Assembly (NCBI GenBank): GCA_900708905.1
Contig: CAADRB010000060.1
Coordinates: forward strand, 532,184-596,183
Reading direction: 5' to 3'
DNA: 64,000 bases
Origin: Hymenolepis diminuta
Taxonomy: Eukaryota; Platyhelminthes; Cestoda; Cyclophyllidea; Hymenolepididae
The notes beneath the pieces were generated by a model. It was not told the origin of the DNA. It did not search any database and saw only the letters and a program-made list of their open reading frames with translations. Positions 1 to 64,000 of this stretch are shown one piece after another. The stretch's first letter is position 1; each line of letters begins with the position of its first letter. The translations under genes and the position numbers were made by a program.

Positions 1-1173
1 TAATCGCTCCGACTGTAAAACTGACGTTTTTTGTGATCCTTGCACGTATATGATGCTAACTCGCATGATAAACACTGACCAGCTCAACTTCCAGCATATC
101 TAATAATGCCACTTAGGATACACTACCTCTGTGTTTGTGATACAGTAAAACTCTGATTCTGTAATTTGATTTTGAGATTGACATCTGAAGTATCGTTGGC
201 TTTGGGAAGACTGGAAACACACCATATAACATATTGTAGAATCTTCGGGTGTACAGATCTTTTATAAGCAGAAAATTGAGCACTTATTCAGTAAGTTGAA
301 AAGCAACATAAAAGTGGGCATTAAATTTTCCTGTGCTATTGAAATTTACTTGAGAAGATGCCAATGCATCTATTTTAGTGAAGTAAGACTGTAATATAGG
401 ATGGATACTCGCAAATTTAAGGATCATAACTTTTGTCTAATAACCTAACCAGCTTTTCATTATTTATTGCATAAAATACTTAAATTAAATATGACCATCA
501 AATCAGATAGATTGTTGTTTGAATTAAGTTGGATTTATTGGGTTTCGATCGCATTTGATGTTCTTTGATAAAGATTTGATTTGAAGTTTTGGCTATTGTA
601 AGCAGTACCCATACACATATTTGTATATGTTGGTCAAAATTGTTTCCATTCTGCGAACAAAATCATATCATTTAACATTGCAGCACAATAAGAAGGGAAT
701 AGAAATGTGTTGCGGGAATATTAAACAGGATTAATAACTATTATTATTGGTTCACTTTGAATGAACTCTAGTGGGTTCTGCGACGTTGAAAACATGTTAA
801 TTCTAATTGTCTTGCTAATATCTGGTATGTAACTGAAATGGTTGCTCTCAAAGATGAAATGTTTTGTTCTGTCGTGGATAATAATGGTAATGACCTGACG
901 GCAGCGATGGGGAGGTCTGATTCAACCGGAACTGATCCCATTATGGGTGTATAGAATAGCGAACATCAAGACAGTGTGAATGTATCTGCTGCTCATATCA
1001 TCGTTGAAACTTCAGAAACAGAACATATTAATTATCCAGAGAGCCGGTCAATATGTCAATCGAAATTGGGGCGTGTGGGATTCACAATGCTAACAAGGCT
1101 GATTGAACCACGTCCAGCTAGAACTTTCTGGGAAGTGCGGTGTGTCACCGGTCACGTAGAGAACAAGCGCGGC
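1..1173. other. Intergenic, no gene seen
   Basis: Short ORFs here lack splice support and recognisable motifs. Around 756-800 there is a short segment resembling 7148-7200 and 42748-42800 (a shared 'gtgaactc(c/t)ag' core), which suggests a degenerate dispersed repeat. Confidence 0.5.
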
Positions 1174-1382
1174 CGTGTATGCAGAGGCCTCCTCAACCAA
1201 TCACCAATCGAGATCCCTGCAGCCTAGCGTGGTTTTGTATTTAATGACTAGGCTTTTGATTCACAGGAATAGGGAAGTGATCAATAAACCCCCCTACTCA
1301 GCTCATTACTTGTTCTTACCACTTTGGGCATAGTTTGGCTAATTCGGGAGTGAAGTGATAATAGAGGCCTCTGCTAGAGACG
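1174..1382 (+). repeat. Dispersed repeat family A, copy 1 (TIR- or LTR-like)
   Basis: This segment of about 210 bp matches the reverse complement of 4916-5160 over most of its length. Shared blocks include the start (GCAGAGGCCTCCTC), a CCAAT motif, a TATTTAA-like box, an ACTTTGGG block and the end (ATAATAGAGG). The two ends are imperfect inverted repeats sharing GCAGAGGCCTC. The CCAAT-TATA spacing would also suit an LTR or other promoter-bearing element. No coding capacity is seen. Confidence 0.65.
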
Positions 1383-3789
1383 GCTTCAGATTAGTCTCTT
1401 GGTCTTATTTCCCTCCCTCCTTTTGCTTTGTTGCTATAGCAGGATGGCAAGTTGATTATTAAATTGTATTTTTCAGGCCAGCCTTGATGGAAGACATTTT
1501 TATCACCGTTCCTTTGTAACTTGACTAATCGGACTGCGTTTTTTACGAATCCTGGTATTTTATGGTTCGCACTCTCAACCACCGTCTAAATCTTAATTTC
1601 TTTCTCTTGGACTGGTCCACCTGATTAAATGTTTCTCATTAAAAGTTACCGCCCGGTGTACTCAAAAATTATCAGTGATAGCAATGATCTTGGTCCCCTC
1701 CATTTATCAATTATTGGACTAACTCTTAACCGATATCAGTTGCTTTCCCACAGTGAAAAATCGTAAAATTTTGTATTAATAATATTTTTACAATGTTAAA
1801 TAACTCATTCTAATCGTTCCGATCACTTTCATCAATCCTGCAGATGTATTTGAATATAAAAATTCCACTTTCCACAAACTAAATGCGTATATGTACATAT
1901 GGGTCATTTGAAATGCCGTTTCTCAGTACATGCATACGTTTATTTATAAACATAGTATTCATTATTCTATATGGAATAACCGAGAGCATAAATATAGATT
2001 TATGGAAAAAATGTAGGGAAAGGGTAGAGTGAAATGTGATTTCACCTCCGTATTGCTCAGCTCAGAAAAAATACGGTTAGTTATACCGATGTCTTTAAAG
2101 TGATTCACATCGAATTAAGTGTCAATACTGCTAATGAAATTCTCATAGACAACTTTTATCCACCCATCTCTTTTAGTATAAGACTTAAAGCATCCGATAA
2201 TTAGGCACTTGAAATACATATTAATCTATAAGCCTCTGGAACAGTGATTCCGTCGAGAGTTGAAGAGCGTTATTTTCTTTTTTGAAAACATTCGCACACA
2301 ATTGCTAGACTCAAAATTCACCTGTTATGCTAGAGTTCCCTTCAGTTGGAGATTTACGTGTTTATGGTCAAGAATCAGCATTGTTGATCGCTTTATTTCA
2401 ATTACAAAATAATGCTGTTTTTCATTTTCCCTGGCTGCATTCGGAATTTATCAGAAAAAACGTTCTTAGATCGTCTAGAATTGACCCTCATCTCAAAATT
2501 AGGATGTGCTGTTATAGTAAGTGTAATTCGTGTGCTTCATTCTAAAGAGATGTTTTGTTAATCATTGTTTAATTTTCCGTCGATTTTAAATTGATGGCGA
2601 TAATTCAAGTATTCAACTGCGCCAAAAACATTGAAATAATTGAAAATTCCTGATTGGGTTGATAAAGACGCGGGAAATGATAATGTGTTCGAAATTGTTA
2701 CTTAATTTTATTATAAGTAGCACTTTAGTTATTCAATTTCGCCTTTACTGCGGAATCAATACTTATTCCAATTTACCTTCCCAACATTATTAACGCAAAG
2801 CATGAAGATATAATTTAAAATTTTAATGAATTTTCTATTATGATTCCCTGTTATACATTTTTTTACCATTCAGACATCGGGGTGTTTGAAATGATGCGTT
2901 TGATGAGCCTTCCAACCGTTGAACTCTTCGTTTCAGCCTCCCAATTTTGGTCATCTACTGCATTTGATTCCGTAGGAGCCCTGTTGGTGATTAAACGGAA
3001 TGCCGAAATCTTTATTGGCTGGCGCTTGGCGACCAAGACTTCCTGAGCCAGGCTAATACCAACAAGTTAAATAGAATTCGTTAGTTAAACAAAAATACTA
3101 TAAGATTTCCGTACCTGAGTCGATTCGGTCTAAGATGGTCACTCGTATATACGATTTAAAATAGTCTACACCGTTATAAGTGAAAATATTTTTCGCTCCC
3201 ATAGGCATTTAGCCTATCCAGGATGAAATGTTTTCCTGTCAAGCAATTTTTTTGCGTAATCACGCTCTTATCTGTAGATTCGACTGATATCTAGCATCAG
3301 GTTTGCCCTGATGCAGCAAATTCAATTTTTAATGTAAATATGAGCGAAAAAATCTGTTTTTTTCTCCTCGCCAAGTCATATTAAAGGACTAATTTTACTT
3401 AATGCTTTATTCTCTTCTTTCTCTTTCTAACTTGAGTGAAATTCGCACTTTTCTCAATGGTTTTAGACGGTTTTGTTGCATCACATAGTTAAACCATCAC
3501 TAATGTATTCAAGTTTACTGATAATTATAGAAGAGGACCATAGTATTACCTTTCCCATACTCTTGACTGTCAGATCCCGCAGGAATTTATTATAGGTACC
3601 CAAGAGAGTTGTGAAGCGGTCTCCAAATCTGAAAGGAAATAACGAGACCTAGATTATAGTTCAAATTTCACGCATTTGGAGCATTCTGACGTGGATGAAG
3701 AATGAAGTGCTCTACGCTATTTCGGTAATGGTGTTAGATGACATTATACAGTTATAGGCTGCAATAGAACCTCCTGGATAGGTACTCAT
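1383..3789. other. Intergenic, no gene seen
   Basis: AT-rich sequence with only short unsupported ORFs (for example 2327-2545 and 2840-3046), none carrying a recognisable domain or flanking splice pair. Confidence 0.5.
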
Positions 3790-4330
3790 TTGTACAGCCA
3801 TCCTCTCGCTTTTAAAGTATCGGATAAGGGAATACACATACATTTCAGTGTTCTCTCTGATAGTTAACAGATACAATCGCTTAATAAAATCAATCCTACA
3901 AGTGGATACTCAATGAAGTATCGCCTGATAAGATAGAGAGTTTAAAATATTAATTTTTTAGGATTCACCAGGAGTAAACTCTAGTAAATATGCTCGTGTC
4001 TATAGGAAGTTAGAAAAATGAATCATGTTAGTACTACCGACATTCCAATTAAATCAACCGATTAACAGGTGCCGAATATTGTGGACATGAACTCATCCAG
4101 AAATATCAATGATTAAATCATGAAAACTGAGCTTAAGAAAATTTGGATATTGAAAGATGAATTATACCTTTTATAAGGACTAAGAAAATCCCATGCTTCC
4201 AGAATGCAAATAAAAAACGACTCTTGAAGTTCTGACTTCTCTTCGACGTCCCATTTTATCTCTTAACTGAACTATTTAGACGCCATCCTTTGATTAAAAC
4301 CTGCATATTCTTTCACTGTCTTGAGCAATA
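3790..4330 (+). repeat. Dispersed repeat family B, copy 1
   Basis: Diverged copy of a repeat also present at 15250-15800 and 7230-7470, all in the same orientation. The best matching blocks are 4035-4110 (against about 15580-15650) and 4140-4260, which contains the shared CTTCCAGAAT motif. The start is approximate. No ORF is retained, so the class is unknown (non-LTR remnant or MITE are both possible). Confidence 0.5.
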
Positions 4331-4915
4331 AAGATAATCTCACCTGGTGAATGGCACATTTCCTTAAAATTTTAGAATTGATTTTGAAAATTTGATCTCA
4401 TTATTAAATTCTTGAGAATTTTAGAGACAAACATGTCAGCTGGAGTCAAATTAATTTCTGTTCGTCTGTCTGATGTCCTGTCGTTTTCATCCTAAACTGC
4501 ATATAGCAGATGTGCTTCATTTTTCCTTTTATACCGAAAAAAACGTTTACATTCTTCCAGGTTTACCCGAATACCTCTATACATATTAAAACTGCAACCC
4601 TTAAATGAAAAATTAAATAAATATTCAAAAACTAATAGAGAATATATAGTTGGAAGCGGTCTTGAATTTCACCTAACATAGAATTAATATGATCAATTTT
4701 TCAATCAGACTTGATGATTATCCAAGTGAACAGAAAATATATTCAGGTAGTCCTGTTTGGATGGCTAACTAATTTATCAGGAAGGAACCGATTACTTTCA
4801 TGATCTCTTCTATTTGGTAAGTAGTAGATTAAAGCTGTACAACACCCTTGGAGAAGATGCTACACCAGTAAGCCTTTTTGATACAGCTGGGTAATCCTCC
4901 TAAGCAGTCCAAACA
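4331..4915. other. Intergenic, no gene seen
   Basis: No ORF, repeat or RNA gene could be supported here. Confidence 0.5.
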
Positions 4916-5160
4916 GCGTCTAGTAGAGTCCTCTATTATAAATATGCTCCTGAAATTAGCTAGGCTGCTCCCAAAGTAGCGAGAACAAGAAAGGTGTTGA
5001 GTGGAGAGGGTTGATTAATCCGTAAGCGATGAGATAGTAAGAACTGTAAGCGAACAGAGCTCGTTATGAGTCGCTGTCTACGAGCTTGGTCCTTAAATAG
5101 AAACAACGCTAAGCTGCAAGGATACTGACTGCTGATTGGCTGAGGAGGCCTCTGCACGCG
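4916..5160 (-). repeat. Dispersed repeat family A, copy 2 (inverted relative to copy 1)
   Basis: Reverse-complement homologue of 1174-1382, about 245 bp. Read on the minus strand it begins GCAGAGGCCTCCTC, has GCCAATCAGC about 45 bp before a TATTTAAG box, then an ACTTTGGGAG block, and ends ATAATAGAGG. The 65-aa minus-strand ORF across it (4960-5157) is not conserved in copy 1 and is treated as chance. Confidence 0.65.
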
Positions 5161-7229
5161 AACTCCACACCCTCAACAGTGGCATTTCCACTATCTAGTC
5201 ACTCTGGCAGCTGAATATTCTCTGAAAAATTAAATCACTACTTAGCAGCACTTTGCTTAGCATTTGGAGGTAGCAATCTCAGCATGTGAAAGAAAAAAAG
5301 GAATGTGGTGACAAGAATGACCTTTAAAATTAAATAACCGATAAATGAGTACTGAGAATTCGATCAGTAAGACAGGGGAGGAATTACCCAATTATGTGAA
5401 TATCTTGCACCTCGATACCTTGACTTTGTTCTCCTCCCTTTCATCATTTATTGGGTTTTCTGTTAACCGATTTCGGTAAATAATCAATTTTTTGTATCAC
5501 TGTGGAGTAATAATGACAATAATTGATAAAGTCTAATGCTGGCTAGACGGCAGAAGGCCATAGATTCTTTCGCATCTTACAGATCTCATCCCCTTATTGT
5601 CAGGACAGATAAAAATCTACTTCCTAAAAGATATTTTGAGAAATTGAACCTAAGCTTTCTTATATCTGGTATTATATCAATCCACCATTAGTTCTTATGA
5701 TTAAGAATCGGACTCGAGCAAGGAGATTTAATGCCTGTAGAAAATGAGACTAGAACATGTGATTGCACAAAAGATTAGTTATCTGGTAAATTCAACCAGA
5801 TTTGCAGACCATTGGGGATTAAAATGAACGTTCCTTTTAATGTAATTTTAAACGATTTTCATCTTAGCTTAGTCTCATTAATATCACCTTGCAGAATTTC
5901 TCGCTGAAGTGATTAGGTTGGTCAAGATTCAGAGCGCTGACAACTGTCAATGCCGTTAAAACAGTTTAATTGTCATCTTACTTTAGTCGAACCAGGCTAA
6001 ATTAAATGGAGGCGAAGTAAGATGCACTTTTTAGCCCCAGTACCTAGAGTTAAACGTCTGATGGCCTTCAAATAAATAGCGGTGATATTCTGATATCAAA
6101 ACTGGGCCGAGTGATTAATTTTGACATTATCTATAAACGTCAAACATATCACTAGTAGGATGTGGTCCATGTATCACATTTGGAATACTTTCAAAGCATT
6201 AATATTTGGACAGGAGTTATTTAGACATAAATAACTCTTTGTCTATGCTTCTGTCGTGAAAATCTGTCTAGTTATTCCTTTCGGTAACAGACTAAAATGA
6301 TTAATTTATAGGAAGCAAGAATTCTCTTTTCCTGAAGCTGCATCATCAAAATTAGATGAAAGCATAAGAGGAGCTGACAGTACTTAACACATCGACCGTC
6401 ATCAATATTGGGAGTAAAGGTATCTCAGTTGTGATTGATCTACGTGTTACCCATGTTTATTTGGCATTTAGTCCAATTCCCAAATCGTCTATGACTTCCT
6501 TCTCTCATAAACAAATAGCGAGTTGAAAAGATTCTTCAACCTTGATCACGTTCAGCATCTATTGTCAATCTCGTTTCCCTCTAGTAACCAACGAGTCACA
6601 AAACCAAGGAGGTCAATGGAGACGTAAAAAATTACCAAGATATCCCATTATTCCACTCTATGATCGATCAGAGTGTTTACCATTTCATTCAAAAGTCGAG
6701 TGTCATTGTAATTATATAATTTTTGTCGACCCACGAAATAAATCACAACATTACTCACCAGCAAAATTTCGAATATCTTTTTACCTTTAACGATCCAGAT
6801 TGGGTAAACTTCCTATAATGATAGTTTTGTGAATCAATTTAGTGTATCAGACAGAAACGATAATGTGATCTTTAACCGTGTCCAAGTGATATATGATGGT
6901 AATTGACACGAACGGAGATCGAAAATTTTCTGGATTCGTTAATGACTGAGTGGGTGCAATTCTAAATCACCTTATATGGTTTATAGCCCGCTATTAATCG
7001 ACATTCGGATTTCAGTAAATTACCTTACAGGAAAATACGGAGAGTCCACCTGACTATTATATTTGACGTCAGTTTTGCTCCTCGTAGGAATAAAGTCATG
7101 TTTAGCAAAGCATATGGTTGAATTCTATGTGATTTGTTATTGTCGGAATTCAACTTGAGTGAACTCTAGAAAGCTCTACTATGTTGAAACTGTGTTAGTC
7201 TGATTTTCCTGCTCAAGGCTGTAAGAACA
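5161..7229. other. Intergenic, no gene seen
   Basis: No supported gene. The ORF at 6542-6790 has no recognisable motif and no splice context. Confidence 0.5.
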
Positions 7230-7470
7230 TATCATTGAATTGTTTAACTGAATCAAATAGTCAATACGCTTTGAATAACGCGAAAATGAACTAAGCTATA
7301 AATTCAGAGATCGAGTCAGAAAAATTTAGCATTGGAATATCTGGACATTACATAGCAAATTAAGCCTCCTATAATAAAATAGTCCATTCAATGCCTCCAG
7401 AATTCGAATGAAGACTCTTTGACATCTTGACTTCGAGTCTCATTTGAATCCCTATTGCTATATTTTGCTT
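7230..7470 (+). repeat. Dispersed repeat family B, copy 2
   Basis: Aligns with 15660-15800 over more than 120 bp, including the shared block CTCCAGAATTCGAAT (CTTCCAGAATTCGAAT in the 15-kb copy), and more weakly with 4140-4290. It covers the 3' half of the family only. It overlaps a minus-strand ORF (7388-7633) that I regard as non-coding. Confidence 0.55.
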
Positions 7471-8703
7471 TTTTTTTCGGATTCAGATAACTTAAATTTA
7501 TAAAATTAGTAACAGTAGATATCGACACTCCTAATAGTAAGGCTTCGGGCAGCGCGTCTACTCGGCCATGAGGAATGTCTGCGGCTGTCTTCATCGTATC
7601 TCTAGATGAGTCAGCTGTATTTAATGCAAACAAAGCATACTACGTTGTTCTGTTTAAATGTTCATTAATACCACTGTTAGCTAATTTGCAGACTGTTGTT
7701 GAAGTAATTATATGAAATATTGCCACACCTGATATGAGGTAGAAGATAACACACTCTCGGATTTCAAATTTTTTGTTGAGTGCTTTGTATCAAAACCGCA
7801 ACCGTCCGCCGGTAATAAAATTTCACTGTGAAACGTCTCATCTATCCCTAAGAGATGACTTGATTGGAGAATTTATCATAGAATTTGTCTGTTTATTTAT
7901 GACTATAAGGATAGAATTTAAGGAAAGAGGTTAGTATTGAAACCGACGTCGACATTGCGGATAACTATCTGACTTGGGGCGTTTTATAAAGCCTAAGACC
8001 TCCAGAAATTGGGCTCTTAAATTCCTGATTGCTCGTAATGCACGTAGAGCAGTGATCTCTAGATCATACTAAAGGATCACCTTTTCTGCAAACAAACAAT
8101 CGCAAATTCTCTTCATCATCTACCCACGTTTAGAGAAGAGAAAATTCGTTGGTTGTTTTATTCATAAAAATTCAGTCAAACTAAAGGTTTCTTTGATATC
8201 TTTACTGATTTGCCTTAGCCATGACCTTGAATAAGCCTTCTGCCTAGTTCTCATTGGTATACTGTTACTCGGAAGAAGTTTTTCTGTAAGAGAACTAGAC
8301 TAAGTCTTCTTCGTTGAAGCTTGGTCAAGGGATGATCTAGAGAAATTCTAGGAGCATTTAAACTGCTCAGCGAGTGTTATCCCAGGATTTACATCCCGTA
8401 GCCTAATAACATTTCCTCTCCTCACTGTCGCTTCAGGCACTTTTAAGTTACCTGCAAGTGATTTTCTTATTTAAATGTTAAATCCTAAGTCCATTTTCCA
8501 CCCAAACACGTAGATGTCCACACTTTTAGGAGTTTGATATCATAAAGCAGTCATAGCAACCTGGCTCTGCCCAGTTGGGGCAGAAAAGTAGGAAGCTGAT
8601 GACCTCACCACTCGCCCGACAGTCCTGCCTGACTCAGCATGGGATGGATGGGAAGATGAGTCAGTCTCCATGTGGTAGTCATTTTGCCGGGGAAAAGAAT
8701 AAG
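7471..8703. other. Intergenic, no gene seen
   Basis: From about 8545 the base composition becomes visibly richer in G and C up to the gap at 8704. No gene or known element is recognised. Confidence 0.5.
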
Positions 8704-8768
8704 NNNNNNNNNNNNNNNNNNNNNNNNNNNNNNNNNNNNNNNNNNNNNNNNNNNNNNNNNNNNNNNNN
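8704..8768. other. Assembly gap (65 Ns)
   Basis: A run of 65 undetermined bases. Four overlapping ORFs on both strands cross it only because N codons are read as X, so they are not evidence of a gene. Both flanks (about 8545-8703 and 8769-8895) look less AT-rich than their surroundings, so the gap may lie inside a repeat that assembled poorly. Confidence 0.95.
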
Positions 8769-11700
8769 GTGGAAGGGGTTTGGGAAAACACATCTGGACA
8801 CGCACGTGCTAGCAAACAAAGATATTTTGATTTGGGAAATGGAAAGAAGCAAACAGGAGAGGGAGGAATTTGTAGCCATATGGCCACTATAGTCAATGGG
8901 TTATAGTTGTCAACAGAACTTTATTGTAATTATCAATTAACTTAATTTTCTATATCGTATTTGAAGAGGATGTCTTTGTAAATCTAACCTTTGGACCTCA
9001 TTTCAGTACCCTTTGGTTTTATTTTATTAGAAGGTTTTAAATAAAAATAGACAGGTTTTGGTTTTAACAAGCGCAAATTTTCCACCGGTTCCACTAGTGA
9101 TCGGGGACAACTTTGCGATTAAAACATTTATCCCTGAAGATATTCGGTCTGGTTTTCAGAGCATTCAGTGGATAATTATTATAATTTCCAGAGTTTCAAG
9201 AAGTAAGGTCTGCATAGCTATGTATTTTTGCAGTCACATGTTTCGCTAACTACTTCAAATTCGTTTGATTCTAAAAGAAAGTAAGCATTTAGAATAAGGT
9301 ACGTTTGAACGATTGGGTGAAGGTGGCAGGCTTATGCTAAATTTTCTTTAAATACTCTTTCTTACCGGGATAATCGACTTATTTTAATTTTATTTTATAT
9401 GGATATACCAAAAAATAATGTTAATAAAGGAGAGAGAAACATGGATTTACACATTCCCTTATCGATTAACCGAATTGTTCTAGAACATTGGAAATTAGGG
9501 AGGGAAGTCTTTAATTTGCTTGCATTACTGCCTGCGTTCTCACAACTGATGGTAGATATGAAAACAATAGACAAAGTATTCTTAATAACAGTATTTTTAA
9601 ATTTCACGTTGAGCGAGTTCTACGATGTTAAATCAGGCAAATTAGTATACTTCTGCTATATTGGTCATTAAAAGGGCTCTGTAACTCTGAAGTTGCGAAT
9701 GGTACCACCACCTCAATCTTTTAAACTTGGTCAGATTAGATTACGCCTTCTTCCACTGAGATCATAAGGAAATGCAAATGAATGCAAACCCTCGCTCTTG
9801 AAAGCTTGCTAATATCACAATATCAACTAGTCTTTAACCGAACCCTTTCAATAATCTCACTGGAAGATGTTTTTAGGAAATCTTGATTTCTTCACTGAAA
9901 TCCTCCAGCTTGCCCTTCTTCCAGTACCCTTGTCAAAATTGTACCTTTGATAGGATAATTGATTCATATGAACTGAATATAATTTCAATGTTTATTTGCC
10001 TTTTTGATGCTAAGTAATAAATTGTGAAACATTTTTGTGAGTATATAATAAACTCCACATAATCCATCTCCTATAACCCTTCCTTGTCAATACTCAACTA
10101 AGTCATTTGAAAAATCAGTAAAATGTCATTATTCTCTGTTTCTAAAGACGAAAATTCAAATGTCAGACTGTGCAATTCTGTTTAATTCATTAAGGTATTA
10201 TCGGGAAAGGGAACTCCGTTTTGGAAGAGGAAAGAGTTCACCTTAAAGGTTATCTCAAGTGTTTTAATTAAAGTTAGCACAAATCTAATTATACTTGACC
10301 TGAAAACTCCGACTAATGGGCGCTTCCTCACGTTCACTCCCCTTTTTGTGGAACTCCTTGAAGGGATTGAACATTGAAGGGGAAGAGTGTTAAAGGCGAC
10401 ACGTGTTTTATGAGAGCACAAATGAGGTCACTGCACCTGCATGAAAAAATCCTCTTTTGAAAGAATATTACTGGACAGATAAAATCAGAAATCTGATAAA
10501 AATCACTCAATATTTGATTACTGGGTTACTAAGGCGGTGGATTTCGTCTTAGAGGACATATTTTCAATTTAATAAATACGTGTGCTTATATAACTTCTAC
10601 CCATTTGGAAGCATCCGGAAGCATAGGAAGGGGAAGATAGTTCAGTTTTAAGAGAGAAAATGAGTAATTGGCGCGAGAATCGGAGGTTCAGGAAAGTCCC
10701 ATGTCATCTGAACTCCAGAATCATCGGGTTAATGTTTTTTTTTTAAATTGAAATTTAATCAGGCTTTCCACATTTCCTAATCTTCCCCCTTATATGGAAA
10801 ATTCGACTTCTATAAGATTTCGTTGCAATTCTTTTCACAAATCTTCTGTAGCCCCTATCTACCAGACAAAGAAGTCTACCAAATGGCTGATCATATTTGG
10901 ATTTGTGGTGAACGATCCGCTTGTCTCTTCTCATCTCGCTTTCATTTACAATGAGTTGATGATATCGCAAGTTTGCACACATCATTTTTCCTTTATGTAT
11001 ACCTTCTAGTTGTGGTTAAAGTTTCATAATACCAGAAATAGATTTCTTTGCTGGAATCAGCATTCAAATTTCGGAATCTTTCTGTGAAGCAAGGCAGGGT
11101 ATCAAGCTTTAGTGAACCATCCTTCTGGTATTCCGAAAACCTAGATTAATCTTTCGTTAATCCCACTCAATCGAGACACACATTCAGGGAGGAACTCTGT
11201 TGCATTGTATGCTGAAGACCGACTAGTTGATTAGGCCATTTTGACAAAGTGTGTTTTTCGTATAATTATTTTTCTTCATAAATAAATGAAAAACAAAATA
11301 ACTCCATAATGAGTCCCAGAGGTAGACTTCTAACAAATGTACTATTTATATCGACAGTTGAGGACCTTGAGCTGTCAAGGGAAATTGGATAGGAAATATT
11401 AATTTTTGATGAGCTTTTCAAAATTAAATTTGGTAAAAAATTTAATTTTCTTTTCGCTTTACAAATAAAATTATTCTTTCGAAGGCCAATTTTTGTAACA
11501 AAAATTTTGGTCGTTTATTCTTGATGACTGACAGAAAAAGTTTGGACCATTTGTGTTTAATGGCATGGTGGGATGCTGATTGATCCAAATACTTAAATTT
11601 AAATAAAAAATTTAGTTTAAATTCAACCAAAACTAGTATTTTGTTATTATTATCACAGTAATAAAAATAATTTAAAAACTAAACACATATTTTCATTTTA

Positions 11701-11944
11701 ATGTTTTCGAGAAAATGATTCCTATTCTTCCGAAAAATGTGTCTGATTTTTTTTCTTGATGTCTTTTAGAGGAAGTTAGGATTGAAGATTTCAGCATCTG
11801 TGCGTTTGAGAATGCGCAAACTGGATTTTCGAAGTCATTTGCATTTTGAGGTTTTTGATTGGAACAAGGATATGATTTGGACGTGAAGTTTGTAGCTTTC
11901 TCTGTACCAGGGACTAAGGGGAGGAGAAGGCAAACTGGGGGATT
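8769..11944. other. Intergenic, no gene seen
   Basis: Contains overlapping short ORFs on opposite strands (9395-9671, 10182-10421, 10755-11009, 11693-11947) without domains or splice support. Confidence 0.5.
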
Positions 11945-12250
11945 CAAGTCTTAAAACAAGGATTTCTACATATCACTTGTTGTAGTTATGGTCTCATTGT
12001 CCTTAAAGTGTCTTTGATTGGGGGTCTTGAGAGCGTTTTGTTGGAGCTTAGATATCAATGCAAGTGGGTTCATATTATAGGTAAATGTTGATTTTCAGAA
12101 GGGAAAGTTTACACTCATTTTCCGAAATCGCATTTCTCGATCTAGTTCAAAATCAAGTTTAAAAGATAGGATAATGACACCATTCTCATCTTTACGGTTA
12201 CAGAGTCGTTAGTTATTATCAGCTAGCGAGAATTTCCATCAAATACAAGC
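11945..12250 (+). repeat. Dispersed repeat family C, copy 1
   Basis: Diverged direct copy of 19080-19420. Both begin with an AAGGATTTCTACATA-like block (AAGATTTCTACATA in the other copy), share a GTTGGAGCTT/GTGGAGCTTT block, a TGTTGATT block and a later AATCGTTA/GAGTCGTTAG region. No coding sequence is apparent. Confidence 0.5.
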
Positions 12251-13847
12251 TTTAATAAAATTTCTTTATTTCCAAATTGATATTCTCTTTTGCCAGTAAA
12301 ATAAGTTAGTTATAGATAATTTAAGGGGAACCGAATAGGAAAATTTGCTCTGCCTAAATAATAAGTCAAGGTGTTATTTTTACGGCGTATTTCCCTTCCA
12401 GAAAGAGGGTTAAAACGTCAGGTTATACGTCTTCGACATTAATGGCAGGAAAAGATAAACAAATTGCCAAGTTAAAAAAGGCAATTTGCCTGCTCTTATT
12501 TAGCGTAATATTATTTCAGGAAAACTTATAATCCTAGTTGGAGTATAATATCTCAAGGTAAAATTTGAAATAACATTCAAATTCTTCCTTAGTGTGTTTG
12601 AATAATGAATACGATAGTTTTAGATGCTTGAAAATATGCGGTCCCATGATGTAGAATAAAGTTAAACTTCGTCTGGTCGCTCCGAAAATATATTGCCAGT
12701 CTTTGGGATCTACAACTACTTACAAAATTTTTTCTCTACTTTAAATTCTAACCATATAGCAAAAAAAAAACGCTGGATTCACCGATCTAAGCGAAGCGTT
12801 TTAAATGTCATTCTTATTAAATAATTATTAATATTTCATATTTAAAAGCAAATTGTGTCTGTTAAACGCGACTTTCCCTTCTACTTTATGCCTTCGTCAA
12901 AATATGGCCAACGTAACAATCTGGGCGAGCAGTACTAATGATCTCCGAATATGTCGAATGCGACGAAACCGTTCCAAATCCCTAAAGTATGCATTAGTCT
13001 ATTAAATGCATACGCTGGGATTTCACAAATAATAGTGACATGGCCAGGAAAAGATATCTTATTTTATGTCTACCTTCTGTACCCTTCTATACATTCTTAT
13101 CCATGTAATCCTTGCTCGTCATCTGATCAAAAATGCCCCTAAGCAATCACATTACAGTCTTTATTTTTAATTCCGAACAAGGTTTTTAAAACGAATTTGA
13201 ATCGAAATATCGTATTTCCTTCATTTATACTTGCTCCTGACTACATATTAATTCGATTAGAAGACAATTCGCGCAAAATGAAATTCCGGTGTTTCCTTCA
13301 TTGATGTGATCCTTTTGAACAGAAAATTTACCCACTTCTGGAAGTTTAAGCGGTAGAAATAGTCAGTCAGTTGCTATCTCATAATTGAGAATTTTTAAAA
13401 TTTCTCGCCCGGTATTACTATTAATTTTTTAATTTAGGAATGAATTTCTTCGTGTTTTAAGTGGAGTCAATGTATCGGTTTTTTGTATTTCACAAATATT
13501 TAGTTTTTATTTTGCTATGATTCAAGTTATTAGACTTAATATTAAATAATATTCATTTAAGGCTACAAACATGATTTATCTGAGAAATTAAAGTATTATA
13601 TTTTATCTTAGAAGTTGTTAGATAGCGATTTTACCATACAATTCCAACATTCGTTTAGCAAGCCTTAATCCACAATGAATAAGAAATATTTCTCCATTTT
13701 GCCCACAAGTATCATGTAGTGCTTTGTTTGAAAATTGCTTAGTCATCCCTCCCAATATATGGGCAAAATTTTCAGCTGGAGGATTATTCATTTTGCCACT
13801 AATTTTGCTGCTTCTTCCACAGATTTTCTTCTTCGTTTTAGCAGCGG
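12251..13847. other. Intergenic, no gene established
   Basis: A minus-strand ORF (13851 down to 13618, 77 aa) has a Lys-rich start and a fairly protein-like composition. It begins at a TTG directly after a stop, has no recognised domain, and overlaps a hydrophobic plus-strand ORF, so it is not called as a gene. Confidence 0.4.
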
Positions 13848-13991
13848 CCAATCAGGTCGTGAAATTTTTGGGACAACTTGGCACGTGCGCACTTGCGCAC
13901 GCAATCGATTGCTTCTGCCTATGGTTACTTGACCAATAAGCTTTCCCGCTTCTGAATTTCCCATTAATGCTCCACGTAAGGCAGTATAAAA
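13848..13991 (+). promoter_or_regulatory. Promoter-like CCAAT/TATA cluster
   Basis: A less AT-rich patch has CCAAT at 13848-13852, a second CCAAT at 13933-13937 and TATAAAA at 13985-13991, in the order and spacing of a classical RNA polymerase II promoter or an LTR. No gene is found directly downstream, so this could be a retroelement relic or chance. Confidence 0.25.
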
Positions 13992-15249
13992 TGGGCATGT
14001 AGTGCCTTGCAGACTTTGGGTCTAAGCACCGTAGTTCCCCTACGGTTGTCTCAGCTCCAGGCGTCACTTTATTGCTTCTGCAATGTGGTGATTGCTGAGA
14101 AATTTCAAAGGAAGTAATGGGCGAAACCAGTGCAATATACAGATGATAGGCTACCAAGTCTAATTCAACCACCGTGATCAATGGTCTCATCTAGTCAACA
14201 ACCCATTTAATCGGACAATTCATTCTTTCATAACGACTCTTATGACTCGAATTGAATGTGAAACTATCAGCTTACAGTCGCGATCTCGGATGCTGTATTT
14301 ATTCAGTGTCAATCGTCAATGAAATCAGACTTCTCGTCTTTTTTCAACGTTTTCATTTTTTAAAATTTGCATACACTCTTTGTGTTTTGTGAAGATTCTC
14401 AGTTGTGTACGCATTCAGTGTTCTTGTGTTATTAAATATGTAGCATATATCTTTGTTTTCTATTTTTTGGATGGAAATTGAGCTGATGGAAGTTAAAGTC
14501 AAAGGGGGGAGGAGATGGTACTCTATGTGTTTAAGAACTCAAATAAATTTACTCTATGAATAAAAATAATTGGTTGAAAATCGCAACAACGAAATGAAAG
14601 AATTAACTCTGATCTAAAAATAATCTTCTTACCAAAGTTTCCAATGTAGTCATGGGTCCTTCCAGATGTTAGAAGGTCAGGATTTGAGTTGGAGACTAGG
14701 GAGGAGGAAGAAGAGGACTTCACATTTGGACTACTATGGAAAGCTCTTCATGCTCTAAAACTTATTAAGGGGACTGAAAAGAAAGCTTACCAAATTTTAT
14801 GGGTAAGGCAAATAAATTAAGTTGCCAAGGAAGTTTCTGGTATAATTATACCGGCCTGGGTAACACAGCTATCAATGTCGATTCCCATCTCTAAAAGCTC
14901 ATTAATTTTGAAAGGAAATAGCTCTTGATCTAAGTTGATTGGGCTACTTAAGGTAGTTCTACAGACTGGATCTAATTATATTTTAATGTTTATCTGACAA
15001 AAATTCCCCATCCTAGAGCTTTTTAATATAAGATGGTTAAATTTTCATTTTCATTTAAACCTCACTAAAATCTCGCATTCTGTTTCCAAATTCTTACAAA
15101 AATTTGAGTAATCGCTGAGCAACTCAAAATGTATCTACGTATAAAAAACCCGTCTATATTCTGAATATGCACTTAAATTTTTTATCAATCCTTTAAAAAT
15201 CACTAGACAACCGGTGATCAATCAGTGCACATGCTATTGCCATGGACGG
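13992..15249. other. Intergenic, no gene seen
   Basis: The minus-strand 112-aa ORF at 13852-14190 covers the promoter-like patch and shows no recognisable motif. The remainder is AT-rich with no supported feature. Confidence 0.45.
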
Positions 15250-15800
15250 TTGCTTTGGTATCGGCCACAAGTTCTAACGTGTGCAAATGAGTGTGCTAAT
15301 AAGGAGATACACATTGTGAGGAAATTTTTGGAGATATGATTACTGGATTCCACTTTAAACATTTGGAACTGACTCTGAAACTGAGAAATATTTCTAAAAC
15401 TGACTCAGGTTCAGTAGAGTAGGTTTAAAGGGTCAATGGTGCTGTATTTTCAAGAGAGTTCATTCATCATTTATACGGAAAACTTTGTGTGAGCTCTGAT
15501 TTGTTAAAATTACTTTGCCGGTCTTATGTAGGTGTTCACAGCTGAAAGAAGACGTAAATGAGTCAAAGCAACATGACCAACCATTCAAGTAAACCAACTG
15601 GTTGACAAGTTCTGAATATCGTGGTAATGATCTCGCCCGGAATCATCAAACTAAAATATGACCATTGGAACATTTCGATATTACAAGTTCACCTATTCGC
15701 CTAATGAGAAAGTGGAAAATTTAATGCTTCCAGAATTCGAATAAAATGAATTCATAATATACTTATGCTCGATCCCCGTTTCACTCCTTTCTATATATTT
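15250..15800 (+). repeat. Dispersed repeat family B, copy 3
   Basis: The most complete-looking copy. It matches 3790-4330 in its centre (about 15580-15650) and both 7230-7470 and 4140-4290 near its 3' end (TTAATGCTTCCAGAATTCG). No coding capacity remains. Confidence 0.55.
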
Positions 15801-18053
15801 TCGCTATTCCATGATTAAAACATGTTAAAGAGTTTTTGCATTGTCATAGGCAATAATAATAATATAATAATGTTAAAAGATTTTGGCATTTGGGAAGCAT
15901 ACAGGACAAAGAATACCACATCTGGAGGTGAAATGACACTTCTCAACATACATCCCCCAATTGGAACGTCTAACCATTCTAGATATTACTATCGACAGCG
16001 GAATTATATTCAGACGATCTTCGGGAATAAATATAAAAAAGGGCATTTAAGGTAGGAATGAACAATAAATTGCCTAACCACTAAATTTGCCTGAATTAAC
16101 TTCCTAATGAAAACGGACAATATGAATTTATAAAATCATTCTCCTCCCCTTTCAACATAATAAATGCAAGAGGAGAAAATACAGAAATGGAGTTAGCAAC
16201 CAATTTTTTAAGGCAATGGCATTCGATAACTGACGATCGGATTAGATTCAGAATTACTTCTGATTCTGCCGATCTTGATTGAGTAGAGGATCTTATATTG
16301 ATCCAGCACAAGAGGATACTCCCATTTGTTTCTGTGCGTGACAGGGCACAGTCGACTGATTTGGTGTATCTACTGTCACAGATTCCTCATCAGCCATTTT
16401 GGGGAGATAGAGCGCAGCCGTGCCTCCTCCGAGGCAACGCGCTCCTATCCAAGTTATTCAGGTCACTGGCTTCTGCTTCTATACTCCAGTTTGGCCAGTT
16501 AACTGCGCGTAACACGTGCTAGTGTGGTGATTGGTTCCTTGGACATTGATTGAAAGTGCTGTGGTGCGTTCGTGCGCCAGATTGCAGATGTCGGTTATTT
16601 GCAAGAGTGGCAGTAAGTTAACAGTAAACTATTTTCTCAAATCGTATTGGCTAATTTTAATTTACATAAACAAGGACTCTACTTCCGCTTACTTCTGAGG
16701 TTATCCATTATTTTGATTAATTCATACCTTTTTGGCTATTAGCAGTACATAGTTTACTTTTATGTTTGTCAAAACAATTAATCTTAAATGCTTAATTAAC
16801 AATATTATAAATAAGTTCATTTATTTTAAGACTGTATCAAATCTACAAATCAGACAAAAGAATGCCCAGATTATAAACTCCAGGAGGTTGTAGAGAAAGC
16901 TTTGCAAGGCCTTTTAATAATTTTTCCCATTTCTATTTTCTTTCCCAGCTTTGAACCATAGCATTTAGTTCTGAAGTTCATATGAACGGAAATATTTTTT
17001 CTATATTTTGTGGAACTCCGTTGAATTTAGAATAATTATGTGAAAGTACACATCTGATAACTCTAAAACAAGAGTGGTTGGATGGCCACTATCTTCCTTA
17101 CTCCCTTGCCTCCGAAGAGAAAATTTGAGCTGAGTAATACAGTCGACATCTAGCTCTATTTCGTTATTTTGATTCCCCAGCTAAAATAGGAAGTTTCTTG
17201 ATTATCTTTCGATAAAATTGCCTCGTAAGAATGATTCATGTTAACCTATTTAATCAACCTTTCCAAAGAAATACTAATTATCAAGTTCAAAACTCTCGCA
17301 GACCTATACTTATAACGCATCTGCTTTCTTTACTTGAATGATAAACAAGTAAAGGTCTAGACAAAGATGGATGAATGAGATTGCATCCTCGACATTATTG
17401 ACAATTATAGTAATTCTAATCCCGATAGCGCAGCTACTTTAGAAGCCGGATGAAATTAGGCTAATAGCCCCTCTTAAACAGGATACAAAACTTTCCTCGA
17501 GTAAGAAGACCAAACGCTGGGTTGTAAACATGTACGTTGGATAACTAGGAGTTAATCAGAGGCGAGAGTATGAAGGAGTAGGAGGAATTTGGAGGAAAGA
17601 GGAGATGTGAGAACTGTGCGAGGACAATCTAGATTGTCAGGAACAGGCGAAATGTAGTACAATAAGGAGATTATTGATGAGCAATTGATGGTTGGGTAGC
17701 ACGGAATCGGCATGTGCAGGTACTGCACAACATTAGCATTTATGCGCTGGTGGTTCGATATTCGAGGATCAATCATATGAGAAAATTCTTACTCTATTCT
17801 AAGTCACCAAACCCATATCTAACGAGGAATTAAAAGTAAAACTAAACTAAACTTCACCAACTGATAAGGAAGCATTTGCCAGCACGTAGGTAAAAATGTC
17901 ATTTTCTGACATCAGTTAATTGCGGCAGTTTAACGCATTGCTCAATCTCTCCCCCCTTCTGGTTTTATTTTAATCTATTCCATGGACCAAAATGAGAATT
18001 GTGGTTCTAATTAATCCCGTTGAAAGCAAAATAGCCAAGAATATACTATAACT
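15801..18053. other. Intergenic, no gene seen
   Basis: A GC-richer patch at about 16300-16600 contains a 74-aa plus-strand ORF (16298-16522) with no recognised domain. Nothing else is supported. Confidence 0.45.
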
Positions 18054-18059
18054 TTTATT
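18054..18059 (-). terminator. Candidate polyadenylation signal of the tektin gene
   Basis: AATAAA on the minus strand, about 92 nt beyond the tektin stop codon at 18151-18153. In position and sequence it fits a cleavage/polyadenylation signal. No transcript evidence is available. Confidence 0.45.
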
Positions 18060-18150
18060 TGAGTTATAGAGTTTGCTTCATGACTCGTTAATAGGGCGGT
18101 GCTGGATATGACTTTTTCCCCGGTCATCGACTGTTGAAATGAGGTAAGGT

Positions 18151-21100
18151 TTAATCAAAGTTTGGCTTTTTAGGAAGGACAGCAGCTGTCTGAGGACAAA
18201 AGGGACTATTCACGGGTTCTGGAGCTTTTAAGCGACCTCGCATGCCAATCACGATGTTGTCGACTTCCAGAGGGTGATTCAGTATTCGAATTTGCTCACA
18301 TATCTCAGCCATTTCATCTTCTACCATTTTTAACTGCTCCCTAAAATAGAGTAGGTAATAAATCAACCAAGAGTGTTATTATAATACTATTTATAATTTA
18401 TTCTATCTCGCATAAAATAACACGTTTTATATGTCCTTTTTACTACTTAATGAGAGTTTATTCGAATAAATAAATAAATAGTTGAGCATTAACTGTGAAG
18501 AATGATTCCTTGATACCTATCTTACATTACACAGAGAAACTAGGACACAAGTTCCACATTAGTGAAGAAAATTAAATCATTTGCATAGACATGGTAATAC
18601 GAAAGTGATTGGAAAGCTACTCCAAATTATCAACTCTAATTTTAGGGAATTATACGTATATTCGTATGAAATATGTATGTGAATACTGGCCATTACCAAA
18701 GTTCGGGACTATGAGTTAGACTACCGGCAAACAGCAAACAGCCGTAGTATCAGTGATCTGGACGATGAAGTCAAGGACAACGCGGAATTTATTAAAAAGG
18801 AACGATTAAAAATCGAAAGAGAGGAGAGAGGGAGCGTAAGAGAGAAAATGAGAGAGAAAGTAGAATAGGGCGAGTGACGAAGGAGAGCATGAGAACTAAA
18901 CGTCCAAAATGCCAGCATGTGACCGACGCGTCGTAAGTGTTTGCAGGTAAAAATTGGGTTATCGAGAAAAGGGATAGTACAAATCACTGATCAAGATTCT
19001 TTAACCTACATGTTTAAAAATAACTCAAATAAACGCAAAACTTAAATACAATATTTAGTTTGAAGAAAAGAAAGGCATAATTGATGGATGCCAATCTTGA
19101 AATCAAGATTTCTACATAGATCTAATCGTGGTTAAGTACTCTTCATCTGTCAAGGCCTAATTCCTTAAGGCTGTTGTAAGTGTTTGAGTGGAGCTTTGCT
19201 TTCAAGACAAATGGTCGAAAACTGTAAAAGCTGTTGATTATCAAGGGCGAAGGTTTGGATTCATCCGAACTTTTTTAATCCCAACCATTTCTAATTCTAG
19301 AGAAAAGTGTACGCATAAACTGACCAAATTTTAAAGTTTGACACTCCATTTTAGTGTTATGGAATCGTTATTTTGTCATAAGCTAGGCGATTTTTATTCT
19401 ATTGCACAGGATAGAGAATGATACTAGTTTACATGATTTTAACATATCAGAGCTCTCTTAAGTCCAACACTTTTCGGCGACTAGACTTATTTTAATACAC
19501 TGGATAATTTCATTCGCTCGTAAAGTTTTTCTGTTTATCAACATATGGTCTAATCAAATAACGAGTCAGTAGAATGACTGACCATTGCGTGCAATTGGAA
19601 TTAAATTGATTTATTCATGTTCGCTTTGGGTGTAGTTTCTTATGTGAAGTAAAATCCACCCGCCATAGTCACGAACTGATAATAGAACAGAAGAAACAGT
19701 AAAAATTGGTGGTGCAGTAGTTAGCATGCTCGTGTAGGATTTCAGAGGAGTATTCGATGGTTATCAGAGCATCTACAGTGAGCAGAATGGCTAATCGCTC
19801 TGGCTTAGTCTGACCGATAAAGGAAGTAGTGGTATTTGATTGTGTCTTCTTAAATGAGCTTAGGACTTATTAAGCATCTCCGACTTTTTAATTTGTACTG
19901 TAAATACTAAAAAGAACGTCTATTCAGAATTGCATCTAAAGACAATTCAATGTTCATAAAAAGGAAGACACTGAAAATCTGAAGATACTTCTCCCAAAAT
20001 ATAAAAAAATGAGAACATTTCATACTAAATCTTATGATTAAAGTAACCATTTATTTGTTCGCATAGTCTCTACTAAAATAATATATTTGTTAAATTTTGG
20101 TCAAATTGCATTGAGCATTTTTTAACTGCTTTGATAATGTACATAGTCCCTACCTGCGTGCAGGACGTTCCCAATAAACGGTCACGAAATCCACAAGAAG
20201 AGAAGAGAGTTGTATTAAATGCATTTTTTACATAAATAAACTAACCCTTTCTAAAATACATGAAGGCATGAAGGCAATGTAATTCCTAAAACCTTTTTCC
20301 AACGCTCATCTTGGATGGAAACTAACGTTCTATTCTGCCTCTTCCTCTTGTAGAGTTTTAGCAAGTTCAGATGGTCATATCTTTTATAGGATAACGTCGA
20401 TGTATACCAAATCCTTAACTATCAAGATGCTGATGAACATTACCTGATAAGCTACTAGTGCAAAGAAGTTACTTAAATGGTTATTATAAAGTAATCCATA
20501 GAAGTGATCCTTAAAATGAACCTAAGTAGAGAGTTGCAGGATATAAAGTGAATTAATACTAATCGATTAGGAAGAGTGATGCGTACGTGATTCTCAATCC
20601 TTCGGTTGTTTCAAATGCAAAATCCTAAAGTTTCATCTAGGCTATGACTGAACTTAGTAATCTCGTCTTTATTGAGCTGAAAACTTTACTATCATAAGAC
20701 TTGCATTTTACATTTGTCATTTCCGATAACAGATAACGAAATATTCGAAAAGAGACCATAATTTTCGTCTCCATTTGAGAAGAGCAAAATCTTGCATTCA
20801 AGTGGCCAACAATTAATTAATTTTGTGGAAATAAGATATTTAACGAATAGGACGACTAAATTATTGGTCACACTATTTTTTTATTAAGTGGGCAAGTATC
20901 ACTAATTCCTATCTTTTCTAGAGTTCCTCGTTATTCTTTATTTTGTAACCCAATATGAACTGTGGTTTTGTAATTTAGTCTTATAAATTATCATTAAACT
21001 TACGTGGTCTACCATTACTGGACAAGATAGAGGAACGACAGACAATGAGGCATGAACACTTGCCGTAACTCGTTTGATGAAAAATGTACGTGCAGAAAGG

Positions 21101-24100
21101 CAATTTATTGAGCAAAGAGACAAGCGGTACACGCTAAGCTGAAAACGTGGACCAATCTATTAGGAAATTAGGGAAACTGTTAACAGTATTTCCTATCGCT
21201 GGGTTCAAGTAGGTGAAATTTAAATTCCTACTATCTTACTCATTTAGTATGTACGTGAATAAATACCCGAATCAACTATCCTAATAAGTTTTAATATGAA
21301 AAACGCTGATCTATATGAAACGTGTCACTTTCGGAGAATGAAACACAAGCATAGGAAACAGTAAGTGGAATGAGCATTAAACAAAGCTGCGATGTTTATG
21401 TCTGTTCTTTCCGTCTCAGGTACATCTTGCCTTATACTAATTGCTAATACATTTAACCAATTGACGTGTCGCTACCATCGGGGATCAGAGATCCAGGAAT
21501 TGGGTAGTTGATTTCGAAATTTCTGAATATTTACTTTAATATGCTTTATAAGGAATTTCCTTGTCATGCAAATATAATTCCATTAATGATTCCTAACGAA
21601 ATTTTAAGAAAATTTTATTTTCAGATAACACTACCGATAATCAAAGATCAACTCTACTTATTTAACATTAGTAGATGATATTTTCTTCTTAGATGTTAAC
21701 TTACCTAGCTTTGACAATTATTTTATCCAGAGCATTACTACACTCCAGAAGGTTACTGCGTTCATCATTAAGGCCGAAATAGACAGCATCTTTGGTATTT
21801 TCCAATGCAGGTCTTTCAGTACGAGTCTCTGTTCGAGTTTCATTTAGCTTATGTTGTGCTGTCTTAGAGGCTTTGGAGGATTGCCATTCAGCTATGTCCG
21901 CGATAAGTTTTTCTTTCGTCTTCTCCAACTGAATGAATATTATACTAGCTTTTAAATTTATGAAAATAGATGTCTTTGCAATTATTCAAGAGAGGGCCTT
22001 GGTTTTGTGATTTTGAAATTATTATTATTACATCTAGGGCTACAGAATAACTAATTAATTGATCTCATAGAAGCTTCAGTACTTAAAATGGTTATGAGCA
22101 TCTCCCCGAGATTTTGGTTAATACCTGTATAAGAGATCACAAATAGAAAATGAAGAAATATAGGTGATGACAAGTTTTCAAGGATAAAAATCCTTTGTAT
22201 GTCAAATAGAGGTCTATATCTAGACCAGTGACCAAGTGATAACATTTGGGTAACGATCTGTATTACTCTGTGAACACTTTATCTGCTCCTCATCAGATAC
22301 GCTACATCCCTCGTGCCAAATTTTGGACTTCCTTTCGATATCTTTCGTAATAAAGAACAGATGCAAACACATCAAAAAACAAATTTTAGGTGCAACTGTT
22401 GGGTGATCACAGCCTTAAAAACTTGAAGATGCAGAGAGGAGACTGGGCGCCGACAAACCAAGCTCAATAATTAATATTTTGTTTTGGAACGGGTAATTCT
22501 CGTAGGTGATCTCTAATTCACTTATCATCCTTATCAGGTTGCAACTTCTTACAGGCTGCCACGTAGTCGAGACGATGATTGTCATCTATCTGGTGATATT
22601 TTGACTTTCAAACATCAGTAATATGAAGACGATTTGTTTTCATATATATTTAGTCTTTGTCGTTTTAATGGTGTCTTGAAGTAACCGTACTTCTAACTTA
22701 CATCTCTCGTCAGTTCTGAGTCAGCTCTAGCGTAGAACACAGAAACTAGACTTTCTTGAATTATTAATTGTGCAAGGGCCATACTTCACAAAGCCTTGAA
22801 ATAGATCTACAGAGTGTTCCCATTTAGAAGTCCGTCGCCAAGCAGGATTGTGTGACAGTGTATCATGGATATGTATTTATGAATTCCTTATTAACTTTGG
22901 TGTAGCCTTCCAGCTACCACACATAAATTATAATACTTCCAACCCTATTTATGTAAGCTTTTTCCAACATCCGTCTTTGGGTAGATAGTGGCATTATAGA
23001 GCTTCCCTGGTGAGGGACTCGAATTCTGCCACCATCTACATTAGCCAGAATTAACCAGTGCACAATTACTAGGTGTGCACTGGTGGGAACCGCACCCATG
23101 AACTCTGTTATGACAGATGAGTGTGGCGAGCAATCCGCAACTGACTCATACCAACTGAACACTTCCTTTCAGTGTTGCATCCCTCAGTCTTACTTCGATT
23201 AAAAGATTTTCGTAGCTTCATTTTGGGTATTAATACTACGGGTGCTTGCTATAGCCAGCAGACGTCAATCAACATCTGATGATTAGAAATGATTGATTCA
23301 TGATAAGATCTCCATTATAGTGTCCACAGGCGGTTCTGCTGTGTTTGCGTGTTTGCACACAGATACCTAAACAGGCGTCTTCGATGACGAGACATGACTG
23401 ACGTCTAACGAATAAAAAAATAAATATATATATATATATTTTTACTTATTAATAAATTGGGGTGGCTGGTTAGCCAGCTCTGGACTGATCTGGGGACATG
23501 AGTGACTTTACTTATTCCATTTATTCGATCAATATGGCTCCGATAGACCCAACGTTATTACAGTGCTTAAGTGACGACATTTCAATATAATAAAAAGTGT
23601 AACGAATACAATTATTTTTCATCTGTTAATATGAAAACCACAAAAATTGTGACTGATTTAAATTAAGTGAACACACTTGCCTCTATTTGTTGATAGTGTA
23701 GTTCGCGTAGAGCTAAATTAATCTGATGAATTTGGCGTCTTAGGGATTGTGATACGTCATCTGCCTTAGCTGTTAATCTGTTAGACGCATTATTTAAAGT
23801 GTCGTATAGACGTTCACACACCTCCAGACTCTTCTTGTAGTATTCTTCAGCAGGCGGTAACAATTCACGCAAAATATCGTCCCACGTTTGTAAATCTATG
23901 TAGCTAAACAGGACAAATTTATTGGGATCATATTTAGAATTTTATTATATCAGTGTTATTTAACTTCAGTTAAGGTGCTGACAGGATACGATGTGGGTTT
24001 TATACATTCATGATTTATGTAAGCCACCAACCACATTGTTACTGAGAAATCGGAAGTAAACAAATTCAGCAACCTTGCCAGCCAATGTGGCAGCACTTGT

Positions 24101-26096
24101 CACTACGCGGACCAACAGGGCCATACGGTGAATCATTGAAAAGGTTCTTGGTCTATCTTCCTATCTTTTTTATGCTCTTCCATTCTATATTGTCTTATCT
24201 CATATAACTTATATAATAAATCTTTATTTCGGCAACACTTCCTACTGTTTCTTGTTTGAGAGCCAATCCCACTTGTCGTAATTTGGTCTATGCGACACAT
24301 ATCATCTCCTACTCGCACATTGCTCTCTGTATATCTCAACCTCTATTCTCCTCTTTCTCACATTTAATTATTACCGTATAATTACATTTTTGTTCTCCGC
24401 TCAAATCACGGAGCCACTGTTTTCCGTTAATCTTTAGGAAAATCCCAGTTTCACATTATCTTAGTTGAGCTCCTACAAGTAACTACATAGACAAAATACA
24501 GTCATACTTCGGGCCCCAAATTAATTCAAAATGAGACCTACTTTACACTCTCCCGATCATGTAGGGGTTTAAAGCTGACATTCGCCGATTTTTCATTGAT
24601 ATTGAACATGTCAATGTCGATTTTCAATGCCTTGTTTTTATCGGCAATGACTTTTTCTATTTCTCGACGTATAAGAATTAGATCTTGAAGAAGAACAACC
24701 GCGTCATCAATTGCCAACTGGAAATCATTGAGAATCTTTTTCTGTAACTCAGACTCCTAAATGTCAGAGAGGGCATTTTACATTGATATAATTAACGTAT
24801 GTAAGTAGATGGATGGTCGAAATGATGTTTGAAGCAATAAATTTAGAAATCCATGGTGAATACTTTCGAATCCTACTGAATTTTTATTTTAGATGGCTAA
24901 ACGGAACCGTAAGATTATTTGGACTATCCCAAACGCATATGGAATATATAATGTCCCACTTTGGGGGCTGTAATTAATGGAAGCCTTAGGTGAGTCTTGA
25001 CACTCCTAACATGAAGCCAGTTTTAGAAAGGGATTCAACAAATGAATTATTGAATCGACTATGGGATGTGTGTACTGGTAAATGGATAAGAATATGTATG
25101 ATTTGACGTTCGCAATAAAATTCTGAGTCAATAAAAATGCAGTAAGATGACAATTTAAACGGATCAAACAAAGAAAGAATATAGAATGAGTGTTAGGGCT
25201 TTCGGTAAGTGAATTATTAAAGAAATAAAAGAAGACAGCACTTTATCCAAAATACGCCAAAATTCCAGAAGTCCCTAAAATATGAGATTCATGGTGAGGG
25301 ACAAATAATTTAATTCCGATTAAATGTATTTTTCAAACAGTAGGAATAAAAGCCGACATCTGTAGATAAAATTGCACTAAAAGTGCAAACATTAAAATTA
25401 TTTACAAAAAACACGACTACCTTCTTCAATATCACATCTGCGAGTTCCTAACTTAGATTTGAATTTTGTTTCATTAGTATTTTTAAATAGTTTGAATTTT
25501 AAAGAGTGCCCCAAGACATAGGTTAATAAGTAATTGAAGCAAAAATAACAAATGAAACGAAACGCTGAATGGCTGACATGATTTGAATTATAGATTTTTA
25601 TATTAGCCGAAAACGCTTTCGACCTACTTTGTAAAGCTCAGTTTGGACTTCATCATTAAAGGAATCGCCACCAAGTTGCGAATTTCGATAGGCAATGGTC
25701 TCTGCATTCACAGTTATTGCATCATTGAGAGTAGCAATGAAATGTTCACCTTCAATTTTTATTTCACCGAGAGTCTGAGTAACTGAAGTGATCATATTTA
25801 ACATATCTTGAAGTAAATGGAGCCACTCGCGATTACATTGAATTTGATCATGAAAGCGGTTATTGACACCCAGTTGATAGTATCTAAGGTAGGATTTTAA
25901 AATTAGCGTAAAAAGGACACAAAGCATAAAAGGATTTGAAAAATACTAACTTTGCGAGGGCATCAGCTTCGATTCTAATGGCTTTACCCTTCTGCCGTAA
26001 AATTTCAGCCTGATGTCGAACATCCTCTGCTGTACAATTGTAAGTAGATAGGGCATTTAACCACGATCCCCGAGAAATTGCATTATCAGTCTCCAT
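18151..26096 (-). CDS. Tektin-family ciliary microtubule protein (6 exons)
   Basis: Tektins are coiled-coil filament proteins inside doublet microtubules of cilia and flagella. Exons on the minus strand: 26096-25951, 25883-25628, 24756-24542, 23903-23681, 21928-21705 and 18340-18151. They join in frame to 417 aa, close to human tektin-1 (418) and tektin-2 (430). Family landmarks are a Trp near residue 12, DEVQTELYK (about 126-134) matching the family's D-x-VE-x-EL-x-KE, TWDD at 212-215 matching the loop QWDDF, TRTERP before the signature position, and a VDN-x-V-x-GMR-RL tail. The family nonapeptide RPNVELCRD reads RPALENTKD here (319-327). Phase requires intron 4 to use a GC donor (GAG|GCAAGT). 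The ATG at 26094-26096 gives the usual N-terminal spacing. Membership is firm, but the subtype (1 to 5) cannot be assigned. A non-coding 5' exon upstream is possible. Confidence 0.85.
18817..18867 (+). repeat. Purine-rich low-complexity tract
   Basis: A GA-rich stretch (repeating GAGAG and GAGAAA units) inside tektin intron 5. It creates a spurious minus-strand ORF rich in Ser and Leu (18721-18987). Confidence 0.6.
19080..19420 (+). repeat. Dispersed repeat family C, copy 2
   Basis: Direct diverged copy of 11945-12250, lying within tektin intron 5. The shared order of blocks is given under copy 1. Ends are approximate. Confidence 0.5.
19711..19855 (+). mobile_element. tRNA-derived SINE-like element, copy 1
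   Basis: Shows an A-box-like TAGTTAGCATG and a B-box-like GTATTCGATGG, the internal RNA polymerase III promoter of tRNA-derived SINEs, then a tail with GAGCAGAATGGCTAATCGC and a GATAAAGGAAGTAGTGG segment. The same order of blocks occurs at 42141-42300, 44961-45120 and, reversed, 22985-23140. Located in tektin intron 5. Confidence 0.5.
22531..22660 (+). repeat. Dispersed repeat fragment related to 55540-55620
   Basis: A segment containing CTTTCAAACATCAGTA and GAAGACGATTTG matches the 55-kb region (TTTTCAAACATCAATA and GAAGACGACTTT) in the same orientation. Only about 50 bp aligns convincingly. It lies in tektin intron 4. Confidence 0.35.
22985..23140 (-). mobile_element. tRNA-derived SINE-like element, copy 2
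   Basis: On the minus strand it carries the family tail GGTGGCAGAATTCGAGTCCC, a CACTGGTTAA block and a GTTCATGGGTGC segment at the B-box position. An 82-aa minus-strand ORF (22914-23162) is produced by the element and is not a gene. Located in tektin intron 4. Confidence 0.5.
23215..23560 (-). repeat. Dispersed repeat family D, copy 1 (inverted)
   Basis: The reverse complement matches 48430-48935. Shared blocks include CTGCTGGCTATAGCAA, AATCATTTCTAATC, GCAAACACGCAA, GACGTCAGTCATGTCTC and CCAGATCAG. The match is strong (perhaps three quarters identical by eye) over more than 180 bp, with weaker homology beyond. It spans the end of tektin intron 4, before exon 4. Confidence 0.65.
23423..23440. 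repeat. (AT)n microsatellite
   Basis: A perfect AT dinucleotide run of about eight units, placed inside repeat family D copy 1. Confidence 0.8.
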
Positions 26097-29000
26097 CTGC
26101 TAACTAACTAAAAATAACATTAAAGACTAACTAATCATAAAATTATATTTACTCAACAGATAGAAGACCAAAATTTTATTCATAGAGTTAAATAATTCCC
26201 TACGTTTGTATCACTAATATTTAAATTATATCATGCTTACAATTATTATGAGTTAACGCGCACGAACTTAACCGCCGGGTAAAGGTCCGACAATTGCAGT
26301 GCATATTAACAATGAGAATAAATATAATACGTCAGAATTAGTTCGATTATTTGTTTTAAATTCGATGGGGCCATCTTCAATCTTAGTAATATTTTAAGTA
26401 ACTCCTAATGGTGAGAGAGCGATTTCCAGGACTCATTTGATACATAAATCTTTATTGAAAAAACACATATTTGCACGTTTTAGAATATACAGAATAAACC
26501 ATTAAAGTATAGTAGATGGGCTTCTTCAATAGTTCAGTTCGGTTTTATCAATTTTCTATCTTACACTTTAATAAAATATAACCCATAAAAATTTGTTCTT
26601 ATGAGAATTAATAACACAAAACATGAAATTCATAATCATATACTGTAAAAACACGGAAGAATTAATCAAGATAATTTCGGTACTTGTTTAATAACAAAAT
26701 TTCGAATACCCCCCGTTTTTAGTCCGACACAATGTTTATACCCATAATCTTGAAATCCAGTTTTATATGAATAATCACATTCCTGCTTTACCGTCAGAAC
26801 TCTCTGTTCATTTAATTTTATTGCTACAATAACATAATTAATTGCAAGGGTTTATACCAAAGGCGATATAAATAACGTTACATTGGCATCAAAATTATGC
26901 AGCATCTTAATTATATTTTTGGAAAACATAAACTTGACTACTTTTAGAGTCCATTAATTCACCACCAATTCGGAGTGAGAATCAGATTTAAATTATATCT
27001 AAAATCTAAAATTAAAATTTGGAAAAAAACTTAGTTGAGAAGTTGTGATAGCATGGGCTGATTTCTTAAGACCTAATCATTTTTTTCCCACATCGCGATG
27101 TGGATTCTTTTTAGGTTGAACCATAAATTGTGGAGTTTCGTCCGATTGCTTTTATTAATTTTAATTTAATTTTACACTTCTTCCGACAACCGTCGTTAAT
27201 AATGCTACTATTATTTCAATAATTCTCAATATTCTGCCAGTATTATGAATATATCAAAAATCACCAGTAGATATGTAAATGAAGGCTAAAGTTTTATAAT
27301 GCGTTTACTCTACCTCAAATATAAAAGTTAAATGGGATATTTCTAAATGACAAACGAGGTAATAAAAAGTGAAGAAAGCACAATTGGGTGATGTAGAAAA
27401 GGTAGTTGAATTGTTTCCAGTGGAGAGTGTAACCAAATTATCGGAAAGAGGAATTAGAGGAAAAGAGCAATATCTTATTAATAAATTAATCAAATGTTTA
27501 ATACTTAGATATCGGATATTTCACACATATCCACAGACATATGTCTCAAAAATCGCAAATATCTGCATGCATCTTATTTGTAAATTCACTTTATTTTTTT
27601 ATTTCATCCCTTCATTTATCAAGTTTAATTTAGATTAATATTTGTTAGATCGGTACTCTTTTTGTACACAAAAGAGTATGCACGAAAAAGCAAAATATAT
27701 GTAATTTAAAAACTTACTAAAAATCCGAAATTTGAGTGCTCTATAGCCCATTAATTGAATTAAAACCAGAATTCTAATCCTTTTTGAAATTTTATCTCGA
27801 AATCCTCCAAAATCACAATAAATGGCTGAATTAGTCAGCGTTATGATGGGAGACATTTACCGGGAATATTAGTAGAGGTGAAATCGTATGATTATTTTAA
27901 ATTAAATTTAAATAAAAACTGGGAAATGAAAAATATATAAAGTAACCAATTAGACAGTATTAGATATAAGTCGCTTCTTTGGTTAATACTTGGAATTGAT
28001 ACTATCTGGATATTAAATACATTGTCAGAACTTGCCATTATTGTATTGAGCTATATAAAAAGAGTCATATTTCAAAATTAGCAAACATACTTACGAAGAA
28101 TTTATATTGCACGTGACTTGAATTGGCAAAAATGTACGTCATTGAGGGATGTACTTTCGTCAAACTCTGTTTTAGACAGCTATACACTTGGCATTTTCAT
28201 TTATTATTCTTTGATTTTCAACTGCGCTAACGGAGCGATAAATAGTAAACGTGATATGATATTGTACTATATTTGTTAAACAAGTATTACATATTGTTTC
28301 AAAAATATAAATTGTTTCCACATTTCTATGTTTACGAAATGGAATACGCCGCCCTTACCTGTGGGCTTTTAGTAACCAAAAAGTAAACTGTTTTCTATTT
28401 AAAAGTTTACCTAAAATGTATCAAAACAAACAAAATTTTTAAACAAAGAGTATGAAAATGCTTTAAGTGTGGGCAAATAGCCAAGGAATTTAAACAATGA
28501 GCCTCTTAAAAGCCATATAACTTCGAAATGTGCCTGTTATGTAATTATTTCCGCATTTTGGCAATAAGAACGGGTGATATTAAAGACTGTCAAATGATTA
28601 TGGCTTAGATAGAATAAATTTGCAAAATCGAATTTTTTCTTATTTTTTAGCAGGAATCTTTTTATTATAAAATGGTTTTAAAATATCTTCGAAGTATTAT
28701 TTTTGTCATTTTCGAAATTCGCACTTCGATTGGCTCACAACTCGTGCTTCTAGGTCGGTAGTAAAATGTGCTGAAAATTTGTTTTATTTGAAATTATGGT
28801 TGCCTGATCGACCATTTTGGACTATTATAATTGCTTCTGATAATGTGACCTTTTAAAATTTTATTGCTTGTCATGCAAACATTTTCCTTTCATTTGCTTT
28901 GATTGTGATTTTACGATTTCAATTTAATATACAAGATCTGGCATTACTATGCATATCATATTTGTAAACAATTTTTTAGGACTAGGGAGTTAAATACTTT

Positions 29001-29238
29001 GTGCTCTATCGAACGTGCATTGTTAGGCCTGTTTGGTTTAATTATATCGGTTTGGCTATTTAAATAAATACATGTATGGGTTTATATAATGCTTGTTTAT
29101 ATTCAGATGTATTTCCATTTGATTAGCGTGGTTGTGGTTTTATCTTTTTAATTTCCATTTAATTTTTTTACTCTTAATCTTTTTAACTTTGTTTCTCCTT
29201 GACCTCATTTGCTCTTTAATTTTTAAAAATTTACAAGC
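26097..29238. other. Head-to-head spacer between tektin and EEP genes
   Basis: About 3.1 kb of very AT-rich DNA lies between the two divergent start codons, so it should carry both promoters and 5' UTRs. No TATA/Inr pair could be singled out. ORFs at 27305-27856 on both strands are short and unsupported. Confidence 0.5.
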
Positions 29239-32200
29239 ATGGCACGTGCTTCTCGTGGTTCAAAATCTTCTAAGACTCCCAAAACCCCAGCAAAAGGTAA
29301 AACCGATCTCTCTGCAGAAGAACATCCAGTTGAATCAAGAAGGAGGTCTCTTCGATCGGGTGCAAAGGCGCCATCTCCAACTTCCTCAAAAACACCAGAT
29401 CCAGCACCCGCACCTAAGTCTCCAGTTGCAACTCGTTCATCCGGAAGGCGTCTTTCACTTTCCAATAAACATCAGGAAGATCAGAAAGCCGCCAGTCCTC
29501 AGGTAGAAAAAGGTGTAAAACGACGTCGAACTGCGGCTAGTACTTCACTTAGTCCTGAACTGTCCCCAAAAGCCACTAGTTCAACCTCAGCATCTGTTCG
29601 AAAAAGACGAGGTGTTCAAATGGAATCTCCTACTATCTTGACATCTCCTCCTCCAATTCCTGCTACTAAAAGGGCCAAAGTTGCCTCTCCAGTTCCAGCA
29701 GGTTGGTTCCTTTTCTATGCAAATCTGCTGTTCAGAGTTATATAAACGATATTTCTAAACTTCTCTTCCTCTCTAAATTTAGCCGTATCTTCTCTGGTAC
29801 ATTCAAATACACCGAAAACTAGATCAACTGCTGGGATGAGACGCCGACATCGGCAGAAATCCCCTTCAGAATCTGAAGCCAATCAAAGCGAACAGGAAGA
29901 GGATAAAAAGAGTACACCTTCTCAAAGCAGTAAGGGCTCAAGTCAACAGAGACGTGGGGTCAAGAGGAGTCGAAAAGCCTCCATAAAAAGCCCCTCCCCA
30001 GTTGTAGAGGCGAAGAAACCAGTTGTATTATCAAAAAGCAAGTCAATACCCTCAGGGAGTCAATCATCAAAGGCCAAAAAGGAAGAAATGGTGATGGAGG
30101 TTAATCTGGATTCGGAAAATGGAGGTAAGGAGGATAAGAAGGGGAAATCGCCAGTCAAAAACGAATTTGTAAAGTTAAAGAAACGTGAACCGATTAAGCC
30201 TTCTTTGACCAAAAAGGAACTTGAAGCATTGCAACGCAAGCTACTCTTTTCGCGCCTCGATCATGACGATCTTTCTGACCTGATAAGCATCTCTGATCGT
30301 AAGTATCCTTATTCAAGCTTCTAGGAAATGGCCTTTATTGCAATCACACTTCGTTTCATGATAATAATTGTTCAAATTTCAGAAATTTTGTTTTCCATGC
30401 TGTTTTCTTTTGAGGAGGTGAAGGAGGTGTCTGTGTACTTTTGATACGCTCTTGCAAGTTTGGACTTGATTTCTCTCTCCAGCTTTATTTTTTCACCCCA
30501 ACCTCCTTCCCCTCCTCCCCTTATATGATCATGTCCTTAATTCAGGCTTATTCATTTTTTGAAAATCGCGCTTATTGGATTTGTCCACTAAAACAAGTAC
30601 TCTCTTGTTTGTTTTAGTGTTATCTAAATGGCCAGAAGCGGAATTGCGTAATCCAGTGACAGATTCGTCTGTATTACAGGTAATTCCAGCTTCTCATCGA
30701 CTTTGGATTTCTGGGGAAACAAATCCATTGATTGTGAATGGAGATAGTCATGATGGTCAGGTTGCCTTGGCTACGAAGCAATCTACAGAATTGGAAGCGC
30801 CGAGAGCGAAACGAGCTCGACGAAATACTTCACCGGAAAGTAATGGGGGAAGTGAATGTGGGGAATTACAGAAATGCAAAGTTTCGGATGTGGAGGTGAT
30901 TTCCGAAATTGAACAGCATCCAAGACTGTTGGACACCTTCTGTGTTGCATCCTTCACAATTTCTCCCTCAAAGGGTGAGTTCTTGGTTCCGCATTTATAA
31001 CGTTTATCTACCTGAATTCTACACCATCTTTTTTATATTTATCCTCGTGTCGTCTGCTTAGAACTTGCTCAATTTCTGTCCATTAACAGTTCAAATATAT
31101 TTTGAATTAAACTGAATCATTTGCTGTTAGATGTCAGTAGCTCACTAATCGAGTGCAATGGGGGTCATTTTCATCTACAGAAAATCACTGAAGTATGGTC
31201 TATCAACAATATCTGAAGGAGAGTTTATTGAGTCTTGAATTTTCCGTCCATAGAGATCTAACATGAAGTTGGTCTAAAAGATGTTCTGATGAGTATAGTT
31301 CTATTGAGAAACTCGCATCCTGCCATCTCTCGATTGGCCATTATTATCTAATGTGATTAATCCTTGGATGTGCGCTGATAAGTTTCGAATCTGTGGAGTC
31401 GTCTGACTTAGCAGACATGCCCATTGACTGCTACGTCAACAGCACATCGACGGTGTGTCGTTGATGTGTGCCTATCTTGCTAAATGTAATTAGCTCAAAT
31501 TCTAACGCCTCACATTCATTCTATAAATTGGTGTCCCTTATTTGTGAATGAGGGTACCCAGAAGCATGGTTTAACCTTTCTTAGCTAAATAATTGAGTAC
31601 AAGGACAGTGTGTTTTGGGGTTTCCAGTTTACAGTGTGATTGATAAGTAACTTCTTTGAAAGATCTCCGGACATTCAGATTATCGACACACTTTGAAGTT
31701 CGGAAAACATTTTCCGAGTAAAAAGATTTTGACGGTTCATTGTAGAGACAGACTCAGGAACTGCCACGTAAAACTTGGCTATCGGTTCTTTAATAGAACT
31801 CCGAGTAATCTAAGAAAATGTAGACGAAGCTGCTTATGTACCAACCCCATTGTGCATGTTTTGATGCTCTTCCAATGGAAGTACGTACACTTATAGGATG
31901 GGGTGGCTTCCCCCGTCCTATCTTCATGGTTGAAGAGCAGTGAATTAGTATAAATTACTATTAACAGCTAGACAGACGAAGGCGTCTTAGCTCGAGGTAA
32001 GTGGTCTAAGACATTTCTTTCTCTAGTGGTTACCCATTAACCCTCTTTGAATCATATTGTGAGTATTCTAAATCTCATCTTTTCGGGGCATATTTTATTT
32101 TGCTTATACCTTGATTCAGAATCTTTAAGAGTTTTCCCACGTTGTCTAATAGACAATAAACCGACACATTAAAATTTGCATCGATGACCCTTTGCTCACG

Positions 32201-35200
32201 TGTAGCTATCTTGCTGGACGTCATCAGCTCAAACCCATTCTATAAATTAATCTTCTTCATTGGTAAATAGGAGTATGCAGAAGCATAATTTAATGAACTT
32301 TTAATGCATATTGAAAGGCATACGTGGTGAAAGAGTTTTAGAGTCACCAATATCTGGGGCACGGTATGAAGTTCGGAAAGATGCTGTGGATCATCGGTCG
32401 ATTGAAAACCCCTCATTAACCTAAGGCTGCGGTTCTATAATAGGCCTCAATTGATTTGGGAAACTGATTTACATTTGTTTTTGAATATAGGGAGTCACTT
32501 CTCAATCACTCAGTATATATCTAATAGTTTTAATGCTATCTATTCTATTTTATGCCATGATCATAAAATAATACAGATGATGGTGAGACTGGGTTAGATA
32601 AAAATGTGCCAAAGGGTCGAGATTTAGTATGTAATCATTTGGCATTTTCTGTCATTCCTCTGACTTGTCCCTATTTCTAGTTTAAGCGAACGCATTTATA
32701 TAATTGGGAAATTTTATAATATACGAGATTATTTTATGTTGTTAAATGGCAGGAGTTTGAATCCCTTCAGTAAAATATTCACCAACTGAAAACTAACTCA
32801 AAGCCAGTCATCAAATCTATCATTAATGAAAAGCTTGGTTAACTTGGGTTAGGATTTAATGTTGAATGCTGCTGAATAAGGTGGAGGTGGATGTTGTTTT
32901 ACATGGAGTAAGGTGAGCATTCATATGCATTTTGTAATTACTTTCATCAACAACTCTTTATAATGGTCGAAGAATTCTTACTTCTGGAGTCTCACGAGTT
33001 TACAGGAGATCCGCCTTTACTGCAGAGGATCTTCGATTAGTCAAACTTAAGAATCTCTCACATCGATGTAAGCCGTCTATAACATTTTCCTTCTCGAGCA
33101 TGAACTGTATATTGTGCGTTACAAATCTCGCTGTGATTATTTTCACGTTTTCCGGTAGACGACTTCATTTTTGCTATTCACCTCAATACAAAGTTCCCAC
33201 TTCACCCTTTAACAATCAATACCATTTCGAATCTGTTTTGTTATTTGCACCTCTTTAATTTCAAACCTGATGACCTGAAAAGGGCGAATGTACTTAATAG
33301 GAATTTTTTGTCGAACTTTCTGCCGTCTTCAATTGATATCATTTAAAAAGGGGATTTACAGATTAACCGAATGGAATACAATCTATGTATTTGTTCTTCA
33401 CAAAGATATCGTTATATCTTTTTACAGATTTAATCTTTTCAAAGATCAATGAAGCATTTTATCAACGCCAGAATTCACCCCTAACATATTTTTTTCTTAT
33501 GTTCTTATTTATAGGTGACGTGGATGAAGACTTGGAGAGCGAGTTCAGTCAGCTTCTGGGAGAGATCACGGCCATTATTCCAGACATCTTTTGTATCAAA
33601 CAGATGCCGGGCTCTTCTGCGGTCACATATTTGAAGTCCGAAATCGACAGGTTGGCTTTATTTGCTTTTATTCTTTACATTCCACACACTTTACATTCAC
33701 TGTATATGATTTCATATTAAAATAAGCAAAGTTGTGTATGCTAAACTTCATTCCGCTTTATGCCTGAGGAAAAATCGGTGTCTCAGAAGATATTAATTTA
33801 AGCGCTTAGGTTTCTTAAGCTTGACTAACATTGCTGTTGAATATACTTCCCAAATTAATGTTATAGAGAGCCTGAATAGGTCCACACTCTATCCAACGAG
33901 CTCTGTGTATGCATTACCATTTTATTTAAATATTTGTTTTCGCATGTTACCCTAGTCAAAATAACATTCTAATAAGTAGTCTTTGTTAATTATTAGTATG
34001 ATATTTCGATTTTCCGACTTAAGCAATAGAACACAGTACTCACCATGGTAAATGATTGTATAGAGCATTAATAAAACTATTGCTGTCTTAGAGTCCTTTC
34101 GTTGAAAAAATAAAGATAATCACGATGGGCAATGTTTGAGTATTCTTTAAGATAAGTTTCTGTTCAAAATAATGATCGGTTATTGTTTGAATCAAAAGTA
34201 CGAGGTAAAGAAAGATTCTTTGCTGAAAATATCACATTTACTCTTGGGATGGAATATTGGTGAATTTCCGTGCTAATACAGCCAAAGTGGTTTGGAATTC
34301 AGTCTTGAGGTCTGTGAGTTTGATATTTCACTAGATTTCACTGATTTTCATCAGTAGGGGTTCCATCTGTTTGTATTTTTTTCAATTGTACGTTTTAAAA
34401 ATCAGTCTTTGTATCTTCTATTTCACACTTTTGTACCCTTTAGACATATTCTTTATCTACTTCCGTTTTTGCACATTTTCGCCCCTTTTTTGAGCGCACG
34501 GTTTGGTCTCTTTTATAGTTCCTCATTCTTCAATGTCATTTTTTTACAAATGAAATCGAGGGTTCCATGTCATACTCCCCTTATTAAGTCAAATGATGGT
34601 CTATTCAAGTTAATCTGTGAGAATAATGGAAAGGTCGTTGATTTACCGTTGAAATATGTATCGCATTTTTAACTTTCGGGTTTATTGAACTGCGGTAGGC
34701 AAATAGTTTTACTATTAATATCGCTCAGCATGCATTTCTTATTATCTGAGATATTTTCTAAGAAGCAAAATAAATTGACTGTTTAATATAGACAGATAAA
34801 GAGTTAATTTACGGGATCGGCTATTTCCTTTGAATTTCTCATTAACTTGATGATGTCGGCTAAAATTTATTGTGCTCAATTTTCGGAGTACCCTCATCAA
34901 GGTCGAGTGTAGGTTTTCGCACAAAATTTTTTCTCCATATATTCTCTCATTTAATCGATGACCTTTGACCTTTTAGTCATGGCTATCAATGCTCCGGGTG
35001 CAGCAGCACGGATGGAGCAGTGCAGTCTTTCATCTTCTTCAACCGTGATGTCTTCACTGAAGTTTCCACTCATCGACGTTCAGTCCAGTCCATGGCTCGT
35101 AATGTAAATCTCTACTTAACTGTATAAGTAGTATACACGTACTTTATTCAAACCCGTGCCTATTTTCACATAAATCAGTCAAACTAGGCTAGATAATAAT

Positions 35201-38200
35201 TAGATCTACCACTTTAGTATAATGATCCATTACTACTATTCTGCTTAAAATAGAAAAGTAGTATATTTATTAATTGGGTCAGAATCTCAAACCGATGCAG
35301 ATTGAATGAAGTGATACTTAGCTTTTAAGTTAAAAATTTATTCCCTAAACAGGTGTACTTCCTGTTTGTTTTATATTTTGTGAACATTAATTCTAAGTTT
35401 ATATGATAATTAAGGCCTTTTTACGCATTGGATACCATCCAAATATTAATGTAATCCAGTAAATGGCGAAAGAGGGGGAGGGGGGGGGGTCGACTAGGAA
35501 CATACACTGAAGCTAGCATGTCGAGTCTTACTTGATTTGAATTTAAGAAGTGTTGATTTGAGGTATAATTCAATTCATAGTGTACAATTGGTTCACAGTT
35601 CAGTTTTGGTTATTTTATTTCTGATTCTGAGTGAGTTAATACACTATATTTAAACATTGTTTTCATGCCACTTTCATTCATTTGTACTTTCATGCAGCCA
35701 TTAGCAGGTATTTTAGGCCGGGAGGAGTGATTTTAACACTACATGGTTCACTCAAGATGAATTCGGAATAATCAGTTGCATTTCATATTAAGATATGAAT
35801 TAGAAAGGGAGGTGTGTTGCTTTAAAGTTGGAGGAGAGTGAAATTTGAAGATTTTGGCTTGGTAAGAGAGGTTTCTTTTGATCTTCAGCAGAGATGGATA
35901 GTGTTAAGGCCTTCTGGGATAGAAGCTTAGCTCTGGTAGCTCTTGAATGGGAGATTGCTAAACAAAGGCTCAGCATTTATTTACTATTATGTTACCACAT
36001 ATTTCGCATGTCGGTTCTAATTCGTTTGACAGCAGAAGCAAGCGTACATCTTGAGCTGCACATGCTTAAGAGACTGGTGGTGGCGCCACTCTTATCTTCA
36101 TTGCTATAGAGCTGTTTTTTGTATAAGCTAGAATTTGCAACTAGTAAAAATTAGATTAACTTTGAGTTTTGAATATGCCAATTCCACCTCCACAACATAG
36201 TAGCGGTTACTTGTTGCTAGTTATTTTTTTTCATATTTGCCATATCTAAGTTAGAACTGTAATGAAGCAGTAGAAAGCCCGTCTGTTTGATCACACTAAT
36301 CGATCAAAATTTGTCTTAAATGATCAAATTATGTAACGGTTAAATATTCGTTAATGTGTTTGGTTTCTGAGCTTCTGTTCTTATTTGACGGTTAATGGTA
36401 AGTACCAGTGATAAGGGTGTATTGTTCCTCATTTTCGAACATTTTTATGCCGTTTAAATGCTCAATAAATGGTAACATTATACATTCTGAACCATTTCAA
36501 TAAGTGGATTCTATTGCTACTAGTAATGAGCAGGTTAATCGAAATTCTGACTCAAAACTGGTTTTATCACAAACCTTAGTTACTGACATCATTTCAGTAA
36601 CACTCTGTTTTCGTTTACAGTTAGTGGAACAGAGTGCTTATCCTCAACTATGGCGTGATACGTTACTTAAATCACTTGCACCAATCACAGGATCCGGTGA
36701 TATCAGTAACCCATCACAGCTATTGGTTTCGGTATTACGTCATATCTCTACTGGATCCCTTTTACTCTTTGGCTGTCTCGCAGATCGTCTTCAAAATGAA
36801 AATGGAGGTATCTTCCACACGTCGGTACTACAAGATAAAAGTACAATCACAAATATCACCATTCCATATGTCGAGGGTGGTTCTGCCAGCAGTTGTACCC
36901 CAACGATTACAGTCTCCATCGCTGGATGTCATTCCCCTAAAAGTGTCAGCCCCGCTGATGCTTTAGGTTGCGAATGGTGTCCACGTACTCTAGGTTCAAG
37001 ACCCGATTTGGCTGCCATAGACGCCACAGGCTGTATGTGGGCTTTGAAGGACGTGTGGGATGAAGTTCAGGAATCCGTCCAATCACTCGTGAATGGTGGA
37101 TTCAATGGACATTCATCCATACCCACTATGAGATGGGTGCTCTGTGCGAATTTGGAGGCTTCGCCTACTTCACCAGTGTATCAAATCCTGAGAGATGGCT
37201 ATCCTTCAGATGAGAGTATCACACGGTTAAGAGCCATGCGCAATGTTCATCTTAAAGATAATGACTTCTTTGACGCTACGGTAAGTATTCTCGTTGATTT
37301 AAACTTTGTATTGCCAATTTAACAATAGAATCAGTTGCATTTTTTTCGATGATACAATTTGGACAATTAATTGATATAGAACGGCGTGCGGTTTTAATAT
37401 TGCACTCATGAAAATTAAGGACTTCTCTATAGCTGCAGTCGTAATCGGTCTTACTCTGACCTTAGGCCCTTTGAGTTGAGATGTCTGAGGGTATTTAATT
37501 CAGTTGAGATTACTTTTTCAGGTCGTTTAATAATAATTAACGCTATATTCGGTTTCAACAACTGTAGCTTGCATTGATGGGTACTTTTGAAATTTCATAT
37601 CTCACATGTCAATTATAATTTGTACCATAGATGAAGAAAGCGTTCACTCACAGCTGCACAAATTTATAAGGTTAGAGAGTTGATTTATGATCCCTGTTTT
37701 TTGTTAGAAAAATGACGATTCACATGCCTAGGTGAATATTAGAGGAAGTTCTTTGTAGATGGTTTAAATAATCGAGAGAATAATAGTAAGTTTGACCTTT
37801 TTGGCATTGAGTTTATTAGGCTTCTAATTAGAGTTTAGAATACCAAGTGTTTGGATTATCATGTTTTCCTACCAAGTCGGAGGTCCACTGAGTACAATGC
37901 AGTGTATTTTCGTTTTCCAAGATGAGTGCTGAAAATTCTTTCTGTCAATGGTCAATTGTTAAATGTATAGGCCGGTAATAATTTTCTCTATAATTGTTTC
38001 TAATTAGTTATGTCAAGTTATTTTTAATATTTGATTGTCACGTAGAAATTGCTTTCCATCTTATTTGCTCTTACATGTGCTGTAAAAACGATGGACAAAT
38101 GGGGCCTATGGGAGAAAGTTTGTGGCCGATTTCTTAATCCCTTCAAACTGATCTTTACAATTCTATTCTTTTCACATCTATTGGGCTTGTAGAATTTGCC

Positions 38201-39270
38201 GTTAGTGGAAAAATAATGGTTAATATATCTACCTATAAATCATAATTTGGGGTATCTTTATTTTGCAACGGAATCTATTTGCCAATTTTCTAATACTGCT
38301 CGATTTGAAAATTGAACGAGTAGTGTCCTGTTCACACTTCCCTTGTCATCCTAAAGGACCCATAATAAAGTTTGTTAAATTAACTCTTCATTCGAGTTTT
38401 AAATTATCAAAATAATGGACTTATCAGCATGTTGGAATTTAATTTGCTGTATTTGTACGCTATGATTAGGTTTTGCATTTAAAACTCCGCGTGGATAATA
38501 ATAATTGATTGTCAGTTTGCTTTGTGCATTTTCCTTCAATAGGTTTTTCAAATTCTTTGAAGGCGTCCAGGAAATGTCAGATTCTTTTTTTTCCATTACC
38601 ATATCATCTATCATAAAACATGTTTTTAAACATAGGGATTATTTTATTGACCCTTTTCAATCAGAAGTGCTACATATTTTCAACGCGTTCGATGTTTTGT
38701 GAGAATGTTTTGATCTCCATTAATAACATTTAACTGATTAGGTAATTGTCTTGAGATAGTGCACTCCTGCCTTCCTACTTAGTTCTGCTGGGTCTAAGGG
38801 AATTGCTAATTATTACATCAGAGACAGTTTAGATTCATACCAATAAGAATGTAAGGCTAATTCACCTAACTTTGTGTTTATAGACGCTTTTGGATCGACT
38901 ATGGCATGCTTTCCAACACACCTGTACAGACGTTTGTAGTTGCTACCAATCAGTCATGGGTATTGAGCCACCTTTCACTAGATACACCACGGCGACACCC
39001 TCCCTAGGTGGTTCTAACAAAACAACAACAACCACAACTTGTGTAGAGCCTCAAAAGTGCTTGGACTACATATTCTGCTCCGGATCCAGCCTTCACCCCC
39101 GTCAGGTTCTTATCCCACCCTGTCGGGCCACCCTTGGATCGATCGACCCCTCTAAATCCTCCTCAGCTCAAGGTCGTGAAGTTGTTTTTTCGCTGGCCTC
39201 AAAAATTGGAATTGTTGAAATAAACCCTGAGTCCTCCTTATTTGTGAAACCGATATCGGTGTCGTCGTAG
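29239..39270 (+). CDS. EEP-fold (CCR4/Angel/PDE12-like) protein with basic N-terminal tail, probably catalytically inactive (7 exons)
   Basis: Exons 29239-29701, 29783-30298, 30618-30974, 33515-33650, 34977-35103, 36621-37280 and 38884-39270 all have GT-AG introns and join in frame to 881 aa. Residues 1 to about 330 are rich in Ser, Pro, Lys and Arg with SP/TP and KRRR/RRR clusters, suggesting a nuclear, phosphorylatable tail. About 430-880 follow the EEP deadenylase/2'-phosphodiesterase order: FCVASFT (434-440), PDIFCIKQM (468-476), SHGYQCSG, SLLLFGCLADRL, WVLCANLEASPTSPVY (705-720) and CLDYIFCSG (812-820). Known enzymes have YN, QE, a THL-type His, GDFNS and SDH here; this protein has FT, KQ, Ala, ANLEAS and no SDH. 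It may therefore bind RNA or protein without cutting. Orthology within the EEP group is not resolved. The intron between exons 3 and 4 (2.5 kb) holds a duplicated segment. Confidence 0.72.
31465..31715 (+). repeat. Intronic direct repeat, unit 1
   Basis: Shares with 32199-32390 the ordered blocks CTATCTTGCT, CATTCTATAAATT, CAGAAGCAT and TGAAGTTCGGAAA. Lies in intron 3 of the EEP gene. Confidence 0.5.
31893..31921 (+). other. Short intronic stem-loop
   Basis: ATAGGATGGGG and CCCCCGTCCTAT flank a six-base loop and can pair almost perfectly (with a G-T pair). No function can be inferred. Confidence 0.35.
32199..32390 (+). repeat. Intronic direct repeat, unit 2
   Basis: Shorter, diverged copy of 31465-31715 in the same intron, with the same block order. 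It may be a tandem duplication or two insertions of one element. Confidence 0.5.
35473..35489 (+). repeat. G-rich tract (GGGGG-A-G10)
   Basis: A near-homopolymeric G run in intron 5 of the EEP gene, unusual in this AT-rich window. Five- and ten-base G runs could in principle form a G-quadruplex with nearby G runs. Confidence 0.7.
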
Positions 39271-41810
39271 TAGAACACGGATTATTCATGGGTCAGTAAT
39301 TCATGTGGAGTGGGATTGCAAAATGGCAAAAGAAATTGCTTAATTCCCTTACCTCTTTCTAGGAGACAGGCAAACTTTGTCTTCCAGACCTCTTCTGTGC
39401 TGCATCCCCTCTTCATTTTCAACATTTCATCTTTTCTCGCCCTCCCTCCCACCCTCAACAATTCCTTTCCTTTTCAACTTATATTTTCCCACTGTTCTAT
39501 GAAGGTGCTATTTTGTGAAGATGAGATGTTGAAATTTTAGTGGAAAGGTGATATTCTGTTCCCCCCACGTCTGTATACCTGTCACCTACGAATAGTCTGT
39601 GCTCTCCCTTTCTTCTCCCTATTCTTTTTGTCCCTACGAAGTACTGCGCATCTGCCAACAATTGTAATACAATTCGGAAAATGTTAAATATGAAAAAGTG
39701 CGTTGAAGAATCATTGTTCCTCTTATTTCTATCTGGTGATGGGTCAGTTATGGTAAAGGGATTCGAAAATTTAAATGTCTTGGAAAGGCTTATGATCTTT
39801 ATTAATTCTAAAGAGGAATCTAATTGAGGCATGATTTTATTCGCAAGAGTTCCTTATTAGAAATTAGAATATTGGTGAAGTAGAAGCTCCTTTCATTTTT
39901 AGAGTAAGTTGAACTGGGAAGTGGCTTTATAATTGGATGAATTTCGACAGATATGTATCTGTACGTGTTTGCATCCCTGCCATACACGTCCAGTAGGCAA
40001 AATTTCTATATTAGGATAGTTTTCTGAAAGTAGTATTCGGTAACCGCTAAAGTCGAGGTTAGTATTCGTTCCATGGTTAACAACGTCTTTAAGTTGGAAT
40101 ATAAAGTATACTTCTCATGGAACTTACCATGATCTACTCTTCTAATGGGATACCACAACTTAAACTCTCTTAGTAATTGCGCCACTTACAAACAGGGATC
40201 GACCAAACCAGATGTCAAGAGCTAAACAAGTTCGACAAATTGGGTACTTTCGCCATTTACGATATTAATGTGAAGTAATTATTTTGAAAGAGTGGAAAGT
40301 AAAAAATTCAATATTAAAGTTAATTTTCAACATAACGTTGGCGCCTAGTCAATAGATTCATTTTGGAATCTTTATTTTTGGTAATGATTCTAGAACAGAG
40401 CGCAGCAAGACTGTATTATACAACATTATATGTCTAAATTTAAAAGAATGAACGATTTAGCTAGTGAAGTAATGCACACTACACACCGCATTTTTCTACA
40501 AAATTTAGAAAGACTGAGAGGAAAGTTTTACACACATTATGTGCTTTCTGTTGTATTTTTCTTTGAAATTCCACCCGTCGAATTGATGTCTAAATTTTTC
40601 ATATTTTAATCGTCACTGCTTATTTATATCTAGTCCCATCAAAACTTCTAGTTCTCTTTTTTTAATGTCATGAGAGAGTACAATTATTCCGTTGTCATAT
40701 TTTGGGACAAAATCTCAATCTTTCCCCTATGAAAGTTCTCATTACACCTAATACTCTGGTGTGTCAGTTAATATTACCTTTGAGCACAACTTTATTCGTC
40801 CAGACATGCCGTAAGGTATTTAGAGCTATATGTAAATAACAGGAATGAACACGTCTATTCTCGATCACGTCGTACAATATTGCGTAAATAAAAAATGATC
40901 TGAAGGGCAAACTTGATACGCTTGACCACAGGAGGAAGACCATCATACTCAAGTTGCCGTATCTCAGGTTGTTTATCATGAGGTCCGAAAAATGAGAGCA
41001 CGGATTACACACATTCAAATAACTTAATTTGGTTAGAGTAACAAGTAACTGATAATTTATTGGTATTTACATCAATCGATATTATATCAAGTGAGGATTA
41101 CAGGGCAGACATCAATTCGATTAATTTTTATTTAATTCAATAAACACGTTGCAAATATCACTTGGTTCCTAAGAACGAAGTAGGCTCCTCCGATCTTTAA
41201 GAGCAAATTAGGTCATCCCTCCGTTTTTGAGCAGACAATCAATCCCTCGCTTTAGATTACTTGCGGTTGAATGAGGTAAAAATATGCGTAGTTATCCTCT
41301 TTGTGGAAAATATAACGTCTTCTCCATAAACTTCAATTTTGAAATATGCTAATTACAATTTTATTTTCTATCCTAATTATAACGAATTGGTTACTACTGA
41401 CGTTTTTTACAGACATCTTGTCAGTTACAGGTCAATTATCGATCGAATAATTGTTATTAGGGTCCATGGAAGCATCATTATGCCCATCAAACTCCTTGAA
41501 AGATCCAGAAAGCCGCCGCTAGAACATAACTCATCAATCTCCTAACTTCTTATTCACCCCATGCACATTCAAACTTTCACTGTCTACTTTATTAACTCCC
41601 GGCGCCTGCTATCGAACATTCAGCTCCTTACCTACAGATCATAATTTTCAACTCCTACTGCAACCAACAACCATCTTTGGCACCTAACACAACACTTTCA
41701 GCCTTCTCAACAAATGTTTATTAAGCCACTATATTTACTAATCCCCTCACTTTCTTCTTACTCATTATGCTTAAACTAAACGCAATTATCTATTTCAGGG
41801 CACGGCGGAA
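39271..41810. other. Convergent intergenic region, no gene seen
   Basis: Separates the 3' ends of the EEP and DDX47-like genes. Short ORFs (39310-39540, 39497-39832, 40764-41018, 41339-41545) have no recognised motifs. It should contain both 3' UTRs. Confidence 0.5.
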
Positions 41811-41816
41811 TTTATT
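41811..41816 (-). terminator. Candidate polyadenylation signal of the DDX47-like gene
   Basis: AATAAA on the minus strand about 130 nt past the stop codon at 41949-41951. It is the nearest canonical hexamer I noticed, but in AT-rich DNA such hexamers occur often by chance. Confidence 0.35.
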
Positions 41817-41948
41817 TGACCAAGTTTTCATCCTCCTCCTCATTCGCTACAAATGGCAACCCTGACTAGCAATAAGACTCAGTAGGCAAATACATGATTG
41901 ATCAAGTCTTTATACAATGACTCAGTACAACAATAGGGACAAAGAAAT

Positions 41949-44900
41949 CTATGCCTCTCCGTCAGAGTCATCAGAACGAGGCTCGTTTCCATCTGCTTCA
42001 GGACCCAGACGTCTCCTTTTTGCGCGTCTGGCCTCCAGTTGCTTCTGTCTCTTGTCATTCAGGCGAAGAACCTGTAGGGAAGAAAATAAAAAAATATGGG
42101 CAAAATCACAAACAAAAAACTAAGGTTGGTCACGAATGCAGTGCCAGTATGCGCAACAATTAACGTGGCGGTCTGCGAAATCAGAGATCGCGAATTCGAT
42201 GCCTATTGGTAAGCAGAACGGCCAACAGCACTGGTTAAAGTTTGTTTAATAAAGGTGGTGGTGGAATTTTAGTTTCTCACTAAGGAGAGCACTTCTCCAT
42301 CTAAGATAAACAACTTGGGATTTAAATAGCTTCACTTTTATAAAACTTGGAAGACAGAAAACAAAAGTCAGTCTCACTAGAGAAGTACTTTCATTGACAA
42401 AATAAAATAGTTCGGGAACTACAGGAAGCTAAATTTTGGCCTGTTAGCCAACGATACAGCAGTAGCAAATATGTAACCTTACCCATTACTGTGTGGAATC
42501 CGATAATCAATATGTGAATTTTGCTTTCGTATATGAATATAATGATAAAACTCTGACCAAAAATTTTCTCCATCCACTAATTCATGATACTCGGTTAATC
42601 ATCCTGACATATCGAGTAAATACACGAATTGACTGACACCAACCGTGACTGAACACAAATGCCTCAGTTAGGATGAGTGAAATTTCCTTTCCCCATAGAA
42701 TGTGGAAAGCGCAATTTTATATGAAGCCTATCTAATTACAAATAAAAAGTTCACCTTGAGTGAACTCCAGTGGGCTCTGTTGTGTTATGGTTGTGTTAGG
42801 CAGCATCTGCTAGACAGCAGATGTCAAATTATTGCAACTTGCATAGGCTTCGGAATATCTAGAGAGCACTTTGCCCAGTATAATCCCGAAATAGTCTTCA
42901 TTTACATAATAAATAAAAGTGCAAAACGATGGCAGTACATATTAGTATAACTGGGAGTACACATACTGATTTAGCATGAACAGAGGCCTCATCAATCAGT
43001 CTAATAAGCTGTGAATCAGCTCTGGTAGGATCGACCCAAGCCAGTTGGGGGATCTGTGAGCCCAGAACCGACTCGATAATCCGTAGACGAGTGACAGAGT
43101 AGGGAGTGACGAGGGTGATAGCACGTCCAGGCCGACCAGCTCTAGCAGTTCGACCGACACGGTGAATGTAGGACTTGGCTGTCTCACTCCATGATGTCGG
43201 ATTGCCGGGAACATCATAGTTTATTACCAGCTGGACTTCTGGAATATCAAGACCCCTAAAAAGAGAAAGCGATCAGAGCAGATATACTTACATTGTGATG
43301 AAATGTAACGAAGAACAGACTAGCAGTGTTTAGCAGGTTGATTTGGGAAATTGGGTAGCAAGGTTCAATAAAGAAAACTCTGCCTTCAGGATGGTATGAA
43401 GTCTCCCTAGTACCGAGTAATTAGAACTAGGTACCACGAATAACTCGAAGCAAAATTTGCTCAAAATCATGACTAAGAGAATTCAATCACGATCCCAACA
43501 AAGTCTTTGAGTTGACCGAGCTAAAACAGCCAACGTGGAGATATTGGTACAGATCGAATCACCCAAATGTCCATCTCGATGGAAAATCCATACATTAACA
43601 ATAGGCACTTTCTCCTTTGAACGCTTCGAGCAACTTGTCTTTCTACTTCCGATTTCCCGTCTACCCTGGATACGAACATCAATCTGGAGGATGGTTAGCT
43701 TGACATTTCTCATCCAAACTTCTATTTGTGCTTCGGGGAAGGTCATCTGAAGAAGCTTAAAGAAGTGTAACCGAAAGAGCCAAGTTTATCTGAACACTTA
43801 GAGATAACGTGCAGTACAACAATTCGAATCAGAATGAGAAACAGAACCCTGGAAAAAGGGCGCTGCAGGTAGTTAAACATAAGCAGTAACAGACATGGAA
43901 CAAAATACACTCAAAATCGCTCAGAAATTATGTTGAAGAGAATAAGGACTATGGACAATCGAAATAGCATGCAAAAGATTTGAGAGTTCCCATATAAGAT
44001 TTACACTACATGGAAAATTACCTACGTCGTGAAACAATATGGTTATGACTGCTTTTCATTTCAATAATCAGGCAAAAATTTATAAAAATAGAATAAGTTA
44101 AATAAGAATAAAAATGGTTAATTTCAATTTCTTTAACATAGATATTTTACTTAGGCATACAATTCTCTTAAATGACACTGTTTACCAGAAGTGTTAATAA
44201 ATAAATGAGCTGTGATTACCTATACTGAGAGGCCCAAATACTTTAGATTTGGAAATTGAGCTCATGGAATAGAAATTTCAAAAATTTTGTGGTTATAGAA
44301 AATTGTATACAACTACTAACAGCGGAGGTGGAAGGCATGCTATCTTTCGGTCCAAATAGTTTATCTTAATGATTACTATGCAAGTGAATAGTGGACAAAT
44401 AATTCAACAATTTTAAATTATTTCAGGGTCATAACCTGAGGGTAATATTCAGATTGATATTTTGGGCAGAGCAGCGTCATGAAGCCTCACTGTAAGAAAA
44501 AAGTCGAATTTTGTAACACCCTTTGACTGCCAGAATTAATCAGTGCCAATAAGCCCCAAGCAAGGAAACCACTGGAAGTTGATATTATTGTCATTCAGGA
44601 CAAGGCAAAACGATTCAATAAATTTGGGGAGATCCATGATTTGCAGAGCCTATTGGTATATCATATTACTTAATGATTGCCCATACCACCCCAATATTTT
44701 TTATTCTAGTAGCCAAGGGAGGTTTCATTAATAAACATGCTTTAACACAGATAAAACTCACTCGATTTGACCCAACGTGATCTTAAATTATAATGAACCA
44801 ATGTGTGGCATTTATAGCACTTCATTTACTTATCAAGCAGGTTTTCCGAGTACTAAAAGCATTTACTGCAAGCTAGAACTAGGAGCACCTGTTGTTGTGA

Positions 44901-47015
44901 AATAAGACCGGGGCCACCATACATATATAAAAAGGTAAAAGATTCAGTAAGGAAATAAAGGTGTGCGGCATAGTAATTAACGCGATCGGCAACAAAATCA
45001 GAGATCACGGTTCAGTGCCAACCGGTGCACGTCCATTGAGCGGAATGGCAAACCGCAACGATTAAGTCTGATTATTAAAGGGCTGACAGAATTCGAGTTT
45101 GTCTCCAAGACGCCTCAATGATGACACTCCCAAAACCAAGATTAGCAGAAATGCTCCTAGTGGATCGATTCATCTAATATGTTTCAGTGGAACACGAAGC
45201 TTATTCAAGCATGGATAGAAGCTAAAAAAATAAATGAAATTTGCGATTAAGAGTATGACATGACAGGTAAGGGGAGTAAACCAACAGACAAAAGAACGAA
45301 GACTAAATTTACAGAGACATTAGCCAAAATCCTATTGAAATTCCATCGATTACAATAGGAAATCTCTAAATCAGCATACGCAGAGTTGACTAACGCAACT
45401 TCATGTGGATGTTAAAAAGATGTTCGGCGAAAGATGGATGATTTGGATGATTTCTACGAAGAATTATATCAAACGCATTATTAAACAACTCCGATTGACT
45501 GGTGTGAATAGAGAAAGAAAGTATGTGTAGAACCTCAGGATCATCGACTCTTCAGAAGAGAAGGCGAGATCACTCCAAACCCTTAAAAAACATGGGAAAT
45601 CTGATAAAAAGGATGGTTATGAGATCACATTCAAGTTTTTCATTCAGATTCTCAGTGCGAGATATAAGGTAATGAAAAAAAAGTCTAATCAAATTTGGAG
45701 TTGAAAAAAAAAGCAATTGATTACCTTGGAACTTAGATGAATTTTCTTACTTTCAGTCCTACAGCCCCAACTTCTCCTAAAAACTAAACTGTATTCCTCT
45801 TTCAATGTGTTCGGATGTCTTACTATCATTAGAAATTGCAAAACTTTCTGCATTGTCATAGAAAATATAAAAATAAAGATAATTTAATGGTATTACCTTG
45901 AAGCTATATCTGTAGCGACCATAATGTTGGCTTCTCCCGATTTGAATTTTTCCAGAGCACCCACTCGCTTCTCTTGACGCATAGAACCGTTCAAAATAAC
46001 CACTCGATCTTTACTGGTAATGTGCCTCAACATCTCGCCCACGAGTACGGATTCCCTAGATGTAGCAACGAATACAATCGTTCGAGACTCGCTAGTGGTC
46101 TAAAATTTAACATAAATCACTACTTAACTCACTCCCTTCTAAATATTGATTAAAGAAAACTTGTAAACATACACTTCCACCGAGATCGACCAGTAATTTA
46201 GCAACGTAAATATCTTTTCTCTGATCAGGTAGAAATATGAATGCATGATCAAGATTTTCAACGGTTGTGTATTTTGCCGCAGTTTCTAAACGAATCGGCA
46301 TTCGAAGACAAGCTGATTGAACTTTCTCAAGCTAATAAATGCAAAAAAAACAATAAGATTGTGAGATCTTACATTTTTTGACATTGTAGCTGAGAAAAGA
46401 TAATTCCTGCGTTTTTCTGGAAGTCTAGATAATATAACCTGCAATTCAGCGTCAAAATTTCCTCCGAGCATATGGTCAGCTTCATCCAGTACAAAATAAT
46501 GAAGTTTGTGGAGAAAAAGTTCCTTGGTATGCTCAATGTGATGAAGAACCCGACCAGGAGTCCCGATGATTATATGATGTTTGACTTGTTTCAGAGCCCT
46601 TTGCTGATCTTCAACATGCTGTCCACCAACTAAACAGATGACTTTGAGACCAAACTTAGAGCCGAGATCCATAAAATGTTGCCTAATTTGCATCGCAAGT
46701 TCTCGAGTGGGCGTGAGAATTAAAGCATAATTATACCGTGGCTTTATCAAAAGATTCTAAAACATGGATATGATTATGTAATGGGAAACCCTGCCTGGAG
46801 TATTGGTATTGCGAAGGCGACGGTTTTACCGCTACCTGTTTCGGCCAGACCAACTACATCTTTCCCCTTTAAAGCAACGGGAATCACCTTAGACTGAATT
46901 TCCGTTGGCTTTTTCCATCCTAACTCTTGACAAACATCACAAAGTTCTTTGCACACACCCTGAAATCGATTAAATATAAAAAGCGATCACTTACCAAATC
47001 AACAAAAGACGACAT
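41949..47015 (-). CDS. DDX47: DEAD-box ATP-dependent RNA helicase, DDX47/Rrp3-like (7 exons)
   Basis: DDX47/Rrp3 is a nucleolar helicase for early pre-rRNA cleavage and small-subunit assembly. Minus-strand exons: 47015-46995, 46959-46795, 46756-46373, 46331-46173, 46099-45897, 43255-42967 and 42071-41949, joining to 447 aa (human about 455). Motifs are all intact: Q motif GWKKPTEIQ (21-29), AETGSGKT (46-53), PTRELA (78-83), GG (106-107), GTPGR (127-131), DEAD (153-156), SAT (184-186), ATDIASRGLDIP across exons 5-6, and [10 protein letters not shown] (342-351). AETGSGKT and the GW-x-KPT start favour DDX47 over DDX49. The first exon is only 7 codons and the first three introns are 35, 38 and 41 nt. 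Intron 2 must use a GC donor (CAG|GCAGGG). About 10 extra residues (328-337) precede YIHRVGR. The tail is basic then acidic ([16 protein letters not shown]). Divergent from MED19. Confidence 0.9.
42141..42300 (+). mobile_element. tRNA-derived SINE-like element, copy 3
   Basis: Located in the last intron of the DDX47-like gene. Shows ACAATTAACGTGGCGGTCTGCG in the A-box region, AATTCGATGCC at the B-box position, GCAGAACGGCCAACAGCAC, and the tail AATAAAGGTGGTGGTGGAA followed by TTTCTCACTAAGG. The block order equals that of the other copies. Confidence 0.55.
44961..45120 (+). mobile_element. tRNA-derived SINE-like element, copy 4
   Basis: Begins GTGTGCGGCATAGTAATTAA (A-box-like), then AAATCAGAGATCACGGTTCA and GTGCC (B-box-like GGTTCAGTGCC), GCGGAATGGCAAACCGC, and the tail CAGAATTCGAGTTTGTCTCC. 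It lies in intron 5 of the DDX47-like gene and aligns well with 42141-42300. Confidence 0.6.
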
Positions 47016-48429
47016 CACAATTTACTAAAATTTGAAACCATAGATTAGACCCTATCATATTAAATGAAGTCTTAAAATATAAATATCGTGAAGAGGTAAA
47101 AAAAGGTGAAAAAAAATATATATATAACCATGCATACCCACCAAAAGCACGTAAAGGCGTGAAGGGCAACACGTTATCTTTGGCGCAAATGAGTTAAAGA
47201 GACAAAGAAAATTTGTAAATATCTAGGAATTTTTATTTGCTTTGCCATTTCTTTGCAAAATTAATCGTTGTTTCTATTATTTTTGTTTAGTTTTATTGGG
47301 CATAGAGTTGCAAAAAAACAACTACATCTATTAAATGACGTTAATTTTTATAAATGAAAATCAAGAAAACAGGCAATTATTCATTGATACTCAATAATCG
47401 TTACACGAGTTTTGCATTTTTCCTGATTCGAGCTTATTGTAAACCTAAATTATCTTTTTAGAACTTATTGTAGTTAAGTGGATAGATACAATAACTGTGT
47501 AATATTAGTTACAGCTTTGAAGGAATTGGTTCTAAAAATCTGTTTCCAAAATAAGAATATTAAGAGCGATACGAGTCTTGACAATTATGAAATTTCAATG
47601 GTTACAAAATAAATTCATAATATGTTGTAATTTTATTGTCATCAACTTATTTTTTACCAGTGCAGAATATTAAATTTATTGACTATTATGCACCTAACAA
47701 ATAAGATTTTTCCATTGCAATCAAGCGTGCCAATTCTCAATAATATGGACAACAATCGGTGACACACTGTTATTTAGTAAAAAATCCAAGATATTGTAAA
47801 TTTGCATTTAGAAATAAAACCATTTACCAATATTATCACCAATAAGTCTTGATCCCGTATTCCCTGATCTAGTTACTGAACACCTTAAAATTGCGTCGAT
47901 ACATTCATTAAAATAAAATTTATTTTAATGTTATACATGATGTATTATTTTCATGAATGTTTCCCTTACCTTATGTGATTCATGAAAAGTTATTTAATTT
48001 AAATATACGAAACCCCATTGAGAATAAAAATCATGAGTATAAAAAATTAACTATGCATACATTACTTTGTAATACCTAAGTATTACACCTATTGCTATAA
48101 CATAACCAACTAGGAGTTCTGATAGTAATCTCTCAGAGCCAACAATCTAGAAAACCCGGTAATATAGTAACTTAACACAGAAGCTAATAAATCACGGCAG
48201 ACAAGAAGGCACGTTATAGCCAACACGAGTGAATTTACGAAACTCACTGTCAATCGGTATCGGCTTAAACAAATTAGAATAATTATCAAATGTCTTTTGT
48301 CGGTGGAGAAATAAAGAAAGAAATTTCATTTCTATTCACAGAAGAAATATTGGGAGCGGAGGAAAATAATTATCATTTCTTCTAACGCCTATACTATGGG
48401 GAGCGGATGCCCATCAATAAATGGCGATT
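47016..48429. other. Divergent spacer, DDX47-like side
   Basis: AT-rich DNA upstream of the helicase start codon, expected to hold its promoter and 5' UTR. No definite site is recognised. Confidence 0.45.
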
Positions 48430-48935
48430 ATAAATAATTAATTGGTGTCAAGACCTCGTCTTCAATGTCCTCAGGCGGTCAGCTGGGTATGTGTATGCAC
48501 ATAGATGTATAATAGGGTGCCGATCAGCAATATTATTTACCATTTGCAATACAGCTCTCGACCAACAGTGAAATAGCAAGCCATTGTAAAAATTATAATG
48601 GTGTAATAACGTTAGGTCCATCAGGACCACATTGATAGAATATGTGGAAGCCACTCATGTCGCCAGATCAGTTTGGAGGTGGCAGATAAACCACTCCAAT
48701 TTAAAAATTAGTAATTAGGTTTATGTAAAAACATTTCTTCATTGGACGTCAGTCATGTCTCATCATTGATGTTTCGGCGTGATAAACGGGACCCGTTTAG
48801 ATATCTATATGCAAACACGCAAGCACACAGCGGAACCGTCGGTAGACACTGTAGTGGAGAACTAATCACGAGTCAATCATTTCTAATCGCCAGGTATTGA
48901 TAGACATCTGCTGGCTATAGCAAAGGGTACTTAAA
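48430..48935 (+). repeat. Dispersed repeat family D, copy 2
   Basis: Forms the counterpart of 23215-23560 on the opposite strand and is the longer of the two. Its 3' end is best conserved (about 48745-48925, ending CTGCTGGCTATAGCAAAGG). A 68-aa minus-strand ORF here (48448-48654) arises from the repeat. It sits between the divergent DDX47-like and MED19 genes. Confidence 0.65.
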
Positions 48936-49495
48936 GATATCACAAATTCATTTAATGCTTCACTGTCAATATCCCCAAATAAACATTTTATATGTATTTA
49001 TACGCGTCATAAAAATCTGCTTACCAATTTGATATAATTCAATAATCCTTTGAAATCCAAAGAATGCTTCTTAAAATCCGAATGCCACTTGTTTGGCAAA
49101 ATTTGCCTTTAATTTACAGTCGAAAACTGTACGAAACAACTATGCACGATATATCTTAGCTTCATAATATTGTGGCCCTTTTCTATTATTAGGCTATCAT
49201 ATTTAGAGATACGACCAACTTAGGAAATTCGATATCTCAGCAAAAATTTTAAAAGAAACAGCAACAGTGAAATTTGAAGGGGGGATTTATAAATGTATAA
49301 AATTTTGAAAATCTATAAGATTCTCTATTTTTAGAAATAATTTTTAAACTAAAAAATACAAATTGGAAGACCAATTATATGCAAAAGCTAAAAAACTTAA
49401 CAATTTCGTACGTATAAAATTACAAAATACAAAATAACTAACGCTTTTAATTGTTACTTTATGTCAGCGCGTTTCGCGAGTTTTTATTTTTGGTT
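48936..49495. other. Region upstream of MED19
   Basis: AT-rich, presumably the MED19 promoter and 5' UTR. No clear TATA/Inr pair was identified among the many A/T runs. Confidence 0.4.
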
Positions 49496-50476
49496 ATGTC
49501 TTATGGTGGTGGTTGTACGCCCCAGCAGTCCGGTCAGATGTTCGTGAATAAAATAAAAATTATCAGAACTGGAGGCAATCGTACTGTTAAAAACACATTG
49601 GAACCTTTTTATTTACTTGAACCAGAATGGCCATTAACAGATAATCAAATAACCGGTGCCAAGAATCTAATAGATCACTTTGGTTTAAAAAATGCCTATC
49701 AAAAGTATTTTCGAGGTAATCTAAAGGAGGAACTTTCAGGATTTTTAACTCACCTCTCCGGAAATGTAAATACTCCAGCTTCTACTGATGAAAGCGGATT
49801 AATGCATTTGATTGAACGTCCGCCGATTCAAGGTAATTCTTTTCAAACATTTAATGTCAGCCAGCTCGATTCCGCAGTCAGATTACACCCAGGTCCCCTC
49901 CCGCAAGAATTTATGTCATATTTTGTTGCTCCATCCCCCACACCAAATGCTGCTAGCAACGGTCCATCATCCAACGATACCGGTTCTACTCCTAATGCCA
50001 AAAAGCGCAGAAGAGATGCCCATCGGTCAGGCGTTGGTAATGTCACATCTTCGGATTATGCTCCTACGTCTTCTTTTTCCCACTTCCCCTTGTCGAATCC
50101 CGCGTCAGCCATAATGCGCGGTCAGCAGCAATCATCCATTCATCATGCGTCCAGTCAACATCATCATCCCCCTTCGGCTGCTTCTTCAGTTGCCATGGCA
50201 CCGCATTCTGGACCCCTTATGAATCCTTCTGTGGCTGCGTCTTTATCTTCGGGTGGTAACAAGCCTGCAACTTCTGTAGGTTACTTTGCTACTCCACCAG
50301 TGATGAAGCGACCGCTTGATGATTCCTATAATTCACTGACTCCTAGTGGAATGGCTTCGTCTGTAGAGTCGCCAGGTGGTGGTGGATATGACTTTGATGA
50401 CGAGATTCGGCGCAAAAGGCGGCGAAAGGAGAAGAAGAGTGGTGGGAGCTCAAGCCGAAGAGACAGAATTGATTGA
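49496..50476 (+). CDS. MED19: Mediator complex subunit 19 (single exon)
   Basis: MED19 is a Mediator head/middle-associated subunit linking transcription factors to RNA polymerase II in the nucleus. The conserved core is clear: EPFYLLEPEWPLTDNQITGA (36-55), KNLIDHFGL (56-64), LKEELSGFL (76-84), LIERPPIQGNSF (105-116) and RLHPGPLP (129-136), each matching the metazoan order. After the core come a KKRRRD basic patch, a Ser/His-rich linker (QHHHPP) and a Lys/Arg-rich tail (RRKRRRKEKK), the usual MED19 C-terminal character. At 326 aa it exceeds the human protein (244) through the linker. The ATG at 49496 is chosen because upstream in-frame codons offer only a TTG. It is intronless, unlike its neighbours, and transcribed away from the DDX47-like gene. 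Confidence 0.9.
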   Translation: MSYGGGCTPQQSGQMFVNKIKIIRTGGNRTVKNTLEPFYLLEPEWPLTDNQITGAKNLIDHFGLKNAYQKYFRGNLKEELSGFLTHLSGNVNTPASTDESGLMHLIERPPIQGNSFQTFNVSQLDSAVRLHPGPLPQEFMSYFVAPSPTPNAASNGPSSNDTGSTPNAKKRRRDAHRSGVGNVTSSDYAPTSSFSHFPLSNPASAIMRGQQQSSIHHASSQHHHPPSAASSVAMAPHSGPLMNPSVAASLSSGGNKPATSVGYFATPPVMKRPLDDSYNSLTPSGMASSVESPGGGGYDFDDEIRRKRRRKEKKSGGSSSRRDRID

Positions 50477-53400
50477 TTATGTGTTGCTGTTTTCTGATAA
50501 GATAAATGATATTAATTTCGATCTGTCTTTTCTACTTTAATAATCTGAATGATCGTGGTTTCATAATTTTCTTGACGAGGTTATTTTTATTTTTACGATA
50601 TTCAAGAATATGTTCGACACTTTGGAGGGTGAGTTATATAGACCCAGTCATTTGATCCATTCCTTAAATTTGATGGTATTAGTCAAGTCTGTATTGTACA
50701 TTTGTCATCGCGAAACTTAGGGCTGTCTAAAACGAAATTTATCGTTTAGAGGGTGGATAAGAATGCGCGGAGTTTCAGACTTTCATGTCTAGTGAACTTA
50801 CTTGTAAGGTCTTGTCTTAGTGCTAATAACGATATCTACATATTTAGGAAGTAGTAATTGTTGTGGAGGATCAATCTTTGTAATTGAACTGTTTAAGTTG
50901 AGCAACATCCTTCGGTTGTGATAAGAGTTGGCTTATCATTCTATTGTCCTTGCAGTTGGATGTTAGGTACCTTGAGACCTCTGTGTTTCACCAACTCGAA
51001 TAACGCGGCCAAAATGAGTTAGACAACTACGTAGCAGATATCAAATTTTGTCAAATTCCTATTTCTCTTTCAGTACTCAATGTGAATTCAAAATCGAAGT
51101 TTACCTGTTCGTGCTTACAGATTACTGTTTTATTTGCATAGTTTGCCGTTGTCCAGTCAGAAATGTGGAGGGAAGGCTCCTTTCTACACTTTGGAAGCCT
51201 AAATCATTTGATCATTAGATCTCTAATTCGTATGATTCTATACGCTTAGGTCTACATAGGTATGAGAAACTCGATTAAATCTTCAATCACTCACCCTGAA
51301 AATCAATCCTTAAAAAAACAATTTCTGTCGAATTTCCGAGTTGTCCCTACTTCTAGGGGCTTGAGTAACCTTCCTCATAAGTTTAAGTGGAGTGAGTTAG
51401 GTGAAGAAGTATTGACAATATTATAAGGAGAATATTTTTCTATTGTTTGAAATGAAGTTGCGTTGGTAAATCGAAAAAGTGGAGTAGGAAGCATAGAAAG
51501 GAGAGAATTCGGAATAAGAGTTGTCATGTAATAAATACATTTTTCGGGTCCTGATGGCCTTTAATTAACCATTGGTTTTAATTAAGAAATGAGGGTTATG
51601 AATATGAAGAATCGATACCAAGTGAAGAAATTACGTATAAGGGAGGTAAAATATTTTAAAGTGGATTAAAAATTGACGGGAAATGAGGAATCTTGACTGG
51701 CCTATGAGATTTGCGCTTCGATGGTTTATAATTTGACTGTGAATCAGTGAAAGGCTGAATGTTATAATCTGTCTCCTCTCAAACTGTAGTAATTAAATCG
51801 GCACCTTTTTTCCCATTTCTTCATTAAACAGGCGACTTAAAGAAGTTGAAGTTAAACTGAAATTTATAGGTCATGGATAAGTCCTGGTTAGTTAGTAGAC
51901 AGAGTGCATATTTCTGAGTTCAAATTCGTTGAGGTAGAAGGATTTGAGGCATTCTCATCTTATTCCACATTTTGCAAGATTCATTGAGTGATCATACATG
52001 AGGTCGTTAATAGTGACACATTATCGGAAGAATTTTGCTGATGGGGAGACTTTGTGGAATCTTTTATCTGCAGGGAATCATACTTATTTTGCTCATTCAC
52101 AACTTTATCACACCTTAACTGGGGAAGATGGTTGCGTTTACTAGTGATGGTCTACGCGACGCACCGGAATGTTATTGGGCGTATAATAATTTGGTTCTTC
52201 CATAAGATTGTGGTTAACCAATCAAAGCCAATCGATCATAACCGCAAAATGTGATTGATTTATCAAAGTTATCAGTAATAACATTAACCTCAATTTAAAG
52301 TTTTTTGGGCTGATAAATGTGTTGTTGTATCAGGCACTTTTGGTGGGGCGAAATGGCACACTTGAAATGTCTTCTTCAGAAAAAACTCAATGTTTATCAC
52401 CTAAACATCCACGTTATCTACCAATAGTTGAGAGCATTTTATATGGTCTGTTAGAGATAGCGAAATAAGAGCTTAACACTCGAGGGTATATTGGCATTTG
52501 ATTGGCATTTAATTCCCGAATAATGAAATTGGGAAAGTCAAAAGTCGAATTTGATGTCGGTGGTTGTTGATAGAAGAGAGTGTAGTTCGGATGTTAAATC
52601 CTAAAAATAAACCCATCCCGCATTTATTAGACCATCGAACACCGTTAACGGTTGTAAGAAAAGAGAAATAGTATGCCTGGATGTTCGGTGTAATCGACTC
52701 ATTGCAAATGCGTTTGAATTGAGAAGACAAGTTTGTTTTAAGGCAAATGGAAGGAAATATTACATTATCCCATTTAGAATTTCATAATAACAATGGTAAC
52801 AACTAACTGAATACATTATGAAATGAACCCGAAGACCCAGATACACTCTCATAAAACATACGTACTTGAGAAACAATTTTACTGTAATCTAGCATCTTCT
52901 TACTGTTTACTTACTTATCAAAATGGGGATATTGTGAATGTAAAGGAGAATGAAATAGGAAGCTTCTTTTCCGAAAGATACAACTAGGCTATTCAGACCG
53001 AGTAGAGACTCGGTGAGACATTGGCTTGAGATATTAAAAGTATAATGTTTATTGAAATTCAATTTCATTCAACTACGAATTGCTCATTATTTCTAATTTA
53101 GGCACGAAATTCGCTGAGAGAAAAGTTCTATTTAACAAAAGCAAGGAGTGATTGAGTAACACTTCACGATTTGAAAAATTACTAAAATTTTAACATACCG
53201 GGTAATAATTGAAGTTCTCAGGCCCAGAGACAGTGATGAAACATTCTCACCATATTCATTTAAGAGACTACTTTCACATTGACCTTCAAAGCAAAATTAG
53301 GGTAAATGATGTTCCCTAAGGAAAACGTGTAACAAGAAAATATTCATCCACACGAATTAACCAAACCGGATTGTTAACATCAAAGAAGATTTTGATATTA

Positions 53401-54364
53401 CTCGGCCGTCAAGGCTAAAACTGTCGACAACATCAATGCCAGGCTCTAATAGCGTAAGTTAAATCCTTAATGAAGTTTCAGGAAAAAGAATAACTTGCGA
53501 ACTTGTATGTGAATGTTTGCAGAAAGGAAGGCAATGCTCTTGAACTATCGACCAGGTCACCCTTCCTTAGGCGCAATGGCCAACATGGTCTTCCAATGCC
53601 AAATTTTTCATTGAAAAGAGGGGCTGAAACTTCATACATCAAAATGCCAACCCTAAATCCCTTGAACAAAATCTTCCTACTCTTTTCTCAAACCATTTCA
53701 TTTCTAGTGTAGCTATACATTCGCTTGCCCTAATAGTATACTTTCACTATTCTTATTGATAAGTAAATATAAAATTAATGAAAGATATATAATTTTCATT
53801 AACATTCATTAAAAGTCAGTTTCCAAACAAATGACCTCAAAAATGTCAAGGTATAAAGCATTTTAGGATTCAAAGCATTGCAGAAATTTAAATTTAAAGA
53901 TGAAGGCGTTATTAATATTATCCAATCAAAGTAAAAAAACAACGACTTTTAGTCATGGAGAGCGTCTAAACAACTAGAATGATTGAGACGATGTAAGCAG
54001 TGTCGGAGGATTTTTGAGCTAAGTCGGGAATCGAAGTCTTAATGTATCTGGATTCTGAAATCATCAGTTTGTCATCATCTTAATTTCACTTCATAAGTTA
54101 AGTCATTTCTTATAGTCACCACATTGAAATTCCTGGTGACATGTTTTCATATGATATTGCAATCACACTTTTTTCGCATAGATCCTGTAACAGCCATCCA
54201 CTGAGCAAGAAATTCTATCAAATTGTGGAATGTTGAACTTTGCGCTTAGTATGCTTTAATGTGTTATTATCCACCTTGGGACAGACAACAGTAAATAAAC
54301 GATAAATATGAACAGGCTAAATGAAGGTGTCATGCAGTTTCGCAAGAGCTGCAATTGAAAGTAC
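50477..54364. other. Intergenic, no gene seen
   Basis: Downstream of MED19. ORFs such as 52054-52254, 52509-52730 and 53478-53712 lack domains, and the last is open on both strands. No clear repeat was recognised. Confidence 0.45.
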
Positions 54365-54783
54365 CTTTGAAGTTAGAACTGGCCTTAGCATCACCAGCTG
54401 TCTTTTGGCCTTCATGACATAAAGCTTTGTAGCACCGTCGTCCAAACCTCGATCATCCATAGACGAACCGGGATAATGTATATGAAATTACTCGATTAAT
54501 TCTGTGTTCATCTATCTGAAGATATGATTGTTCCAGATCTGAACCCACTTACATCCAAGCCAATATTTTTTCATTAGCCATTTCCATGACATATTTGTTC
54601 AGTATTAATTTGCATCTCGTCTACACATTCTAAATGCCCCTGTAACCACTCGCATTCTGCAGAATTGAAGAATCCAACTTTACATTCCTCGCAGATTGCA
54701 TAGACTTTCTCTAATGCAAGTTTGGATGCCATGTTCAAGTGCATAGGGTCCTTCTTGGGTACTTGTCTGACACTCCATCCCAT
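54365..54783 (-). pseudogene. Frameshifted gene remnant with a 37-nt intron
   Basis: On the minus strand an ORF from the ATG at 54783 gives a Cys-containing segment (VYAICEECKVGFF), then meets TAA TGA near 54585. Past these stops the same frame reads KNIGLD, then a consensus GTAAGT donor, a 37-nt intron (54552-54516) with TCTTCAG acceptor, then IDEHRINRVISYTL before another stop. A third coding-like run (DDGATKLYVMKAKRQ) follows in a different frame up to a possible donor at 54364. Stops and frame changes with a retained micro-intron suggest a decayed duplicate rather than a retrocopy. The parent gene is not recognised. It could also be chance. Confidence 0.28.
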
Positions 54784-57700
54784 TAAAATACTTCACCTGT
54801 CTTGTATGTGGCTTTTTGACACATCTAAGAGTTGTTTTATGCAGATGACCGTGTTTAAGGGCAGCTTTAGTTCACAAAGTCTTGATATAATCGTGAAGAT
54901 AATGAATTAAAGGCCTTATTTAAGCCAACAAAGATATGTGCTTTTCACAAACCTGATCGATAGAAATCAAAGTATTTATATATATCAACCCCGTAAATCA
55001 TATATTGAAAAATATTTATCAATGAATAGATAATGTTGTCTAATTTAATATAATCATATTTAGTAGTTACGATCAATTATTGATTGCTCGTCATGATATT
55101 TTTCTCAAAAATAAACAAACAAGCAAGCATTTACGCTTGATTATTAAGTGTGCTACGTAAACGACCCTAAATAGAGAAAATATGCACTTAACTCTAGCAT
55201 TGAATCCTGCATTGTACTCCTAGTACTGCATTCTCCTAGTACTTAATGAGACTGCTGCATTAGGCAAATCGAATTTCCCAAATAGCTCATCAGATAATCA
55301 AATAAGTTTGTGGAAGTATACAGATAACTCCCGTTAATAATACTTATCTGCATTATTATTTCCTTCCAGTTACCGATTTACACCTATTCTTCCTGTTATG
55401 ATGTCGACAAACAAAGCTCAAAGCCGTGTATTTCTTGCTTTGTTTCGGAATGAGCCACTTCAGAGGTGGCTTCCGAGTCTCCCACCATCCGTATCAATAT
55501 GTGGGTGCACGTTGCTTCTGTTAGTTGGTAGGGACAAAATACTACCATCAGCCCAACAGTGTTTCGATTTTCAAACATCAATACTACGAAGACGACTTTT
55601 TTCCAATATAAATGGTCTCTGATGGATTAATAACATTTTTTTGAGTGATTACACTCCAATCATCACTCTCCGGATCTGAGCCCTGTGATGTCAAGCGACA
55701 ATTAGGTAACAGAGTCAGAATGTAGAATCCCTGATATTCCAACAGTGCAGAAGGAGTCATGCCTTACGGTACTTTTTTACTTATAGACATATATTTACGA
55801 GTGGAAATCTCGTGAAAGTCATGGAATGGACGAATTCATTGGTAAAAATGACGGCTTATTATCTTAAAGATTTCAGAGCCTAACTGAGATATCATTTTTC
55901 TAACTTTCTTCGGTCTTCACCACACAGCAGGATGGAATAAAGAGAGATGCAGACGTAGTGGACATGTGTACGCATCTTTTCAAATAGAGGAAAAATGCAC
56001 TTTATATAATGGTTAGATGTTAAGATCGATGCCTTTTATAAACGTCTGGAAGGATGTATTTCGCATTAAGAACATCAGAATTTTTTTACTCCTTAAATAC
56101 CCCTTTAAGAGAGGTTAAAACTGATAAGTGACGCTGCCTTGATGGTGTCAATAGACAGCGTATTGTTCTTGTTTTTAATAACAGAACTACGCACAAAACT
56201 CTTCAGAAATTAACTCTTTAACTAAAGAAGTGGTTAAATAAAAAAAAATGGCCCAAGATCAAATAGCGGAGCATACATATGTTCCTTCTTCATAATGCAG
56301 CAGAATGGATTGACGGGATTCTAAAAGCCTATTGGTGGCTGTACCGATACATGTGCTATAATCAACATTTCATAAAGTGATCAAAACATAAAAAAATATG
56401 TATTTGCTTTTCAAGGAATTATACAAGTAATGTATCCATTAATTATTCTAATTTTGAAAAGATCAATTACGAAAATATGTTAAGTGAGACAGTGAAGAGT
56501 CACAAAAGATTTAAAAATTTCGAAATACAGATTTATAAATAAAATGATTGTAATTGAAATTTGGGGAGTTCAGGAGTGAAAATAATATTTACTTAATTAA
56601 TCAAACTTATTTTTATGTCGAGAAGCATTTGTATCATGGAGAATTTTCAAGCTTCAAGTTGATACTCATAATGACACAATATTCTTATTATTATAAATCT
56701 AAGGAGTTAAACCTAAGTTTAGTAGTTTTCATTGTATTTTGGGATACTTTTGTGCAAGGAAGTTCACTTTTTAAAATAGAATATATGTATAATTTTTAAA
56801 GATATTTCTTCGATATATGATTGATCTAATTATTATTCTAATTCATTTGGATAAATAATTTTAAATAACTTTTGTTTGTTGTTTTGTTTAAGCCATATGT
56901 AGCAGAAGCCTTAGATATTAAATCAATTATGCATAACATAGAGACAGAAAAATGGCACCTTCATCCGGTTCCAAATATTGTGTGATAAAATTTTTTCTCA
57001 ATTTGAAACGATCAGACTCAGATAATAGTAAAATTTTATATTAACAGCAATATAGAGTTTGCATTAAATTGCAAATAGCCTATAATACAAAATATATGTA
57101 ATGAATGCATTCTAAAATATTTTTAAAATATAAAATTTTGTTTTTGCATCAATTCAGAAATAGAAAAGGTAAAGTAATTATAATTATGTGAAAGCAATGG
57201 TGATCGACCTTCAGTTAAATGAGACGCATTTTAAAGATTTTTCAAATATTTTTCCAACCGAGATGTCTGAATTTGGTAGGCCTTAATCACGTTTTACTGA
57301 ATGTTAACATCTGCTTATATATTTTTTTCTGTTAAGAGTTTTCTTTGTAGCAACTGAGTAGATAGGTAGGTTAAGACGGTGTGTGCTCCAATACATATCT
57401 GGATGTGGATATTGTATGCAGTCAGATTTTATTTAGGACTTAGCTAATTATAAAAAAAATAATACGTATGGAGTATATCTATTTGCATTAGCTATTACTG
57501 TTTGATTGCTCTCTTTGTTAAGACATCTTCAGTGTCGTTTGTAGAGTTACTGCAGTATATAGTATTGTGTATGCAAAATATTTTAAAAATGTTATATTAG
57601 AGTGCAAAATGTTATTTTCCCCGAAATAGAAATTTATTCATTTTTAATTATGTTGGTGTCTTGTACTATTATCCCTTAATTTTAGAGCCTCCTTTAGTTA

Positions 57701-58199
57701 GCTGAACATCTGTTAATGCTTCGGCCTCTACGTATTGTTTGAACCTTCATTCTTCCATCTACTGAAGCGCTGATCTGAAGATAAATCAACTGTAAACAGA
57801 GAATTTGTTCTGGAAAATAATCGTATTTTGCCCTTCTTTTTTTCGCTATGCCATTGTTAAAATCTATGTTCTTTGAAGAGAGAACCTTCAAGCATTTAAT
57901 TGCCAAAAATGGGTCCATTATGTTAAATGCCTTCAATTGCAATCTGGAATGTCCGTAATAGTGAGATGCTAACCTTAATCTTGCGGTGGCTAAAGGCCTA
58001 TACTTGACTACTCGAACCAATCCACCCCAAGTTAAGAAAGATCAAATAGATCTACCTTGAACGGTTAGTGGGTTCGTTTACCACAAATTAATAAGTCCTA
58101 TAAAATTCTAAAGGAAAGGAGAGGTAGAAAGTTTGTCCACAAAGCAGTTAAACAAATTTTTAAACTTTCGAAATTATTATTATTTTCTATTTTCTTTAG
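54784..58199. other. Intergenic or unfound 5' part of the zinc-finger gene
   Basis: The zinc-finger gene needs at least one upstream coding exon, which may lie here or further upstream, but no finger or start exon was identified. ORFs at 55396-55622, 56554-56799 and 57694-58020 are unsupported. Confidence 0.4.
55459..55625 (+). repeat. Dispersed repeat fragment related to 22531-22660
   Basis: Shares TTTTCAAACATCAATA and GAAGACGACTTT with the 22.6-kb fragment. It overlaps short ORFs on both strands that I attribute to the repeat. Confidence 0.35.
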
Positions 58200-61100
58200 C
58201 AGATTTCAAGTGTGAAATATGCGCAAAATCCTTCTCCAAATCTGCCTACCTCAGAAAACATGTGTTGGGTGTTCACGAAAGTAAGCGTTTTGTTTAGTCT
58301 CTTTCCCTATTCCTTCTATTTCTAGAGTTATTATTTTAGGAATGAATGCTTATACCACCCATCCCTGTAAGCCTCTCGGTGGATTGTTATTCTTATCATC
58401 TGTCCCCTTCAAGATTTTGAATATTGTTTTTTAAAAACCCTAGATGAGCTCACATAATTCTCTAAGAGTCAGGGTTAACGGATTTGTAAAAACTGCACCC
58501 CTTAATCGCTAAAAGGCTTCATAATGGCCGATAGTGGACAACCGCCTTTCCAAATTAGAAAAACAAATGTTAAGCTTAGACTAAATTAATTATGCGGCAA
58601 TGTAATGAATCTCTCTGATATAGAGAGAAAGGAAAAAAATAAAGCATGTAAAACTTTTTAAATTCTGTTTAATTTCGCAGACGTGGGGGCTTTCACGTGT
58701 GAGATGTGTGAAAAATCCTTCTCGCGAAAGGACAAACTCAATGAACACGTTAGGGCGGCGCATGAGCGTAAGCCAATTTCTTTTTCTTATTATACATTAC
58801 TCTCATTTTTATTGTAATAAATTATCATTGCAATTATACGTTCGCTTGCTTCACTCTCCCGCAGTGGGCAAAGAAGTAGGACAATTTTTCCTAATGCAAA
58901 GTGAGAACCGGATTGGAAAATTTTCTAAAATAATAAATTCACGATCGCAGGAACATTTTGAAAATTGAACCCTGCATTTTCGATGCATCTGACTCGATTT
59001 TACTGTCTGTATCCATCAATCAATGGTTTATGGAATATTAATTTTCACGTCCATGTCAAAGAATGCATTATTAACTAACCAAGTAGATCACCTCCCACTT
59101 ATAAGCAGACATGCAAGAGTGATCCTCTGGATCATATGTATTTTGCCTTCTTTCTAATGTATCTGTGTATCTATAACCAAAATATTGTCTACAATACTTT
59201 GTTTCACGAAATTTTTGAACTCCTTTCATTTTACAGAGTTGGAGGCTTTCAAGTGTGAGGTGTGTGACAAATCCTTCTCGCGAAAGTACGGGCTCACCAT
59301 ACATATGAAGGCGATACATGAAAGTAAGCATTTCGGTTTGCTATTACCCCATATATTCCTCCTAGGGTGGTGTTTTTAATTGATGCTCTCAGCCACAAGT
59401 TGTAAGCTCAAATTGTGAATACAAAATTTGATCAGTTAACTCAATTGCGATTTATCCCGCAGTTTCAACATACCAAAATTCCCATGTAGATCCTACGCGT
59501 TAATGATAACCACTCCACGTATATACTTAATGTGCCGATTTAGCTTCACTTTTCAATAATTGTGTCTTCGTGACCTAATTGAATCCCAGGTTTTGAGCAT
59601 AATATTGTTAGCTTGTTAGCATCCACCAAGCTGCGATGACCTATAGTATACACCAATGCTAAGTTCAGTCAGCTTAATCCATTATACCTCTCTCTCCCTT
59701 TTTATCCTTAAAATAAACGTGACCCCCAAGTACTCATTACGACCTTCACCTCGACTTTCGTCTTCCTCATAACTCTAAGTAGAATATTCTCCTGTAGTCG
59801 ATTAAAAAGGGACACGTTAATATGTATAGGTAATTGTAAAAGTCAGCCGATTTTTAGGTGTCAACATATCCAGATTAATGAGGAGAAGATGTTAGAAATT
59901 TCAGAAATGTGAGTCAAAGATCAACTTTCAGCCAGACAGAATCTGATGTATCCTTATTTCATTTTTTCTTTTAGTATAGAGTTGAAGCGTTCAGTTAGGT
60001 CGTATCTCGAGAGCTTACACTGGTATGAAATTTAAATTTAGTTTTTAAATTGTAGTTTCTATTGATACGATTTCCAGAATACAGAGAAACTGGATCATGT
60101 TTTCTAAATATTCTATCACAATTGATGCTTATTAGGTCACTGAAGCTAAATTTTCACTCATTTGTATTGTTAATTGATTGATGACTAATAGTTATTCTTA
60201 TAGATCTGATACCATTCCGGTGTGAAGAATGCGATTGTTCCTTCAAAACCAAACGCAGTCTACAGTTCCATGTGGATGGGGTTCACAGAAGTAAGCATTT
60301 ATTTTGTGTGCACTACTTGTGTAATTTCAGTAGGCTTTCTTGTGTTGATATAATTTTGATGTTATATTGCCCGCTGAATGACATCTTGTACGATGGCTCT
60401 AGAATTACTCACACTCTTGGTGCTTTTCTCCTCTATTTGTGTTGTGATTTCATGTGTTTGGTTCCCTTTTTGATGTGTTGTGAATCGGGGCCACATGTTA
60501 GAATAATTCAAAGCACATGTTGCTAGAACAGTTCGAATGTGGTCCAAAAGTCCACCCCAATTTATCGCTGAAAACATGAAGTTATTTGGTGTTAATGACG
60601 TGCAATCTGATTTCCCATATTCGTTAGATTTTAGGGTATTAATTTAATATTTAAAATGATTTTAATTTGATTTCTTTCTTTTCTAATGACATTTTGTACA
60701 TGCCTTTTAAATTACCCCATCTCGTAACGTTCTTTTGTTGATTATAGTCGGTAGACTTGTGGCTTTCGTGTTCATGTTAGCATTATTGAATCCTTTATTT
60801 TGATATTTCACTATTGTCTGAACGAACGACATCTGACAACGTACAGAAAGGCATAATAATTGATAACAATTTCCAATTTTGCAGACTTCAGGCCCTTCAA
60901 GTGCGAACAATGTGAGAAATCTTTTTCTCGGTTAAATCATCTCAAAGAACATGTGAAAAATATCCATGGAAGTAAGTGTTTATAAATTTATTTTCTTCTT
61001 TAATACCGCACAGTACAATTAGATCCATGGATGAAGTGCATGAGGTATTGCCTCTGACCTATTTGTAACTGCAGACGAAGGACCAGTGACAACGTAGCTT

Positions 61101-61853
61101 GACAAGGTCATACGTTAGTATATTACAAGAAGTTGCCTTTATGTTGATAGACAAATAGGACTTATTCAACGGCATAGGAATTCGCGGTTTCTGGAAATTT
61201 ATCGTCAAATATCACAAGAAATCGTACCTTTGGTACTACGTTTTTGTTAGATGAGCCCAATAAGATCCTAATAATATGGAAATTTTATATGTGGGAATCC
61301 AGAAAGGTAAAATTTCAGGTTTTAAGGGTTTCGTTTAATAAACCTGGCGCCGATCACCAGATTTATGTTCATGAATATTTTATTCCTTTGTTGTGTATTT
61401 ATAATCTTATATTTTATGTGAAATGTTTTATCAATGAGCAGGTTCGAAGCCCTTCAGCTGCGAAGTCTGCCTGAAAGAGTTTTATCTTCGAAATAATCTC
61501 CTTCAACACATAGCTGGTGTTCATAAGGGTAATGACTTACTCTTTCTCCAAATACTATAATGATTGTCACTTTTATAAAACGTAGTGTTTTATTTTTCAG
61601 GTGAGAGGCCTTATGTCTGCAATTTTTGCGGTTTGGCCTTCAAAAGCAAAAGTTACGTTAAGAAGCACATAGGAAGATTGCATAAAGGTGTGTTGTGGTC
61701 TTCTCTTAATGGCCGTTTTCGTTTTAATTGATCACACTTTGGCGTGTAAATTTGGAGAATTTTATTTTAGATCAACTTGCGGTAGAGGCTGGAAATGATA
61801 TGAAACCTGATTTGGCTATGGCGGTTGCAGGCACTAAATTTGAACCGGAATAG
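58200..61853 (+). CDS. C2H2 zinc-finger protein, one finger per exon, 5' incomplete
   Basis: A probable DNA-binding nuclear transcription factor. Exons: 58203-58280 (or from 58200), 58681-58767, 59237-59323, 60204-60290, 60885-60971, 61442-61528, 61601-61687 and a terminal exon 61771-61853 ending in TAG. Each of the first seven encodes exactly one finger of C-x2-C-x12-H-x4-H form, for example CEMCEKSF...H-x4-H in exon 2 and CNFCGLAF in exon 7. Exons 2-7 are all 87 nt and every intron is phase 1, so any exon could be skipped or duplicated without a frameshift. The linkers resemble the TGEKP class only loosely (HKGERPY before finger 7). The tail DQLAVEAGNDMK...FEPE has no finger. The gene must start upstream, since exon 1 here begins in phase 1. 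Family assignment is firm; the target and orthologue are unknown. Confidence 0.85.
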
Positions 61854-61886
61854 AAATTTTTTCACTGTCATTTTTATTTTTTTTTC

Positions 61887-61892
61887 AATAAA
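61887..61892 (+). terminator. Polyadenylation signal of the zinc-finger gene
   Basis: AATAAA 34 nt after the stop codon at 61851-61853, following a T-rich stretch. It is the canonical hexamer in a fitting position. Confidence 0.6.
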
Positions 61893-64000
61893 TGAGTTAT
61901 TTGTTTAGGAGTTTTCAGTTTTATCGCTTATGGTTATTACAAAACGTTGTTGTTTTGTTGACTTGAGATCAATCAATTTTTAACATTTTTAAAAGGGAAA
62001 GCATATTTGAGGGCTTATCTGTGAGTCAATTTATTTGGATATCGCTGAGGTGTATATGAGTGTTTTTTTCATATTTCGTAATATATTACGTGGTGTATGT
62101 TCATTTTCGAAACTCAACGGCATTCACCAAATTGATGAATAATAAATAATTTCCTCTCGAATGGCTATTGGATTTCGTAAAGTTTTGAAGTTTGTGATTT
62201 CGAGGTGATCTTGATGCGAGCATTTGTTCAAGTGATATTTTTTTCTATCTGACTGATTTGAAAAAGATGTAATCTAACTCTAGATAGCTCACTCTCTTAA
62301 TTTATATTTCTTGCTCCAGAAATTGTGTGATCTTCTTTTCAAACAGACAAATCGATGAATGATAAAATTGAATTCTACCCCGCTATCTTTTCAATGAATA
62401 GTGACAGATTGAAATGACCAGGGTGTTTCAACTCTCGGTAAGTTGCATATACACTACTGATATATCTCACAAGCGAATAAATATGATGGAGAGGATGGTG
62501 AGAAGTCGAGTGAAGCTTCATTGTGAAATGATAATGGGGATAGAGGAACTGCCGGTGATGTTCTAGCAGCATTTTGATATTTGAGACCGCCTTTGACAAG
62601 CAATTCTTTTTCCATTTCCGGTCGGTATGTTTATTCTCTAGCCAACGTTTTTATTCGGTTTATATTTGGATTACTAGAATGGAATTGTCGAAAACTTTTG
62701 CTTGAATGCAGCCGGTATGACAAATCTCGTTAAACATTAATCAGGAGTCGACAATGGATAATGCATTCCGACGATGGAATGGATCCAATAGGTCCCCTAT
62801 TACTTAATGAGGATGTTCAGTTTGTTTTCACTAATTTCGTGGTTTTTCTGATGGTTGAGTCTTCCGTTGAAACTTGTTTTATTTCCGCAGCTGTGATAGG
62901 AATATTCCGGATTGAGTCGACAAGAATGCAGTAAACGTCCTTTTCCAGAGATATGCTCGACCCAGTCTGTCTGTGAAAAGTGAAAGAAATCGTTTGATTA
63001 TATTCTGTTCACCTCCAGTCGTTCCAATATCGGAATCGCTTTTCTTTTATTAACAGGTTCGCTGGAATTCTTTTAATTTTTATTCCACTTTCTAACCTTC
63101 GAGCTGGTTTTCGGATCTGTCACCTGAGTTAGAAGTGAGTTTTCGACAAGGAAGAGGTGAACTGCTTCAGTAGCTTCAATCCGTCCAACCAATGGAGATC
63201 CAGAGGATCCAAGTCAAGTTGATGTGTTACGAAGCATTTAAAAATACATCCGAACCCTTTCCCTGACGCTCATCATTTTTTAGCACTGTCTGCCGAGCTG
63301 AGTCACCTAAGATATTGTAGGAGTGGTCTAAATGGATCTTTATTAAGGCACATCATATAGGAAAGGCAAGTAAATATGAAAAGGCATAAAGTCTATAAGT
63401 AGTTTAAAAAATGGCAATGAGGATCAAGAAGTACATAGTGTAGTAAAGATGAGGAGAGGCGTCCATCTTTTCTCGATGACTACATTCCTCTCTTGGTGAA
63501 AAAGTTCTGATCTTGCTGACGGCCATACTGTACTCCCTACTTTTGGTTTCCTCATTTGTTTATTTTCTGCATGCTGGCGTGTGTGCTTCCGTAGTGGCAT
63601 TGACGAGGTTGCTGCCTTATCAACTTGGTTGAGAGTTTGCGACAGCTTTGGCCTTATGTGTCAGCATCTCCTTAAGCACAGAAAACTATATTAATGGAAT
63701 CTTTTGGGGGAGCTATTTTCAATAGAGTATTATCGAAATTTACAAAATCTCATTCAGATTACTATGGGCGCAATGGTCCTCGTTGATAACATAATATAAC
63801 TCAATACCCATCACCTTCAGGAGATCTGTTGAGAGTAAGAAGTGTATCAAGACGTTACTGATTTCTTTCAGAACAGACCAAGATGTAGTCGTGTTAGAGG
63901 CTTTTGGCGACACACATCGGGGATGTATTACCCCTCTATTGGATGAAAAAATATGATTTTGTCTAAGAAAAATTAAATGGACAACTTACTGTTAATTATA
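61893..64000. other. Intergenic, no gene seen
   Basis: ORFs such as 62375-62599 (minus) have no recognisable domain. A short minus-strand patch near 63130-63210 reads protein-like (EATEAVHLFLVENSLLTQ) before a GTGACA donor-like site, but it is too short to call. Confidence 0.4.

What the first reader, a model, noticed from the sequence alone, without database searches (positions are those of the whole stretch)
30900..39270. EEP-fold protein with every alignable catalytic residue replaced
The exon-joined protein keeps the order and spacing of CCR4/Angel/PDE12-type EEP nucleases. At the catalytic positions YN reads FT (439-440), the Glu of LQEV reads Gln (475), the His of the ANTHL segment reads Ala (587), GDFNS reads ANLEAS (Asp to Asn at 710, Asn to Glu at 712) and the final SDH is absent. 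Five independent losses with the scaffold still open over 450 residues indicate a selected pseudoenzyme rather than a decaying gene. It may be a flatworm-specific RNA- or protein-binding regulator. The catalytic roles are known for the family; my alignment is by eye.
Basis: partly seen in the sequence, partly recalled or inferred. Interest (0 to 1): 0.8.

Follow-up and report, generated by a model that had tools for sequence, protein, structure and literature searches.

The report
Tapeworm nuclease look-alike without active site
Tapeworms carry a conserved gene for a protein that still looks like an RNA-trimming enzyme of the CCR4/Angel family but has lost the key metal-binding residues in the tapeworm sequences examined, so it most likely works as a non-catalytic partner or scaffold.

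Summary
A seven-exon, single-copy gene (29239-39270, +) encodes 881 aa: basic tail plus a 450-residue EEP core. Single sequences match no Pfam EEP family, but a profile of eight orthologous cores finds ANGEL2 first among 177,635 PDB sequences (E 1.5e-6), then CNOT6L, CNOT6 and Nocturnin. Two AlphaFold models, confident only in the N-terminal half of the core, match the same enzymes. In 11 aligned sequences the ligand Glu is Gln/Asn, Asp is always Asn, Asn is Glu/Asp, while Asp814 (CCR4 D491) is kept. Orthologues in several tapeworm families argue for a maintained pseudoenzyme, not a decaying gene. Corrections: the gene starts 1.7 kb before the stated interval; not every catalytic residue is replaced; the His of NTH is ambiguous, since a VAGCH segment (His637) carries His in 6 of 11 rows; distribution is shown for cestodes only. 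Sequence favours an Angel ancestor, structure does not decide. Intact CNOT6 and PDE12 exist in the genome; a canonical Angel was not found, by limited searches. Best guess: nuclear non-catalytic scaffold. Activity, metal binding and dN/dS are untested.

The parts
29239..29701 (+). exon 1: start codon, basic Lys/Arg-rich tail
   Evidence: splice model; R. nana orthologue matches here; residues 1-290 have net charge +39 and 14% ILVFMWY
29783..30298 (+). exon 2: rest of the basic tail and conserved motif TKKELEALQRKLLFSRLDHDDLSDL
   Evidence: predicted helix 327-342 in the Spirometra model, block pLDDT 53-65
30618..30974 (+). exon 3: conserved SxRLW motif, linker, first EEP strand with YN read as F439/T440 (codons 30953-30958)
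33515..33650 (+). exon 4: DIFCIKQM segment; Glu of LQE is Gln475 (codon 33601-33603)
34977..35103 (+). exon 5: GYQCSGC...SFIFFNRDVFTEV, EEP strands
36621..37280 (+). exon 6: LLVSVLRH...GCLADR (A587, codon 36780-36782) or IAGCH (His637, codon 36930-36932) as candidates for the NTH strand; WVLCANLEASPTSPVYQI (Asp to Asn710, codon 37149-37151; Asn to Glu712, codon 37155-37157)
   Evidence: one DNA copy in the genome
38884..39270 (+). exon 7: EPPFTRY (Thr785, Arg786), CLDYIF (Asp814 kept, codon 39064-39066), last strand EVVFSLASKIGIV where SDH stood, stop codon

Best explanation
The gene encodes a conserved tapeworm pseudoenzyme of the EEP (endonuclease/exonuclease/phosphatase) fold, derived from the CCR4 branch and, by sequence, probably from Angel. 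Shown: fold class, replacement of the Glu, Asp and Asn of the metal site in orthologues, a single copy in this assembly, and conservation across tapeworm families. Inferred: without the ligand Glu and Asp it cannot do the usual Mg-dependent hydrolysis; it was kept because the EEP shell, with the conserved motif at about 295-345 and the basic tail, holds partners together. Most likely it sits in the nucleus (Lys/Arg clusters) as a non-catalytic subunit of an RNA-processing or deadenylation assembly.
Against: No activity, binding or localisation data. Both models have mean pLDDT near 40 and the C-terminal half, with N710/E712/D814, is mostly under 50, so the pocket cannot be inspected. The 895-aa model and nine orthologues do not match PF03372. 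H361, T480 and SDH of CCR4 are placed by eye; the alignment places neither GCLADR nor FTRY opposite them. His637 could be the NTH His in 6 of 11 rows. Asp814 is kept and position 712 is always acidic, so metal binding is not excluded. The core is no more acidic than this worm's CNOT6, so composition does not tell RNA from protein binding. No partner is known.
Confidence: 0.62

Rival explanations
1. Rewired enzyme: the site keeps Asp814 (and perhaps Thr785 and, in some species, a His) and moves the acid of the D-x-N motif to its second position (N-x-E/D), so that a metal is still held and another reaction is catalysed.
For: N710 is invariant, position 712 always acidic, Asp814 invariant; His637 present in 6 of 11 rows. 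Relatives differ in chemistry: ANGEL2 removes 2',3'-cyclic phosphates (PMC13247085, passage), Nocturnin acts on NADP(H) (PMC6542800, passages).
Against: The Glu ligand is an amide in all 11 rows; catalytic-Glu mutants of relatives are inactive; His637 is Arg, Leu or missing in the other five rows.
Confidence: 0.16
2. Relaxed remnant: an Angel-type gene that lost activity and drifts under weak constraint, with only the tail or the conserved motif at 295-345 still used.
For: Catalytic motifs changed; tail and linker diverge fast; the motif at 291-360 is about as conserved as the core in close species; no canonical Angel was found.
Against: The core is 80% identical to R. nana, 52% to Spirometra, 35% to the most distant row, with 94 invariant columns; Asn710 and the acid at 712 are themselves conserved.
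Confidence: 0.08
3. Pseudoenzyme descended from CNOT6 or PDE12 by duplication rather than from Angel.
Against: The sequence profile prefers ANGEL2 to CNOT6L by 12.5 bits, and P-x-S-P-x-Y after the D-x-N motif is shared with ANGEL2 and not with CNOT6L in those alignments; intact CNOT6 and PDE12 are both present.
Confidence: 0.12
4. Not an EEP protein: the resemblance is chance, or the gene model is wrong.
For: No Pfam match; a single-sequence PDB search found no member of the family.
Against: The profile and two structure models return the same enzyme family first; gene predictions in other tapeworms give the same residues and the R. nana protein falls on the same exons.
Confidence: 0.02

Closest known systems
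ANGEL2 / Drosophila Angel (CCR4 family, 2',3'-cyclic phosphatase)
   Same: Best sequence match (E 1.5e-6); same order of motifs; shared 'PxSPxY', and 'RPxLxxxGYxC' in taeniid and diphyllobothriid rows (the window reads LKSEIDSHGYQC).
   Different: Angel is an active enzyme (PMC13247085 and PMC9525292, passages). Here Glu, Asp and Asn of the metal site are replaced and a 290-residue basic tail is present. Structural scores do not single Angel out.
CNOT6/CNOT6L (CCR4) and PDE12
   Same: Same EEP fold of the core; alignable end to end with this worm's own copies.
   Different: Those keep YN, LQE, D-x-N and SDH in this genome: CNOT6 on C81, PDE12 on C102.
Pseudonucleases used as scaffolds in RNA processing, such as INTS9 and CPSF100 (recalled)
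   Same: A dead nuclease fold kept by selection, probably for assembly.
   Different: Those are metallo-beta-lactamase folds paired with a live paralogue (recalled); here the fold is EEP and no partner is known.

Membership tests
EEP superfamily (CCR4/Angel/PDE12/Nocturnin branch) | alpha/beta sandwich EEP fold | tested here: met
   Foldseek and VIA-align on two orthologue models; the confident part is the N-terminal half of the core only; TM-scores over the targets 0.21-0.44
EEP superfamily (CCR4/Angel/PDE12/Nocturnin branch) | sequence relationship to the family | tested here: met
   profile of 8 cores: ANGEL2 1.5e-6, CNOT6L 0.0097, CNOT6 0.055, Nocturnin 0.19; with the untrimmed 9-row alignment ANGEL2 was the only family member, at 0.026
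EEP superfamily (CCR4/Angel/PDE12/Nocturnin branch) | match to Pfam PF03372 | tested here: not met
   no match at E<=10 for the 895-aa model or any of 9 orthologues; locus not listed in the genome search with PF03372
Active EEP hydrolase | ten conserved active-site residues listed for CCR4 in PMC8216464 | tested here: not met
   by profile alignment N195, E240, D412 and N414 are replaced and D491 kept; by eye S529, D530 and H531 are replaced, T480 kept, H361 ambiguous
Angel subfamily | closer to Angel than to CNOT6, PDE12 and Nocturnin | tested here: inconclusive
   sequence profile yes; structural scores slightly favour CNOT6L/PDE12 or Nocturnin; no tree with flatworm Angel was possible
Pseudoenzyme | catalytic residues lost but protein conserved in orthologues | tested here: met
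   11-row alignment and tree
Pseudoenzyme | no catalytic activity | not testable with these tools
   needs an assay

The most novel reading that the evidence does not exclude
Tapeworms gave up the catalytic Angel enzyme, which flies need active, and kept its shell as a nuclear non-catalytic protein whose metal site was remodelled by paired amide/acid exchanges (E to Q/N, D to N, N to E/D) and then frozen. It would be a class-wide EEP pseudoenzyme, of which our searches showed no other, and would mean that 2',3'-cyclic-phosphate RNA ends are handled differently in tapeworms.
Probability: 0.25. Interest if true: 0.75.

Novelty: new variant of a known kind. Interest (0 to 1): 0.57.

Why it matters
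EEP proteins of the CCR4 branch are usually met as active hydrolases. A class of animals that keeps one with a replaced metal site, without a Pfam annotation, is a clean case of enzyme-to-scaffold conversion and a tapeworm-restricted candidate protein (as far as our searches reach). It also raises a testable question: do tapeworms lack Angel's cyclic-phosphatase activity, whose loss is lethal in flies (PMC9525292, passage)? The UniRef name 'Histone acetyltransferase' on two orthologues hides the family at present.

Tried and rejected
Rejected: an extra exon at 35889-35935 (in my first model, used; orthologues lack it); reading a His from that stretch as catalytic fell with it. A canonical Angel in the genome: the DNA pattern for CGDFNS gave 12 matches, only CNOT6 an EEP exon (the pattern also missed the true PDE12, so it is not exhaustive). 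A 43-aa ANGEL2 segment found CNOT6 (E 0.39) and PDE12 (0.70); a 67-aa segment found CNOT6 (0.0017) and a 22-residue match on C110 (0.13), around which a scan of 19.2 kb with simple motif patterns found no other EEP motif. Absence of Angel is therefore likely, not proven. Caf1-type partner: PF04857 gave three matches in two places, neither recognisable by eye as TOE1, so the Angel2-TOE1 analogy (PMC3870282, passage) is untested. Further copies: none seen. dN/dS: not computed. The plasmid search was uninformative. Literature: six answered searches, listings and starts of abstracts seen; none of the listed titles names a tapeworm EEP pseudoenzyme; the library lacks most subscription journals. Passages, not whole texts, were read in PMC13247085, PMC3870282, PMC6214945, PMC9525292, PMC8216464 and PMC6542800. 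VIA-align lists are a second look at Foldseek's hits. The metal site was not compared in 3D.

Full report
What is there. The window lies in a 170.6-Mb assembly of 203 contigs. The nearest named sequence is Rodentolepis nana (80% in the core; joined with it at 100/98 support), so the species is probably a hymenolepidid tapeworm (inference). The R. nana orthologue gives seven matches, one on each exon and none elsewhere; exon 6 has one DNA match in the genome, itself.

Anatomy. Residues 1-290 are a Lys/Arg-rich, Ser/Pro/Thr-rich tail with net charge +39 and eight basic clusters by pattern. Residues about 295-345 hold a conserved motif (TK.EL..LQRR.LL..LDHYDLSD in the consensus), followed by a conserved S.R.W. 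Residues 430-881 are the EEP core.

The active site. PMC8216464 (passage) names N195, E240, H361, D412, N414, T480, D491, S529, D530 and H531 as generally conserved in EEP proteins, numbered on human CCR4. Over 11 rows (window and ten orthologues): N195 is T in nine, S in one, gap in one; E240 is Q in seven, N in four; D412 is N in eleven; N414 is E in eight, D in three; D491 is kept in eleven. These rest on the alignments. The rest is by eye: S529-D530-H531 reads EVV, ETA, ETV or similar; [quoted passage not shown] one search does not align this stretch so. H361 is ambiguous. By strand order, and because both models predict the LLVSVLRH and SLLLVGCL strands next to each other, it falls on A587 (A in two, T in eight, S in one). 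But IAGCH at 633-637 resembles VANTH, and His637 is His in 6 of 11 rows, Arg in one, Leu in two, gap in two. On either reading the His is not kept throughout. Among all 18 proteins returned, 17 show Asn at the Asp position and the eighteenth lacks the segment.

Conservation and distribution. Three protein searches returned 18 proteins. Twelve carry an organism name, all cestodes (Rodentolepis, Anoplocephala, Echinococcus, Taenia x2, Mesocestoides x2, Sparganum, Spirometra x2, Schistocephalus, Hydatigera); six come from unnamed sources. The tree of 11 rows has four starred inner branches of eight: window+R. nana, these with Anoplocephala, the taeniids, and the diphyllobothriid rows (family names recalled); Mesocestoides and the long branch P0013 are not firmly placed. 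No trematode or planarian was returned, but the search needs shared 5-residue words and two of the three scored only the best ~8,000 candidates. In the nine orthologues with a tail, core identity exceeds tail identity; the motif at 291-360 is about as conserved as the core in close species. 94 of 452 core columns are invariant.

Relatives in the same genome. PF03372 and protein searches give AP endonucleases (C63, C85), CNOT6 (C81), a neutral-sphingomyelinase-like exon (C6), retroelement endonucleases (C3, C86) and PDE12 (C102), with YN, LQE, D-x-N and SDH present in CNOT6 and PDE12 (names other than CNOT6 are recalled from motifs). Angel queries found no canonical Angel. In flies an Angel with its catalytic Glu changed does not rescue the lethal knockout (PMC9525292, passage), so loss of a live Angel in tapeworms would be notable; it is not proven here.

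How it most likely works. Shown: an EEP shell without the usual acidic metal ligands, kept across tapeworms. Inferred: no canonical Mg-dependent hydrolysis; basic clusters direct it to the nucleus or to nucleic acid; the conserved motif and the shell bind a partner. I put about 0.82 on 'catalytically dead in the canonical sense' and about 0.35 on 'nuclear scaffold of an RNA-processing assembly'. Alternatives are a rewired enzyme and a weakly constrained remnant.

Novelty. Pseudoenzymes are a known kind. Nocturnin was once discussed as a possible one before its substrate was found (PMC6214945, passage; PMC6542800, passages), a warning for this case too. A class-wide EEP pseudoenzyme with this acid/amide exchange did not turn up in six literature searches (listings seen). 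I class it as a new variant of a known kind.

Noticed in passing
L030 (G000:C193:354678-355046, - strand): A second CAF1-type gene in one uninterrupted 312-aa frame, beside the exon-split CNOT7-like gene on C2; by eye its catalytic acids look kept. Possibly a retrocopy-derived paralogue.
   Followed up: partly
window 42901-46756, - strand: Exons of a DEAD-box RNA helicase (PTRELA, DEAD and SAT motifs; label recalled) lie downstream.
   Followed up: no
window 49451-50473, + strand: Long open frame resembling Mediator subunit MED19 (label recalled).
   Followed up: no
window, within 8557-8889: A short stretch translates to unknown residues on both strands, so it holds N bases: a gap or masked stretch.
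   Followed up: no
P0001 and P0006: UniRef names both orthologues 'Histone acetyltransferase', yet no acetyltransferase family appears for any of nine orthologues in Pfam: probably a mislabel.
   Followed up: partly
assembly G000: No canonical Angel gene was found by limited searches although CNOT6 and PDE12 are present.
   Followed up: partly
window 36930-36932 (His637): IAGCH segment resembling VANTH of EEP enzymes; His in 6 of 11 rows, not in Mesocestoides or the diphyllobothriid rows. If it is the real NTH strand, loss of this His was stepwise.
   Followed up: partly
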